Under the pieces are notes generated by a model, which saw nothing but the letters and a program-made list of their open reading frames with translations, was not told the DNA's origin and did not search any database. A stretch of DNA of 64,000 nucleotides from Rhodovulum sp. PH10. GTDB lineage: Bacteria > Pseudomonadota > Alphaproteobacteria > Rhizobiales > Xanthobacteraceae. The position numbers were made by a program, and so were the translations under genes. The stretch's first letter is position 1. Each line of letters opens with the position of its first letter. The stretch is from contig NZ_AKZI01000012.1 in the NCBI RefSeq assembly GCF_000293785.1, positions 1 through 64,000 of the forward strand. Reading direction: 5' to 3'. Positions 1-64,000 of the stretch are shown here, piece after piece.

Positions 1-73
1 CGCCTCGATCGGCTCCTGCCGGATCGGCGAAAGCGGCTCCGGCGCAGCCCCGTCGGAGTTCCCAAACGGGCTC

Positions 74-1192
74 TTAGGCGTCCGCCGCGCGGCCCCAGGG
101 GCCGATGCGCGTGTTCTTCGGCAGGGCGTCGCGCACCATCAGCATCTCGCCGACGGTTTCCGAGGTGACGAGGCCGATCAGCCGGTGCGAGGCGTCGACC
201 ACGCCGACCGCCGGCTTCTGCTTCTCCTGCAGCATGCGAAACGCGTGCTCGAGCCGGCCGCGATGGCTCATGATCGGGATCTCCGTCGTCATCACCTCGG
301 CGACCACCGCTTGCGGGCCGACATTCTTCAAGGCCCTGATCATGTCGGCGCGGCTGAGCACGCCGACCAGGCGCCCGGCCGGATCGACCACCGGAAACTC
401 CTGCTGGCTGGTGCGCAGAAGCGTCTCGATCGCCGCCTCGATCGGCTCGTCGGGGGCGAGCGTCGCATAGGACGTGATCATCGCCGCCGACACCGGCACG
501 TCGCGCGACATCGCCCGGATGGCGACCAGCTGCGCCTCCGAGGAGGCGGCGAGATAGACGAAGATCGCGATGAAGATCAGGATCGGGTTGCCGAACAGCC
601 CGAGAAAGCCGAACGCGAAGGCGGTGAACTGGCCGATCGTCGCGGCGATCTCGGTCGCCCGCACGTGACCCAATCTGATCGCCAAGAGCGCGCGCAGCAC
701 CCGTCCGCCGTCCATCGGAAACGCCGGGATCAGGTTGAACAGCACCAGAAAGACGTTCACCGCGGCCAGCCGATCGAGCATCGACACCCGCGTGCTCTCG
801 ACCGCGACCAGATCGTTCGCCGCCCCGTGCGCCCCCAAAAGCACGATCAGCACCGCGGCGATCACCACGTTCACCATCGGCCCGGCGATCGCGACCAGAA
901 ATTCTTCCGCCGGCTTCTCCGGGATGCGCTCGAGCCGCGCGACACCGCCGATCGGCAACAGCGTGACGTCGGGCGTGCGCACGCCGAAGCGGCGGGCGAC
1001 GGCGATGTGACCGAACTCGTGGGCGAGCACGCAGGCGAACAGGAGGATCATGAAGGCGAGGCCGTTCCACGCCGCGGCCGGGCCGCCCTGCACCCAGCTC
1101 GCGCCGAAAATCCAGGCGAGAAAGAGCACGAAGGTGAGATGAATGCGGACCGCGGTGCCCGCGATGGTGCCGATATTGACCGACCACGACAT
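74..1192 (-). CDS. Site-2 protease (M50) with tandem CBS domains
   Basis: A 372-residue membrane metalloprotease of the S2P/M50 family. The zinc motif HEFGH is at residues 58-62 and the second metal-ligand motif, with MDGG, is near residue 160; hydrophobic segments surround both. The C-terminal third (about 235-355) carries two CBS domains, as in the rhizobial and mycobacterial S2P-CBS branch, where nucleotide or ligand sensing by CBS is presumed to control proteolysis. I chose the ATG at 1192 because GGAGGA lies 8 bases upstream; a longer in-frame start at 1294 lacks such support and adds a non-conserved leader. The substrate is unknown; no anti-sigma factor gene is adjacent. Divergent from the pterin dehydratase gene. 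Confidence 0.9.
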
Positions 1193-1376
1193 GGGAAAAA
1201 TCCTCCGCGGCGACCCGATGCGAGCCCCGAGCGTTTCCTTCGAGAGGTGCGGATTCCGGCCGAGTTCCGTGAAGCCGTCGGGCGCTCCGCTCAAGAGTCA
1301 CGAACCGGAGATAGGATCGGCCCGATCCACCCACCAGACGCGACCCCGTGTCGCGACCGTTCGCGAGGAGGACCGC

Positions 1377-1688
1377 ATGATCGATCGCCTGACCCCGGAG
1401 CGCCGCAAGGTGGCGCTCGCCGCCCTGCCCGGCTGGGAGGATCTTTCCAAGCGCGGCGAGGCGCCGCGCGACGCCATCGCGAAAACCTTCGGCTTCGCCG
1501 ACTTCAACGCGGCGTTCGGCTTCATGGCGCGGGTGGCGCTGGTCGCCGAAAAGCTCGACCACCATCCCGAATGGACCAACGTCTACAAGACGGTGGCGGT
1601 GACGCTCTCGACCCACGAGGCGGGCGGCGTCACCGAGCGCGACGTCACGCTCGCGGCGGCGATGGAAAAGATCGCCGGCGGCCGATAG
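1377..1688 (+). CDS. phhB: 4a-hydroxytetrahydrobiopterin dehydratase
   Basis: A 103-residue pterin-4a-carbinolamine dehydratase, the enzyme that dehydrates 4a-hydroxytetrahydrobiopterin during pterin recycling, classically with phenylalanine hydroxylase. The family signature is present as EKLDHHPEW around residues 60-68, containing the paired catalytic histidines. Length matches the family (about 95-115). A strong GAGGAGG ribosome site ends 6 bases before the ATG. No phenylalanine hydroxylase gene is next to it, so the physiological partner cannot be read from context. Confidence 0.9.
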
Positions 1689-1723
1689 CGCGCCGCGCCG
1701 TGCGGCCCGACGGCTCGCCCCGG

Positions 1724-1765
1724 CGGCGGACCCTGGGCGGCGAACCCTGGGCGGCGGACCCTGGG
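1724..1765. repeat. 14-bp tandem repeat, 3 copies plus a partial
   Basis: Three head-to-tail copies of CGGCGGACCCTGGG; the middle copy differs at one base (CGGCGAACCCTGGG). A 4-base partial copy follows. It lies between phhB and the DUF1232 gene and does not code for anything evident. Confidence 0.85.
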
Positions 1766-1836
1766 CGGCTTGCGAAGCGGCCGCCCGCGCATATTCTTTC
1801 TCCTGGAACGAGCGGGACGCAACCGAGGGGCGAACG

Positions 1837-2250
1837 ATGATCAGGGCTTGGGAGTTTGCACGCGGATCGGCAGGCACCGGGACGGAACCGGCCAGCGCTG
1901 CGCCGGCGGACGACCTCGTTGCCCGCGCGGCGCGCGACGAGGCGACGGTGCGGGCGGAGTTCTGGCCGAAAATCCGGCGCTTCGCCGCCCGGCTGCCGTT
2001 CGCCGAGGATCTGCTCGCCGCCTATTACTGCGCGTTCGACCGCGACACGCCGCGCCACGTGCGGATCGCGATTCTCGGCGCGCTCGCCTATTTCGTGCTG
2101 CCGACCGACCTGGTTCCCGACTTCGTCGCCGGCCTCGGCTTCACCGACGACGCCGCCGTGCTCGCCACCGTGCTGAAATTGTTCTTCTCCCACGTCTCTC
2201 CGGAGCATCGCGAGGCCGCTCGCCACGCGCTCGACGAATTGGCACGCTAA
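1837..2250 (+). CDS. YkvA/DUF1232 family protein
   Basis: A 137-residue protein with the DUF1232 (YkvA) core at about residues 70-115, recognisable by YFVLPTDLVPD followed by a short loop and TDDAAVL. The family is small, often with two hydrophobic helices, and has no established activity; a membrane-associated role is usually inferred. The N-terminal 60 residues are polar and variable. The ATG is preceded by GAGGGG. The gene stands alone. Confidence 0.8.
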   Translation: MIRAWEFARGSAGTGTEPASAAPADDLVARAARDEATVRAEFWPKIRRFAARLPFAEDLLAAYYCAFDRDTPRHVRIAILGALAYFVLPTDLVPDFVAGLGFTDDAAVLATVLKLFFSHVSPEHREAARHALDELAR

Positions 2251-2389
2251 GCGCCGACCATCGATTCGGCTCGCCGGCGCCCCGCCGGTGTCCCCGGCCG
2301 GTTCGGTCTAGGCGCCCCGGCGGGGTTGCGGTACCATGCTGCGATTCCCTGGGAAAATTTTCGGTTGGAGAATGGGATAACAAGTCCGG

Positions 2390-3061
2390 ATGGATTTCGC
2401 ACGAGACCCGAAGACACGACACTCCGAGTTCCTTTCCGGCCGGCTGACGCCGGCTGTCGACACGACTCTCGGCCGGCTGACGCCGGGTGTCGATACGACT
2501 CTCGGCCGGCTGACGCCGGCCCTGCCGGTGGCGCTGCTGGCGCTCGGCATGGTGAGCACGATCGCGATCGAGGCGTCGGCGGCCCCCGTGGTGCGGCTGG
2601 CGCAGGCGGGCAACAGCCAGCCCAAGCTGATCGGGCAGTACGAGAACTGGGGTGCCTACACGGCGACTCCGGGCGGCAAGAAGGTGTGCTTCGCGCTGTC
2701 GAAGCCGGTCAAGGCGGAGACCGATCCGCCCAACCGGCCGCGTGATCCGCCCTATCTGTTCGTGTCGACCCGGCCGGCGGAGAACGTCAAGGACGAGGTG
2801 TCGGTGATCTTCGGCTACGGGCTGAAGCCGGACGCCGACGCGACCATCACCATCGGCGGCTCGACCTTCGACCTCTACACCCAGGGCGACGGCGGCTGGA
2901 CCAAGAACGTCGCCGAGGAGTCGCGGCTGGTCGAGGCGATGCGGCGCGGCGCCGATGCGACCGTGAAGGGCGTGTCGAGCCGCGGCACCACCACCACCGA
3001 CCAGTACTCGCTGATGGGCGTCTCTCAGGCGCTCGACAAGGCCGCGGCCGAGTGCCGCTGA
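2390..3061 (+). CDS. Invasion-associated locus B (IalB)-like secreted protein
   Basis: A 223-residue reading frame whose last 160 residues match the IalB family: YENWGAYT near the mature N-terminus, a conserved single Cys (KKVCFALSK), the block with LFVSTRP, and a final Cys (AAECR). IalB proteins are small periplasmic or outer-membrane proteins widespread in Hyphomicrobiales; only the Bartonella one is tied to erythrocyte invasion, so the function here is unknown. The hydrophobic export segment (LPVALLALGMVSTIAIEASA) is not at the start: it follows about 44 residues containing an 11-residue tandem repeat. The ATG at 2390 has a weak ribosome site, so the true start is uncertain and could be a non-ATG codon nearer the signal segment. 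Confidence 0.75.
   Translation: MDFARDPKTRHSEFLSGRLTPAVDTTLGRLTPGVDTTLGRLTPALPVALLALGMVSTIAIEASAAPVVRLAQAGNSQPKLIGQYENWGAYTATPGGKKVCFALSKPVKAETDPPNRPRDPPYLFVSTRPAENVKDEVSVIFGYGLKPDADATITIGGSTFDLYTQGDGGWTKNVAEESRLVEAMRRGADATVKGVSSRGTTTTDQYSLMGVSQALDKAAAECR
2438..2520. repeat. 33-bp tandem repeat at 5' end of the IalB-like gene
   Basis: Two full 33-bp copies beginning GGCCGGCTGACGCCGG (2438-2470 and 2471-2503, two mismatches) and a 17-base third partial copy. In the gene frame they encode GRLTPAVDTTL, GRLTPGVDTTL and GRLTPA. All three frames stay open through the array because 33 is a multiple of three. Confidence 0.9.
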
Positions 3062-3096
3062 CGCCGCGCCGCCAACGGATGCGCCGACCGCCGCGG

Positions 3097-3172
3097 CGGT
3101 GAGCGCGTGGCGGTGAGCGCGTGGCGGTGAGCGCGTGGCGGTGAAAGGGTGGCTGTGAAAGGGTGGCGGTGC
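3097..3172. repeat. 14-bp tandem repeat, 5 copies plus a partial
   Basis: Three identical copies of CGGTGAGCGCGTGG (3097-3138), then CGGTGAAAGGGTGG and CTGTGAAAGGGTGG (3139-3166) and a 6-base partial. The array fills the gap between the IalB-like gene and the next secreted-protein gene. The graded divergence of the last copies is what slippage growth from one end would leave. Confidence 0.9.
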
Positions 3173-3207
3173 TCGGGCCGGCGCGCTCGCCGGTCCGTTC
3201 GTTCGCG

Positions 3208-3235
3208 CAGGAACGGCCACACAGGAACGGTCACA
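3208..3235. repeat. 14-bp direct repeat, 2 copies
   Basis: CAGGAACGGCCACA followed immediately by CAGGAACGGTCACA, one mismatch. Same unit length as the arrays at 1724 and 3097 but unrelated in sequence. Confidence 0.75.
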
Positions 3236-3299
3236 CGCGCCTCGCGTTGCTTTTCGACGACCGCCGGTGGCGGCGCCGGAGAGCAACGGGAGGCGAGCC

Positions 3300-3911
3300 A
3301 TGCGAGCCGGAACGGACATCACCGGAACGACCATCGCGGGGCTCGCGGCGTCGGTGGTGGCTCTCGCCGCGGCGGCCGGGCTCGCCGGGCCTCTGCCGGC
3401 CACGGCACAGACGGCGCGCGAGCAGACTTCGGGCGCACGAATGCCGGGCGGACAAATTCCGGGCGGCATCGCCGCTCGTGCGTCGCTCGACGATCCCGGC
3501 TGGGTGCGCTTTTCCGGCGACGGCGGCACGCGGGTCGATCTGCCGGCGGCGATCTTTCCGGTGAGGGCGGGTCCGGCCCGGCGCGGCGACGGCATCGAGC
3601 TGCGCTCGGCCGACGGCCGCGCCCGGATGATGATCTACACCGAGGAGAATGCCCGCGGGGTGACGCCCGCCGGCTTCCTGCGCCGCACGTTGCGGGTGCC
3701 GCGGGACGAGCTGGTCTATCGCCGGGTCACCGGCCGGTTCTTCGCGGTCTCCGGCTTTGCCGGCAGCGACATCTATTACAGCCGGTGCAATTTTCCCCGC
3801 CGCGCCGCGGGCCGGATGCACTGCGTCTATCTCGCCTATCCGGCCGCGGAGAAACGCGCCTGGGACGGCATCGTCACCCGCATCAGCCGGTCGCTCGCCG
3901 GCACCGGCTGA
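3300..3911 (+). CDS. Secreted protein of unknown function
   Basis: A 203-residue protein I do not recognise. Residues 1-38 look like a Sec signal peptide: a short polar start, a long alanine/leucine-rich core (IAGLAASVVALAAAAGLAG) and an ATAQ cleavage site. The mature start is low-complexity (SGARMPGGQIPGG), then a compact domain of about 140 residues with two cysteines (YSRCNF, MHCVYL) spaced for a disulfide. GGGAGG lies about 6 bases before the ATG, favouring this start over one 33 bases upstream. Neighbours give no hint of a pathway. Confidence 0.7.
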   Translation: MRAGTDITGTTIAGLAASVVALAAAAGLAGPLPATAQTAREQTSGARMPGGQIPGGIAARASLDDPGWVRFSGDGGTRVDLPAAIFPVRAGPARRGDGIELRSADGRARMMIYTEENARGVTPAGFLRRTLRVPRDELVYRRVTGRFFAVSGFAGSDIYYSRCNFPRRAAGRMHCVYLAYPAAEKRAWDGIVTRISRSLAGTG

Positions 3912-3921
3912 ACCGCCCGCC

Positions 3922-5220
3922 TCACCCGGCCTTCGCCGCCGGCGTGAACAAGAGCTTGTCGACCCGCCGGTTGTCCATGTCGACCACCTCCACCCGCCAG
4001 CCCTCGATGTCGAAGGTGTCGCCTTCGGTCGGGATGCGGGCGAGCGTCTCGAGCGCGAGCCCGGCCGCGGTGTGGAACTCGCCCTCGGGGCGCGAGGGCA
4101 GGTCGAGCCGGTCGGCGAGCTCGTCGATCGCCACCCGGCCGTCGACCAGGAACGAGCCGTCCGGCCGCGCGACGATGTCGTCCGGGTTGGGGTCGTGCTC
4201 CTCCGGGATGTCGCCCGCGATCGCCCGCAGCACGTCGTGCAGGGTGACGAGGCCGAGAAAGTCGCCGTACTCGTCGACCACGAACGCGAGATGCAGCGGC
4301 GCGGTGCGGAACATCTCCAGCATCCGCAGCACGGTGATGCTCTCCGGCACGTAGAGCGGCTCGCGCAGATGCGGCTCCACCGCGAGGCCGCGCCCGGCCA
4401 TCAGGTCGCCGAGCAAGTCCTTCTTCTGGACGACGCCGAGCGGCCGGCCGAGGTCGCCGTCGCGGGCCACCACGATGCGGGAGAACGGCGAGTCGGCGAC
4501 GTCGCGGGCGACCTCGTCGGGCTCGTCGTCGAGATCGATCCAGGAGACGTCGGGCCGCGGCGTCATGATGGCGGCGACCGGGCGGTCGGCGAGCGCCAGC
4601 ACGCCGCCGATCATCTGCCGCTCGACCTCGGCGATCGCCCCGGCCTCGGTGCCCTCCTTGACGGTGTAGAGAACCTCCTCCTCGGTGACGCCGTTGCGGT
4701 TGCGCTCGCGAATGCCGAGGAGCTTCAGGAGAAGCGTCGAGGACCGCTCGAGCAGGAACACGAACGGGCCGAACACGGTCTGAACGAGCCGCAGCGGCCC
4801 GGTGATCCGGCGGGCGATCGTCTCCGGTGCGGACAGCGCGATCTGCTTGGGCACCAGCTCGCCGAGCACCACCGACAGGCCGGTGACGATCACCACCACC
4901 AGGCCGACCGCGATCTGGTCGGCATAGAGCGCGAGCCCCGGCACCGCCTCCAGCAGCGGCGCGAGCCGCGGCCCGAGCGTCGCGCCGCCGAACGCGCCCG
5001 ACAGGATCCCGATCAGGGTGATGCCGACCTGCACCGCGGACAGGAAGCCGCCCGGATCGTCGGCCAGCCGAAGCGCCTGCGCGGCGCCCGGCAATCCCTC
5101 CTCCGCCATCTGCTGCAGCCGGATGCGGCGCGACGACACCACCGCGAGCTCGGCCATCGCGAAGAAGCCGTTGAGAAGGAAGAGCGCGAGCAGGATGGCG
5201 ATCTCGACCAGCGGGTTCAT
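3922..5220 (-). CDS. CNNM/CBS/CorC-domain membrane protein (UPF0053, 'hemolysin' family)
   Basis: A 432-residue protein with the standard three-part layout: an N-terminal CNNM transmembrane domain (about 1-190, four hydrophobic segments, with AMAELAVVSSRR after the first and GELVPKQIALS near 120), a CBS pair (about 205-330, with MTPRPDVSW and VDEYGDFLGLVT), and a C-terminal CorC/HlyC transporter-associated domain (about 345-430). Family members act in magnesium or cobalt homeostasis; the old hemolysin label has little support. The gene starts with ATG at 5220 and is divergent from the aminotransferase gene. Confidence 0.88.
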   Translation of the reverse strand: MNPLVEIAILLALFLLNGFFAMAELAVVSSRRIRLQQMAEEGLPGAAQALRLADDPGGFLSAVQVGITLIGILSGAFGGATLGPRLAPLLEAVPGLALYADQIAVGLVVVIVTGLSVVLGELVPKQIALSAPETIARRITGPLRLVQTVFGPFVFLLERSSTLLLKLLGIRERNRNGVTEEEVLYTVKEGTEAGAIAEVERQMIGGVLALADRPVAAIMTPRPDVSWIDLDDEPDEVARDVADSPFSRIVVARDGDLGRPLGVVQKKDLLGDLMAGRGLAVEPHLREPLYVPESITVLRMLEMFRTAPLHLAFVVDEYGDFLGLVTLHDVLRAIAGDIPEEHDPNPDDIVARPDGSFLVDGRVAIDELADRLDLPSRPEGEFHTAAGLALETLARIPTEGDTFDIEGWRVEVVDMDNRRVDKLLFTPAAKAG

Positions 5221-5387
5221 GTCCGCACCCCCGCATTGCGGAACGCGAGAGGTACACGGCCGGGCTGGCCTGCGCCCACCGCATGGCCTCGGTGATCCGC
5301 CTCGAAACGGCTTTCCACTATCGTCTCCCTCGAAGTCGTGCCGACCCGCCGGCCGAATCGGCCGCCGGCAGCCATCAGGAGACGAGA

Positions 5388-6569
5388 ATGCTCGATACCG
5401 TCGCGAGTTTCGACCGCATCGGCGAGGAGAATGCCTTCGCGGTGCTCGCCCGCGCCACCGCCCTCGCCGCCACCGGCCGCGACGTCGTCAATCTCGGCAT
5501 CGGCCAGCCCGACTTCAAAACCCCGGCGCACATCGTCGAGGCCGCAGTGAAGGCGCTGCGCGACGGCCACCACGGCTACACCCCGGCGGTCGGCATCCTG
5601 CCGCTGCGCGAGGCGGTGACCGCCGATCTCCACGCCCGCTTCGGCGTCTCGGTGTCGCCCGAGGAGGTGATGATCATGCCCGGCGGCAAGCCGACCATGT
5701 TCATGTCCATCCTGATGTTCGGCCAGCCCGGCGTCGACATCCTCTATCCCGACCCCGGCTTTCCGATCTATCGCTCGATGATCGAGTTCACCGGCGCCCG
5801 GCCGGTGCCGGTGCCGATCCGCGAGGAGAACGGCTTCGCCTTCTCCGCCGAGGAGACGCTCGGCCTGATCACCCCGCAGACCCGCCTCCTGATCGTCAAC
5901 TCGCCGGCCAACCCGACCGGCGGCGTCACCCCCAAGGCGGAGGTCGACAAGCTGGTCGCCGGCCTCGCCAAGTGGCCGAACGTCGCGGTGATGTCGGACG
6001 AGATTTACGATCACATGCTCTATGATGGCGAGACCCATGTCTGCCTGCTGACCTATCCGGAGATCCGCGACCGGCTGATTCTGCTCAACGGCTGGTCGAA
6101 GACCTATGCGATGACCGGCTGGCGGCTCGGCTACGCGGTGTGGCCCGGCAAGCTCTACGACAACGCCCGCAAGCTCGCGGTGAACCTCTATTCCTGCGTC
6201 AACGCGGCGACCCAGTATGCCGGCATCGCCGCGCTGACCGGGCCGCAGGACGCGACGGTGGCCATGGTCGAGGAGTTCGACCGCCGCCGGAAGATCGTGG
6301 TCGACGGGCTGAACAAACTCCCCGGCGTCTCCTGCGCCACGCCCAAGGGCGCGTTCTACGCCTTCCCCAACGTCTCGCGCACCGGCTGGAAGGCGAAGCC
6401 GCTCGCCGCGGCACTGCTCGAGGAGACCGGCGTCGCGCTGATCGGCGGCCCCGATTTCGGCGTCTGCGGCGAAGGCTATGTGCGGCTCTCCTATGCGGCC
6501 TCGACCGAGGAGATCGAGACCGCCCTCGGCCGGATGGGCGACTTCCTGGCGCGTCACCCCAAGGCGTGA
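5388..6569 (+). CDS. PLP-dependent class I/II aminotransferase
   Basis: A 393-residue fold-type I aminotransferase. Visible signatures are NLGIGQPDF near residue 35, NSPANPTGG near 171-179, SDEIYD near 203-208 and the Schiff-base lysine in GWSKTYAMTGWR (Lys about 238), with a C-terminal LSYAAS arginine-binding region. It resembles the aspartate/aromatic aminotransferase subgroup common in Alphaproteobacteria; the exact amino acid substrate cannot be fixed from sequence by eye. AGGAG precedes the ATG by 7 bases. Convergent with the KDG kinase gene, 55 bases apart. Confidence 0.88.
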   Translation: MLDTVASFDRIGEENAFAVLARATALAATGRDVVNLGIGQPDFKTPAHIVEAAVKALRDGHHGYTPAVGILPLREAVTADLHARFGVSVSPEEVMIMPGGKPTMFMSILMFGQPGVDILYPDPGFPIYRSMIEFTGARPVPVPIREENGFAFSAEETLGLITPQTRLLIVNSPANPTGGVTPKAEVDKLVAGLAKWPNVAVMSDEIYDHMLYDGETHVCLLTYPEIRDRLILLNGWSKTYAMTGWRLGYAVWPGKLYDNARKLAVNLYSCVNAATQYAGIAALTGPQDATVAMVEEFDRRRKIVVDGLNKLPGVSCATPKGAFYAFPNVSRTGWKAKPLAAALLEETGVALIGGPDFGVCGEGYVRLSYAASTEEIETALGRMGDFLARHPKA

Positions 6570-6624
6570 CGAAGCGTGACCGGCGACGACGGCGGCTGCG
6601 GCCACCGTCGTTTTGCCGGTCCCC

Positions 6625-7551
6625 TCAATGCATCACGGTTTCCGTGCGCGGGACGATCGCCCCGCGGTGGCGGATCACGTCCGCCGCCAGCCGGTGGGCG
6701 AGGCCTGCGGCCTCCAGCGGCGGCCGGCCGGCGAGGCGGGCGGCGAGATAGCCGGCATTGAAGCCGTCGCCGGCGGCGGTGCGGTCGACCGGCACCACGA
6801 TCTCCGGCACCGGCACGTGCTCCTTGCGCTCGGCGGTGGCGAGCAGCGCCCCCTTCGAGCCGTTCTTGACGACGATCTCGCCGATCCCGAACGCCTGCAG
6901 CCGCGCGATGGTGGTCTCCGGGCTCGGATCGCCCCACAGCAGCGCCTCGTCCTCGAAGGTCGGCAGCGCGAGGTCGACCCGCTTCAGGGCCTCCATGTAG
7001 ACGGCACGCGTCCGCCCCAGATCACCGTTCCACCCGCGGGCGCGAAAATTGCCGTCGAACACCACGCGGGTGCCGTTCTTGCGGGCGAGCTCGACCACCG
7101 CCAGGAAGCGGCCGAGCCCGGTGTTGGAGTAGAGCGACAAGGTGATGCCGGAGAAATAGATCAGCCGGGCGCCCATCAAGCCTTCGGCGATCGTCGCCCA
7201 GTCGGCGGCGTCGAACAGCTCGCGGGCCGGCGCCCCCTCGCGCCAGGCATGGACGATCTGCGCGCCGTCCGGCCCGGTGTCGGCGATGTAGACGCCCGGC
7301 AGCCGGCCGGGCCGGCGCAGCATCAGGTCGCCGGCGACGCTTTCGGCGGCGGCGAGCGCGAAAATGCGGTCGGAATAGAGATCGTCGCCGAGCGCAGTCG
7401 CGTGCGCGACCGGCACGCCGGCGCGGGCGAGATAGATCGCGGTGTTGAAGGCATCTCCGCCGCAGGACAGGCCGAACCGGCCGTCGGCGCCGCGGGCGAG
7501 CTCGATCATCACCTCGCCGACGGTGACGACGCGGGTGCGGGTTTCGTTCAT
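6625..7551 (-). CDS. kdgK: PfkB-family sugar kinase, probable 2-dehydro-3-deoxygluconokinase
   Basis: A 308-residue ribokinase-like enzyme. The N-terminus has VGEVMIEL and a glycine-rich CGGDAFNTA, and the PfkB signature 2 is DRTAAGDGFNAGYLA near residue 250, where the Asp is the catalytic base. The pattern fits KdgK, which phosphorylates 2-keto-3-deoxygluconate to KDPG for Entner-Doudoroff breakdown. I chose the ATG at 7551 on a CGGAGG ribosome site 8 bases upstream. No KDPG aldolase or uronate gene is nearby, so the sugar specificity is inferred. Confidence 0.85.
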   Translation of the reverse strand: MNETRTRVVTVGEVMIELARGADGRFGLSCGGDAFNTAIYLARAGVPVAHATALGDDLYSDRIFALAAAESVAGDLMLRRPGRLPGVYIADTGPDGAQIVHAWREGAPARELFDAADWATIAEGLMGARLIYFSGITLSLYSNTGLGRFLAVVELARKNGTRVVFDGNFRARGWNGDLGRTRAVYMEALKRVDLALPTFEDEALLWGDPSPETTIARLQAFGIGEIVVKNGSKGALLATAERKEHVPVPEIVVPVDRTAAGDGFNAGYLAARLAGRPPLEAAGLAHRLAADVIRHRGAIVPRTETVMH

Positions 7552-7728
7552 CGAAAAGCCTCCGGGTCGGCGTGTCGGCATCGCGAGGGGGACGATAGGC
7601 CCCCGCCCCCGCTCTTGTCGACCCGCGGGGCGGTGTCGACTCACCACCTCCCACCACCGCTGCATGGAGGCGGCGCGCTCCGACGGGATTGACCGGTGCG
7701 GCATGCTGCCGCTAGGTTTTCGCCCGAT

Positions 7729-7793
7729 GGGGATGGAGTCCCCCGACAACCGCCTCGCCCGGTCGTCCGGTTCCGAGGCTGACGACTCCTGCC
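7729..7793 (+). promoter_or_regulatory. Fluoride (crcB) riboswitch aptamer
   Basis: The aptamer is complete. A GGGG/CCCC stem (7729-7732 with 7741-7744) encloses the loop ATGGAGTC; the second stem pairs GCCTCG (7752-7757) with CGAGGC (7774-7779); and the conserved 3' segment TGACGACTCCTGC follows. The loop GGAGTC (7735-7740) can pair with GACTCC (7784-7789), forming the diagnostic pseudoknot. It sits 76 bases ahead of crcB with an intrinsic terminator between, which fits transcriptional activation by fluoride. Confidence 0.93.
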
Positions 7794-7820
7794 GCGCCGA
7801 GCGGCGGGAATCCGTCCCGA

Positions 7821-7841
7821 ACCGCCCGCGGGCGGTTTTTT
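7821..7841 (+). terminator. Intrinsic terminator of the fluoride riboswitch
   Basis: Stem ACCGCC/GGCGGT with a CGCG loop, followed by TTTTT. It ends 28 bases after the aptamer and 27 bases before crcB, so it is the likely off-state expression platform. Confidence 0.88.
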
Positions 7842-7868
7842 GTTGTCGTGTTCGTTCGGGATGGAACG

Positions 7869-8264
7869 ATGGCTTATCTCTGGATCGCGGTCGGCAGCGC
7901 GCTCGGCGGCATGGGCCGCTTCTTCTGCTCGGGGCTGGTCGCCCGCCTGATCGGCGAGACGTTTCCCTGGGGTACCTTCACGGTCAACGTGGTCGGCTCG
8001 TTCGTGATCGGCTTCGTCGCGACCCTCACCGGCCCCGACGGCCGGCTCCTGGTCGGCACCCCGGCGCGCCAGTTCGTGATGGTCGGCGTGTGCGGCGGCT
8101 TCACCACCTTCTCCTCGTTCAGCCTGCAGACGCTCGACCTGATGCGCGACGGCCAGTGGCTGTCGGCCGGCGGCAACGTGGTCGGTTCGGTGCTACTGTG
8201 CCTGATCGCGGTGTGGGCGGGCGCGGCGCTGGCCGCGACCATCAACACGATGCGGTGGATTTGA
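7869..8264 (+). CDS. crcB: Fluoride ion channel CrcB/Fluc
   Basis: A 131-residue four-helix membrane protein of the CrcB/Fluc family, which exports fluoride passively as a dual-topology dimer. The signatures are GGMGRF near residue 13, GTFTVNVVGSF near 36-45 with the pore Asn, and GGFTTFSSFS at 76-85, which holds the phenylalanine box and the central sodium site. The fluoride riboswitch directly upstream confirms the role. I took the ATG at 7869; an in-frame ATG seven codons earlier has no better ribosome site. The DUF190 gene follows within 25 bases. Confidence 0.95.
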   Translation: MAYLWIAVGSALGGMGRFFCSGLVARLIGETFPWGTFTVNVVGSFVIGFVATLTGPDGRLLVGTPARQFVMVGVCGGFTTFSSFSLQTLDLMRDGQWLSAGGNVVGSVLLCLIAVWAGAALAATINTMRWI

Positions 8265-8288
8265 CCCATGACGTCAGGGGACGACACC

Positions 8289-8636
8289 ATGAAGCTTCCC
8301 CGCGATGCCGTTCTGCTCCGCGTCTTCATCGGCGAGGACGACAAGTTCGAGAAGCGCCCGCTCTACGAGGCGATCGTGCTGAAGGCGCGCGAAGCGGGGC
8401 TCGCCGGCGCCACCGTGCTGCGCGGGCCGATCGGTTACGGCCACTCCTCGACGCTGCACACGACGAAGATTCTCCGCCTCTCGGCCGACTTGCCGATGGT
8501 GATCGAGCTGATCGACACGCCCGAGAAGATCGACGCCTTCCTGCCGACCCTCGACGCGATGATGCCGTCCGGGCTGGTGACGATCGAGAAGGTGCAGGTT
8601 CTGCAATACGGCGAGAGCCGCAACGGCAAGGCTTGA
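8289..8636 (+). CDS. DUF190 (PII-like) protein
   Basis: A 115-residue DUF190 protein: the core runs from LRVFIGEDDKF through GATVLRGPIGYG to IELIDTPEKIDAFLP and ends with VEKVQVL-type beta strand (IEKVQVLQYG). DUF190 folds like PII signalling proteins, and genes of this family are repeatedly found beside crcB, suggesting a regulatory partner for fluoride export; the ligand is not established. It is 24 bases after crcB and so probably under the same riboswitch. The ATG at 8289 has AGGGGAC upstream; an alternative ATG at 8268 would add seven residues. Confidence 0.85.
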   Translation: MKLPRDAVLLRVFIGEDDKFEKRPLYEAIVLKAREAGLAGATVLRGPIGYGHSSTLHTTKILRLSADLPMVIELIDTPEKIDAFLPTLDAMMPSGLVTIEKVQVLQYGESRNGKA

Positions 8637-8867
8637 CGCGGCGCCGCCGTCTCTCGTCGCCGTGCCTCGCCGTCCCTGGCCGCCGCGCGTCGGCGCGCGT
8701 CGGCGCGCGCGATCGAGGACCGGGACTGCATTCCCCGTTCGGGAAAACTATCGTCATGTCGTTGTGACGACACACGAAATCGTTGCCGCTGTGTCGGGCG
8801 ACGCACAGGAACAACGCGCGCCGTCGGCCTTTCTCCCCGCGACTGTGTTTCAACGGGAGATCCTGAC

Positions 8868-9113
8868 ATGAAGGCCATCAACCTGATCACCTTGATCCTG
8901 ATCATCGTCGGCGGAATCAACTGGGGCTTGGTCGGCCTGTTCGAGTTCAATCTGGTCGACGCGATCTTCGGCGCCGATTTTGCCCGCGTGATCTACGTGA
9001 TCGTCGGCCTGTCGGCGCTGTGGCAGCTCGTGCCGTTCGCGACCGCGTTCAAGGTCGACGAGCCCGTCGCCCAGAGCGGCTATCGGCCGGGCGTCGGCCG
9101 CGGGGCCGAGTGA
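8868..9113 (+). CDS. DUF378 small membrane protein
   Basis: An 81-residue DUF378 protein with two transmembrane segments (about 5-27 and 39-58). The family motif GGINWGLVGLFEFNLVD at residues 15-31 is intact. Function is unknown across the family. A GGGAG ribosome site lies 8 bases before the ATG. The 231 bases upstream carry only a small inverted repeat around GTCGTTGTGACGAC and no other gene. Confidence 0.85.
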   Translation: MKAINLITLILIIVGGINWGLVGLFEFNLVDAIFGADFARVIYVIVGLSALWQLVPFATAFKVDEPVAQSGYRPGVGRGAE

Positions 9114-9140
9114 TACGGTTTCCGGCTGAACGGCTCGGGT

Positions 9141-9280
9141 TCTCACCCTCTCCCGTGGGGAGAGGGTCGGCGAGCGCAGCTCGCCGGGCCAAGGGGCGTG
9201 TGCGCCAGTAATTTGCTCGAGGTCCCCCTCACCCGGACCGCTTCGCGGTCCGACCTCTCCCCGGCAGGGAGAGGTGGAGG
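9141..9280. repeat. REP-like palindromic element pair
   Basis: Two inverted units separated by a spacer: CCCTCTCCC/GGGGAGAGGG with GGCGAGCGCAGCTCGCC next to it, and GGACCGCTTCGCGGTCC flanked by CCTCACC and CCTCTCCCC. Such CCCTCTCC-type palindromes recur in intergenic regions of Hyphomicrobiales. It lies between the DUF378 and SDR genes. Confidence 0.8.
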
Positions 9281-9365
9281 CCGTGCCGCGGCCGATGGTC
9301 CGAGTTGATCATTCGGAAACAGTATGACGCGCCGGAAACGGTCAATCGGAAGACGGAGAGACGGA

Positions 9366-10499
9366 ATGACAGCGGACACGAGCGACGCCTCGGGTCGGGA
9401 CGCCTCGCGTCGAGACGCCTCGCGTCGGGTGGTGGTCGGTGGCGGCATCGCCACCGGCCTGCTTGCCGCCCTCGACGGCCCCGCCTCGGCGCAGAATTCG
9501 GGGGCGCAGAATTCGGGATCGTCGGGCTCGACGGGAGCCGGCGGGTCGGGCACTGCCGGGTCGGGCACTGCCGGCTCGGCGTCGAACGGGGGCGCCGGCG
9601 GCGCGCATGCCGGGTCGTCCGGGCTGCTCGCCCCGCAGGACGCCTATCCGCGCCCGCCGTTTCCACGCCAGGAGCAGGACTGGCCGGGGCTCGCGCAACG
9701 GATGGAGCCGCAGCCCGACCACGGCGAGGAGAGCTACCGCGGATCCGGCCGGCTCCGAGGCCGCCGTGCGCTGATCACCGGCGGCGATTCCGGCATCGGC
9801 CGGGCGGCGGCGATCGCCTATGCGCGCGAGGGCGCCGACGTCGCGTTCAACTATCTGCCGGTCGAGCAGCCGGATGCCGACGACGTGGTGAAGCTGATCC
9901 GCGACGCCGGCCGCAAGGCGGTGCCGCTGCCGGGCGACATCCGCGACGAAGCGTTCTGCAGGCAGCTCGTGTCGGACGCGGTGAGCGGTCTCGGCGGGCT
10001 CGACATCCTGGTCAACAACGCCGCCCGCCAGCACGCCGCGCCGTCGATCACCGAGATCTCGTCGGACGCGTTCGACTGGACGCTGAAGACCAATCTCTAC
10101 GCGATGTTCTGGATCACCAAGGCGGCGCTCGAGCATTTGCCGGCCGGGGCGGCGATCATCAACACCACCTCGGTGGTGGCCTACGATCCGCCGAAGGATC
10201 TGCTCGACTACGCCACCACCAAGGGCGGCATCATGGTGTTCACCAAGGCGCTCGCCAAGCAGCTCGCCGAGCGCGGCATCCGCGTCAACGGCGTGGCGCC
10301 CGGCCCGATCTGGACCCCGCTGCAGCCTTCGGGCGGCCAGCCGCCGGAGGAGATCCCCCGGTTCGGCGCCTCCACCCCGCTCGGCCGGCCGGGCCAGCCG
10401 GTCGAGCTCGCGCCGCTCTATGTCGCGCTGGCGGCGGAGACGTCGAGCTACTCGACCGGCCAAATCTTCGGCGCCACCGGCGGCAGCGGCGGCCCCTGA
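9366..10499 (+). CDS. Short-chain dehydrogenase/reductase with Tat-like N-terminus
   Basis: A 377-residue protein with a classical SDR domain in the last 245 residues: the cofactor motif TGGDSGIG, NNAA, the Ser in INTTS, and the catalytic YATTK. It resembles the YhdF/YghA group of NAD(P)-dependent SDRs; the substrate is unknown. The first 130 residues are odd for this family: a twin-arginine-like SRRVVVGGG followed by a short hydrophobic run and ASAQ, then a Gly/Ser-rich linker made of 15-bp duplications. I chose the ATG at 9366, which follows GGAGAG; a start 14 codons earlier is possible. Export to the periplasm is inferred only. Confidence 0.85.
   Translation: MTADTSDASGRDASRRDASRRVVVGGGIATGLLAALDGPASAQNSGAQNSGSSGSTGAGGSGTAGSGTAGSASNGGAGGAHAGSSGLLAPQDAYPRPPFPRQEQDWPGLAQRMEPQPDHGEESYRGSGRLRGRRALITGGDSGIGRAAAIAYAREGADVAFNYLPVEQPDADDVVKLIRDAGRKAVPLPGDIRDEAFCRQLVSDAVSGLGGLDILVNNAARQHAAPSITEISSDAFDWTLKTNLYAMFWITKAALEHLPAGAAIINTTSVVAYDPPKDLLDYATTKGGIMVFTKALAKQLAERGIRVNGVAPGPIWTPLQPSGGQPPEEIPRFGASTPLGRPGQPVELAPLYVALAAETSSYSTGQIFGATGGSGGP
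9384..9572. repeat. Three separate 15-bp tandem duplications in the SDR gene
   Basis: 9384-9428 holds three copies built on GACGCCTCGCGTCG plus one base; 9488-9517 holds two exact copies of GGCGCAGAATTCGGG; 9543-9572 holds two exact copies of GGGTCGGGCACTGCC. All keep the reading frame and encode five-residue repeats. Confidence 0.9.
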
Positions 10500-10878
10500 G
10501 CGGACGCCGGCCGGCGGGAATCAGGGCGGCGGCATGCTCTGCGGCCACGGCCGAGACCGGGGCCGCGGGCATCCCTGCCGCGCCGGGCCGCGAATCATGG
10601 TCGTCGCACGCCGATCCGGCCTGCGGCGGCCTTCCGCGTCGCCGCCCCGAAGGAAGACGCGTGGAACCCGAAGCCGCGTGGAAGACGCCCGCGGCGGCCT
10701 TCCGCCGCCACGGGAAGGCGGATCGACCTTGCCTGCAGCGCACCGCCACCACGGGAGCACGGTCACCGAGACCGCGCGCCGATTGGGGACCGCCGCATCT
10801 CGGCTTGCGCCGTGCCGCGCCTTGTGGCAAGGAACCCGCGTTCCGCGCCGCACCGCTCGGTGTCGCGCCGCGGCGGTC
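10500..10878. other. Intergenic region without a recognisable gene
   Basis: The 379 bases between the SDR stop and the tRNA hold no convincing coding sequence. A GCGGCGG/CCGCCGC hairpin with a 4-base loop lies near 10690-10707. Promoter elements for the tRNA are not obvious by eye. Confidence 0.6.
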
Positions 10879-10953
<75 letters not shown>

Positions 10954-11054
10954 GCGCTTTCCTCCCGATCCTTGCCACGCGCATCCGTATGACCTGTCCG
11001 GCCGTCGGTCACGCACGGGACGGGCACGACGCGTGGCGGAGGCGGCTGCGGCCG

Positions 11055-12164
11055 TCAGGAGCGCCGGGCGGAGACCGGGCGCGAGGCAATGCGGGGCCGC
11101 TCGTACCAACCCTTCGTCGCGCCGACGATCTTCACCACCGACAGCATCACCGGCACCTCGATCAGCACGCCGACCACGGTCGCGAGGGCTGCGCCGGAGG
11201 TGAAGCCGAACAGGCCGATCGCGGCGGCGACCGCCAGCTCGAAAAAGTTCGAGGCGCCGATCAGGGCCGAGGGTGAGGCGACGCAGTGGGCTTCTCCCGC
11301 GGCGCGGTTGAGGAGATAAGCGAGCCCCGCGTTGAAGTAGACCTGCACCAGGATCGGCACGGCCAATAGCGCAATGACGAGAGGCTGAGCGATGATCTGC
11401 TCGCCCTGGAAGCCGAACAGGAGCACGAGGGTCGCGAGCAGCGCGACGAGCGACAAGGGCTGAAGCCGGCCGAGCAGCCGTGCCAGCGCCGCCGACTCGT
11501 CGGCCGACTCGTCGGCCGGCCCGCCGGCCGGCTTGCCGGTCTCACCACCCCCCGTCGCGAGAACCCGCCGCCGAATCATCTGGGCGACGATCACCGGCAC
11601 CACGATGTACAAGACCACCGACAGAACCAGCGTGCCCCACGGCACGGTGATCGACGACAGCCCGAGCAGCAGGCCTACGAGCGGCGCGAAGGCAAAGACC
11701 ATGATCACGTCGTTGAGCGCGACCTGGCTCAGGGTGAAGTGCGGCTCGCCGTCGGACAGGTTGCTCCACACGAACACCATGGCGGTGCAGGGCGCGGCGG
11801 CGAGCAGGATCAGGCCGGCGATGTAGCCGTCGATCTGATCCGCCGGCAGCAGCGGACGAAACAGCCAGCCGATGAACAGCCAGCCGAGCAGCGCCATCGA
11901 GAACGGCTTGACCGCCCAGTTGACGAACAGCGTGACGCCGATGCCGCGCCAGTGCTCCTTCACCCGGCCGAGCGCGGAAAAATCGATCTTCATCAGCATC
12001 GGCACGATCATCAGCCAGATCAGCACGGCGACCGGCAGGTTCACCCGCGCGATCTCCATGCCGCCGAGGACGTGGAAGACGCCGGGCATCGTCTGGCCGA
12101 GCGCGATGCCGGCGACGATGCACAGCGCGACCCACACGGAGAGATACCGCTCGAACCTGCTCAT
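11055..12164 (-). CDS. acr3: Arsenite efflux transporter, ACR3 family
   Basis: A 369-residue membrane protein with about ten hydrophobic segments and the ACR3 signatures MIVPMLMKIDF near residue 55 and APCTAMVFVWSNL near 120, which contains the essential cysteine. It exports arsenite through the inner membrane. The central cytoplasmic loop (about residue 215-230) is low-complexity and partly encoded by a duplicated 12-mer GCCGACTCGTCG at 11491-11514. The ATG at 12164 follows GGAGAC. It is the last gene of arsR-arsC-acr3, 20 bases after arsC. Confidence 0.93.
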   Translation of the reverse strand: MSRFERYLSVWVALCIVAGIALGQTMPGVFHVLGGMEIARVNLPVAVLIWLMIVPMLMKIDFSALGRVKEHWRGIGVTLFVNWAVKPFSMALLGWLFIGWLFRPLLPADQIDGYIAGLILLAAAPCTAMVFVWSNLSDGEPHFTLSQVALNDVIMVFAFAPLVGLLLGLSSITVPWGTLVLSVVLYIVVPVIVAQMIRRRVLATGGGETGKPAGGPADESADESAALARLLGRLQPLSLVALLATLVLLFGFQGEQIIAQPLVIALLAVPILVQVYFNAGLAYLLNRAAGEAHCVASPSALIGASNFFELAVAAAIGLFGFTSGAALATVVGVLIEVPVMLSVVKIVGATKGWYERPRIASRPVSARRS

Positions 12165-12184
12165 GCCGACGTCTCCGACCGGCC

Positions 12185-12709
12185 TCACGCGACCCGCGGG
12201 CGTGGCGTGGTGGCGCCCTCGATGCGGCCGATCTCGCGCAGCTTTCCGCCGAGCGCCAGCGCGTCGAGCGAGCCGATCGGCAATGCCGTGAAGAGAGCGA
12301 TCCGCCGCTGCAGATATTTGAAGGCGGTGACGAAGGCGCGGATCCTCTCCATCTCCGAGCCCGTGACGGCGGCCGGATCCTCGATCCCCCAATGCGCGGT
12401 GATCGGCTGGCCGGGCCACACCGGGCAGGGCTCGCCGGCGGCATCGTCGCACACCGTGAAGACGAAGTGCATTTTCGGCGCGTCGTCGCCGGCGAACTCG
12501 CTCCAGCTCTTGGAGCGCAAGCCCTCGGTCGGGTAGCCGCAGTCGGCGAGCACCTTCAAAGCGAGCGGGTTCACCCGGCCGGCCGGCCGCGAGCCGGCGG
12601 AGAAAGTACGGAAGCGCCCGGCGCCGTCCTGGCGCAAGATGCTCTCGGCGATGATCGAGCGGGCGGAATTGCCGGTGCAGAGAAACAGCACGTTACAGGG
12701 GTCGGCCAT
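12185..12709 (-). CDS. arsC: Arsenate reductase, LMW-phosphatase type
   Basis: A 174-residue reductase converting arsenate to arsenite for export by the adjacent Acr3. The P-loop is CTGNSARS with nucleophile Cys11 and Arg17. Cys87 and Cys95 (FTVCDDAAGEPC) are placed like the shuttle cysteines of thioredoxin-coupled pI258 ArsC. The C-terminal 35 residues, starting near LRQ-like FKYLQRRIALF, extend beyond the minimal domain. The start overlaps the end of arsR by 17 bases, indicating translational coupling. Confidence 0.93.
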   Translation of the reverse strand: MADPCNVLFLCTGNSARSIIAESILRQDGAGRFRTFSAGSRPAGRVNPLALKVLADCGYPTEGLRSKSWSEFAGDDAPKMHFVFTVCDDAAGEPCPVWPGQPITAHWGIEDPAAVTGSEMERIRAFVTAFKYLQRRIALFTALPIGSLDALALGGKLREIGRIEGATTPRPRVA

Positions 12710-13058
12710 CGGCGGGCTCCTCGGCGGGACAGCACGGGACGAGATCGGCGATCAGCGGGGCGCACAGTTCTTGGCGACCGCCGCAGCAATCCTTCAGCAG
12801 AAACAGCACCACCTCGCGCAGCCGATCGAGGTTTGCGCGATAGACGATCGAGCGGCCGTGCCGCTGCGATTCGACCAAGCCCGCGCGGCCGAGCACCGAC
12901 AGGTGGGCCGACAGCGTGTTGGCCGGCACGCCGAGCGCCTCCGCCACCGTTCCGGCCGGCAGCCCGTGCGGCGCGTGCCTAACGAGCAGGCGAAACACCT
13001 CGAGCCGCGTCGCCTGGGACAGTGCCGCGAGGGCGTCGATCGCCTGTAACGTTTCCAT
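12693..13058 (-). CDS. arsR: ArsR-family repressor, C-terminal CC-x5-C type
   Basis: A 121-residue winged-helix repressor of the ArsR/SmtB family (helix-turn-helix at about 35-60, VPANTLSAHLSVL). It lacks the CVC motif in the recognition helix. Instead Cys91, Cys92 and Cys98 (DCCGGRQELC) give the CC-x5-C pattern reported for the Acidithiobacillus ferrooxidans-type ArsR, plus another CC near 110. As(III) sensing by these cysteines is inferred from that family knowledge. The ATG at 13058 lies inside a 30-bp inverted repeat that is the likely operator. First gene of arsR-arsC-acr3. Confidence 0.9.
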   Translation of the reverse strand: METLQAIDALAALSQATRLEVFRLLVRHAPHGLPAGTVAEALGVPANTLSAHLSVLGRAGLVESQRHGRSIVYRANLDRLREVVLFLLKDCCGGRQELCAPLIADLVPCCPAEEPADGRPL

Positions 13059-13079
13059 AGTTCTAGAATAATGGAAACG
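13050..13079 (-). promoter_or_regulatory. Probable ArsR operator
   Basis: Perfect 9-bp inverted arms CGTTTCCAT and ATGGAAACG around a 12-base spacer that is centred on the palindrome TTCTAGAA. It overlaps the arsR start codon, so bound repressor would block its own operon. Confidence 0.75.
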
Positions 13080-13132
13080 ATACCTCGGCGCAAGCCCCAC
13101 CCGGCCAGGTCGGCCCGGTCGGGCTTGCGGCG

Positions 13133-13369
13133 TCAGGCCGACAGCCAGCGCCGCACGTCGTCGGGCTTCGGCAGTCCGCCGGCATGCACCACCGTGCCGT
13201 CGATCACCACGCCCGGCGTCGCGGCGATGCCGTAGCCGGCGATCGCGGCGTAGTCGGTGACCTTCTCGATCGTCACCGCGACACCCAGCGCCTCGGCCTC
13301 CTTCTGCACCATCTCGGCGGTCGCGGTGCAACGCTTGCAGCCGGGCCCCAGCACTTTTACGACCTTCAT
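13133..13369 (-). CDS. Small redox-active disulfide (thioredoxin-like) protein
   Basis: A 78-residue thioredoxin-fold protein of the redox-active disulfide protein 2 type. The active site is GPGCKRC at about residues 9-14, with a cis-proline segment ATPGVVIDG near 50. Such proteins are often encoded next to DUF318/ArsP permeases and ArsR, as here: the permease start is upstream and only 37 bases separate the two. A role in reducing metalloid or organoarsenical substrates is plausible but inferred. Confidence 0.85.
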   Translation of the reverse strand: MKVVKVLGPGCKRCTATAEMVQKEAEALGVAVTIEKVTDYAAIAGYGIAATPGVVIDGTVVHAGGLPKPDDVRRWLSA

Positions 13370-13406
13370 CTGACGACCTTCCTCGTCCCGTCCCCACGTT
13401 CTGCCG

Positions 13407-14456
13407 TCATGGACCGAACAACGCGTTGAACAAGAAGCCGACGGCGAGGATGCCGAGGCCGACCACCCCGACGAACACCGCGATCAGCCGCAGCGTGAGC
13501 ACCTTGCGCAAGATCACGAGCTCCGGCAGCGACAGCGCGGTGACGCTCATCATGAAGGCGAGCGCGGTGCCGAGCGCGGCGCCCTTGCCGAGCAAGGCCT
13601 CGACCACCGGCACGATGCCGGCGGCGTTGGCGTACATCGGAATGCCGATCACCACCGCGGCCGGCACCGACCACCAGGCGTCGCGCCCCATCGCCGCGGC
13701 GAGCAGGTCGGCCGGCGCAAAGCCGTGAATGCCGGCGCCGAGCGCGATGCCGGCGACCACCCAAATCCACACCCGCCCGACGATCTCCCGCACCGCCTCG
13801 GTGCCGGCGTCGATCCGGTCGGCGAGACCTGGCGACGCCGCCGCGACGCCGACCGGGGCGGTGCGCAGCTCGCGCACCCAACGCTCGAGCCAGGCTTCGA
13901 GGTTCAGCCGCCCGATCACCAGCCCGGCGACGATCGCGACGCCGAGGCCGAAGCCGAGATAGGTCAGCGCCACCTTCCAGCCGACCAGCGCCCACAACAG
14001 GCCGAGCGCCACCTCGTTGACCATGGGTGCGGCGATCAGGAACGAGAAGGTGACGCCGAGCGGCACCCCGGCGCCGACGAAGCCGATGAACAGCGGCACC
14101 GCCGAGCAGGAGCAGAACGGCGTCAGCACGCCGAGTGCTGCGGCAGCGACGTTGCCGGTGCCGAGACGGCGGCCGGCGAGCAGCGCACGGGTGCGCTCGG
14201 GCGAGAAGAAGCTGCGCACCACGCCCATCGCGAACACGACGAGCGTCAGCAGCAGAAGCACCTTCGGGGTGTCGTAGAGGAAGAAGGCAACCGCCCGGCC
14301 GAGGCCGCTTTTCGGATCGAGCGGGAGGGATGCCGCCAGCGTCTCCGACAGGGCGGGAAGCGCGGCGTAGAGGGCGACCCACGCGGCCAGCACACCCGCG
14401 GTCGCGGCGAGCTTCCTCGCGAGCGCCCGGTCCGGGTGTGGCGAAGCGAGGGTCAT
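13407..14456 (-). CDS. Permease of the ArsP/DUF318 (UPF0718) family
   Basis: A 349-residue membrane protein with about eight hydrophobic segments. The family motif TPFCSCSAVPLFIG lies near residue 110 and a second conserved block, GIPMYANAAGIVPV, near 275. ArsP members export trivalent organoarsenicals; other members are simply called permeases, so the substrate remains an inference. The start ATG overlaps the stop of the upstream arsR by four bases (ATGA), and a small disulfide protein follows, giving an arsR-permease-thioredoxin operon. Confidence 0.88.
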   Translation of the reverse strand: MTLASPHPDRALARKLAATAGVLAAWVALYAALPALSETLAASLPLDPKSGLGRAVAFFLYDTPKVLLLLTLVVFAMGVVRSFFSPERTRALLAGRRLGTGNVAAAALGVLTPFCSCSAVPLFIGFVGAGVPLGVTFSFLIAAPMVNEVALGLLWALVGWKVALTYLGFGLGVAIVAGLVIGRLNLEAWLERWVRELRTAPVGVAAASPGLADRIDAGTEAVREIVGRVWIWVVAGIALGAGIHGFAPADLLAAAMGRDAWWSVPAAVVIGIPMYANAAGIVPVVEALLGKGAALGTALAFMMSVTALSLPELVILRKVLTLRLIAVFVGVVGLGILAVGFLFNALFGP

Positions 14457-14752
14457 GCGGCGGCGCTCCGCGCCTCGGTATCGGACAGCGCCACGGCGGC
14501 ATCGACCAACGCGGCGACCTCCGCCGGCAGATCGGGGCGGCGGCGATAGCGCACCCATTGGGCATCGCGCCGGCCGATGACGAGGCCGGCCGCCTCCAGC
14601 ACCGCCATGTGGCGCGACATGCGCGACTGGGTGGCGCCGATGGTGCGCATCAGCTCGCACACGCAGTGCTCCCGCCCGTCCCACAGGAGGCGGACGGCGG
14701 CGAGGCGGGTCGGCTCGGCGAGCGCGGCGAGGATTCGGATCGGGTCGGCCAT
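14453..14752 (-). CDS. arsR: ArsR-family repressor, canonical CVC type
   Basis: A 99-residue ArsR/SmtB regulator with the classical metalloid-binding motif in the recognition helix region, HCVCELMRTIG (Cys30, Cys32), followed by the DNA-recognition sequence ATQSRMSRHMAVL. It differs from the other ArsR in this block, which uses C-terminal cysteines. I used the ATG at 14752; a TTG six codons upstream is an alternative. It overlaps the permease gene by four bases and an inverted repeat precedes it. Confidence 0.9.
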   Translation of the reverse strand: MADPIRILAALAEPTRLAAVRLLWDGREHCVCELMRTIGATQSRMSRHMAVLEAAGLVIGRRDAQWVRYRRRPDLPAEVAALVDAAVALSDTEARSAAA

Positions 14753-14760
14753 GCGACCGC

Positions 14761-14782
14761 TATGCGCCAATGCGCATATGCG
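14761..14782 (-). promoter_or_regulatory. Probable operator of the second arsR
   Basis: Inverted repeat TATGCGC-CAAT-GCGCATA, overlapping the further palindrome CGCATATGCG. It is 9 bases upstream of the arsR start. Confidence 0.65.
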
Positions 14783-14863
14783 GTCAAGCGATCATATGGG
14801 CGCGGCTGCCCCGCCTGCCCCCGACGGCCCACTGGCGCCCCGACGCACCCGAGGAATAAAGGC

Positions 14864-15763
14864 TCACACCGCCTCGAGCCGCCGCAACACCTCGTCGAGC
14901 TGGTCGAGATCCGCGTAGCGGATGTGCATGGTGCCCGCCTCGCCCTCGTGATCGATGGTGACGCGCAGGCCGAGCGTGTCGGACAGCCGCTTCTCGAGCG
15001 CGCGGGTATTGGCGTCCTTCGGCTTCGGCGGCGCCTTCGGCTTCGGCCCGGGCCGCGGGCCGTCGCCGTCCTTGCGCACCAAATCCTCGACCTGCCGCAC
15101 ATTGAGGCCGCGGGCGACGATCTCGTTCGCGAGCTTTTCGGCATCCGGCTCGCCGACCAGCATGCGGGCGTGCCCTGCGGTGAGCTTTCCGGCGCTCAGA
15201 AGCGTCTTCACGCCCTCGGGCAGCTTCAGCAGGCGCAGCGTGTTGGCGACGTGACTGCGGCTCTTGCCGACCGTCTTGGCGACGTCCTCCTGCGCGTAGG
15301 AGAAGCTGTCGAGCAGCGCCTGATAGCCCATCGCCTCCTCGAGCGGGTCGAGGTCGGCGCGCTGCACGTTCTCGATGATCGCGAGCTCGAGCGCCTGGCT
15401 GTCGGTGACGTCGAGCACCACCACCGGCACGTCGTGCAGCCCGGCGCGCTGCGAGGCGCGCCAGCGCCGCTCGCCGGCGATGATCTCGTAAGACTCGCTC
15501 GCGCCCTTGACCGGCCGCACGGCGATCGGCTGGATCAGCCCGCGCGCGGCGATCGAGGCGGCGAGCTCGTCGAGCTCGGCCTCGGCAAACGTGCGGCGCG
15601 GGTTGCGCGGATTGGGGCGCAGAAACTCGATCGGCACCTTTCGCGTGCCGCGCACGCGCTCGGCGGACGCCGCCGACCCCGACCCCGCGGCTCCCGGATC
15701 GACGTCGCCGATCAGCGCGGCAAGGCCGCGCCCGAGGCGCGAGCGCGGGGCGTCTTCGGCCAT
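14864..15763 (-). CDS. parB: Chromosome-partitioning protein ParB
   Basis: A 299-residue chromosomal ParB. The N-terminus has the ParA-interacting LGRGLAALIG; the CTPase/ParB-N domain includes NPRNPRR and the GERRWRA motif near 100-107; the helix-turn-helix (about 155-185, with VGKSRSHVANTLRLL) reads parS; and the C-terminal dimerisation domain is at about 245-299. It binds parS, spreads as a CTP-dependent clamp and is moved by ParA. GGAGAT lies before the ATG at 15763. A Pro/Lys-rich linker (KPKAPPKPK) separates the last two domains. Confidence 0.97.
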   Translation of the reverse strand: MAEDAPRSRLGRGLAALIGDVDPGAAGSGSAASAERVRGTRKVPIEFLRPNPRNPRRTFAEAELDELAASIAARGLIQPIAVRPVKGASESYEIIAGERRWRASQRAGLHDVPVVVLDVTDSQALELAIIENVQRADLDPLEEAMGYQALLDSFSYAQEDVAKTVGKSRSHVANTLRLLKLPEGVKTLLSAGKLTAGHARMLVGEPDAEKLANEIVARGLNVRQVEDLVRKDGDGPRPGPKPKAPPKPKDANTRALEKRLSDTLGLRVTIDHEGEAGTMHIRYADLDQLDEVLRRLEAV

Positions 15764-15936
15764 GGCACGATCTCCAGACGGTCTCTTCATCACCACGACG
15801 AGCTTCTCATACCAAGTATAAAGACGAGCCGGCGCGATGCCGCCAGCTTTATATACAAACTACGGCCCATGCTGTCCGGCCCCGCACCCGACCGCGCGCG
15901 GCGGGACGCCCCGCTCGCGGCGCGCGGCAGGAAACG

Positions 15937-16794
15937 CTAGCCGGCGAGCCGCTCGGTCAGCTCCTTCTCGCGCTGGATCACCTCGGTGGCGAGCCGGAGA
16001 TAGGCCTCGCTGCCGGCGCATTTGAGGTCGTAGACCAGCACCGGCTTGCCGTAGGACGGCGCCTCCGAGACGCGGACATTGCGCGGGATGACCGTGTTGT
16101 AGACCTTTCCGCCCATATAGTCGCGCACGTCGGCGACCACCTGGGCCGACAAATTGTTGCGCGCATCGTACATGGTCAGCACCACCCCGTGGATGGTGAG
16201 GTCCGGATTGAGGGTCGACTTCACCTGCTCGACGGTCTCGAGAAGCTGGGTCAGCCCCTCGAGCGCGAAGAACTCGCACTGCAGCGGCACCACGATCGCG
16301 TTCGCCGCCGCCATCGCGTTGACGGTGAGGAGATTGAGCGAGGGCGGACAGTCGACCAGGACATAAGTGAACCCGTTCGGCCCGCTCGCCAGGTCGCGCA
16401 CGGCGTTGCGCAGGCGAAACGCCCGGTCGCGCGTCTGGCCGATCTCGAGCTCCACGCCCGCGAGGTCGAGGGTCGAGGGCGCGAGCCACAGATGCGGCAC
16501 CGAGGTCGGCACCACCACGTCAGCGAGCGGCGCGTCGCCGATCAGCACGTCGTAGGTCGAGGCGCTGCGGTTCCGCCGATCGATGCCGAGGCCGGTCGAG
16601 GCATTGCCCTGCGGGTCGAGGTCGAGCACCAGCACCCGCTCGCCGCTGGCGGCGAGCGCGGTGCCGAGATTGATGGCGGTGGTGGTCTTGCCGACGCCGC
16701 CCTTCTGGTTGGCGACCGCGAGCACGCGGGGACGGCGGCCGGCGGCCGGCGCCTCGCCGGGGAACGGCACCACATCCGTGGACATGTCCGACAT
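15937..16794 (-). CDS. parA: Chromosome-partitioning ATPase ParA
   Basis: A 285-residue ParA/Soj ATPase. The deviant Walker A motif is KGGVGKTT (31-38), with the signature lysine; the Walker B region is VLVDCPPSLN near 140 and LDLDPQGN follows the first strand. Together with ParB and the two parS sites nearby it segregates the origin region. It is followed 173 bases later by parB and preceded 92 bases earlier by rsmG, the conserved rsmG-parA-parB order. Start chosen at the first of two close ATG codons; the second is three codons in. Confidence 0.97.
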   Translation of the reverse strand: MSDMSTDVVPFPGEAPAAGRRPRVLAVANQKGGVGKTTTAINLGTALAASGERVLVLDLDPQGNASTGLGIDRRNRSASTYDVLIGDAPLADVVVPTSVPHLWLAPSTLDLAGVELEIGQTRDRAFRLRNAVRDLASGPNGFTYVLVDCPPSLNLLTVNAMAAANAIVVPLQCEFFALEGLTQLLETVEQVKSTLNPDLTIHGVVLTMYDARNNLSAQVVADVRDYMGGKVYNTVIPRNVRVSEAPSYGKPVLVYDLKCAGSEAYLRLATEVIQREKELTERLAG

Positions 16795-16886
16795 CTCGGT
16801 CGCTTCCGGTTGATCGCGCTTCCGGTGGTCCTCCGCGGTCCGCGGCGAGGCACGCCGGCCGGAGGCGGGCGTGTGCGGGCGGCGGG

Positions 16887-17573
16887 TCAGCGGCGCGGGG
16901 CCACGTGCCGGACGACGACGATCCGGCCCTCCGGATCGGTCCTGCTCGGCACGAGGTCGGCGGTGATTGTCCAGGATTTGCGCGCCTCGGTCAATTCGGC
17001 AGCGACGTCGCGGCCTTTCGGCAGCAGCGCAAATCCCCCGCTTTTCAGGAGCGGATGGACGTGAGCGAGCAGCGCCGGCAGGGGCGCGAGCGCGCGGGCG
17101 GTGACCACGTCCGGCCGCACGTTTTTTCGCGCGACGAAGGATTCGATTCGCTCGGGGTGAACGACAACAGGCAACGCGAGGGTTTCGGCGGCCTCCGCCA
17201 GAAACGCCGCCTTCTTGCCGATACTCTCGACCAGATGGACCCTCGCGCCCGGCACCTCGGCGAGCGCGCAGGCGAGCACCAGCCCCGGAAAGCCGCCGCC
17301 ACTGCCGAGATCGACGATGATGCGGGCGTTCGGGGCGAGGTCGAGAAGCTGGAGCGAATCGGCGACGTGGCGGGTCCACAGGGTCGGGATGCTGCCGGGC
17401 GAGATCAGATTGGTGACGGCCTGGCGGGCGAGCAGCAGCGCGACCAGACGATCGAGCCGGGCCTCTGTTTCACGTGAAACAGGGGTCAGCGCCAGCGCGG
17501 CAGCGCGGTCGGCCGGATCGATCGCCGGCAGAACCCGCGGCGGCCGGCGGTGCGGCTCGGCGTGCCCGCTCAT
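16887..17573 (-). CDS. rsmG: 16S rRNA (guanine-527-N7)-methyltransferase RsmG
   Basis: A 228-residue SAM-dependent methyltransferase (GidB) that makes m7G527 in 16S rRNA. The SAM-binding motif I is [11 protein letters not shown] near residues 87-97 and [13 protein letters not shown] follows. Its start overlaps the mnmG stop by four bases. A perfect parS site lies inside the gene, where it encodes PVSRET near residues 31-36, so this piece of protein sequence is partly dictated by the segregation site. Confidence 0.96.
17466..17481. other. parS: parS centromere site, inside rsmG
   Basis: Exact match to the universal parS 16-mer TGTTTCACGTGAAACA; the palindrome extends one more base on each side (C...G). 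ParB binding site about 1.7 kb from parB. Confidence 0.97.
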
Positions 17574-19438
17574 GCGCTTTCCCGCCCCGCCTTGGGCCGC
17601 CGCAGATGGCTCGCCAGCAGCATCAGCGCCGCCGGCGTCACCCCGTCGAGCCGCGCGGCATGGCCGAGCGTCGCCGGCTTCGCCGCGCCGAGCCGCTGCC
17701 GCACCTCGTTCGACAGTCCCGGCACCGCGCCATAATCGATGTTTTCGGGCAGCTTCACCGCCTCGTCCCGCCGGAACGCCGCGACATCCGCCGCCTGTCG
17801 CTCGAGATAGACCGCGTATTTGGCATCGATCTCGACTTGTGCCGCGACCGCCGCTGGCAGCGCGGCAAGCTCCGGCCAGATGCGCGCCACGTCCGTCATC
17901 CGGAAATCGGGATAGGACAGAAGATCGAAGGCACTGCGCCGCTGCCCGTCCTTCTTCAGCGCGATGCCGTAGCGCTCGGCTTGCGACGGCGTCACGGTGA
18001 GCCTGCGGGCAAGCCCCCTCGCCTCTTCGAGCGCCGACATTTTCGCAGCATGCCGTTCCCCCCGCACCGTGCCGACGCAGCCGAGCGCAATGCCTCGATC
18101 GGTGAGCCGCTGGTCGGCATTGTCGGCCCGCAGCGTCAGCCGATACTCGGCGCGCGAGGTGAACATCCGGTACGGCTCGGCGATGCCGCGCGTCACCAGG
18201 TCGTCGATCATCACGCCGAGATAGGCGTCCGCCCGGTCGAACAGGATCGGCCCACCGCCTCCGGCCCGCGCCGCCGCGTTCAGCCCGGCGACGAGCCCCT
18301 GCCCCGCCGCCTCCTCGTAGCCCGTCGTGCCGTTGATCTGGCCGGCGAAATAGAGCCCTGCCACCCGCCGCGCCTCGAGCGACGGCAACAGCTCGCGCGG
18401 ATCGACGTGGTCGTACTCGATCGCGTAACCCGGCCGCGTGATTCTTGCCCGCTCGACGCCAGGGATGGTCGCCACCAGGGCCGCCTGCACCTCCTCCGGC
18501 AGCGACGTGGAAATCCCGTTCGGATAAACGGTGTCGGTATCGAGCCCCTCGGGCTCCAGAAAGATTTGGTGGCCGTCGCGCTCGCCGAATCGGACGATCT
18601 TGTCCTCGATCGAGGGACAGTAGCGCGGGCCGCGGCTGGCGATCTGGCCCGAATACATCGGCGAGCGGTGCACGTTCGCGCGGATGACGTCGTGGGTCGC
18701 CGCGACCGTGCGGGTGATCCCGCATTCGATCTGCGGCGTCGTGATCCGCTCGGTGAGCGTCGAGAACGGCTCCGGCGGGTCGTCGCCCGGCTGCATCTCG
18801 AGCGCGGCCCAGTCGATCGTCCGCCCGTCGAGCCGCGGCGGCGTGCCGGTCTTCAGCCGGCCGAGCGCAAAGCCGAGGCGTTCGAGTGTCCTTGACAAGC
18901 CGATCGCCGGCGCCTCGCCGACCCTGCCGGCCGGCGTCGTCCGCTCGCCGATATGGATGAGCCCGCGCAAAAACGTGCCGGTCGTCAGCACCACCGCGCC
19001 GGCGGCAATCCTTTGCCGGTCGGCGAGCCGGAGCCCCGTCACCCGGCCTTCCGATATCACGAGGTCCTCCGCCTCGCCCTCGATCACCGAGAGGTTCGCC
19101 GTGGCGCGGATCGCCGCCTGCATCGCGGCGGCATAGAGCGTCCGGTCCGCCTGGCAGCGCGGCCCGCGCACCGCCGGGCCCTTGCGCCGGTTCAGCACGC
19201 GGAACTGGATGCCGGCCGCATCCGCCACCCGTCCCATCAGCCCGTCGAGCGCATCGATCTCGCGCACCAGATGGCCCTTGCCGAGCCCGCCGATCGCCGG
19301 ATTGCACGACATCGCGCCGATGGTGGCAAAGCGGTGGGTCACCAGCGCGGTGCGCGCGCCCATTCGCGCGGCCGCGGCCGCCGCCTCACAGCCGGCGTGC
19401 CCGCCTCCCACCACGACGACGTCGTATCGCATGTCCAT
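17570..19438 (-). CDS. mnmG: tRNA uridine-5-carboxymethylaminomethyl modification enzyme MnmG
   Basis: A 622-residue FAD protein (GidA) that, with MnmE, modifies wobble U34 of several tRNAs. The FAD dinucleotide motif is [12 protein letters not shown] at about 9-20, followed by MSCNPAIGG and [14 protein letters not shown]. The C-terminal helical domain (about 550-622) that binds MnmE is complete. ATG at 19438 is used; a second ATG two codons in is possible. Coupled by a four-base overlap to rsmG. Confidence 0.97.
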
Positions 19439-19462
19439 TCGCTGGCGCCTCGCTCGCGCGAT

Positions 19463-19478
19463 TGTTTCACGTGAAACA
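19463..19478. other. parS: parS centromere site, mnmE-mnmG intergenic
   Basis: Second exact TGTTTCACGTGAAACA, in the 66-base gap between mnmE and mnmG, immediately upstream of mnmG. Being 25 bases from the mnmG start it may also affect mnmG expression when ParB is bound. Confidence 0.97.
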
Positions 19479-19504
19479 CCGGCCGTAGCCCGCCGGGCGA
19501 TCTA

Positions 19505-20839
19505 TCATTTCCCGATGCAGAAATCACGGAACACCGCGTCGAGCACCTCCTCGACGTCGACCCGCCCGACCAGCCGCCCGAGCGCCCGCGCCGCGAGCCG
19601 CAGCTCCTCGGCAAAAATCTCCTCGCGCCCTGCGCCGTTCATCGCGAGCGCGCGATCGAGCGCCGCCACCGTCTCCTCGAGCATCTCACGATGCCGCGCC
19701 CGCGTGACCAGCGCCGGCTCTCCGGATCCCACCAGCCCGGCGGCTGCGTCCTCCAACGCCTTCAGCAGCGCCGAAATCCCCTCCCCCGTCTTCGCCGACG
19801 TCGCAACCTGGCCACCCCCCGCCGGGCCGAGTGGCCAACCGCCGAGATCGGCCTTGGTCCCGACGATCCAAGCCTTCGCACTGAACTCTGCCGGCGCCGG
19901 CGCCTCGCTCCCCGTCGAATCGACCAGCCACAGCACGACGTCGGCCTCCCCCGCCCGTGCCCGCGCCCGCCGAATCCCCTCCTGCTCGACGGGATCGTCG
20001 CTGTCGCGCAGCCCGGCGGTGTCGAGCAGCGTCACCGGCCAGCCGCCGAGATCGAGATGCACCTCGACGACGTCGCGGGTCGTGCCGGCGATCGGCGACA
20101 CGATGGCCGCCTCGCGCCGCACGATCCTGTTCAACAGGCTCGATTTTCCGACGTTCGGCGGGCCGGCGATGGCGACCGTCAGCCCGTCGCGCAGCCGCTC
20201 GCCCCGTCCACCGTCCGCCAGCACGCCGGCGATTTCTTCGCGCAGCGCTTTCGCCCGTGCACGCGCCGGCGTAGCCAGATCGTCCGGCACGTCGCCCTCG
20301 TCGGAGAAGTCGAGGCTCGCCTCGACGAGCGCCTGCGCCTCGATCAGCGTCTTCCGCCAGTCTTCCGCACGGTCACCCAACAATCCGGTCAGTTGGCGCA
20401 GCGCCTGGCGCCGCTGCGCCTCGGTGTCGGCCGCGATCAGGTCGGCAAGCCCCTCGACGCGGGTGAGGTCGAGCTTGCCGTTGTCGAATGCGCGTCGGGT
20501 GAACTCGCCGGGCTCGGCCAGCCGGCACCCCGAGATTCGGCCCAGAGACGCCAGAATCGCCCCGACTACCGCCCGGCCGCCATGAACGTGCAGCTCGGCG
20601 ACGTCCTCGCCGGTCGCGCTCGCCGGACCCGGAAACCACAGCGCCAGCCCCTGGTCGATCGGCTCGCTCGTTTCCGGATTTTTAACCATGACCACCACCG
20701 CCACCCGCGGCGCCGGCACGCGCCCCACCAGCAGGCGCAACGCTTCACGCGCAAGCGCGCCGCTCACCCGCACCACCGCGATACCGGCGGGCGGCCGGCC
20801 GGACGAGAGTGCAAAAATCGTATCGGAAACTGTCGTCAT
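19505..20839 (-). CDS. mnmE: tRNA modification GTPase MnmE
   Basis: A 444-residue GTPase (TrmE). The N-terminal folate-binding domain (1-118) starts with DTIFALSSG; the G domain is inserted in the helical domain, with P-loop GPPNVGKSS at 226-234, switch motif TTRD, DTAG and a TKAD for guanine recognition. The protein ends with the catalytic CIGK motif. It partners with the adjacent MnmG. No strong ribosome site is visible before the ATG at 20839, but the family alignment supports this start. Divergent from the DUF255 gene. Confidence 0.97.
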
Positions 20840-20965
20840 GGCGGGCGAGCGATGGCGCAAACTTCTCGCCCCGTAAAGCCCCGCCGACCGGCCCGACAAA
20901 ATCCGCCGGGCACCCCTCGCGGCGTCAACCGTTTCTCCCCACACTACCGACAACCGGGGAGCCTC

Positions 20966-23098
<2,133 letters not shown>

Positions 23099-23116
23099 CC
23101 TCCGCGCTCGGACCGC

Positions 23117-23599
23117 TCACAGCGCCCGGCCGAGATAGATCACGTCGGGCAGTGGATTGACGTAATAGGGCTCGATCACGGAAAAGCCGAGCGCGGCATA
23201 GAGCGCGCGGGCGGCCTTCATGCCGCCAAGCGTGTCGAGCACCATTCTTCGGTAGCCCGCCGCCTGCGCCTCCTCGATCAGCGCGCCCGCGAGCGAGCGG
23301 GCGATGCCCAGCCCGCGAAACGCCGGGCGGACGTACAAGCGCTTCATCTCGCAGGTTTTTCCGCGAAAGCGGCGGTATGCGCCCACGCCCACCGGCTCGT
23401 CACCGGCATGGGCGATCAGCACGCAGCCCGCGGGCCTCGCATAGCGGCCCGGCAGGGTCGCGAGCTCGCGGTCGACCTTCTGAAAGCCGAGATCGAGCCC
23501 GAGCGAGCCGACATATTCGCGAAACAACTCCTCGACGGCGGCGCGATCGTGCGGCCACCGCGCCTCGCCGATCGCCAGCCGCTGGGGAACGCTCCGCAT
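23117..23599 (-). CDS. GNAT-family N-acetyltransferase
   Basis: A 160-residue GCN5-related acetyltransferase. The acetyl-CoA motif A is MKRLYVRPAFRGLGIARSL (about 89-107), and the C-terminal block LYAALGFSVIEPYY is typical of the family. The substrate is unknown. A GGGAGCGGG ribosome site supports the ATG at 23599. Its stop lies 18 bases past the convergent DUF255 gene, leaving no room for a separate terminator. Confidence 0.88.
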   Translation of the reverse strand: MRSVPQRLAIGEARWPHDRAAVEELFREYVGSLGLDLGFQKVDRELATLPGRYARPAGCVLIAHAGDEPVGVGAYRRFRGKTCEMKRLYVRPAFRGLGIARSLAGALIEEAQAAGYRRMVLDTLGGMKAARALYAALGFSVIEPYYVNPLPDVIYLGRAL

Positions 23600-23798
23600 A
23601 CCCGCTCCCTCGAGCCGGTGACACGCCGGCGAGCATCCCCCGCCCACCCCGCCGAAATGTCGACGCGGATCACGATCCCCGCCCCATGACAGACGCAAAA
23701 TCCCGTCGCGGCCGTTCGGAGAAGGCCGCAAGACCGTTCGGCATGGGGTGAAGCGAACCGCGGTGCTTCGCGACGGTGCCCGGTCGTCCGGCGGACGA

Positions 23799-25064
23799 TC
23801 AGGTGTTCATCGAATCGAAGAACTCGCCGTTGTTCTTGGTGTTGCGCAGCTTGTCCAGCAGGAAGTCGATCGCGTCCATGGTGCCCATCGGGTTGAGGAT
23901 GCGGCGCAGGACGTAGATCTTCTTGAGCGTCTGGTTCTCGGTGAGCAGCTCTTCCTTGCGGGTGCCGGACCGGGTGATGTCGATCGCCGGAAACGTCCGC
24001 TTGTCCGCGACCTTGCGGTCGAGAATGATTTCCGAGTTACCGGTGCCCTTGAACTCCTCGAAGATCACCTCGTCCATCCGGCTGCCGGTCTCGATCAGCG
24101 CGGTGGCGATGATGGTCAGCGAGCCGCCTTCCTCGATGTTGCGGGCCGCACCGAAGAAGCGCTTCGGCCGCTGCAGGGCGTTCGCGTCCACGCCGCCGGT
24201 CAACACCTTGCCGGAGGACGGCACCACCGTGTTGTAGGCGCGGCCGAGCCGGGTGATCGAATCGAGCAGGATGACGACGTCGCGCTGGTGCTCGACGAGC
24301 CGCTTGGCCTTCTCGATCACCATCTCGGCGACCTGCACGTGGCGGGAGGCCGGCTCGTCGAAGGTGGAAGAGATCACCTCGCCCTTCACCGAGCGCTGCA
24401 TGTCGGTGACTTCCTCCGGGCGCTCGTCGATCAGAAGAACGATCAGGTAGCACTCGGGGTGATTGGCGGTGATCGCGTGGGCGATGTTCTGCAGGAGCAC
24501 CGTCTTGCCGGTGCGCGGCGGCGACACGATCAGGGCGCGCTGGCCTTTGCCGATCGGGGCGACGATGTCGATGACGCGGGCCGACAGGTCCTTTCGCGTC
24601 GGATCTTCGACCTCCATGCGCAGCCGCTCGTCGGGATAGAGCGGGGTCAGGTTGTCGAAATTGATCTTGTGGCGCGCCTTGTCCGGGTCCTCGAAATTGA
24701 TCGTGTTGACCTTGAGGAGCGCGAAATAGCGTTCGCCTTCTTTCGGGCTCCTGATCTGGCCTTCGATGGTGTCGCCGGTGCGTAGGCCGAACCGGCGAAT
24801 CTGGGAGGGCGAGACGTAGATGTCGTCCGGACCGGGCAGGTAGTTGGCCTCGGGCGAGCGCAGGAACCCGAACCCGTCCTGCAAGACCTCGACGACGCCT
24901 TCGCCGATGATCTCGATATCCTTTTGCGCGAGCTGCTTGAGGATGGCGAACATCAGCTCCTGCTTGCGCATGGTGGAGGCGTTCTCCACCTCGTGCTCGT
25001 CCGCGAACGCAAGCAATTCCGTCGGAGTCTTGGACTTGAGGTCCTGAAGCTTCATTTCCCGCAT
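23799..25064 (-). CDS. rho: Transcription termination factor Rho
   Basis: A 421-residue Rho, the usual alphaproteobacterial length. It has the N-terminal Rho helix domain (1-50), the cold-shock-like RNA-binding domain (about 55-125, with GFGFLRS), Walker A SPPRTGKT (181-188), Walker B VVILLDS, and the secondary RNA-binding Q- and R-loops. It is an RNA-DNA helicase hexamer that ends transcription. The start MREMKLQ is the family form. The 226 bases upstream have no gene and are long enough for an autoregulated leader. Confidence 0.98.
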
Positions 25065-25290
25065 GCGGGTTATCCTGTGGGTCGACGGGCGAATGCCGCT
25101 CGACGCTGGAAGGGAGGTCGCAGGTCTTCGGGCGAAATGGGCTCGGGCCTCTGGCCCCGATGCTGCGATTTGGCCCCGGGGGGCCCTGTTCGGTCGCATC
25201 TGCCTGCGTTCGGGGAGATGGCGCCAACATAGGTAAACGCCGTCCGATACGCAAGAGAGTTCGCTGGCGAAAGGACGTGCAGGTTGCTGC

Positions 25291-25848
25291 TCAGAAGGGC
25301 TTCACCACCACCAGTACCACGATGGCGACCACGCAGGCGACCCCGAGCCCGTCGAGAACGCGATAGGTTCGCTCCCGTCCGCGGGCGCGTTCCGGCCCGC
25401 CGGGGCGCGCGAGACGACGCGTTTCGGCCGACACGACACCGTGCACGCCCGACAGCAGGAAGACCAGCGCGAGCTTGGCGTGGAACCAGCCGCTCGAAAG
25501 CCAGCCCCCTTGCCAGGCGAGCCAGCCGCCGAGCCCCCAGGTCAGCACCATTGCCGGATTGACCAGCCGCCGCACCAGCCGGTGCTCGATCCCGGAGAGC
25601 AGATCGGCCGACGGGCCGGAGCCCGCCGCCACGTGCATCGCGAACAAAGGCGGCACCGCCAGCATGCCGGCGATCCAGCCGCCGACCGCCAGGAGATGCG
25701 CCGCCTTCATCCAGAAATAGGCCTCGACCGGCACCACCAGCACGAAGCCGACCGCCGCGGCGACCGGCGCCAACAGCCCGATCGCCGCACGAACCACCCG
25801 CCGGCCCGGCGAGGCGAGCTCGCCCCGAGGCGGACCGGCGTCTGCCAT
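25291..25848 (-). CDS. hemJ: Protoporphyrinogen IX oxidase, HemJ type
   Basis: A 185-residue membrane protein of the HemJ (UPF0093) family, the protoporphyrinogen oxidase of many Alphaproteobacteria. The signature region is [18 protein letters not shown] near residue 46-63, with the heme-binding His, and a later block [18 protein letters not shown] near 121-138. About five hydrophobic segments. The start overlaps the hemE stop by one base (TGATG), so it is translated with hemE. The first 25 residues are a longer polar leader than usual. Confidence 0.9.
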
Positions 25849-26939
25849 CACGCCCCGCGCACGCGCTTCAGCATCCGCTCGACATTCGCGATCGGTGCGT
25901 CGGGCGTGATGCCGTGGCCGAGATTGAACACGAACGGCCGCCCCGAGAACGCCTCGAGGATCGCGTCGACGCCGCGATCGAGCGCCTCGCCGCCGGCGAT
26001 CAGCAGAAGCGGGTCGAGATTGCCCTGCACCACCACCTTGCTCTGGATGCGCTCGCGGGCGAACTTCAGATCCATCGTCCAGTCGAGGCCGACCGCATCG
26101 ACCGGAACCTCGCCGACGAACCGCTCGAGCTGGGTGCCGGCGCCGCGCGGGAACGCGATGATCTTTGCACCGGGCACCTGCGATCGCACGCCGTCGACGA
26201 TCTTTTTCGCCGGTGCGATCACCCAGCGGTCGAACTCGAGCGGCGGCAGGATGCCGCCCCAGGTGTCGAACAGCTGCACGGCATCGACCCCGGCGCGGAA
26301 CTGCGCGACCAGATAGGTGATCGAGGCCTCGACCAGCGCGTCCATCAGCTTCTGGAACGTCGCCGGATCGCGATAGGCGAGCGTGCGCGCCGGCGCCTGG
26401 TCGGGCGTGCCCTCCCCCGCCACCATGTAGGTCGCGACCGTCCAGGGGGCACCGCAGAAGCCGAGAAAGGTCACCTCCGGCGGCAGCCCGGCCTTGATCA
26501 ACCCGACCGCCTCGATCACCGCGTCGAGCTTGCCGAGGTCGAAGGTTCCGAACCGATCGACATTCTCCGCGTTCACCACCGGCGCGAGCCGCGGACCCTC
26601 GCCGGCGGCGAAGCTCACCGTCTGGCCGAGCGCGTGGGGAACCACCAGGATGTCGGAGAACAGGATGGCCGCATCGAAGCCGAACCGCCGGATCGGCTGG
26701 AACGTCACCTCCGCCGCGAGCTTCGGCGAGAAGCACAGGTCGAGAAAGCTGCCCGCCTGTTCGCGGGTCGCCCGGTACTCGGGCAGATAGCGGCCCGCCT
26801 GGCGCATCATCCAGACCGGCGGCACGGTCGCGGTCTTGCCCGACAGGACGTCGAGCATCGGCTTGCCGGTCGTCCCGCCGGAGGCGGGCGAGGAGCCGGG
26901 AACCGAAGCGTCGGGAATCGTGGAACGGGTGTCTGACAT
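25848..26939 (-). CDS. hemE: Uroporphyrinogen decarboxylase HemE
   Basis: A 363-residue enzyme that decarboxylates uroporphyrinogen III to coproporphyrinogen III in heme synthesis. The family's N-terminal motif [16 protein letters not shown] is at about residues 37-52 and the second signature [13 protein letters not shown] near 150. The N-terminal 30 residues (Pro/Ser/Gly-rich) are longer than usual. The first ATG is at 26939; a TTG four codons further up is possible. It borders the probable replication origin, the position hemE holds in Caulobacter and relatives. Confidence 0.96.
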
Positions 26940-26955
26940 CGTCTTCTTCAATCTA

Positions 26956-26970
26956 TTAAGAGATTTTTAA
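26956..26970. promoter_or_regulatory. CtrA binding site in oriC
   Basis: TTAA-GAGATTT-TTAA is an exact match to the CtrA consensus TTAA-N7-TTAA. It begins 17 bases upstream of the hemE start codon, within the AT-rich patch, so it may serve both origin silencing and hemE control. Confidence 0.8.
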
Positions 26971-26975
26971 GTGTT

Positions 26976-27009
26976 GAGTCTGTTGGAGGCGGGAAAAGAC
27001 TCACGACTC
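26976..27009. other. Cluster of three GANTC (CcrM) methylation sites
   Basis: GAGTC at 26976, GACTC at 26998 and GACTC at 27005. Three GANTC sites in 34 bases is well above the roughly one per 256 expected by chance, and they adjoin the CtrA site. Confidence 0.8.
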
Positions 27010-27321
27010 CCCCGTCCACAGGTCGCGCAGCGTCGTCCACATCGTGGTCCACCGTTCGTTCATCGGCCGTGCCGGCGGGGCGTGTCGAAAAACCCCGTGC
27101 CGCAGCGGCCGCGTGGGCCTGTCGCTCATGGCCTGATACCATTGCCGTTGTTCACAATGAAGGAGTATAAATCCGCCCCTGGCTGTCCCCTCCTGTGAAC
27201 ATGTGGTTCGTTCGGGAGGGGGTGCACCGCCCGGTCGGCTGCGAGGCGGCGCGCGCGCGGGTTCTCCCCAGCGGTCCACACTCGTCCCCCGTCCCTGTTC
27301 ACCGTCGCCCCCGCGGACCCC

Positions 27322-28164
27322 ATGAGCAAGCCGACCGCCTTCTTTCACCTGCACCTGATCTCGGATTCGACCGGCGAGACGCTGATCACCGTCGCCCGGG
27401 CGGCGACCGCGCAATACATCCAGGTGTCGGCGGTCGAGCACGTCTACCCCGCCGTGCGCACCGGCAAGCAGCTCGACCACGTGCTCGCCGAGATCGAGCA
27501 GGAGCCGGGCGTGGTGCTCTACACGCTGCTCGACGAGGCCCTGATCACCCGGCTCGAGGCGACCTGCCTCGATCTCGGCCTGCCGTGCCTGTCGATCCTC
27601 GGCCCGGTGCTGCGGCTGTTCGAATCGCATCTCGGCACCGAATCGACCCCGAAGGTCGGCGCCCAGCACGTGCTCAATGCCGAGTATTTCAAGCGGATCG
27701 ACGCCTTGAACTACACGATGATGCACGACGACGGGCAGATGACCGACGACCTCGAGCGGGCCGACGTGGTGCTGGTCGGGGTGTCGCGCACCTCCAAGAC
27801 GCCGACCTCGATCTATCTCGCCAACCGTGGCATCAAGACCGCCAATGTGCCGCTGGTTCCCGGCGTGCCGCTGCCGCCCGAGCTTCCCACGCTGAAGAAC
27901 CCGCTGGTGGTCGGGCTGTTCGCGACGCCCGAGCGGATCGTCGCGATCCGCCAGAACCGGCTCTTGGGGCTGAAGGCCCACAACGAGGACGACCAGTACA
28001 TCGACCGCGACGCGGTCACCGAGGAGATTCAATTGTCGCGCCGCATGTGCGCCAAGAACGGCTGGCCGTCGATCGACGTCACCCGCCGCTCGATCGAGGA
28101 GACCGCGGCCGCGGTGATGGCGCTGCTCGCCGAGCGCCGTCGCCAGCCGCTGGACCACGAATGA
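27322..28164 (+). CDS. ppsR: PPDK regulatory kinase/pyrophosphorylase (DUF299)
   Basis: A 280-residue member of the DUF299 family, the bifunctional serine/threonine kinase-phosphotransferase that regulates pyruvate,phosphate dikinase or PEP synthetase. The N-terminus has [12 protein letters not shown]; the P-loop [15 protein letters not shown] lies at about 152-166. In Alphaproteobacteria this gene (RP001-like) flanks the origin. The ATG starts at 27322; the stop overlaps the maf start by four bases. Confidence 0.93.
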
Positions 28165-28769
28165 TGCTGTGGCAGTCGAACACGCCCTTGGTGCTCGCCT
28201 CGCGCAGCGCCGTCCGCCGCTCGCTTCTGGAATCCGCCGGCCTGCCGGTGGTGGTGGACGCCGCCGACATCGACGAGCGGGCGGTCGAGAGCCGCGACGG
28301 GCCTCTCGCCCCGGCCGACACCGCGCTGTTGCTGGCGCGCGAGAAGGCGAAGGCGGTGACCGGCCGCTGGCCCGGCCACATCGTGATCGGCGCCGACCAG
28401 ACGCTGGCGCTCGGCGAGACGCGGTTCGACAAGCCGGCCGACCTCGCCGCCGCCCGCGAGCAGCTGCGTGCGCTCGGTGGCCGGACCCACGAGCTGCACG
28501 CGGCGGTCGCCCTCGCAAAAGACGGCCGCGTCATCCACAGCCATGTGGACACCGCCCGCCTGACGCTGCGCCGCCTCACCGACCGCTTCCTCGACGCTTA
28601 CCTCGAGACCGCCGGCGACGCGGTGCTCGCGAGCGTCGGCGGCTACCAGCTCGAGCGGGTCGGGATTCATCTGTTCGAGCGGATCGAGGGCGACCATTTC
28701 ACCATTCTCGGGCTGCCGCTGCTGCCGCTGCTCGGATTCTTGCGTCGCGAGGGGCATCTCGCGGCCTGA
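28161..28769 (+). CDS. maf: Maf-family nucleoside triphosphate pyrophosphatase
   Basis: A 202-residue Maf/YhdE-like protein. The [14 protein letters not shown] motif near residues 15-28 and the GADQTLAL and FDKP motifs are intact; these form the NTP-binding and catalytic pocket. Maf proteins hydrolyse non-canonical or modified NTPs to monophosphates and affect septation. Start by ATGA overlap with ppsR; the next codon is also ATG. In many relatives aroE follows; here coaE comes 24 bases later with no aroE between. Confidence 0.92.
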
Positions 28770-28793
28770 CCTTTTCATTTTCGGACGTTCGTG

Positions 28794-29399
28794 ATGCAGG
28801 TGATCGGACTGACCGGCTCGCTGGGAATGGGCAAATCGGCGACCGCCCGGATGTTTTCCGAGGCCGGCGTGCCGGTGCACGACGCCGACGCCACGGTCCA
28901 CCGGCTCTACGAGGGCGACGCGGTGGCGCCGATCGAGGCGGCGTTTCCGGGCGTCACCGTCGACGGGCGGATCGACCGCGGAAGGCTCGGGCCGCGGGTG
29001 GTGAACGACGCGGCGGCGCTGAAAAGGCTCGAGGCGATCGTCCACCCGCTGGTGCAGCGCGAGGAGGCGGCGTTCCTGGAAAAAGCCCGCGCGGAGGGTG
29101 CGGCGGTCGCGGTGCTCGACATTCCGCTCCTGTTCGAGACCGGCGCGGACGCCCGCGTCGACTATGTGGTCGTGGTGTCGGCGCCCGCCTGGCTGCAGCG
29201 CGAGCGGGTGCTCAAGCGGCCCGGCATGAGCGAGGAAAAATTCCTCGCGCTGCTCGCCAAGCAGCTTCCCGACGGGGAAAAGCGCAAGCGGGCCGATTTC
29301 ATCGTGGACAGCGCAAAAGGCTTCGATTCCGCCAGGGCCCAGGTTCATGCGATCCTGCGGGCGGTCGCGAGTCGTGCCGCCGACGCGACGCGCCCGTGA
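28794..29399 (+). CDS. coaE: Dephospho-CoA kinase
   Basis: A 201-residue kinase for the last step of CoA synthesis. The P-loop is [12 protein letters not shown] at residues 5-16, followed by HDADATVH, and the lid region holds RLEAIVHP and [13 protein letters not shown] directly before the ATG is less likely to be used. Part of the ppsR-maf-coaE-dnaQ run leading away from the origin. Confidence 0.95.
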
Positions 29400-29412
29400 G
29401 GATGCTTCCACG

Positions 29413-30162
29413 ATGATGCGCGAAATCGTGTTCGACACCGAGACGACCGGGCTCGACCCCTTCAAGGGCGACCGGCTGGTCGAGATCGGCTGCATCGAGC
29501 TGGTCAACCGCATCCCGACCGGGCAGACGTTTCACCGCTACATCAATCCGCAGCGCGACATGCCGGCCGAGGCCTTCGACGTGCACGGCCTGTCGGCCGA
29601 GTTTCTCGCCGACAAGCCCTTGTTCGCCGACATCGCCGAGGAGCTCGTCGCCTTTCTCGGCGACGCCCCGCTGATCGCCCACAATGCCTCGTTCGACCTC
29701 GGCTTTCTCAATGCCGAGCTGGAGCGTCTCTCGCGGCCGGCGATCCCGCGCTCGCAGCTGATCGACACGCTCTTGCTGGCGCGGCGAAAGTTTCCCGGCG
29801 CCTCCAACCGGCTCGACGATCTGTGCGCCCGCTTCCGGGTCGACACCTCGCGCCGCGTCAAGCACGGCGCGTTGCTCGATGCCGAGCTTCTGGCAGAGGT
29901 CTATCTCGAGCTGATCGAGGCGCGGCAGGCCCAGCTCGGGCTCGAAAGCGCCGGCGCCTCGCGCGTGCTGGTGGCGGCGAGCGCCGCCCCGCGCGTTCGG
30001 CCGGTGCCGCTCGCGCCGCGGCTGACCGCGGACGAGATCGCGGCGCACCGGGACTTCGTGAAGACGCTCGGCGACGACGCGCTGTGGCGCGACTATCTGC
30101 CGGCGCCGACGGAGGCCGCGGCCGCCGAGGACGCGACACGAGAAAAAGCGGCGGCCGGGTGA
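29413..30162 (+). CDS. dnaQ: DNA polymerase III epsilon subunit (proofreading exonuclease)
   Basis: A 249-residue 3'-5' exonuclease of the DEDDh type. Exo I is FDTETTG (Asp8, Glu10), Exo II is AHNASFDLGFLN, and Exo III has the catalytic pair in VKHGALLDAELLAEVY. The C-terminal 60 residues form the tail that contacts the polymerase alpha subunit. Two consecutive ATG codons open the frame; the first has the better-spaced GAGG. A hairpin overlaps the stop codon. Confidence 0.95.
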   Translation: MMREIVFDTETTGLDPFKGDRLVEIGCIELVNRIPTGQTFHRYINPQRDMPAEAFDVHGLSAEFLADKPLFADIAEELVAFLGDAPLIAHNASFDLGFLNAELERLSRPAIPRSQLIDTLLLARRKFPGASNRLDDLCARFRVDTSRRVKHGALLDAELLAEVYLELIEARQAQLGLESAGASRVLVAASAAPRVRPVPLAPRLTADEIAAHRDFVKTLGDDALWRDYLPAPTEAAAAEDATREKAAAG

Positions 30163-30179
30163 GAAAACCCCGCCGCCGC
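30148..30179 (+). terminator. Terminator-like hairpin at the dnaQ stop
   Basis: GCGGCGGC pairs with GCCGCCGC, with an inner GGG/CCC and loop TGAGAAAA containing the dnaQ stop codon. There is no U tract, so it may act with Rho or as an RNA stabiliser. Confidence 0.55.
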
Positions 30180-30199
30180 CGCTCGTCTCGAAACCGTAA

Positions 30200-30346
30200 T
30201 ACCAGCAGCGGGAAACGATGACCTCATCCTGAGGGTCGCCGAAGGCGACGTCTCGAAGGATGAGGCCCGCACCGTGGCCTCGCCCTTCGAGACGCACTCC
30301 TGCGGAGTGCTCCTCAGGACGAGGTCGGACTCTGTCGCCCTTGGTA
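30200..30346. repeat. 147-bp dispersed repeat, copy 1
   Basis: Bounded by TACCA and TGGTA. Contains the CCTCATCCTGAGG-type arm, a short stem GTCGCC-GAA-GGCGAC, then AAGGATGAGGCCCGC and the conserved half with GAGACGCACTCCTGCGGAGTGC and CTCAGGACGAG. The same element, same length, is at 63023-63169. It fills the gap between the convergent dnaQ and secB genes. Confidence 0.92.
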
Positions 30347-30360
30347 CGAGCGCGAAAAAC

Positions 30361-30852
30361 TCAGGCCGTGGTCGGCTGCTGCGCCTGCATGCTCGCGACC
30401 TTCTGCTGATAGAGCGACACGAAGTCGATCGGGTCGAGCAGCAAGGGCGGATAGCCGCCGTGCACCACGGCGTTGCCGATGATCTCGCGCGCGAACGGAA
30501 AGAGCAGGCGCGGGCACTCGATCATCAGGAGCGGCGGCAGGTTCTCCTGCGGGATGTTCTGCAGGCGGAAGACGCCGGCATAGAGCAGGTCGAAGCCGAA
30601 CAGCGTGTTGCCGTCGAGCTCGGCCTTGCCCTCGAGCTTCAGCTCGACCTCGAACTCGGTCGCCGACATCGCCTGGCTGTTGACGTTGATCTGCACGCCG
30701 ATCTGCGGCTGCTTGGGCGCCTGCATCAGGCTGCGCGGGGCGTTCGGGTTCTCGAACGAGAAGTCCTTCACGTACTGCGCGAGCACGTTGAGCGACGGAC
30801 CCGTCGGCTGCGCCGGGTGCGCCTCGTCCCCGCCATTGGTGGTCGTGGCCAT
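30361..30852 (-). CDS. secB: Protein-export chaperone SecB
   Basis: A 163-residue SecB. The family core is visible in YVKDFSFENPNAP (about 27-39) and in ECPRLLFPFAREII (about 110-123), followed by GGYPPLLLDPIDF. SecB holds preproteins unfolded and hands them to SecA. AGGAGAG lies 5 bases before the ATG. Convergent with dnaQ; upstream, fxsA ends 178 bases away in the same direction. Confidence 0.97.
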   Translation of the reverse strand: MATTTNGGDEAHPAQPTGPSLNVLAQYVKDFSFENPNAPRSLMQAPKQPQIGVQINVNSQAMSATEFEVELKLEGKAELDGNTLFGFDLLYAGVFRLQNIPQENLPPLLMIECPRLLFPFAREIIGNAVVHGGYPPLLLDPIDFVSLYQQKVASMQAQQPTTA

Positions 30853-31030
30853 GAACTCTCCTTGCCGCGAGCGGCTCGCTGCCGATCCTGCGAATGAAAT
30901 GTGTGCGTTCGGTCGTGCGCACGGGACGCCGCCGGTGCCGCCGGCACGTCGTGGTCGTGGCTAACACACGCATCCGGGACCGACAAGCCGGCGGAACCGG
31001 CGGGAACCGGTCCGAGCGGGGGTGCGGTGG

Positions 31031-31519
31031 TCAGCTCTTGCGCCGCTTGCGTCCCTTGCGGGCGGAGGGATCCGGCAGCCGCTCCCATTCGTCGGGATCG
31101 AGATCGATCATCCCGCCGGGCGGGCGGCGGAAGCCGGCGCCGGGGCCCGGCCCCGGATCGTGCGGGCCGATCCGGCCGAGCAGCATGTCGAGCCGGGTGC
31201 GCACCGGCGGCAGCAGCAGCGCCAGCGCCACGGCGTCGGTGAGCAGGCCCGGCACGGCGAGCAGCACGGCGATCAGCGCCTGTCGCACCGGCAGGCGGCG
31301 GGCCATCGCCGGCGAGGCGCGCCCGGCCAGGACGTCGCGCAGCGACCGCAGCCAGTCCGGCCCCTCGCGATACAGCATTGTGCCGCCGATCGCCGAGCCG
31401 ACCAGCACGAGAACGGTCGCCCCGTAGCCGCCGATCAGGGCCGAGACGATCGCGAACGCGACCAGCTCCGCGAGCGGCAGCAGCAGGACACCGAGCAGGA
31501 GCCATTTTCCGATTTTCAT
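31031..31519 (-). CDS. fxsA: FxsA family membrane protein
   Basis: A 162-residue protein with three to four hydrophobic segments and a charged C-terminal tail. The FxsA (suppressor of F exclusion of phage T7) features are the opening WLLLGVLLLPLAELV, REGPDWLRSLRDVLAG in the loop near 50-65 and PGLLTDAVALALLLPPVR near 90. The original E. coli phenotype concerns T7 exclusion; the cellular role is not known. GGGAG precedes the ATG. Divergent from the Tim44-like gene, as in other Hyphomicrobiales. Confidence 0.88.
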   Translation of the reverse strand: MKIGKWLLLGVLLLPLAELVAFAIVSALIGGYGATVLVLVGSAIGGTMLYREGPDWLRSLRDVLAGRASPAMARRLPVRQALIAVLLAVPGLLTDAVALALLLPPVRTRLDMLLGRIGPHDPGPGPGAGFRRPPGGMIDLDPDEWERLPDPSARKGRKRRKS

Positions 31520-31825
31520 TGATCTCCCACCCGGAAGCGGTCACAACTGTTACCCGTATGCCCATGGGTGAAACCCGTTCACCCCGGCTCGGCATCGGTC
31601 GACGCGACGTGTGGCCGCGGCCACTGGAACCACGAGGCGCCGGGAGTTAAGTCAGGACACGGCTCTCGGCCCCGCCGCGGATTCCGAGCACGGATCGAAG
31701 CCGGTCCGGAGTCGGCGGAGGAGCCTAGATCACCGCGACCCGGGCCGGAACCCGTTCGATCGGATCCGTGTCCCGGCCGAAGGTCGAAGCCGGCGGCCAT
31801 AGCCATTTTCAACGTCAGCGAGAGC
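31520..31825. other. Divergent fxsA/tim44 intergenic region with an inverted repeat
   Basis: About 306 bases without a convincing gene. The inverted repeat GGGTGAA-ACCCG-TTCACCC lies at 31566-31584 and could be an operator. An open frame runs through it from 31568 into the Tim44 gene but has no ribosome site and a non-conserved composition. Confidence 0.55.
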
Positions 31826-32581
31826 GTGCAGGACGTGTTCGACACCCTGACCTTCATCTTCCTGGGGCTCGCCGTGTTCATCTTCCTGCGGCTGCGCAGT
31901 GTGCTGGGCCAGCGCACCGGCCGCGAGCGGCCGCCCTACGATCCGTTCTCCTCGCGTGACGCGGTGCGCAACAACAATCCGGCGAACGGCCCGGCCAACG
32001 GCGCCGCGAACGACAAGGTGGTGGCGCTGCCGCAGCGCGGCGAGGCCCGCCCCGACATCGGCCCGCGGCCGGCCGAGCCCACGGTGTCGCTCGCCGAGCG
32101 GCTGGCCGGCGTGGTGCCGACCGATTCGCCGGCGGCGGCCGGGCTCGAAGCCATCATGGCGGCCGATCCCGAGTTCGACCCCAAGCACTTCCTCGCCGGT
32201 GCCCGCGCCGCCTACGAGATGATCGTCTCGGCGTTCGCCGAGGGCGACCGCCGCACGCTGCGCAACCTGTTGTCCAAGGACGTGTTCGACGGCTTCGAGG
32301 CGGCCATCCGCGACCGCGAGAGCCGCGGCGAGACGGTCGAGACCCGGTTCGTGTCGATCGACGAGGCGGCGATCACCGGCGCCGAGCTGCGCGGCCGCAA
32401 TGCCCAGGTGACGCTGCGCTTCGTCTCGCAGCTGGTCACCGCGACGCGCGACCGCGCCGGCGCGGTGGTCGACGGCCACGAGGACAAGGTCACCGAGGTC
32501 ACCGACGTGTGGACCTTTGCCCGTGACGTCACCTCGCGCGATCCGAACTGGAAGCTGGTCGCCACCGAGGCCGGCCAGTAG
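31826..32581 (+). CDS. Tim44-domain protein (TimA-like)
   Basis: A 251-residue protein with one N-terminal membrane segment (LTFIFLGLAVFIFLRLRSVLG, about 8-28), a Pro/Asn-rich linker and a C-terminal Tim44/Tim45 domain (about 110-250). Alphaproteobacterial homologues are the bacterial counterparts of mitochondrial Tim44. The start is taken as GTG at 31826, giving VQDVFDTLTFIFL, which matches how relatives begin; no ATG is available between 31568 and the conserved part. The genes fxsA, mltA and smr around it are the usual company. Confidence 0.85.
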   Translation: MQDVFDTLTFIFLGLAVFIFLRLRSVLGQRTGRERPPYDPFSSRDAVRNNNPANGPANGAANDKVVALPQRGEARPDIGPRPAEPTVSLAERLAGVVPTDSPAAAGLEAIMAADPEFDPKHFLAGARAAYEMIVSAFAEGDRRTLRNLLSKDVFDGFEAAIRDRESRGETVETRFVSIDEAAITGAELRGRNAQVTLRFVSQLVTATRDRAGAVVDGHEDKVTEVTDVWTFARDVTSRDPNWKLVATEAGQ

Positions 32582-32605
32582 GCCGGGAACAGGCCGGGCG
32601 ATGCG

Positions 32606-33961
32606 ATGCGGACCAGGGCGCCAGCGCCGCGCACGGCCGCGGCTTTGCTGCCACACGCCCGCGCGCACCGCTTCGCGCTCGCAATCGCCGTCGGCCTGAC
32701 GGCGGTTGTTTTGGCCGCCTCCGGGCCGGCGTCGGCGAGACACCGGCCTTCCGCGCCTCCTTCTCCACTGCAAATTCCTGGCGCCGGCCTCGAGCCGGTC
32801 GCCTTTGCCGATCTTCCGGGCTGGTCCGACGACGCCCAGGGAGCGGCCTTCTCCGCTTTTCTCGCGAGCTGCCGCCCGATCCTGCGCGGCGCCGGCACGA
32901 GTGCCGGCACTCGTGCCGGCGCCGACGACCTTCGGCCGATGCGCCGGGCGCTGGTCGCGCTGTGCCGGCGGGCGGTGAAGGCGCGGCGGCTCGACGACGG
33001 TGCAGCGCGCAAATTCTTCGAGAAAAATTTCCGGCCGGTGACGATCACGCCGTTCGGTGCCGACGCAGGCTTCCTCACCGGCTATTACGAGCCGGAGATT
33101 CCGGCCTCCCGCTTCCCCTCGCCGCGCTTTTCGGTCCCGATGTATCACCGCCCGCCCGATCTCGTGGTGCCGAAGACGGCGCCCGGCGAGCCGCCGCCGA
33201 ACCGCGGCGACGTGTTTCGCCGCACCGCCACCGGCGAGCGGGTGCCTTACTGGGATCGCGCCGAGATCGAGGAAGGGGCGTTGTCCGGCCGCCATCTCGA
33301 GCTCGCCTGGCTGGAGAACGCCGCCGATCTCCTCACCGTCCAGATCCAGGGATCGGCCCGGCTGCGGCTCCAGGACGGCACGCTGCTGCGGGTCAATTAC
33401 GACGGCCACAATGGCTGGCCCTACACCGCGGTCGGCCGGGTGCTGATCGAGCGCGGCGCGATCCCGCGCGACGAGATGTCGATGGCGCGCATCCATGCCT
33501 GGATGCTGGCGAATCCCGAGGCGGCGACCGAGGTGCGGCGGCAGAACCGCTCTTATGTCTTCTTCCGCGTGGTCGGGCTCGACGACGAGCGCGGCCCGAT
33601 CGGCGCCCAGGGCATCCGGCTCACGGCGGGCCGCTCGATCGCGGTCGACAAGCTTTTGCACGTCTACGGGACGCCGTTCTTCATCTCGGCCGCACTGCCG
33701 ATCGCGGGGCCGGATACGTCCGACCCGTTTCGCCGCACCATGATCGCCCAGGACACCGGCTCGGCGATCGTCGGCCCGGCGCGTGCCGACCTCTTTCTCG
33801 GGGCGGGCGATGCCGCCGGCGCCATCGCCGGGCGGCTGCGCCATCCGGGATACTTCGCGATGCTGGTGCCGCGCGGCATCGATCCGGTGGCGGCGGGCGC
33901 AAGAATGCCCTTGCCGCGCCCCCGCCCGGCGGCGAAGGCGCAGGCCGGAGCCGCGCGATGA
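32606..33961 (+). CDS. mltA: Membrane-bound lytic murein transglycosylase A
   Basis: A 451-residue peptidoglycan-cleaving enzyme. An N-terminal signal segment (about 22-45, ending ASARH) is followed by the MltA barrel with LTGYYEPEIPASR, then the 3D domain with the catalytic Asp in AQDTGSAIVGPARADLFLG (Asp about 383 and 395). No lipobox cysteine is apparent, so it may be periplasmic rather than a lipoprotein. Residues about 94-107 (GAGTSAGTRAGAD) are an insertion encoded by a perfect 38-bp palindrome. The stop overlaps the smr start by four bases. Confidence 0.93.
   Translation: MRTRAPAPRTAAALLPHARAHRFALAIAVGLTAVVLAASGPASARHRPSAPPSPLQIPGAGLEPVAFADLPGWSDDAQGAAFSAFLASCRPILRGAGTSAGTRAGADDLRPMRRALVALCRRAVKARRLDDGAARKFFEKNFRPVTITPFGADAGFLTGYYEPEIPASRFPSPRFSVPMYHRPPDLVVPKTAPGEPPPNRGDVFRRTATGERVPYWDRAEIEEGALSGRHLELAWLENAADLLTVQIQGSARLRLQDGTLLRVNYDGHNGWPYTAVGRVLIERGAIPRDEMSMARIHAWMLANPEAATEVRRQNRSYVFFRVVGLDDERGPIGAQGIRLTAGRSIAVDKLLHVYGTPFFISAALPIAGPDTSDPFRRTMIAQDTGSAIVGPARADLFLGAGDAAGAIAGRLRHPGYFAMLVPRGIDPVAAGARMPLPRPRPAAKAQAGAAR
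32887..32924. repeat. Perfect 38-bp palindrome inside mltA
   Basis: Left arm CGGCGCCGGCACGAGTGCC (32887-32905) is the exact reverse complement of the right arm 32906-32924, with no spacer. It encodes a flexible Gly/Ala/Ser/Thr loop and keeps the frame. Confidence 0.95.
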
Positions 33962-34521
33962 GCCGGAAGCTGACCGAGGAGGAGCAGCGGGTGTGGACCG
34001 CGGTGCTGCGCTCGGTGCGCCCGCTCGAGCCGAAAAAGCCTTTGCCGCGCACGGCTTCGCCGGCGAGCGTCGCACCATTGCCGGCCGAGACCCGGGCCGC
34101 CGCCGCCCGCCCTCGCCCGGCGACGCCGCGCGCCTCGGTGCCGGCCCGCCCGGAAAAGCCCGCCGTGCCGCAGGTGCCGGCGCTCGCCCCGCTGTCGCGC
34201 CGCGAGACGAAGAAGGTCGTGCGCGGGGTGATCGAGATCGACGCCCGGCTCGATCTGCACGGCTTCACCCAGGCCGAGGCGCATGCCGTGCTGCACCGGT
34301 TTCTCGCCCAGGCACAGGCGCGCGACGCGCGCTGGGTGCTGGTGATCACCGGCAAGGGCGGCGACGGCGACCCGTTCGCCCGCAGCCGCGGTGTCCTGCG
34401 CCGCCAGGTGCCGCACTGGCTGTCGTTGCCGGAATTCCGCGCGCTGGTGACCGGCTTCGACGCCGCCACCGGCCACGGCGGCACCGGCGCGCTCTATGTG
34501 CGGATCAGGCGCCGGCGGTGA
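33958..34521 (+). CDS. Smr-domain protein
   Basis: A 187-residue protein with a Pro/Ala-rich N-terminal half and a C-terminal Smr (small MutS-related) domain from about residue 95. The domain's LDLHGFT motif is at about 98-104 and the second motif, TGKGG, near 141. Smr domains are nucleases in several systems and the TGKGG lies in the presumed active loop. The role of stand-alone alphaproteobacterial Smr proteins is unsettled. Translated with mltA through an ATGA overlap. Confidence 0.9.
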   Translation: MSRKLTEEEQRVWTAVLRSVRPLEPKKPLPRTASPASVAPLPAETRAAAARPRPATPRASVPARPEKPAVPQVPALAPLSRRETKKVVRGVIEIDARLDLHGFTQAEAHAVLHRFLAQAQARDARWVLVITGKGGDGDPFARSRGVLRRQVPHWLSLPEFRALVTGFDAATGHGGTGALYVRIRRRR

Positions 34522-34596
34522 GTTCAGCGACGGCGCCGAGTGCGCTATGACGGCGCCAGCGTTTCCGCAGTGCACCCGCCCCCGAGTCCGAGAACA

Positions 34597-35688
34597 ATGG
34601 CCGACATCGTCATCACCGACACCACCGGCGGCTACGACGGCCGGGACCTCGAGACGCGTCCGCTCGGCGGCACGGAAACCTCGGTGATCCGGCTCGCCCG
34701 CGAGCTGGTGCGGCGCAATCACCGCGTCACCGTCTTCTCCAACTGCGCGGCGCCGGTCGAGGACCACGGCGTGCAATGGCGCCCGGTGACCTCGGAGCGG
34801 CCCGAAACCTGCGACCTCTATGTCGCTTGTCAGCATCCGCGGCTGTTGTCCTTCGTGAAGCGGCCGAAGCGGCTCGCCGTGTGGGTGCTGTGGCAGCCGA
34901 ACCACCTCAAGCACTACAAGCAGATCGGCAAAGTGTGGTGGCACCGGCCGATCCCGGTGCTGCAGAGCTTGCACCAGGTGCGGATCTACTCGCCGTTCCT
35001 GCCGCGCCGGAACCCGCACATCCTGATCCCACTTGCGCTCGGCGACGACGTCCGCGGGTTTGCGCCGCTCTCGGCGCCGCCGCCGCGCCGGGCGATCTTT
35101 GCCTCCAACCCGCAGAGAAACCTCCGCCGGCTGGTCGAGATCTGGGGCGAAAGCATCCTGCCAAGAGTGCCCGACGCGGTGCTCGACGTTTTCGGCGTGC
35201 ACCAGACGCCGCCCGGCGTCGATCCGTGGGACGAGTGGGCGGGCTCGCTGCTGCCGGCAAACCCGTCGCCGGCGCTGCGCGCCTCGGTGCGCGTCCACCC
35301 GACCGTATCGCGCGAAACGCTGATCGGCGAGATGCGGGGGTCGCGGGTGATGCTCTATCTCGGCCACAAGGTGGAGGCGTTCTGCCTCGCGGTCGGCGAG
35401 GCGCAGGCGCTCGGCGTGCCGGCGGTGGTGGCGCCGGTCGCGGCGGTGCCGGAGCGGGTGCTCGACGGCATCACCGGCTTTCACGAGGCCGATCCCGCGC
35501 GGTTCGCGGAGCGGGCGGTGGCGCTCCTCACCGACGACGATCTGTGGCGGCGCCAGCACGAGGCGGCCTTGCGTCACCAGCAGGGGATTTCCTGGTCGGA
35601 ATATGCCGGGCGGTTCGAGGCGGCGCTGCTCGCCGACCGTTTTCCCATCACCCGCTCGGTGCTTGACGTCCCGCCGCCGATGGCGTGA
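34597..35688 (+). CDS. Glycosyltransferase, GT-B fold (GT4-like)
   Basis: A 363-residue predicted GT-B glycosyltransferase. The N-terminal half has a GGTETSVIRLARELVRRNH segment typical of GT4 acceptor domains (about 22-40), and the C-terminal half shows KVEAFCLAVGEAQALGVPAV and a following DGITGFHEADP region (about 258-300), the nucleotide-sugar side. The E-x7-E signature is represented by EAFCLAVGE. Donor and acceptor are unknown. I chose the ATG at 34597 (MADIVITDT); an ATG 19 codons earlier lacks family support. Confidence 0.82.
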   Translation: MADIVITDTTGGYDGRDLETRPLGGTETSVIRLARELVRRNHRVTVFSNCAAPVEDHGVQWRPVTSERPETCDLYVACQHPRLLSFVKRPKRLAVWVLWQPNHLKHYKQIGKVWWHRPIPVLQSLHQVRIYSPFLPRRNPHILIPLALGDDVRGFAPLSAPPPRRAIFASNPQRNLRRLVEIWGESILPRVPDAVLDVFGVHQTPPGVDPWDEWAGSLLPANPSPALRASVRVHPTVSRETLIGEMRGSRVMLYLGHKVEAFCLAVGEAQALGVPAVVAPVAAVPERVLDGITGFHEADPARFAERAVALLTDDDLWRRQHEAALRHQQGISWSEYAGRFEAALLADRFPITRSVLDVPPPMA

Positions 35689-35704
35689 GGCGCGGCCGCA
35701 CGGA

Positions 35705-35782
35705 CGGTGGCGAGCCTCGGGCCTCGTCCTTCGAGACGGCCGCTTCGCGGCCCCTCAGGACGAGGAGAAGGCCCTGCCACCG
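35705..35782. repeat. REP-like hairpin, short relative of the dispersed repeat
   Basis: Outer arms CGGTGG/CCACCG, middle arms CCTCGTCCT/AGGACGAGG and an inner GGCCGC-TTC-GCGGCC stem. It shares the CTCAGGACGAGG and CTTCGAGACG modules with the 147-bp element but is about half as long. Located between convergent genes. Confidence 0.8.
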
Positions 35783-35785
35783 GTC

Positions 35786-36964
35786 TCAAAAATCCGGCAA
35801 ACCGGTGAGGCCGGCGGGCGAGAAGGCGAGGTCGAGCAGCTTCCATTCCTTGTATTTTTCGGCCGGCAGCACGCCGACCGGCTGGCAGCCGCGCAGCGCG
35901 CGCTTGGCCGTGTCGATCAGCGCCGCGCCCTTGGGGGATGCGCTCGCGGCGATCAGCGTCGGCTCGCCGGCGAGCGCACCGGTGCGCGAGAAGCCGACCC
36001 GCAGCACCACCATCAGCCGGGAGGCGCCGGCGAGGCCCGCCGGGGCGTTCCAGCAGCCCTGGAGATGCCGGCGGAAGGCGGCGATCTCCGCCTCGGTCAG
36101 CTTGGCGCTCGATGCCGGGGTTTGATAGCCGTTCGACAGCGTCATCAGCGGCGAGTCGACCCAGCTCGCGGCCGGTTCTTCGGTCTGTTGCATCTGCGCA
36201 AAAACGCCCGACGGCGAGGGCATCGGTTTTTCCTCGGCCGGCGCCTCGGGTGACTGCGAGTCCGCGGGCGGGGTCTCCGCGGCTGCCGACTGCTCTGGCG
36301 CTGCCTGCGCGGTGTTTTGCTGGGTTTGCGAGGCCTCGGCCTGCTGCGGCGCAGCCTGGGACGTCTCCTGCTTCACCGGGTCCTGCTTCGCGGGCTCCTG
36401 CGTCGCCGGCTTCTCCTGTAGCGGCGGCTTTTGCGCTTCCGCCTGCTTCTGCTCGGTCTTTTCCTGAGGCTTTTCTTCGGGCTTCTGCTCCGGCGCCTTC
36501 TCCGGCTCGGGCTTTTCGACCTCGGCCTGCACCTCCGGCGCGCCCGCCTTCGCCTCGTCCTCCTTCGGCGGTTCCTCTGGCTCCGCCTGCACCAGCTCGA
36601 CCTCGATCGGCTGATTTGGTGAGGCGGCGAGCCGGCGGCCCGGTCCGGCGAGCAGGAAGAACGCCACGACGTGGGCGGCGACCGAGACAACGAGCGCCGC
36701 CCGCAGCGTGCCGCGGACGGTGGGGCTCGCGAGAATCGGGCGGTCCGCCTCGGTCGGCGCCGCCGGCGCCGGCGCCGGCGCTAGCGCCGGGTCCGATGCC
36801 TCCGGCTCCTGGGCGCGCGTCGGCGCTGCGTCCGGCGCGAGGGCGAGCGCTCCGCCGTCCGGAAAAGGCACCCGAGCTGCGCTGGCGTCGTCGTCCGGCA
36901 TTTTCGCTCGCGTCTGGCCGCCCGGCCGTCGTGCGGCCGCAGTCTCGGCATCCGCCGGCGGCAT
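35786..36964 (-). CDS. TolA/TonB-like envelope protein
   Basis: A 392-residue protein with a cytoplasmic N-terminus, one membrane span (about 88-106, LVVSVAAHVVAFFLLAG), a long periplasmic Pro/Glu/Lys/Gln-rich stretch (about 120-250, full of KPEE-, EKP- and QEPAKQ-type repeats), and a small C-terminal domain (about 275-392) with a disulfide-capable pair (GCWNAP, RGCQPVG). This is the TolA/TonB layout. No ExbB/ExbD or TolQ/TolR gene is adjacent, so the energising partner is unknown. The start could be 36964 or 36901; neither has a clear ribosome site. It lies 48 bases downstream of rpoN. Confidence 0.72.
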   Translation of the reverse strand: MPPADAETAAARRPGGQTRAKMPDDDASAARVPFPDGGALALAPDAAPTRAQEPEASDPALAPAPAPAAPTEADRPILASPTVRGTLRAALVVSVAAHVVAFFLLAGPGRRLAASPNQPIEVELVQAEPEEPPKEDEAKAGAPEVQAEVEKPEPEKAPEQKPEEKPQEKTEQKQAEAQKPPLQEKPATQEPAKQDPVKQETSQAAPQQAEASQTQQNTAQAAPEQSAAAETPPADSQSPEAPAEEKPMPSPSGVFAQMQQTEEPAASWVDSPLMTLSNGYQTPASSAKLTEAEIAAFRRHLQGCWNAPAGLAGASRLMVVLRVGFSRTGALAGEPTLIAASASPKGAALIDTAKRALRGCQPVGVLPAEKYKEWKLLDLAFSPAGLTGLPDF

Positions 36965-37012
36965 GCGGCCCGGTGCGGTGCGGCGCAGCCTTACACCATC
37001 CGGCGGGAAGAG

Positions 37013-38548
37013 CTAAACCGCGGCGGCGCGCATCTGCTTCTCGCGGCGGCGCTGCACCGAGGAGGGAATCCGCATCGCCTCCCGGTACTTTGCGACGGTG
37101 CGGCGGGCGATGTCGATGCCGGCCTCGCGCAGCTTCTCCACGATGGTGTCGTCGGACAGCACGTCGTTCGGCGCCTCGGCGTCGATCAGCTGCTTGATGC
37201 GGTGGCGCACCGCCTCGGCGGAATGCGCCTCGCCGCCGTTCGCCGCGGCGATCGCCGAGGTGAAGAAGAATTTCAGCTCGAAGGTGCCGCGCGGGGTCGC
37301 CATGTACTTGTTGGCGGTGACGCGCGAGACGGTCGACTCGTGCATGCCGATCGCGTCGGCCACCGTCTTCAGGTTCAAGGGCCGCAGATGCTCGACGCCC
37401 TGGGTGAGGAAGGCGTCCTGCTGACGGACGATCTCGGTCGCGACCTTGAGGATGGTCTTGGCCCGCTGGTCGAGTGCGCGCACCAGCCAGGCGGCGCTCT
37501 GCAAACAGTCGGACAGATAGGTCTTGTCGGTGTCCTTCTTGGTCCGGCCCGCGACCCGCGCATAATAGGTCTGGTTCACCAGAACCTTGGGCAGCGTGTC
37601 GGTGTTCAGCTCGATGATCCAGCTGGCGTCGGGGGCGGCCCGCACGAACACGTCCGGCACCACCGGCTGCACCACCGCCGAGCCGAACCGCAGCCCCGGC
37701 TTGGGGTCGAGCCGCTTGATCTCGCCGATCATGTCGGCGATGTCCTCGTCGGACACCGCGCATTTGCGCTTGAGGGCGGCGACGTCGCGTTTTGCGAGCA
37801 GGTCGAGATTGGCGACCAGCGCCTGCATCGCCGGGTCGAAGCGGTCGCGTTCCTTGAGCTGGATCGCGAGGCACTCGGCGAGATTGCGCGCGCACACGCC
37901 GGACGGGTTGAACGCCTGCAGCTTCTCCAGCACCGCCTCGACCCGCTCGGGCGGGCAGCCGAGTTTGTCGGCGACCTCGGCCGGGTCGCCGGCGAGGTAG
38001 CCGGCCTCGTTGACCATGTCGAGCAGGTACTGGCCGATCAGCCGCTCGGCCGGATCGGTGACGGCGAGCGCGAGCTGCTCGGCCAAATGGTCGGCGAGCG
38101 TGACCTCGGCGGCGACGAACGCTTCCAGGTTGTAGTCGTCGTCGTCGCGGCCGCCCGAGCCGACCCCCGACCACTCCGAATAGGCGGCCGGCTTCTGGTC
38201 GTCGAGCCGCGAGGCGCCGGGGCCGCCCTCGTCGGGAAACACGTTCTCCAGGTCGGTGTCGAGCCGCGCCTCGATCGACTCCCGGCTGGTGTCGAGCGTG
38301 TCGGCGATCCACGGCTCGTCGGCGCCCTCGGCGGCGTTCTGGATCGGCTCCGGCTCGGCGGGCTGCTCGGCCGGGCCGTTGTCCTCGCCGGCGTCGCGCT
38401 CGAGCAGCGGGTTACGCTCCAGCTCGCCTTCGACATAGGCGCTGAGATCGAGATGCGACAGCTGCAGCAGCTTGATGGCCTGCAAGAGCTGCGGCGTCAT
38501 CACCAGAGACTGGGTCTGGCGGAGCTGAAGTCTTTGCGAAAGCGCCAT
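37013..38548 (-). CDS. rpoN: RNA polymerase sigma-54 factor RpoN
   Basis: A 511-residue sigma-54. Region I is the glutamine/leucine-rich opening (RLQLRQTQSLVMTPQLLQ), region II is acidic (about 50-135), and region III holds the core-binding domain, the helix-turn-helix (VADAIGMHESTVSRVTANKY) and the RpoN box ARRTVAKYRE at about 481-490. It directs transcription from -24/-12 promoters with AAA+ activators, including nitrogen metabolism. It is downstream of lptB, as in relatives, separated by 220 bases with a divergent sigma-54-like promoter. Confidence 0.97.
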   Translation of the reverse strand: MALSQRLQLRQTQSLVMTPQLLQAIKLLQLSHLDLSAYVEGELERNPLLERDAGEDNGPAEQPAEPEPIQNAAEGADEPWIADTLDTSRESIEARLDTDLENVFPDEGGPGASRLDDQKPAAYSEWSGVGSGGRDDDDYNLEAFVAAEVTLADHLAEQLALAVTDPAERLIGQYLLDMVNEAGYLAGDPAEVADKLGCPPERVEAVLEKLQAFNPSGVCARNLAECLAIQLKERDRFDPAMQALVANLDLLAKRDVAALKRKCAVSDEDIADMIGEIKRLDPKPGLRFGSAVVQPVVPDVFVRAAPDASWIIELNTDTLPKVLVNQTYYARVAGRTKKDTDKTYLSDCLQSAAWLVRALDQRAKTILKVATEIVRQQDAFLTQGVEHLRPLNLKTVADAIGMHESTVSRVTANKYMATPRGTFELKFFFTSAIAAANGGEAHSAEAVRHRIKQLIDAEAPNDVLSDDTIVEKLREAGIDIARRTVAKYREAMRIPSSVQRRREKQMRAAAV

Positions 38549-38561
38549 TGCACACCGAAAC

Positions 38562-38578
38562 TTGGTCCGGTTTTTGCT
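38562..38578 (+). promoter_or_regulatory. Sigma-54-like -24/-12 sequence, pointing away from rpoN
   Basis: TTGG-TCCG-GTTT-TTGCT matches the consensus TTGGCACG-N4-TTGCW at all but two positions, with the required ten bases between GG and GC. It lies 13 bases upstream of the rpoN start but reads rightward, into the end of lptB on the opposite strand. Confidence 0.5.
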
Positions 38579-38768
38579 TATCCGGTTTGCCCGGCGCTGT
38601 ATATCCGAATTTTTGCGGGGTATGCGGCTCGCCGGAGCGGGCTAGAATGGCGGCGGAATAGACTCTCGCCGGCGGTGAGGGAGCACGGGCTGCCGTCTCG
38701 GCCGGCGCGAGACGCACGACCGCCGGATCTACCCGCCGGGCGTCCCCGCCGAACGGCACGGCCTGGCG

Positions 38769-39662
38769 CTACATCCGGAACCCTTCGCCCAGATAGAGCC
38801 GCCGGACGTCCGGATTGTTGACGATGTCGTCGGTGCGACCTTCCGTCAAGACCTCACCCGAATAGATGATGTAGGCGCGGTCGGTGAGGCCGAGCGTTTC
38901 GCGGACGTTGTGGTCGGTGATCAGCACGCCGATGCCGCGCTGGGTGAGGTGGCGCACCAGGGCCTGGATGTCGCCGACCGCGATCGGGTCGATGCCGGCG
39001 AACGGCTCGTCGAGCAGCATGTAGCTCGGCCGGCTGGCCAGCGCCCGGGCGATCTCGACGCGGCGGCGCTCGCCGCCCGACAGGGCGATCGACGGGGATT
39101 TGCGCAGGCGGCCGATATTGAACTCGTCGAGCAGCGCGTCGAGCTCGGCCTCGCGGCGCTTCTTGCTCGGCTCGACGATCTCCAGCACCGCGCGGATGTT
39201 GTCCTCGACGTTGAGCCCGCGAAAGATCGACGGCTCCTGCGCGAGATAACCGATGCCGAGGCGGGCGCGCTGATACATCGGCAGGCCGGTGACGTCGTAG
39301 CCGTCGAGCTCGATGCGGCCGCGGTCGGCCTTGATCAGCCCGGTGATCATGTAGAACACGGTGGTCTTGCCGGCGCCGTTCGGGCCGAGCAGGCCGACCG
39401 CCTCGCCGCGCCGGACATAGAGGCTGACGCCCTTCACCACCTTGCGGCCGACGAAGGTCTTCTCCACGCCGTGGATCGCCAGATAGTCGCGGGTGGGCGC
39501 CCGCCGGGGGGGCGGCGGCTCGGCGCGGGGCGCCGGGATCTCGCGATAGGTCCGTCCGTCGGCCGCGGCTGCGGCCCGGCCGTCGGTGCCGGCATAGGCC
39601 TCGGACCCCGGACGACCGTCCGGCTCCTGGCCGGCCTCGAACCTCGCATAGGGATCGCTCAC
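38769..39662 (-). CDS. lptB: LPS export ABC transporter ATP-binding protein LptB
   Basis: A 297-residue ABC ATPase that powers lipopolysaccharide transport with LptF/LptG. Walker A is GPNGAGKTT (93-101), the signature is LSGGERRRVEIARAL and Walker B is YMLLDEPFAGIDP. The first 57 residues are an extension rich in Pro, Arg, Gly and Ala that is not part of the ABC fold. No ATG precedes the domain; I use GTG at 39662, which has GAGG six bases upstream. lptA and lptC are directly upstream in the same direction. Confidence 0.93.
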   Translation of the reverse strand: MSDPYARFEAGQEPDGRPGSEAYAGTDGRAAAAADGRTYREIPAPRAEPPPPRRAPTRDYLAIHGVEKTFVGRKVVKGVSLYVRRGEAVGLLGPNGAGKTTVFYMITGLIKADRGRIELDGYDVTGLPMYQRARLGIGYLAQEPSIFRGLNVEDNIRAVLEIVEPSKKRREAELDALLDEFNIGRLRKSPSIALSGGERRRVEIARALASRPSYMLLDEPFAGIDPIAVGDIQALVRHLTQRGIGVLITDHNVRETLGLTDRAYIIYSGEVLTEGRTDDIVNNPDVRRLYLGEGFRM

Positions 39663-39775
39663 GCGCGCCTCGATGCCTCCGCGCCGGCCCGGGAGGGTTC
39701 GTCTCACCCCGGGCGCCGGCCGGCCGGGACCATAGACGGTTGGCGGGGCGGCGCAACCGGGCGCCGGCACCGGGA

Positions 39776-40531
39776 TCAGTAGAGGCCGGAGGGGCCGGAT
39801 TGCCGTCGCGGCGGCTCGCGGCCGCCGGCGGAGGAGCCGGAGCCCGGGCCGTCGGAGCCGTTCTGGCTGCCCGGCTGGAGCACCGCGCGGACCCGGCAGT
39901 TGCCGCCCTTGCCGCACTCGACGCGCGACACGCCGGTCGTCATGTCGACCACCAGCCGGTCGCCCTTCACGGCATTGTGGCCCTGCGAGATCACCACGTT
40001 ACCGATCAGCGTGACGGTGTTCGCCTTCATGTCGAACACGCCGTTGTCGCCGATCGCGGTCTGGTCCTTCTGGGTGACGACGACGTTGCCGCGCGCCTCG
40101 ATCCGCTTGATCTGCTGGGCCGAGTTGCCCCCCGGTCCGGCCGCGCCGCCGGGCACCGAGGTGGTCTGCATGCCGCCCGCCGGCTTGCCGCCGCCGCCGG
40201 CTGACTTGGCGCTCTTGTCCGGGTCGTTCTCGTAGAACACGACCAGGCTGTTGCATTTGAGCGTCACGTCGCCCTGCACCAGATGCACGTTGCCGGCGAA
40301 GGTCGCCATCTTCTCCTTGTCGCGGACCTCGAGCGAGGCGGAATCGATCTGCACCGGCTTGTCGCGATTCTGGGAGAAGCCCTGCAGCGCGTTGGGCGGG
40401 CCGCTCGCCGGCTGGGCGAGCGCGGGCGCGGCGCCGAGGCCCGGCAGGCTCGGTGCGCAGACGAGCGCCAGCACCGCCGACAGGAAGAGGCGGCGGGCGA
40501 GCCGGGCGGCAGGGCACGGACGAAACGTCAT
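39776..40531 (-). CDS. lptA: LPS transport periplasmic protein LptA
   Basis: A 251-residue periplasmic protein with a signal peptide (about 1-38, ending APALAQ) and an OstA/LptA beta-jellyroll domain: QIDSASLEVRDKEKMATFAGNVHLVQGDVTLKC-like core at about 58-95 and a repeat of the fold at 150-205. It forms the bridge between LptC and LptD. A Gly-rich insertion with KSAGGGGKPAGG lies near 107-135 and the C-terminal 40 residues are disordered. Start overlaps the lptC stop by four bases. Confidence 0.92.
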   Translation of the reverse strand: MTFRPCPAARLARRLFLSAVLALVCAPSLPGLGAAPALAQPASGPPNALQGFSQNRDKPVQIDSASLEVRDKEKMATFAGNVHLVQGDVTLKCNSLVVFYENDPDKSAKSAGGGGKPAGGMQTTSVPGGAAGPGGNSAQQIKRIEARGNVVVTQKDQTAIGDNGVFDMKANTVTLIGNVVISQGHNAVKGDRLVVDMTTGVSRVECGKGGNCRVRAVLQPGSQNGSDGPGSGSSAGGREPPRRQSGPSGLY

Positions 40532-41235
40532 TGGGCACTCGCGCTGCGGCTGCGGTCGCCGCCGAAGGTCAGGTTGGTCCGCACCCCGCGGCTGAACAGC
40601 ACCACGCCGCCGCCGTCGGAGATGTCGAGCCGGTTGGCGGCCACCGTGCCGTCCGGCAGGGTCACCGTGACCGGCGCCTCGGACACGATGGTGCCCTTCT
40701 TGACGTCGACCACGGCCTCGGTGAGCCGCGCCTCGAAACCCTTGCCGGTGCGCACGACGATCTTGTCGACGAGGCGCAGGAGGTCGGCCTTGGTGTCGTA
40801 GGTGCCGGTCGCCGCCTGCAGCGTCACCGCACCCTGGTCGTTCGATTCCACCTTCGCGCGCAGCTCGGTCAGCTCCAGGATGGTCGGCTTGGTGAGGTCC
40901 TGGGCGGCCGACTGCGCGGTCAGCTCGTAGGGCTTGCGGTCGTTGGTGAAGCCGGCGAGCCGCGGCGCCTCCATGGTGATCTTGCTGCCGCTGACCACCA
41001 GCTTGCCGGGGTCGATCGCGGCGTCCGGCGGCAGCCGGAACGGGTTGAAGAAGGTGACCACCACCACCAGCCCGCAGGCGGCGACGATGGCGGCCGGGAT
41101 CGCCACCCGCAGCACGCGGATCAGCCGGCTGTGGCGCGCCGCCTTGCGGAATTTGCGCGCGCGGTCGTCCGCCCACCCGGCGCCGAGGGCGTGGGCGTGA
41201 GCATGATCGGCAGCCGCGAAGGTCGGTCGGTTCAT
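40528..41235 (-). CDS. lptC: LPS export protein LptC
   Basis: A 235-residue bitopic inner-membrane protein: cytoplasmic N-terminus with a His/Ala-rich stretch, one membrane span (about 44-63, VAIPAAIVAACGLVVVVTFF) and a periplasmic LptC jellyroll. LptC receives LPS from LptB2FG and passes it to LptA. It is coupled to lptA by an ATGA overlap and lies 98 bases downstream of the RNase D-like gene, as in other Hyphomicrobiales. Confidence 0.92.
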   Translation of the reverse strand: MNRPTFAAADHAHAHALGAGWADDRARKFRKAARHSRLIRVLRVAIPAAIVAACGLVVVVTFFNPFRLPPDAAIDPGKLVVSGSKITMEAPRLAGFTNDRKPYELTAQSAAQDLTKPTILELTELRAKVESNDQGAVTLQAATGTYDTKADLLRLVDKIVVRTGKGFEARLTEAVVDVKKGTIVSEAPVTVTLPDGTVAANRLDISDGGGVVLFSRGVRTNLTFGGDRSRSASAQ

Positions 41236-41333
41236 CCCCAGCGTCTCGGTCCGGAACCGCGCTTGCCCCCGCGATCCGCCGCGACACCGTCGCTTCGGAA
41301 TATGGCCGGCACACGGCGGGCGGCGTCGGTGGC

Positions 41334-41951
41334 TCAGGAGTGGGCGAAAATGTCCTCCTCGGCCCACCCGGCGAGGTCGAGGCGCGCGCGGGTCGGCAGG
41401 AAGGCGAAGCAGGCGGCGGCGAGATCGGTGCGGCCTTCGCGCGCGAGCATCTCGTCGAGCTTCGCCTTGATGGCGTGCAGATGCAAGACGTCGGAGGCGG
41501 CGTAGGCGATCTGCGGCTCGGTGAGCTCGGCGGCGCCCCAGTCGGACGACTGCTGCTGCTTCGAAACGTCGATCCCGAGCACGTCCTTGGTGAGGTCCTT
41601 CAGCCCGTGCCGGTCGGTATAGGTGCGGGTGAGCCTGGAGGCGATCTTGGTGCAATAGACCGGCGTCGGCATCACGCCGAGCGTCTTGTAGAGGATCGCG
41701 AGGTCGAACCGGGCGAAGTGGAAGATCTTCGGCTTCGTCGGGTCGGCGAGCAGCGCCTTCAGGTTCGGCGCGTCGGTGCCGTCGCGCGGAATCTGCACCA
41801 CGTCGGCGCTGCCGTCGCCGGGCGAAAGCTGCACCACGCACAGCCGGTCGCGCTCCGGGCGAAGGCCCATCGTCTCGGTGTCGATCGCCACCGCACCCGG
41901 ATAATGCGAGAGGTCCGGCAGGTCGCCGCGGTGCAGTCGGATCGTCATCAT
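41334..41951 (-). CDS. RNase D-like 3'-5' exonuclease
   Basis: A 205-residue DEDDy exonuclease: Exo I AIDTETMGL near 22-30, Exo II FHFARFDLAIL near 77-87, and Exo III with Tyr in YAASDVLHLHAIK near 150-162. It corresponds to the catalytic domain of RNase D only and lacks the C-terminal HRDC domains of the E. coli enzyme; such short versions are the common form in Hyphomicrobiales. Two successive ATG codons open the frame. Confidence 0.9.
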   Translation of the reverse strand: MMTIRLHRGDLPDLSHYPGAVAIDTETMGLRPERDRLCVVQLSPGDGSADVVQIPRDGTDAPNLKALLADPTKPKIFHFARFDLAILYKTLGVMPTPVYCTKIASRLTRTYTDRHGLKDLTKDVLGIDVSKQQQSSDWGAAELTEPQIAYAASDVLHLHAIKAKLDEMLAREGRTDLAAACFAFLPTRARLDLAGWAEEDIFAHS

Positions 41952-42134
41952 GGGCCTCCGGTGCTCGCGCCGCCACGTCGCGCCACCCCGGACGAGCCCG
42001 GCGTGTCGCCGTAACAGCCTGACGAAGAAGAGATTTTTTCGGCCGTACTTTGGTCACATGTGTAGCACACGCGTCGAGACGGTCAATCGCAGGTGCGGCG
42101 AGCCGCCGCGCACTGCCACGCCACGGGGGGCGTC

Positions 42135-42842
42135 ATGCGCAGATTGCTGGTGTGTGCCGTGGTCGTCGGCACGACGGGACTGGTCGGAGCGGGCGACGGA
42201 TTCGCCACCGAGCGCGCTGCGCCGGCGGCCAAGGAGGCCAAGGCGGTGTCGCAGAAGGTGGCCCACCGGGTGTTGCGCGGCGTGCCGCTGCCGCGCCCGC
42301 GGCCGGCCGAGCTGGTGGCGCTGATGCAGCAGGAGGCCGCCGCCGAGAGCGCGGAAGCCGCGCTGCCGGCGCCGATCGCCCCGCCCCCGGTGATCGGCGC
42401 GGTGCAGATCGCCTCGGTGCCGGCGGCGGTCGCCGAGACGCCGGCGGAGGCCGCGGCCGAAGCGGCCGCGCCGATCGAGATCGCCCCCGATGTCGCGCCG
42501 ACGCCGGCCGACGAGGGCGAGGTGGCGGTGCCCCGCCCCAACCCGATGCGCAAGGCGATGCCGGCGGTGTGCGGCACCGGCCGGCTGGTGCGCACGACCT
42601 TCTATTGGCAGGGCAGCCACACCGCCAACGGTGAGCGGTTCGATCCCGACGGGCTCACCGCCGCCCACCGCACGCTGCCGTTCGGCACGAAACTCCGCGT
42701 CACCAATCCGCGCACCGGAAAGACGATCGAGGTGCGGGTGAACGACCGCGGGCCGTTCAAGCCGGGGCTGCATCTCGATCTCAGCCGCGGCGCGGCGCGG
42801 GCGATCGGCCTCACCACCACCGGCTCGGTCTGCATTCTCTGA
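42135..42842 (+). CDS. RlpA-like septal-ring lytic transglycosylase domain protein
   Basis: A 235-residue protein with a signal peptide (about 1-25), a long Ala/Pro/Glu-rich linker (about 30-145) and a C-terminal double-psi beta-barrel (about 148-235). The RlpA motifs TTFYWQGSHTANGERFDP, AAHRTLPFGTKLRVTNP and VNDRGPF are intact, including the Asp of the barrel. RlpA proteins cleave denuded glycan at the septum in Pseudomonas. No lipobox or SPOR domain is present, so it is the minimal form. Confidence 0.88.
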   Translation: MRRLLVCAVVVGTTGLVGAGDGFATERAAPAAKEAKAVSQKVAHRVLRGVPLPRPRPAELVALMQQEAAAESAEAALPAPIAPPPVIGAVQIASVPAAVAETPAEAAAEAAAPIEIAPDVAPTPADEGEVAVPRPNPMRKAMPAVCGTGRLVRTTFYWQGSHTANGERFDPDGLTAAHRTLPFGTKLRVTNPRTGKTIEVRVNDRGPFKPGLHLDLSRGAARAIGLTTTGSVCIL

Positions 42843-42885
42843 CCGCCGGCCGGATGCGGATCGCGGTGTCGGGCGGGCGCGGCTC

Positions 42886-43635
42886 TCACGCCCGACACAC
42901 GTCGGCGAGCGCCGCGCCGTAGAGGATCATGCATGCCCCCTCCGGCGGGTTTTCTTTCAGCCGCGCGGCGACGGTTTCGACCGTGCCCTTGATCACCGCG
43001 GTCCTTTCGGTGCCGAGGCTTTCCACCACCGCCGCCGGCGTCTCCACCGAGAGACCGTGCGCAAAGAGCTTTTCGGCGAGCGCCGGAAAGGTCGCCTTGC
43101 CCATGAACACGCAGGTGGTCGCCAAGGGATCGGCGAGCGCGCCGAGGTCGAGATCGTCCGGCAGGTGTCCGGTCACCTCGTGGGCGGTGACGAACTGCAC
43201 CCGGCGCGCGACCAGCCGCTTGGTGAGCGCCGCCCCGAGATGCGCCGCCGCGGCGGTGGCAGTTGTGACGCCCGGCACGATCTCCACCGAAAAGCCCGCC
43301 TCGTGGGCGGCGCAAATCTCCTCGTCGGCGCGGGAGAAGATGGTCGGGTCGCCCGACTTCAGCCGCACCACCCGCTTGCCGAGCGCGGCATAGGCGACCA
43401 TCAGCCGGCTCACCTCCGCCTGCTTCGGTGCGTGCCGTCCCGCGCGCTTGCCGACCGAGATCAGCTCGGCCTCCTCGCGCGCATGGGCGAGCGCGCCGGC
43501 GCTGCCGAGATCGTCGTACAGCACGACGTCGGCCGCGCCGAGCCGCGCGACCGCGCGCAGCGTGAGAAGATCGGGATCGCCCGGCCCCGCACCGACCAGC
43601 GCAATGTGGCCCTTGGATGCGTCCGACTGGCTCAT
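42886..43635 (-). CDS. cobA: Uroporphyrinogen-III C-methyltransferase
   Basis: A 249-residue SAM-dependent methyltransferase that makes precorrin-2, the entry to cobalamin and siroheme. The family signatures are VGAGPGDPDLLTL (about 13-25), VVRLKSGDPTIFSR (about 90-103) and an EIVPGVTT-like segment near 117. It lacks the CysG dehydrogenase/ferrochelatase half, so it is the CobA/SUMT type. Divergent from cobK, 104 bases apart, leaving room for shared control; no riboswitch is visible in that gap. I used the ATG at 43635. Confidence 0.93.
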   Translation of the reverse strand: MSQSDASKGHIALVGAGPGDPDLLTLRAVARLGAADVVLYDDLGSAGALAHAREEAELISVGKRAGRHAPKQAEVSRLMVAYAALGKRVVRLKSGDPTIFSRADEEICAAHEAGFSVEIVPGVTTATAAAAHLGAALTKRLVARRVQFVTAHEVTGHLPDDLDLGALADPLATTCVFMGKATFPALAEKLFAHGLSVETPAAVVESLGTERTAVIKGTVETVAARLKENPPEGACMILYGAALADVCRA

Positions 43636-43739
43636 GCTCGGCCCTGACACCACGGGCCCGCGCGCCTATAGTCGCCGGCCCGGATTTCCTTTCGTCTCGG
43701 CGCTGCGTTGCTCGCGAGGCGACCTTTCGAGGAGTGGCG

Positions 43740-44540
43740 ATGCGACGCCTGCGTGTTCTGATTCTCGGCGGCACCGGCGAGGCGCGCCGCCTCGCCCAGC
43801 GGCTCGCCGCGGAGCGGCTTTCCGCCCGGCGTGTCGCTGGAGAATCGACCATCGACGCGGTGCTCTCTTATGCCGGCCGCACCGAAAGCCCGCTGCCCCC
43901 GCCGATCCCGTTTCGGGTCGGCGGCTTCGGCGGCATTGGCGGCCTGATCGACTATCTGAGAAGCGAAAGAATCGACCGGGTGATCGACGCGACGCATCCG
44001 TTCGCCGCGCAGATGAGCACGCATGCGGTGGCGGCCTGTGAGACGACGAAGATTCCGCTGCTCGCGCTCGAGCGAAAACCGTGGACCGCGGAGCCCGGCG
44101 ACCGCTGGATCGAGGTCGCCAGTCTGGAAGACGCCGCCGAGGCGGTCGGCGCGACGCCGCGCCGAATTTTTCTCGGCATCGGCCGGCTGCATCTCGCGGC
44201 GTTCGCCGAAAAGCCGCAGCATTCTTATCTGGTGCGCTTGGTCGATCCGCTGCGCGAGACGCTGCCGTTTCCGACCGTCGAGGTGATCGTCGCCCGCGGC
44301 CCGTTCGACGTCGCCTCCGACACGGCGATGCTCGAACGGCACGGCAGCGAGATTGTCGTCTCGAAAAATGCCGGGGGCACCGCGTCGGTCGCCAAGATTT
44401 TGGCCGCACGCGCGCTGAACCTGCCGGTCGTGATGGTGCGGCGCCCAAGGATTCCGCAGCGGCCGAGTGTCGAGACGGTCGACGAGGTGATGCGCTGGCT
44501 TCACGGCGACGGCTCCGCGGGCGTCTTGCGCGGTGTGTAG
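43740..44540 (+). CDS. cobK: Precorrin-6A reductase CobK
   Basis: A 266-residue NADPH-dependent reductase of precorrin-6A. Visible features are ILGGTGEARRLAQRL near the N-terminus, DATHPFAAQMSTHA near 79-92, and SKNAGGTASVAKILAARAL near 205-225. GAGGAG precedes the ATG at 43740. It is the only cob gene here on the plus strand, and its last 40 bases overlap the end of the convergent cobJ. Confidence 0.93.
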   Translation: MRRLRVLILGGTGEARRLAQRLAAERLSARRVAGESTIDAVLSYAGRTESPLPPPIPFRVGGFGGIGGLIDYLRSERIDRVIDATHPFAAQMSTHAVAACETTKIPLLALERKPWTAEPGDRWIEVASLEDAAEAVGATPRRIFLGIGRLHLAAFAEKPQHSYLVRLVDPLRETLPFPTVEVIVARGPFDVASDTAMLERHGSEIVVSKNAGGTASVAKILAARALNLPVVMVRRPRIPQRPSVETVDEVMRWLHGDGSAGVLRGV

Positions 44541-45283
44541 ACGAACGGCGGCTTTCCCTCCCGCGCAATCGTCCGGGTGCGGGAGGAGCCGACGATCACC
44601 AGCGTGCGCATGTCGGCGCGCTCCGCCACCGCTTTGCCGAGCGGCACGGTGTCGATCCTCTCGCGTGCGTCGCTGACGGCGGTCGCAAAGATCACCGGGG
44701 TTTCGGGCGCCCGCACGGTGCGCAAAATCTCGAATGCGCGGCCGAGCTGCCAGGGGCGCGCCTTCGACACCGGATTGTACAAGGTGATCACGAAGTCGGC
44801 CTCGGCGGCGAGCGCGAGGCGCTTTTCCACAAGGCCCCACGGCTTCAGATTGTCGGACAGGTTGATCGCGCAGAAATCGTGGCCGAGCGGCGCGCCGACG
44901 CGGGCGGCTGCGGACAACATCGCGCTGATGCCCGGCAGCACTCTGATGTCGAGCGCGCGCCACGCCGGATCGCCCTCGTCGATCGCCTCGAACACCGCGG
45001 CCGCCATCGCGAACACGCCGGGATCGCCCGACGACACCACGACGACGCGCCGGCCGCTCGCCGCGAGCGTCAAGGCATGGCGGGCGCGGTCGATCTCCTC
45101 CCGATTGTCGGAGATGTGACGGGTCGGGCCGGGTCGCTCCGGCACCCGCGCGACATAGGTCGCGTACCCGACGAGATCGGTCGCCGCGGCGAGCGCCGCG
45201 CTCGCCTCCGGTGTGATCAGATTTTTGTCACCTGGTCCGAGTCCGACTACGATCACAAAACCCTGTTCTCGAGTGTCGCTCAT
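44501..45283 (-). CDS. cobJ: Precorrin-3B C17-methyltransferase CobJ
   Basis: A 260-residue SAM-dependent methyltransferase of the tetrapyrrole methylase family, which carries out ring contraction. VVGLGPGDKNLITPEA (about 12-27), VVVVSSGDPGVFAMA (about 79-93), VLPGISAML and FCAINLSDNLKPW are in place. Last gene of the riboswitch operon; its start overlaps the cobI stop by four bases and its 3' end overlaps convergent cobK by 40 bases. Confidence 0.95.
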   Translation of the reverse strand: MSDTREQGFVIVVGLGPGDKNLITPEASAALAAATDLVGYATYVARVPERPGPTRHISDNREEIDRARHALTLAASGRRVVVVSSGDPGVFAMAAAVFEAIDEGDPAWRALDIRVLPGISAMLSAAARVGAPLGHDFCAINLSDNLKPWGLVEKRLALAAEADFVITLYNPVSKARPWQLGRAFEILRTVRAPETPVIFATAVSDARERIDTVPLGKAVAERADMRTLVIVGSSRTRTIAREGKPPFVYTPRKTPAEPSP

Positions 45284-46005
45284 GGCCGGCGTCCGTTTCC
45301 GGGCACCAGGATCATCGAGAAGTAAGGTGCCGCCTCGTCCTGCTTGTCCGTCAATCGCACGACCTTCTGATCGGGCATGGTGCCGCGCTCGACATACCAG
45401 GCGCGATCCATCAGGCCGGCGGCTTCCACTGCCCGCCGGACTTTTGCAAAATTCCGGCCGAGCTTCATGATCACGGACGCGTCGCTCGCCCCGATCTTCT
45501 CGGCGAGCGTCGCTTCGTCGAGCGTGCCCGGCAGAACCGTCAGCACGTCGTCGCCCCAGGTGATCGGCACGTCGGTCGCGGTCCAGCAGCCGCTCATGCC
45601 GGGGATGCCCGGCACCACCACCACCGGCGCGCGGTCGACGAGCCTCGCATGCAGGTGCATGAACGAGCCGTAGAGGAACGGGTCGCCCTCGCACAGCACC
45701 ATCACGTCGGTGCCGGCATTCACCTGCGCGAGCAGCTGTTCCACGCAGCGCTCGTAAAATTCGGCGAGCGCTCCGTTGTAGGCGGGATCGCCGACCGCGA
45801 CCTCGGTCGTCATCGGGTATTCCATCGCGATCTCGCGCGCGTCGCTCCTGATCAGATCGCTCGCGATCGTCCGCGCATTGCCGCGCGTGCCGGCCTTGCA
45901 GAAATAGGCGACGATTTCGGCGCGTGCGATGAGCCGCGCGGCCTTCACGCTGATCAGCTCCGGGTCGCCCGGCCCGAGCCCGATGCCGTAGACGGTGGCG
46001 CTCAT
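45280..46005 (-). CDS. cobI: Precorrin-2 C20-methyltransferase CobI
   Basis: A 241-residue methylase that converts precorrin-2 to precorrin-3A. The N-terminal GIGLGPGDPELISVKA, VLCEGDPFLYGSFMHL (about 101-116) and VVPGIPGMSG segments are typical. It overlaps cobH upstream and cobJ downstream by four bases each, so translation is coupled through the operon. Confidence 0.95.
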   Translation of the reverse strand: MSATVYGIGLGPGDPELISVKAARLIARAEIVAYFCKAGTRGNARTIASDLIRSDAREIAMEYPMTTEVAVGDPAYNGALAEFYERCVEQLLAQVNAGTDVMVLCEGDPFLYGSFMHLHARLVDRAPVVVVPGIPGMSGCWTATDVPITWGDDVLTVLPGTLDEATLAEKIGASDASVIMKLGRNFAKVRRAVEAAGLMDRAWYVERGTMPDQKVVRLTDKQDEAAPYFSMILVPGNGRRP

Positions 46006-46628
46006 TCCGCGTCGCTCGCCATCGCATTGATCGCCGCGGCGGTCATCGCGCTGCCGCCCTTGCGCCCGCGCACGATCAGCGCCGGCACGCGGCCGTCGGC
46101 TAGGAGCGCCTCCTTCGATTCGGCGGCGCCGACGAAACCGACCGGCATGCCGACGATCACCGCCGGTTTCTCGGCGCCCTCGTCCAGCATCTCGAGCAGG
46201 CGAAACAGCGCGGTCGGCGCGTTGCCGATCGCCACCACTGCGCCGCCCAATCTGTCGCGCCAAATCTCCATCGCCGCCGCGGTGCGCGTGGTGCCGAGCT
46301 TTTCCGCCAGCGCCGGCACGCGCGAATCCGACAAGGTACAAATCACGTCGTTGTTGGCCGGCAGCCGCGAGCGGGTCACGCCGTGCGCGACCATCTGCGC
46401 ATCACAAAAGATCGGCGCGCCGGCCCGCAGCGCCGCCCGGCCGGCGGCGACCGCGCCATCGGAAAAGATCAGGTCGTCGGCGATCTCCACCATTCCGCTC
46501 GCATGGATCACCCGCACCGCGACCTTCTCCTCCTCCGGCGAGAAGCGCGATAAGTATGCCTCGCTCCTGATGATCGCGAAGGAACGCCGATAGATTTCTG
46601 CGCCGTCCTTTTCGTATGTGAGAGTCAT
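46002..46628 (-). CDS. cobH: Precorrin-8X methylmutase CobH
   Basis: A 208-residue enzyme converting precorrin-8X to hydrogenobyrinic acid. RVIHASGMVEIADDLIFS (about 39-56) includes the catalytic His region, followed by IFCDAQMVAHGVTR and GNAPTALFRLLE. Overlaps cobN and cobI by four bases each. Confidence 0.95.
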   Translation of the reverse strand: MTLTYEKDGAEIYRRSFAIIRSEAYLSRFSPEEEKVAVRVIHASGMVEIADDLIFSDGAVAAGRAALRAGAPIFCDAQMVAHGVTRSRLPANNDVICTLSDSRVPALAEKLGTTRTAAAMEIWRDRLGGAVVAIGNAPTALFRLLEMLDEGAEKPAVIVGMPVGFVGAAESKEALLADGRVPALIVRGRKGGSAMTAAAINAMASDAE

Positions 46629-49600
46629 GCGTTGGTTCCGGTGCGAGCGGGTGGCTTCGCCGCGGACGAGTCCGCGATGGTGTCGATCACGCTGTTGCGG
46701 CGGGTGGTCCAGTAGCCGGCTTCGACGAGCTGACGGAAACGCGCGCGCATCGCCTCGGCCGCCCGCGGATTCGCCGCGTCCAGAAAGCGGCAGACATCGT
46801 CGTCGCCGAGCGTCGCGTCCCAATAGAGATCGAGGTGATGGCTTTCGACCGCACCGGCGAGATGGGCGAACAGCGCCATCTGATCGAGCGTCCAGGCGAT
46901 CTCGGCGGCGCCGCGAAAGCCGTGGCGCATCTGCCCGGAGATCCAGCGCGGATTGGCGGCGCGGCCGCGCACCACGCGGGCGATTTCTTCCGTCAGCGTG
47001 CGCATGCGGGGTGCGTCGGCGCGAGCCGAATCGGCGTGATAGAGCGTGGGCGTCCCGCCGAGCCGTTTTGCGGCGGCGGAAAAGCCGGCCTCGTGGGCGG
47101 CATAATCGGGCGCCATCAGAAGATCGGTTTCTGGCAGGTCCTGCGTGTGGACGAAGGCGTCGGCGCTGCCGGCGCGCTTCTCCAGCGCGTCGCGTGACAG
47201 CACGCCGCCGGCGCGGCCATAGGCATAGGCGCTGCCGGCGAGCCACGCTTCGGCTGCTGCGGCGAGCGTGTCGTCGGTCAAGGCGTCGACCGTCTCGGCG
47301 ACGCCGACGCCGTAGCCGCCAGGAGCCGGACCAAACACCCGCGGGTCGGAACCGATCACGAACGGATTCTCGTCCGCCGGCTCGTCGCGTTGCGCCAAAG
47401 CCTCCGTTGCCTGCTCGAACAGAACGGGCAGCGTTGGAAACACGTCGCGGAAGAGGCCGGAGATGCGCAGCGTCACGTCGACCCGCGGGCGGCCGAGCTT
47501 TGCGAGCGGCAGAATCTCGAAGCCCGAGACGCGGTCGGAGGTGTCGTCCCAGGTCGGCGTCACGCCGATCAGGCGCAGCGCCATGGAAAACTCCTCGCCG
47601 GCGGTGCGCATGGTGGCGGAGCCCCACAGGTCGACGACGACGGAACGGGGATAGTCGCCATGGTCCTGCAGATGCCTCGTCAAGAGCGCATCGGCGAGCG
47701 TCTCGCCCTGCAGGTCGGCGGCCCGGCTCGGCACCGCGCGCGGATCGACGGCGAACAGATTGCGGCCGGTCGGAAGCACGTCACGGCGTCCACGCCACGG
47801 CGAGCCGGCCGGTCCCGGTGTAACGAATTTTCCGTCGAGCGCTGCGAGCAGGCCGTCGCGCTCGGTGGCGGCGCAAGCACCGAACGGCATCGCGGCAAAC
47901 GTCTTGTCCGTCTCGGGCAGGTTCGGCGTACGGCCAAAAACGTGCAGCCCGTCGGAAAAGAGCGTCGCCTTCACGTCGCACACGAACGCATCGAGCTTCA
48001 CCACCGCGTCGCGCGCGGGCATGTCGGGGACGAGCCCGCTGTCGCGGTCGAGGCCGGTGTCCTGCGCTGCCTCGACGATGGTTTTTGCCAAGCGCTCGCG
48101 GCGGCGCGGATCGAGGCCATCGGCGTTGGAATATTCGTCGAGCAGCCGCTCGACCGTGTGCAAACCCTCCGGCAACGGTCCGCGACGTTGTGGCGGTGTC
48201 ATGTGGCCGATGGTGATCGCGCCGAGCCGGCGTTTGGCGGTCGCTGCCTCGCCCGGATCGTTGACGATGAAAGGATACGCCACCGGCGTCGCACCGAGCA
48301 GGGCGTCCGGCCAGCAAGCGCCCGACAGCGCGACCGACTTTCCGGGCAGCCATTCGAGCGTGCCGTGCGCGCCCATATGGACGAGCGCATCGATGCCGGC
48401 GACCTCGCGCAGCCACAGATAGAAGGCGACGAAGGCGTGGCGCGGCGGCCGGCGCGGATCGTGATACTCGGCGGTGCGCTCGGCGCGCGAGCCGCGATCG
48501 GGCTGCGCCGCGACGATCACGTGTCCATATTTTTGAGCTTTGAAATGGACGAGGCCGTTTCTCACGGCGGGGTCGCTTTCGGGCGGACCCCATTGTGCGA
48601 AGAGCTCGTCACGCAGGGCCGCAGGGAGCCGTTGCAGCGCGGCCTCGTAGTCCGCGAGCGGCCAGGTGATCTGCTCGGCCAAAAGTTCGTCGATCAGCGC
48701 AGCGTGGGTCGCGGGTTTGCTCGTCACCGTCCAGCCCGCGGCTTCCAAAAAACCGAGCACCGCGATCGCGCTTTCCGGCGCGTCGAGCCCGACCGCGTGG
48801 GCGATCTGATCGTCACGCCCCGGATAGGCCGACAGCACGAGAGCGAGCTTTCGTTCCGCACGTGGCTTTCGGCGCAGCGCCGCCCAGGCCCGCGCGCGGT
48901 CGGCGACGGCGGAAATGCGCTCGTCGTGCGGCACGTGGACGACGCGGGAGAAGCCGAGATCGGGATCGGGCGCCTCCTGCGCCTTGAACGAGACCACGCC
49001 GGCAAAGATGCGGCCGTCGATCTCCGGCAGCACGACGTGGATCGCGAGATCGGGCGGCGACAGCCCGCGCTCGGCCTCCTCCCATGCTTCGCGCGAAGAA
49101 CCGGCGAGCGCGACCTGCAGCACCGGCGCGTCGGCGGCATCGAGCGGCGAGCCGTCGGCGCCGCGCGCCGAGAAGGCGGTGACGTTGACGATCACGTCGG
49201 GTTGCACGACGGCCAGCCGATCACGCAGCCACGCGCGGGTCTCGGCCTCCTTCAGGCTGCCGACGAACACGCCGACCGTGCAAAAGCCGCGGGCGGACAG
49301 GGCGGCCATCAGCGCGTCGACCGGGGCGGTGTCGGCGGCGGCGACGAAGGCGCGATAGAGCACCACGAGCGCACGCGGCGGGTCGCCCGGCGCGGGCGCC
49401 TCCACCGGGCAGCCGGCCGGGTCGCCCGGATAGAACCCGTGGCGTGGCAGGGCTTTCACGCCGAGCACCGGCACCGCCCACAGGCCGGAGGCGAGCGCGA
49501 GCTGGGCCAGTGCCCCTTGCGCCGCGAGCGCGCCGCCGGTGTCGCACAGCGCCTGCAGCCGGCGCAGCGTCGAGACCGGCACGTTGGAGGCCTCGTCGAG

Positions 49601-49969
49601 CCGCGGATCGGCGCGGCCGTCGCCCGGCACGATCGCCAGCGCGATGCCCTTCGCCGCGGCGAGCGCGCGCACCTGCTCGATGCCGTAGCGCCAGTAGTCG
49701 AGCCCGCCGAGCAATCTGATCAGGATGCCCTTGGCGTGCGAAAGCGTCTTCTCGAGATAGAGGTCGACCGAGAGCGGGTGCTGCAGGCGCTGCAGATTGG
49801 CGAGCCGCAGCGTCGGCAGATCGGCGCGGCCGGCGCGCCAGCCGGCGGCGAAGGCGCCGAGATCGCTATCGGCGAACGACAGCACCACGAGGTCGGCCGG
49901 CGACTGGCCGAGATCCTCGGCGGTCGCGGTCTCCTCGAGCCCGTGCTTCTCGCGCAGCAGGATGTGCAT
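46625..49969 (-). CDS. cobN: Cobaltochelatase subunit CobN
   Basis: A 1114-residue large subunit of the aerobic ATP-dependent cobaltochelatase, which inserts cobalt into hydrogenobyrinic acid a,c-diamide with CobS and CobT. Recognisable blocks are LGQSPADLVVLSFADSD near the start, HMGAHGTLEWLPGKSVALS in the middle and WDDTSDRVSGFEILPLAKLGRPRVD-type sequence in the last third. It is shorter than the roughly 1275 residues of the Pseudomonas denitrificans protein, but both ends look complete. CobS and CobT are not in the window. It follows cobW by 12 bases. Confidence 0.95.
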   Translation of the reverse strand: MHILLREKHGLEETATAEDLGQSPADLVVLSFADSDLGAFAAGWRAGRADLPTLRLANLQRLQHPLSVDLYLEKTLSHAKGILIRLLGGLDYWRYGIEQVRALAAAKGIALAIVPGDGRADPRLDEASNVPVSTLRRLQALCDTGGALAAQGALAQLALASGLWAVPVLGVKALPRHGFYPGDPAGCPVEAPAPGDPPRALVVLYRAFVAAADTAPVDALMAALSARGFCTVGVFVGSLKEAETRAWLRDRLAVVQPDVIVNVTAFSARGADGSPLDAADAPVLQVALAGSSREAWEEAERGLSPPDLAIHVVLPEIDGRIFAGVVSFKAQEAPDPDLGFSRVVHVPHDERISAVADRARAWAALRRKPRAERKLALVLSAYPGRDDQIAHAVGLDAPESAIAVLGFLEAAGWTVTSKPATHAALIDELLAEQITWPLADYEAALQRLPAALRDELFAQWGPPESDPAVRNGLVHFKAQKYGHVIVAAQPDRGSRAERTAEYHDPRRPPRHAFVAFYLWLREVAGIDALVHMGAHGTLEWLPGKSVALSGACWPDALLGATPVAYPFIVNDPGEAATAKRRLGAITIGHMTPPQRRGPLPEGLHTVERLLDEYSNADGLDPRRRERLAKTIVEAAQDTGLDRDSGLVPDMPARDAVVKLDAFVCDVKATLFSDGLHVFGRTPNLPETDKTFAAMPFGACAATERDGLLAALDGKFVTPGPAGSPWRGRRDVLPTGRNLFAVDPRAVPSRAADLQGETLADALLTRHLQDHGDYPRSVVVDLWGSATMRTAGEEFSMALRLIGVTPTWDDTSDRVSGFEILPLAKLGRPRVDVTLRISGLFRDVFPTLPVLFEQATEALAQRDEPADENPFVIGSDPRVFGPAPGGYGVGVAETVDALTDDTLAAAAEAWLAGSAYAYGRAGGVLSRDALEKRAGSADAFVHTQDLPETDLLMAPDYAAHEAGFSAAAKRLGGTPTLYHADSARADAPRMRTLTEEIARVVRGRAANPRWISGQMRHGFRGAAEIAWTLDQMALFAHLAGAVESHHLDLYWDATLGDDDVCRFLDAANPRAAEAMRARFRQLVEAGYWTTRRNSVIDTIADSSAAKPPARTGTNA

Positions 49970-49981
49970 GGGGTGTTCGGC

Positions 49982-51013
49982 TCAACCCTGCAAGGCGGCG
50001 GTGACCGCGGCGTGATCGAAGCCCTTCTCGCCGATCACCACGAGGCGGGAGAGCCGCGGCTCGCCCGCCGCCCACGGCCGATCGAACTGGGCGCGCACCC
50101 GGCCGCCGACACCCTGCACCAGAAGCCGCATCGGCTTGCCGGCGACCGCGACATGCCCCTTCGCACGCAAGATGCCGTGGGCGAGCGAGACCGCCTCCAG
50201 CGTCTCCACCACGCTCGCCGGGCTCGCCTGCTCGGGCAGCGTCACCACGATGGTCTCGAAGTCGTCGTGGTCGTGCGCGCCGTGGTCCTCGTGATGCGTT
50301 TTCCGCGCGTCGAGGTCGTCCTCGGCGGCGGCGCCGAGCCCGAGCACGATGCGCGGATCGACCCGCCCCTCGCTCGCCTCGACCACCGGGATTTTCCGGC
50401 TCGCCTCGGCCTGCACGGTGTCGAGGGCTTTTTGCAGGGCGGCGGCGTCGATCAGGTCGACCTTGTTGAGGATGACGATGTCGGCGCAGGCGACCTGGTC
50501 CTCGAACACCTCGCCGAGCGGGGTGTCGTGGTCGATGCTGGTGTCCGCGGCGCGCTGGGCGGCGAGCGCTGCGGGATCCGGGGCGAAGCGCCCCTCCGCC
50601 ACCGCCTCGGCATCGGCCACCGCGATCACCCCGTCGACGGTGATGCGGGTGCGCAGATCCGGCCACTCGAACGCCTTGAGGAGCGGCTTCGGCAGCGCGA
50701 GCCCGGAGGTCTCGATCAAGATGTGGTCGGGCGGCTCGGGGCGCGCCAGCAGCGCCGTCATGGTCGGCACGAACTCGTCGGCGACGGTGCAGCACAGGCA
50801 GCCGTTGGTGAGCTCGACGATCGCGTCCTCCGGGCAGTTCGGGTCGGCGCAGCCCTTGAGGATGTCGCCGTCGATGCCGACGTCGCCGAACTCGTTGACC
50901 AGCACGGCGAGCTTTCGGCCGTCGGAGTTCTCCATCAGGTGGCGCACGAGGCTGGTCTTTCCGGCGCCGAGAAAGCCGGTGACGATGGTGACGGGAATTT
51001 TTGCGAGCGACAT
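49982..51013 (-). CDS. cobW: CobW-family G3E GTPase metallochaperone
   Basis: A 343-residue COG0523 GTPase. The P-loop is GFLGAGKTS (13-21), the metal-binding CxCC is in NGCLCCTV (Cys72, Cys74, Cys75), and the guanine motif NKVDL is near 178-182. A His/Asp-rich stretch (HHEDHGAHDHDD, about 238-249) probably binds metal. In this context it is expected to supply cobalt to the chelatase; metal identity is inferred from the operon. Located between the DUF1636 gene and cobN. Confidence 0.94.
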   Translation of the reverse strand: MSLAKIPVTIVTGFLGAGKTSLVRHLMENSDGRKLAVLVNEFGDVGIDGDILKGCADPNCPEDAIVELTNGCLCCTVADEFVPTMTALLARPEPPDHILIETSGLALPKPLLKAFEWPDLRTRITVDGVIAVADAEAVAEGRFAPDPAALAAQRAADTSIDHDTPLGEVFEDQVACADIVILNKVDLIDAAALQKALDTVQAEASRKIPVVEASEGRVDPRIVLGLGAAAEDDLDARKTHHEDHGAHDHDDFETIVVTLPEQASPASVVETLEAVSLAHGILRAKGHVAVAGKPMRLLVQGVGGRVRAQFDRPWAAGEPRLSRLVVIGEKGFDHAAVTAALQG

Positions 51014-51028
51014 GGCGGCCTCCGGGGG

Positions 51029-51448
51029 TCAGGCGCAGGGGAGCGGCGGCACGCGGGCGGTGAGCCCGCGGCGCAGCGCGGCCGGGCGGTCGCGCCACGG
51101 CACGATGCCGTCCGCGCTTTGCGCGAACAGCCGGGCGACGGTCAGGATGTCGGCGGCCGCCCTCTCGTCGAGGTCGCCATAGACATAGGTCCAGCGGCCG
51201 GGTGCCGCGCAGGCGATCGCGCAGGCGCGGTTGCAGTTGGACAGGCATTCGGCGGGGACGACGCGCAGGTCCGGCCCGCCGTCCTGTGCCTGGGCGGCGG
51301 CGACGGCCTCGTAGAGGCGGCGGCCGGCGCGCGGCGCCTGCGGATCGTCGCCGGCACGGCGGCAGGTCACGCAGACGAACAGGGTGGCGGGTGTTTCGGC
51401 GGGGGTTTTCGGGCGAGGAGCGGCGCAGGGTTCGGCGGGCGAGGCCAT
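51029..51448 (-). CDS. DUF1636 metal-binding-like protein, first gene of the cob operon
   Basis: A 139-residue DUF1636 protein. It has CVTC near residue 26 and a second cluster, ECLSNCNRACAIAC, near 67-80; the CX2C plus CX3C pattern resembles a thioredoxin-like [2Fe-2S] ferredoxin site. The family commonly accompanies cobW in B12 operons, but its function is unproven. It is the gene nearest the B12 riboswitch and 15 bases ahead of cobW. I used the ATG at 51448; an in-frame start at 51604 would lie inside the riboswitch. Confidence 0.85.
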   Translation of the reverse strand: MASPAEPCAAPRPKTPAETPATLFVCVTCRRAGDDPQAPRAGRRLYEAVAAAQAQDGGPDLRVVPAECLSNCNRACAIACAAPGRWTYVYGDLDERAAADILTVARLFAQSADGIVPWRDRPAALRRGLTARVPPLPCA

Positions 51449-51574
51449 GCAGACAGAATCCGTCGACGGACGGGCGGCCGGAAAAGCTGCCCGTGACGTG
51501 CGGCGAGCGGACCTGCACTCCGTTCGGCCGAACCTCCCTCCGGAACACCCCGCCCGGAACGGCGTCCATGCAGG

Positions 51575-51769
51575 CGACGGCAGGTCTCCTGGCTCGCGGG
51601 TCAAGGCCTACGCCGCCTTCCCAGGTCGCAAGACCCAGTGGCTTCGGCGCAGGCTCGCCGCTCACAGTTGCGGGGGCAGCTTCGGCTTCACGCGGGTCCG
51701 GTCGTGCGACCGGGCCCGACGCGCCCGAAATTCCCTTCTCGTCCCGCCCGAGAGCGGGACACCGTCGGC
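51575..51769 (-). promoter_or_regulatory. Cobalamin (AdoCbl) riboswitch
   Basis: Read on the minus strand it runs from a closing stem (CGACGG with CCGTCG at the two ends) through GAGAAGGGAA, the conserved CTGCCCCCGCAACTGTGAGCG core, AGCCACTGGG, GGGAAGGCGGCG and the B12 box AGCCAGGAGACCTGC (51580-51594). All conserved segments are present in order. It precedes DUF1636-cobW-cobN-cobH-cobI-cobJ, which it should shut down when B12 is plentiful. About 126 bases separate it from the first start codon, where the expression platform must lie. Confidence 0.96.
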
Positions 51770-51800
51770 GCCGAATCCTTGTGCCGGAAACGCCGGCAAG

Positions 51801-52439
51801 TCAATCGGCGGTGGGCGACGCGGTGCCGGCGGGCGGGGCTGGCGGCAGCGTCGACAGCGTGGTGGTGCCGCTGCCCGGCGGCTTCATCAGCCGCGACTGG
51901 TAGTCGATGCAGGCGGCGGCGAAGCTGTGGCCGTCGGTGACGATCTCCTGCATCAGCGAGAGCGGCGTCGGGCGGGCGTTCTCCACCTTGCCGATCACCG
52001 TGCCGAAGTCGAACGACAGCTCGGCCGCGAACTTGCGGGCGAGCTGCTGCATCCGGTGGTTCTCCGAGAGGCAGCACACGTGCAGCCGGGTGACGCCGCG
52101 GTTGCGGGCGGCGAGCAGGCAGCGCTCCAAGAGCGCCGAGCCGACGCCGTGGCTCTGCCACGCCTTTTCCACGCTGAACGCCGCTTCGGCCTCGTCCGGC
52201 GACAGCAGCCGGAGGTCGGCCGCGCCGCGCATCACGCCGTCGACGAAAAAGCCGTGAATCACGGTATCGGTACTTTTCAGCGTGGCCGTGTAGACGCGGA
52301 TCATCTCGTCCGACACCGCGCCACCGAACCGGCTGCGGCGGCTGTCGGGATCGAGCCGCAGCAGATGGTCACGATAGGCGTGCGCCTCGATCGTCCACAG
52401 CTTGCGGATCAACCCGCCTTCGACGAAAACTTCCTGCAT
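51801..52439 (-). CDS. GNAT-family N-acetyltransferase
   Basis: A 212-residue acetyltransferase with the acetyl-CoA motif VEKAWQSHGVGSALLERCL (about 87-105) and the following RLHVCCLSENHRMQQLARKF, characteristic of a GNAT branch frequent in Bradyrhizobium-like bacteria. The last 35 residues are low-complexity. AGGAGA precedes the ATG at 52439. It reads in the same direction as the cob operon and ends about 30 bases before the riboswitch. Confidence 0.85.
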   Translation of the reverse strand: MQEVFVEGGLIRKLWTIEAHAYRDHLLRLDPDSRRSRFGGAVSDEMIRVYTATLKSTDTVIHGFFVDGVMRGAADLRLLSPDEAEAAFSVEKAWQSHGVGSALLERCLLAARNRGVTRLHVCCLSENHRMQQLARKFAAELSFDFGTVIGKVENARPTPLSLMQEIVTDGHSFAAACIDYQSRLMKPPGSGTTTLSTLPPAPPAGTASPTAD

Positions 52440-52830
52440 TCCGGGGGTCTCCTGCGTTGGTCGCGCGTCCCCGGGCGTTTTCCCCGTGCCTTTCCGGCGG
52501 GACGACGGCCCGCTCTCGTCGGCTCGTGTGGCGGCGCGTCGCCGCGCCCGCCGGCGCTCATATTGCACTGCAATATGGTGATGCCGGGGCACCGAGCGAC
52601 TCGAAGTATGGCGAGTGTCCGATCGCCGGAATTTGATCCAGCGTAAAAGTCTTGCGACACGACCATCGCTTGTGGGTATCCCGTATGCCGGGAGGTTCTG
52701 CCCGCCGACAGGCACGGGTGGCACGCGAGGTGGCGGCCGGGCCGCGAAGCGCCTTGTCGCGAGGCGCCCTCCGCCTTTATCACCGAGGCTCGACTTCAGC
52801 GCTTCGTCCGCTTGCCCGGAAAGACCCCCT
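52440..52830. other. Divergent intergenic region with a 19-bp palindrome
   Basis: The 391 bases between the GNAT gene and zapE hold no convincing gene. At 52559-52577 there is a perfect AT-rich palindrome, CATATTGCA-C-TGCAATATG, well placed to be an operator for either gene. The rest is GC-rich without obvious features. Confidence 0.7.
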
Positions 52831-54000
52831 GTGCCCATCACCGACCGATACACGGCGCTCCTCGCCGCCGGCGAGATCGAGCGCGACCGCGCCCAGAGCC
52901 GGGTCGTGGAACACCTCGCCGACCTGCAGGAACGGCTCGCCACCCAGCGGATGGCGAAGAAGTCGTCGGCGCTCGGCTGGCTGTTCGCGCCGCGCACCAA
53001 GCCGCCGGCGCTGGTGCGGGGGCTCTATGTCCATGGCGAGGTCGGCCGCGGCAAGACCATGCTGATGGACCTGTTCTTCGCCACCACCCCGGTGGAGCGC
53101 AAGCGCCGCGCGCATTTCCACGAGTTCATGGCCGACGTGCACGAGCGGGTGCACGCCTATCGCCAGCGCCTCAAGGCCGGCGAGTTTGCGGGCCAGGACC
53201 CGGTGACGCTGACCGCCGGCGACCTCGCCGCCGAGGCGTGGCTCCTGTGCTTCGACGAGTTCCACGTCACCGACATCGCCGACGCGATGATTCTCGGACG
53301 CCTGTTCACCCGGCTTTTCGGACTGGGCGTGGTGGTGGTGGCGACCTCCAACGTGGTGCCGGACGAGCTGTACAAGGATGGTCTGAACCGCGCTTTGTTT
53401 CTACCGTTCATCGCGCTGATGAAGGAGCGGATGGAGGTGGTGCGGCTCGAGGCGCGCACCGACTATCGCCGCGAAAAACTCGCCGGCGTGTCGGTGTGGC
53501 ACGTGCCGGCGGACGCCAACGCCACGGCCGCGCTCGACGCCGCGTGGCTCGCGCTGACCCATGGGCACGAGGGGCATCCGTCCGAGCTCACGATCAAGGG
53601 GCGCACCCTCCTGGTGCCGCGCACCTCGATGGGCGTCGCCCGCTTCACGTTCGCCGAGCTGTGCGAGAAGCCGTTGGGATCGCTCGATTATCTCCGCCTC
53701 GCCCACGAGTTCCACACGCTTCTGATCGACCGCATCCCGGTGATGGATCTGGCCGATCGCAACGCCGCCAAGCGGTTCATCGCGCTGATCGACACGCTGT
53801 ACGACCACGGCGTGAAGCTGGTCGCCTCGGCCGATGCCGACCCCGAGCACCTCTATCGGGCCACCGAAGGCGTCGAGGCGCGGGAGTTCGATCGCACCGC
53901 CTCGCGGCTGATCGAGATGGCGTCCGAGTCCTATCTCGCCCTGCCGCACGGCCGCCGCACCGGCCCCTCGGGCGACACCGCCGGGCTGGTCGAGACCTGA
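52831..54000 (+). CDS. zapE: AFG1/ZapE family ATPase
   Basis: A 389-residue AAA-like ATPase of the AFG1/ZapE family. Walker A is HGEVGRGKTM (about 68-77) and Walker B is LLCFDEFHVTD (about 139-149). ZapE destabilises FtsZ at the division ring in E. coli and the mitochondrial homologue acts in protein quality control. The start is taken as GTG at 52831 because the family begins with a sequence like ITDRYTALLAAGEI; earlier in-frame ATGs add low-complexity sequence. It precedes mdh, as in many Hyphomicrobiales. Confidence 0.92.
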   Translation: MPITDRYTALLAAGEIERDRAQSRVVEHLADLQERLATQRMAKKSSALGWLFAPRTKPPALVRGLYVHGEVGRGKTMLMDLFFATTPVERKRRAHFHEFMADVHERVHAYRQRLKAGEFAGQDPVTLTAGDLAAEAWLLCFDEFHVTDIADAMILGRLFTRLFGLGVVVVATSNVVPDELYKDGLNRALFLPFIALMKERMEVVRLEARTDYRREKLAGVSVWHVPADANATAALDAAWLALTHGHEGHPSELTIKGRTLLVPRTSMGVARFTFAELCEKPLGSLDYLRLAHEFHTLLIDRIPVMDLADRNAAKRFIALIDTLYDHGVKLVASADADPEHLYRATEGVEAREFDRTASRLIEMASESYLALPHGRRTGPSGDTAGLVET

Positions 54001-54134
54001 CGCGCGGCCGGTTCCGGCGGTAGGATTTCGTCGTCCGGAAGAAATGAAAAAAAGTTCGGATTCGCGGGAATTCTCATAAAGTCGCGGTATTGCGCTGCCG
54101 CGTGCGACTTGAACCCCCGTCCGGAACGCGTTAA

Positions 54135-55145
<1,011 letters not shown>

Positions 55146-55355
55146 GTGGCGGCACGCCGGGCCCGGACCAGGACCGTCGGACTGCGGAGGCCGCGCACGG
55201 CGCGGCCGACCCGCGGGGACCGTCCCGGTCGCGCGGCCCGGTCGGCCGAAACGTCGATTGCGGAGGAAACGCCGGAGCGGGCGTTCGCGGCTCGCCCCGG
55301 CTCGAGCGTGGTGTGGGCGCCGTCCGGCTGACCCGGACGTGAGCGAGGGTGTCGC

Positions 55356-56524
<1,169 letters not shown>

Positions 56525-56525
<1 letters not shown>

Positions 56526-57409
56526 TGTCCATCCTGATCGACGCCAACACCAAGGTCATCTGCCAGGGTTTCACCGGCAAGAACGGCACCTTCCATTCCG
56601 AGCAGGCGATCGCCTACGGCACCAAGATGGTCGGCGGCACCTCGCCCGGCAAGGGCGGCGCGACCCATCTCGGCCTGCCGGTGTTCGACACCGTCGCCGA
56701 GGCGAAGGAGAAGACCGGGGCCGACGCCTCGGTGATCTACGTCCCGCCGCCGGGCGCGGCCGACGCGATCTGCGAGGCGATCGACGCCGAGATCCCGCTG
56801 ATCGTGTGCATCACCGAGGGCATCCCGGTGCTCGACATGGTGCGCGTCAAGCGGGCGCTCGAGGGCTCCAAGTCGCGCCTGATCGGGCCGAACTGCCCGG
56901 GCGTGATGACGGCCGGCGCGTGCAAGATCGGCATCATGCCGGGCAACATCTTCAAGTCCGGCTCGGTCGGCGTGCTGTCGCGCTCCGGCACCCTCACCTA
57001 CGAGGCGGTCTTTCAGACCACCCGCGTCGGCCTCGGCCAGACCACCGCGGTCGGCATCGGCGGCGACCCGGTGAAGGGCACCGAGTTCATCGACATGCTC
57101 GAGAAGTTCCTGGCCGACCCGAAGACCGAGTCGATCATCATGATCGGCGAGATCGGCGGCTCGGCCGAGGAGGACGCGGCGCAGTTCGTGATCGACGAGG
57201 CCAAGCGCGGCCGCAAGAAGCCGATGGTCGGCTTCATCGCCGGCGTCACCGCGCCGCCCGGCCGTCGCATGGGCCACGCCGGTGCGATCATCGCCGGCGG
57301 CAAGGGCGACGCCAAGAGCAAGATCGCGGCGATGGAAGCGGCCGGCATAAAGGTGTCGCCGTCGCCGGCCCGGCTCGGCACCACCCTGCTCGATCTCCTC
57401 AAGAAGTGA
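56525..57409 (+). CDS. sucD: Succinyl-CoA synthetase alpha subunit
   Basis: A 294-residue alpha subunit with the CoA-binding Rossmann domain ([15 protein letters not shown], 15-29) and [11 protein letters not shown] near 125. The phosphohistidine is His251 in [11 protein letters not shown]. Starts one base inside the sucC stop. A perfect GC-rich hairpin follows seven bases after the stop. Confidence 0.98.
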
Positions 57410-57415
57410 TCTCAT

Positions 57416-57441
57416 GCGGGCGGCCGTTCGCGGCCGCCCGC
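57416..57441 (+). terminator. Terminator-like hairpin after sucD
   Basis: Eleven perfect base pairs, GCGGGCGGCCG with CGGCCGCCCGC, and a TTCG tetraloop. There is no U tract, so it probably marks a processing or attenuation point between mdh-sucCD and the downstream genes. Confidence 0.65.
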
Positions 57442-57523
57442 GTGCTACGCTGAAGAGGTCCGGGCCGCAGGAGCATCACCCTTCGACCGGGACGCCCCTC
57501 TCGTCGAATCCGGCGAGGCCGCG

Positions 57524-57961
57524 ATGGGACTGACGACGACGCGCGTGCGGCTCGAGAACGTCCGCCGGCCGGATCTCGCCCCGGTCGACGCGGAGGCGCT
57601 CGCCGACACGGGCGCGCTGCATCTGTGCATCCCCGAGCACGTCTCCCTTCAACTGTCACTCGACGAGTTCGACCGCCGCGAGGTCACGCTTGCCGACGGC
57701 TCGCGCCGCATGGTCTCCTATGTCGGGCCGCTGCTGGTCACGGTCGCCAACCGCAAAGGGCTGGTGGGGGCGATGGTGCTCGGCACCGAGGTCTTGCTCG
57801 GCGCGATCCCGATGGAGGATCTCGACCTCGTGGTGGTGCCGGGCAGCCGGCAGGTCGTGCCCAATCCGAACAATCCCAACGTCGCCGCCTCGATCGCCAA
57901 AGGTGTCCGCCCGGTCCGGCCGTGTGCCTCACGCTTCGCGCACGCCCCCGGCGAGCGGTGA
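57524..57961 (+). CDS. Clan AA (retropepsin-like) aspartic protease family protein
   Basis: A 145-residue protein with a single retropepsin-like domain: the active-site motif ALADTGALHLCIP (Asp about 28), a beta-rich middle and GTEVLLGAIPMEDLDLVVVP near the C-terminus. Single-domain bacterial members of this clan are common in genomes but their targets are unknown. The DTGA is intact, so catalysis as a dimer is possible. There is no signal peptide. It is inserted between sucD and sucA and looks out of place in the TCA cluster; no antitoxin-like partner gene is visible. Confidence 0.78.
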   Translation: MGLTTTRVRLENVRRPDLAPVDAEALADTGALHLCIPEHVSLQLSLDEFDRREVTLADGSRRMVSYVGPLLVTVANRKGLVGAMVLGTEVLLGAIPMEDLDLVVVPGSRQVVPNPNNPNVAASIAKGVRPVRPCASRFAHAPGER

Positions 57962-57989
57962 ACCGCCGTTCGGGTGCCGCTCCGGGCCG

Positions 57990-58011
57990 TTCCTGAATCG
58001 GCGTTCAGGAA
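57990..58011. promoter_or_regulatory. Inverted repeat in the sucA leader
   Basis: TTCCTGAA-TCGGCG-TTCAGGAA, perfect 8-bp arms, about 140 bases ahead of the sucA start. It could be an operator for sucAB or a stem ending the preceding gene; there is no U tract. Confidence 0.5.
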
Positions 58012-58152
58012 TGCCCGTCGATTCGCGCATGAAGTTATTGTGGCGACGCCGCAAGGCGCTTAAATAGGAGCCGACGGCGCCGTCGCCGGCCGTGACGGTC
58101 GCTGAAATCCCCCGCTCCCCAGGGGCCCGTCCCCGCTAGTCAGGACCCGTTC

Positions 58153-61101
58153 ATGTCCCGCCAAGACGCGAACGCCGCCTTCGCCCTCACGTCCTTCCTC
58201 TATGGCGGCAACGCCGCCTATATCGAGGACCTCTACGCCCGCTTCGAGACCGACCCCAAGGCGGTCGACGCCGAGTGGCGGGAGTTCTTCGCCAGCATCA
58301 AGGACAATGCGAGGGAGACGACGCCGCTCGGGGCGTCGTGGGCGGAGCCGAACCTGTCGCAGGTGCCCAACGGGGCGTTCGGGATCTGGGATGGCGAGTC
58401 CGCCGAGGCGGCGGTGCGGATCGGCGACCGCATCGGCGAGAAGGCGCATTCCTACGGCGTCGAGGTGTCGGCCGGCGACGTCCAGCTCGCCACCCGCGAC
58501 TCTCTGCACGCGCTGATGCTCATCCGCGCCTATCGCATGCGCGGCCACTTGCACGCGAATCTCGATCCGCTCGGCCTCGAGCCGCCGCAGGACCACGAGG
58601 AGCTCGACCCCAAGAGCTACGGCTTCACCGCCGCCGACTACGACCGCCGCATCTTCCTCGACTACGTGCTCGGCCTGCAGTTCGGCACGCTGCGCCAGAT
58701 CATCGAGATCCTGAAGCGCACCTACTGCCACACGCTCGGCGTCGAGTTCATGCACATCTCCGACCCCGCCCAGAAGGCGTGGCTGCAGGAGCGCATCGAG
58801 GGGCCGGACAAGGAGATCCACTTCACCCGCGAGGGCAAGCGGGCGATCCTCAACAAGCTGGTCGAGGCGGAAGGCTTCGAAAAGTTCTGCGACGTCAAGT
58901 TCACCGGCACCAAGCGGTTCGGGCTGGACGGCGGCGAGTCGATGATCCCGGCGCTCGAGCAGATCATCAAGCGCGGCGGCGCGCTCGGCGTGAAGGAGAT
59001 CGCCATCGGCATGGCGCATCGCGGCCGGCTCAACGTGCTGTCGCAGGTGATGGCCAAGCCGCATCGCGCGATCTTCCACGAGTTCAAGGGCGGCTCGTTC
59101 ACCCCCGACGAGGTCGAGGGCTCGGGCGACGTGAAGTACCATCTCGGCGCCTCCTCGGACCGCGAGTTCGACGGCAACGCCGTGCATCTGTCGCTCACCG
59201 CCAACCCGTCGCACCTCGAGATCGTCAATCCGGTGGTGCTCGGCAAGACGCGGGCGAAGCAGGACCAGCACGGCTGCACCCACGACGACCGCACCTGCGT
59301 GCTGCCGCTGTTGATCTCGGGCGACGCCTCGTTCGCCGGCCAGGGCGTGGTGGCGGAGTGCTTCGGCCTGTCGGGCCTGCGCGGGCACCGCACCGGTGGG
59401 TCGATTCACTTCATCGTCAACAACCAGATCGGCTTCACCACCTATCCGCGCTACTCGCGCTCCTCGCCCTATCCGTCCGACACGGCGAAGATGATCGAGG
59501 CGCCGATCTTCCACGCCAACGGCGACGACCCGGAAGCGGTCGTGTTCGCCGCCAAGGTCGCGACCGAATTCCGGCAAAAATTCCAGAAGCCGGTCGTGGT
59601 CGACATGTTCTGCTACCGGCGCTACGGGCACAACGAGGGCGACGAGCCGTCCTTCACCCAGCCGCTGATGTACAAGCAGATCCGCTCGCACCGGACGACG
59701 CTGGAGATCTACGGCCAGAAGCTCGCCGAGGAAGGTGTCGTCACCGAGGGCGAGATCGAGAAGATGAAGGCCGACTGGCGCGCCAGGCTCGATGCCGAGT
59801 TCGACGCCGCGCACGGCTATCGCTCGAACAAGGCCGACTGGCTCGACGGCCGCTGGGCCGGCATGAAGGTGGCGGCGCCGAGCGACGACCCGCGCCGCGG
59901 CGTCACCGGCGTCGCGGTCGAGGCGCTGAAGGAGATCGGCGACAAGATCACCTCGGTGCCGGCGACCTTCAATCTCCACCGCACCATCCGTCGCTTCCTC
60001 GACACCCGCCGCAACGCGATCCGCTCGGGCGAAGGCATCGACTGGGCGACCGCCGAGGCGCTCGCCTTCTGCACCCTGCTCGCCGAGGGGCATCCGGTCC
60101 GCCTGTCCGGCCAGGACAGCGAGCGCGGCACCTTCTCGCAGCGCCACTCGGTGCTGATCGACCAGGACAACGAGAACCGCCACACGCCGTTCAACTACGT
60201 GAAGCCCGGCCAGGCCCGCTTCGAGGTGATCAACTCGATGCTGTCCGAGGAGGCGGTGCTCGGCTTCGAGTACGGCTACTCGCTCGCCGAGCCGAACGCG
60301 CTGGCCTTGTGGGAGGCGCAGTTCGGCGACTTCGCCAACGGCGCCCAGGTTGTGATCGACCAGTTCATCTCGTCGGGCGAGCGCAAGTGGCTGCGCATGT
60401 CGGGCCTGGTGCTGCTCCTGCCGCACGGCTACGAGGGCCAGGGGCCGGAGCACTCCTCCGCCCGCCTCGAGCGCTTCCTGCAGCTGTGCGCCGAGGACAA
60501 CATGCAGGTCGCCTACTGCACGACGCCGGCGAACTACTTCCACATCCTGCGCCGCCAGCTCAAGCGCGACTTCCGCAAGCCGCTCGTGTTGATGACGCCG
60601 AAAAGCTTGCTGCGCCACAAGCGCGCGGTGTCGCGGCTCGACGACATGGCGGCCGGCACGACGTTCCACCGCCTGCTGCCGGACGACGCCGAGGGCAAGC
60701 GCGGCGATCACGTCCGCCTCGCCTCGGACCGCAAGATCCGCCGCGTCGTGCTGTGCACCGGAAAAGTCTATTACGACCTCTACGAGGAGCGCGAGAAGCG
60801 CGGCATCGACGACGTCTATCTGATGCGCATCGAGCAGCTCTATCCGTTCCCCACCAAGGCGCTGCTCGGCCGGCTCGGCCGCTTCAAGAACGCCGAGGTG
60901 GTGTGGTGCCAGGAGGAGCCGCGCAACATGGGGGCGTGGTCCTTCGTCGAGCCCTATCTCGAATGGGTCATGAACCAGGTCGCCGGCGAGTATCGTCGGC
61001 CGCGTTATGCCGGCCGGGCGCCCTCCGCCGCCACCGCGACCGGCCTGATGTCCAAGCATCTCGCCCAGCTCAAGTCGTTCCTGGACGACGCTCTGGGGTG
61101 A
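58153..61101 (+). CDS. sucA: 2-oxoglutarate dehydrogenase E1 component
   Basis: A 982-residue thiamine-diphosphate enzyme that decarboxylates 2-oxoglutarate and reductively succinylates SucB. It opens with the E2/E3-binding segment ([20 protein letters not shown]), and has the active-site blocks [25 protein letters not shown] and the ThDP-binding [11 protein letters not shown]. The C-terminal transketolase-like domain with [10 protein letters not shown] is complete. Length is usual for the family. The leader of 191 bases carries an inverted repeat. Confidence 0.98.
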
Positions 61102-61234
61102 GCATGCGCGCGCCCCGCGCCGTCACTTCGCTGCGCGTGGCCGGCCCGGCTCCGGCGTCCGGCCACGTTTCCTCCCGACGAACCCCCCACCCTCGCGCCG
61201 GCGATCCGCCGCACACCATTCTTGGATGAGGACG

Positions 61235-62497
61235 ATGGTTGACATCCGCGTGCCCACCTTGGGCGAGTCCGTGACCGAGGCCACGATCGGCCGCTGGTTC
61301 AAGAAGGCCGGCGACGCCGTCACGGTCGACGAGCCGCTGGTGGAGCTCGAGACCGACAAGGTCACCATCGAGGTGCCCGCGCCGGCCGCCGGCGTGCTGT
61401 CGGAGATCGCCGCCTCGAACGGCGAGACCGTCGCGGTCGGTGCCCTGCTCGGCCAGATCGCCGAGGGCGAAGGCGCCGCCGCCAACGGCGCGAGCGCGCC
61501 CGCCGCCGAAGCGGAAAAGCCCGCCGAGACGCCCGCCGCCGAGCCCGCTCCCGCTGCCGCCCCCGCCGCGCCGGCGCAAGCCGCCACGGCCAAGAGCGAC
61601 GCGGTCGCCCCCGCGGTGCGCCGGCTGTCGGCCGAGAGCGGCATCGACCCGGCGACCGTCGAGGGCACCGGCAAGGACGGCCGGGTGACCAAGGCCGACA
61701 TGATGGCCGCGATCGAGCGCGCCGCGGCGCAGCCGACCCCGGTGCCGCAGCCGGCCGCCGCCGTCCAGGCGCGCGCCCCCTCGCCGCCCGACGACGCCGC
61801 GCGCGAGGAGCGCGTGCGGATGAGCAAGCTGCGCCAGACCATCGCCCGTCGGCTGAAGGACGCCCAGCACACCGCCGCCATGCTGACGACCTTCAACGAG
61901 GTCGACATGACCGCGGTGATGGCGCTGCGCAACCAGTACAAGGATCTGTTCGAGAAGAAGCACCACGTGAAGCTCGGCTTCATGGGCTTCTTCACGCGCG
62001 CCTGCGTGCAGGCGCTCCGCGCCGTGCCGGCGGTCAATGCCGAGATCGACGGCGCCGACCTGATCTACAAGAATTATTATCACATCGGCGTGGCGGTCGG
62101 CACCGAGCGCGGCCTCGTGGTGCCGGTGATCCGCGACTGCCAGGACAAGTCGCTCGCGGAGATCGAGAAGGCGATCGGCGACGCCGGCAAGCGCGCCCGC
62201 GACGGCCAGCTCAAGATCGACGAGATGCAGGGCGGTACCTTCACGATCTCGAACGGTGGCGTCTACGGCTCGCTGATGTCGACGCCGATCCTCAACGCGC
62301 CGCAGTCCGGCATTCTCGGCATGCACAAGATCCAGGAGCGGCCGATGGTGGTCGGCGGCAAGATCGAGATCAGGCCGATGATGTATCTCGCGCTCTCCTA
62401 CGATCACCGCATCGTCGACGGCAAGGAGGCGGTGACCTTCCTGGTGCGCGTCAAGGAGAGCCTCGAGGACCCGGCCCGGCTGGTGCTCGATCTCTGA
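61235..62497 (+). CDS. sucB: Dihydrolipoyllysine-residue succinyltransferase (E2)
   Basis: A 420-residue E2 of the 2-oxoglutarate dehydrogenase complex. The lipoyl domain is at 1-78 with the lipoylated Lys42 in ETDKVTIEV; an Ala/Pro/Glu-rich linker follows; the peripheral subunit-binding domain is at about 125-165 ([20 protein letters not shown]); and the catalytic domain ends with SYDHRIVDG (His391, Asp395). I prefer the ATG at 61235 ([13 protein letters not shown]); an ATG three codons earlier is possible. A hairpin follows the stop. Confidence 0.97.
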
Positions 62498-62507
62498 TCG
62501 GGCGCAT

Positions 62508-62536
62508 ACGACCGTCGCGGCACACGCGGCGGTCGT
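62508..62536 (+). terminator. Terminator-like hairpin after sucB
   Basis: ACGACCG pairs with CGGTCGT, with an inner CGCG/CGCG pairing around GCACA. No U tract. Located 10 bases past the sucB stop. Confidence 0.5.
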
Positions 62537-62595
62537 GGGCTGTCGCCGTTTCGTGATAGGATCGCGGCGCGGCAACGAGACCTCGGGATCCGACG

Positions 62596-64000
<1,405 letters not shown>

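Follow-up and report, generated by a model that had tools for sequence, protein, structure and literature searches.

How far the direct control of replication by CtrA reaches beyond Caulobacter is an open point, and two well-studied members of the Hyphomicrobiales do without it. The origin of Caulobacter crescentus, Cori, lies between divergently arranged hemE and COG1806 genes and combines an AT-rich block and DnaA-type boxes with five CtrA boxes and GANTC sites (PMC1914354, PMC3973325); a passage of PMC3973325 cites the GANTC sites of this origin as previously known. Within the Hyphomicrobiales, the same gene neighbourhood recurs in Sinorhizobium meliloti and Brucella (PMC2443382). The S. 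meliloti origin has no CtrA motif and is not bound by CtrA (PMC4433202), and a passage of PMC2877005 reports no CtrA binding at the origin of Brucella abortus. For Azorhizobium caulinodans ORS571, Lee et al. predicted the origin at the hemE-ppsR junction from skew (PMC2443382). Finally, in the budding alphaproteobacterium Hyphomonas neptunium, which belongs to another order, ChIP-seq revealed a CtrA site by the origin (PMC7200025).

The locus described here, the 382-bp intergenic gap between hemE and ppsR (26940..27321) in a stretch of 64,000 nucleotides that we call the window, is very probably a further example of this known origin type. It shares with Cori the flanking genes and their divergent layout, the AT-rich block, the DnaA-type boxes, a CtrA box and the GANTC sites; unlike Cori, it carries one CtrA box instead of five, and no IHF site with up to one mismatch was found in the gap. 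Azorhizobium belongs to the same family and has the same gap with GANTC sites and DnaA cores, but its two perfect CtrA boxes occupy other positions, and one of them, TTAATCAACCGTTAA, recurs in a few relatives. The predicted CtrA box sets the gap apart from the origins of S. meliloti and Brucella, members of the same order, and recalls that of Hyphomonas, although the Hyphomonas site was demonstrated experimentally and the one discussed here is a prediction. The preliminary description of the window had referred to 'other Hyphomicrobiales' after naming Caulobacter, a wording that does not hold since Caulobacter belongs to the Caulobacterales.

Both genes bordering the gap are confirmed by Pfam. 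On the minus strand, hemE (uroporphyrinogen decarboxylase, 25848..26939; PF01208, E 6e-116) has its ATG ending at 26939, and on the plus strand ppsR (COG1806/DUF299, 27322..28164; Kinase-PPPase, PF03618, E 3e-89) starts with an ATG at 27322; the space between them is free of genes, as had been claimed. The surrounding order, rsmG-mnmG...rho...hemE-gap-ppsR...coaE, already leads one to expect the origin at this location. Partition genes are found 10-12 kb from the gap, both on the minus strand: parB (14864..15796) with ParB_N, HTH_ParB and ParB_C domains, and parA within an open reading frame (15937..17379) whose AAA_31 domain covers residues 218-396 and whose true start lies further in. Two sequence matches to a perfect 16-bp parS, TGTTTCACGTGAAACA, lie 7.5-9.5 kb from the gap, at 17466..17481 in the rsmG/mnmG region and, just upstream of mnmG, at 19463..19478.

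Because the genome of the window is a 4.83-Mb draft in 272 contigs, strand asymmetry was examined in relatives, using a gene-corrected third-position skew with origin and terminus scanned freely. The complete genome of Azorhizobium caulinodans ORS571 (G017; one contig with 5,369,772 bp, 40 samples of 20 kb, 446 genes) has its best-fitting origin at 5.36 Mb/0, where the hemE-ppsR junction lies (t 6.8). The FtsK-type GGGNAGGG motifs also change orientation at this junction (61/28 versus 45/86, P 7e-7). In Rhodoplanes serenus DSM 18633 (G003), which is among the genomes closest to the window and belongs to the same genus, the best switch falls at 109 kb and the gap at 117 kb, only 8 kb apart (t 5.4 versus 4.9). 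On the window's own 88-kb contig (45 genes) a gene-corrected switch at the gap is not favoured (t -0.6), the weak best position being 81 kb, and the five FtsK motifs on this contig are too few for use; a second Rhodoplanes contig (G004), with nearly all of its 140 genes on one side of the gap, shows no third-position skew switch at the gap. The skew of a further genome (G001) was too noisy for use, and in another (G010), where hemE is apart from ppsR, no skew switch was found there. The assignment is nevertheless well supported by the gene order, by parAB and parS, by the enriched DnaA cores described below and by the skew switches that relatives show at or near their corresponding gap. We therefore regard the hemE-ppsR gap as almost certainly a Rhodoplanes chromosome origin. 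Division in Rhodoplanes occurs by budding.

Adjacent to hemE, a block with 73% AT (26945..26984) is a candidate DNA unwinding element; the 40-mer starting at 26945 is the AT maximum of the whole window, which bears out the earlier remark on an AT-rich patch, and the corresponding place is AT-rich in 74 alphaproteobacterial origins. DnaA-box-like 9-mers lie on the plus strand at 27012..27020, with a TCCACA core at its end that is conserved in the genus alignment, at 27033..27041 (TCGTCCACA, two mismatches to TTATCCACA) and, according to the same alignment, in a conserved TCCCCAGCGGTCCACA block adjoining ppsR at 27272..27280. Their TCCACA cores at 27015, 27036 and 27275 account for 3 of the 17 cores in the window, where 0.10 would be expected in the gap (P 1.6e-4). 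The several DnaA-box-like 9-mers proposed initially are thus backed by an enriched core but are weaker than claimed: every 9-mer of the gap departs from TTATCCACA by at least two mismatches, and the best have two. Across 74 hemE-ppsR gaps, DnaA cores reach 5.5/kb compared to 0.4/kb in the flanking genes. The IHF scan of the gap returned only two-mismatch matches to WATCAANNNNTTR, a degenerate motif that is not known to be required outside Caulobacter. Rfam and simple sigma-70 promoter and terminator scans of the gap found nothing. In the middle of the gap, the genus alignment reveals a 41-bp block conserved in all five Rhodoplanes (TGATACCATTGCCG..TTCACAATGAAGGAGTATAAATCC, 27134..27174) that contains TTCACA and TATAAA-like stretches; it is possibly the ppsR promoter or a set of weak DnaA sites.

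Inside the AT-rich block lies the predicted CtrA site, a perfect TTAA-N7-TTAA (TTAAGAGATTTTTAA, 26956..26970), present exactly where it had been described. It is the only copy in the window, and no further CtrA site was detected in the gap even with one mismatch allowed. Genome-wide, the pattern occurs 22 times in 4.83 Mb, compared to 8 occurrences of a reversed control pattern, so that about 0.002 copies would be expected in 382 bp at the genome rate. The scanned neighbours of the other copies form a mixed set (a chemoreceptor, a penicillin-binding protein and a polysaccharide-export protein among them), and no clear classical CtrA regulon emerged from these flanks. The promoter of this genome's ctrA (L245:3200-3900) has no perfect TTAA-N7-TTAA; its TTAA half-sites are 10 bp apart. 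The search of the genome suggested in the preliminary description recovered ctrA, ccrM and dnaA, and gcrA is also encoded. CcrM matches PDB 6pbd (E 8e-155), and CtrA is 82% identical overall to the sequence taken as Caulobacter CtrA, with a nearly unchanged DNA-binding domain. Among the five Rhodoplanes with the gap, the box is perfect in two (this genome and G004), and the other three, R. serenus among them, have TGAA as first half-site; in all four genomes other than this one a GATTC falls within the spacer, which superimposes a CcrM site on the CtrA box, an arrangement absent here. Since the box is partly kept and the GANTC sites described below are kept in all five, the latter are the more constant element in this lineage.

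The best overall explanation, which we hold with moderate confidence, is a DnaA-dependent Rhodoplanes origin with CtrA acting on its single box. From the TCCACA-type boxes towards ppsR, bound DnaA would unwind the AT-rich block adjacent to hemE. By analogy with Caulobacter, phosphorylated CtrA would occupy the box within this block in non-replicating cells and hinder either the opening itself or the transcription needed for it, and clearance of CtrA would then release the origin. The GANTC sites around the block are constant components of the origin and presumably receive their methylation from the CcrM of this genome. We consider it somewhat more likely than not that CtrA is bound at 26956-26970 in vivo. 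That it directly limits initiation here, a step taken from Caulobacter, is a more tentative proposition, which we judge somewhat short of even. The cell-cycle gating put forward earlier is accordingly plausible in its CtrA part, given the identity of the regulator and the spacing control presented next, but it has to reckon with a single site, perfect in two of five Rhodoplanes, and with the lack of CtrA binding at the S. meliloti and Brucella origins.

The strongest alternative is an origin without CtrA gating, in which the perfect box is due to chance or is decaying and any effect of CtrA is indirect, as has been proposed for S. meliloti, where depletion of CtrA leads to over-replication although the origin is unbound (PMC4433202). 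The TGAA half-site in three of the five Rhodoplanes speaks for such a reading. So does a comparison of origin gaps from Alphaproteobacteria (84 in total, 74 of them in a first round): the gaps sampled from Rhizobium, Shinella, Mesorhizobium, Ochrobactrum and Sphingomonadales yielded no perfect site, in agreement with the experiments in S. meliloti and Brucella. The same comparison also provides the main argument against chance. TTAA-N7-TTAA was found 15 times, in 13 of the 84 gaps, whereas each other spacing from 2 to 13 gave 0-1 sites, and sites with one mismatch likewise peak at N7 (44 versus 7-27 at the other spacings). With kinship ignored, a binomial at 1/12 per spacing yields about 1e-13 when every site is counted and 1e-9 when each distinct sequence is counted once. 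The 15 sites comprise 11 distinct sequences at several positions and therefore do not descend from one inherited copy. The first 74 gaps contained 13 such sites and their 305 kb of flanks none, and the loci with a site belong to the Hyphomicrobiales wherever an assignment was possible. By the spacing control, the predicted CtrA boxes at origins are thus genuine in some members of this order, and it follows that S. meliloti and Brucella do not represent the order as a whole. We consider an ungated origin a sizeable possibility, yet one that falls behind direct CtrA action.

Individual boxes can be narrowly distributed. The sequence TTAATCAACCGTTAA occurs in just 4 of 298 Hyphomicrobiales genomes searched and is therefore clade-specific. 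At five loci (L028, L030, L036, L143, L247) this perfect box overlaps a ATCAACCG element, and other family members retain the element without the CtrA half-sites, a pattern that looks as if CtrA boxes had been gained or lost on a conserved element.

The GANTC sites of the gap, reported in the preliminary description as three within 26976-27009, are indeed located at 26976..26980, 26998..27002 and 27005..27009, the last two 7 bp apart, and all three are conserved in the five Rhodoplanes, the middle one also in many family members. They form the tightest triplet of the window and the only one that close (simulation P 0.0006 for the gap, about 0.12 for anywhere in the window). The first site is the conserved AGACTC of a GAGTC-22-GACTC pair: together with the site at 26998 it makes up an inverted repeat (TGAGTC, GACTCA) spaced by 22 bp, or about two helical turns, in all Rhodoplanes, which might serve as the target of a dimeric protein. 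On a broader scale, the AT-rich block of 74 origin gaps, taken at 100-150 bp upstream from one fixed codon of hemE, has a GANTC density of 29.7/kb, where base composition would give 3.3/kb and the flanks have 1.9/kb; seven further palindromes built on the same pattern range from 1 to 12/kb. As GANTC in the Caulobacter origin was known before, its wider occurrence at the origins of many Alphaproteobacteria would extend this knowledge and is no discovery of a new kind.

Another way to read these elements is that the CtrA box and the GANTC sites constitute the hemE promoter and control heme synthesis, not replication. The position of the box invites this reading, since at 17-31 bp upstream of the hemE start it occupies a promoter-like place and, only 17 bp from the start, may serve hemE. 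Genomes in which the genes have moved provide a control. In 24 genomes where hemE is not beside ppsR, the hemE upstream region has 1.2/kb of GANTC and 1.3/kb of DnaA cores versus 9.3/kb and 5.6/kb, respectively; conversely, in five family members (L246, L248-L251) hemE has moved away and hemJ is the direct neighbour of ppsR, yet AT-richness, GANTC at 9.3/kb and DnaA cores at 4.0/kb persist in the gap. The cluster of GANTC sites and DnaA cores tracks the origin and not hemE. The control is weaker for the CtrA box, as none of the five hemJ-ppsR gaps has one. Moreover, a passage of PMC4287350 notes that transcription at the origin matters in Caulobacter, which makes it possible that the box regulates both hemE and the origin. 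We regard control of hemE in place of replication as unlikely.

The methylation state of the GANTC sites could also time unwinding of the AT-rich block, similar to Dam and SeqA at E. coli oriC. The density of GANTC in this block and the presence of CcrM would suit such a timer, but relatives that lose the methyltransferase argue against it: Caulobacter without CcrM controls initiation normally (PMC3973325), and ori1 of Agrobacterium does not change significantly when CcrM is depleted (PMC11514494). An E. coli-like 13-mer made of GANTC and a T-rich tail is only weakly enriched. The cluster that had been proposed as a gate is thus real and deeply conserved, but these data make an essential CcrM gate less likely, and we consider timing by methylation improbable. 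That the whole cluster is a plain hemE promoter is rejected on the relocated-hemE control.

Returning to the reading of a DnaA-dependent origin with a single CtrA box, a wider evolutionary picture can be sketched, though as a conjecture that we would not expect to hold: in the Hyphomicrobiales, direct control of the origin by CtrA may be evolutionarily mobile, with boxes arising at differing positions in separate lineages including Rhodoplanes, and the conserved GANTC cluster of the unwinding region may be the constant cell-cycle input, perhaps via duplex opening or recruitment of GcrA. The spacing-controlled count points to species in which direct CtrA control can be tested, namely Rhodoplanes, the Azorhizobium group, Methylobacterium and others. 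Similarly, the concentration of GANTC in the AT-rich block of most sampled alphaproteobacterial origins, which is without an agreed function, is open to experiment. What the comparison adds to the view of these origins is that, as far as can be predicted, their CtrA boxes are real but patchy in the Hyphomicrobiales, and that the element which stays constant is the GANTC cluster of the unwinding region.
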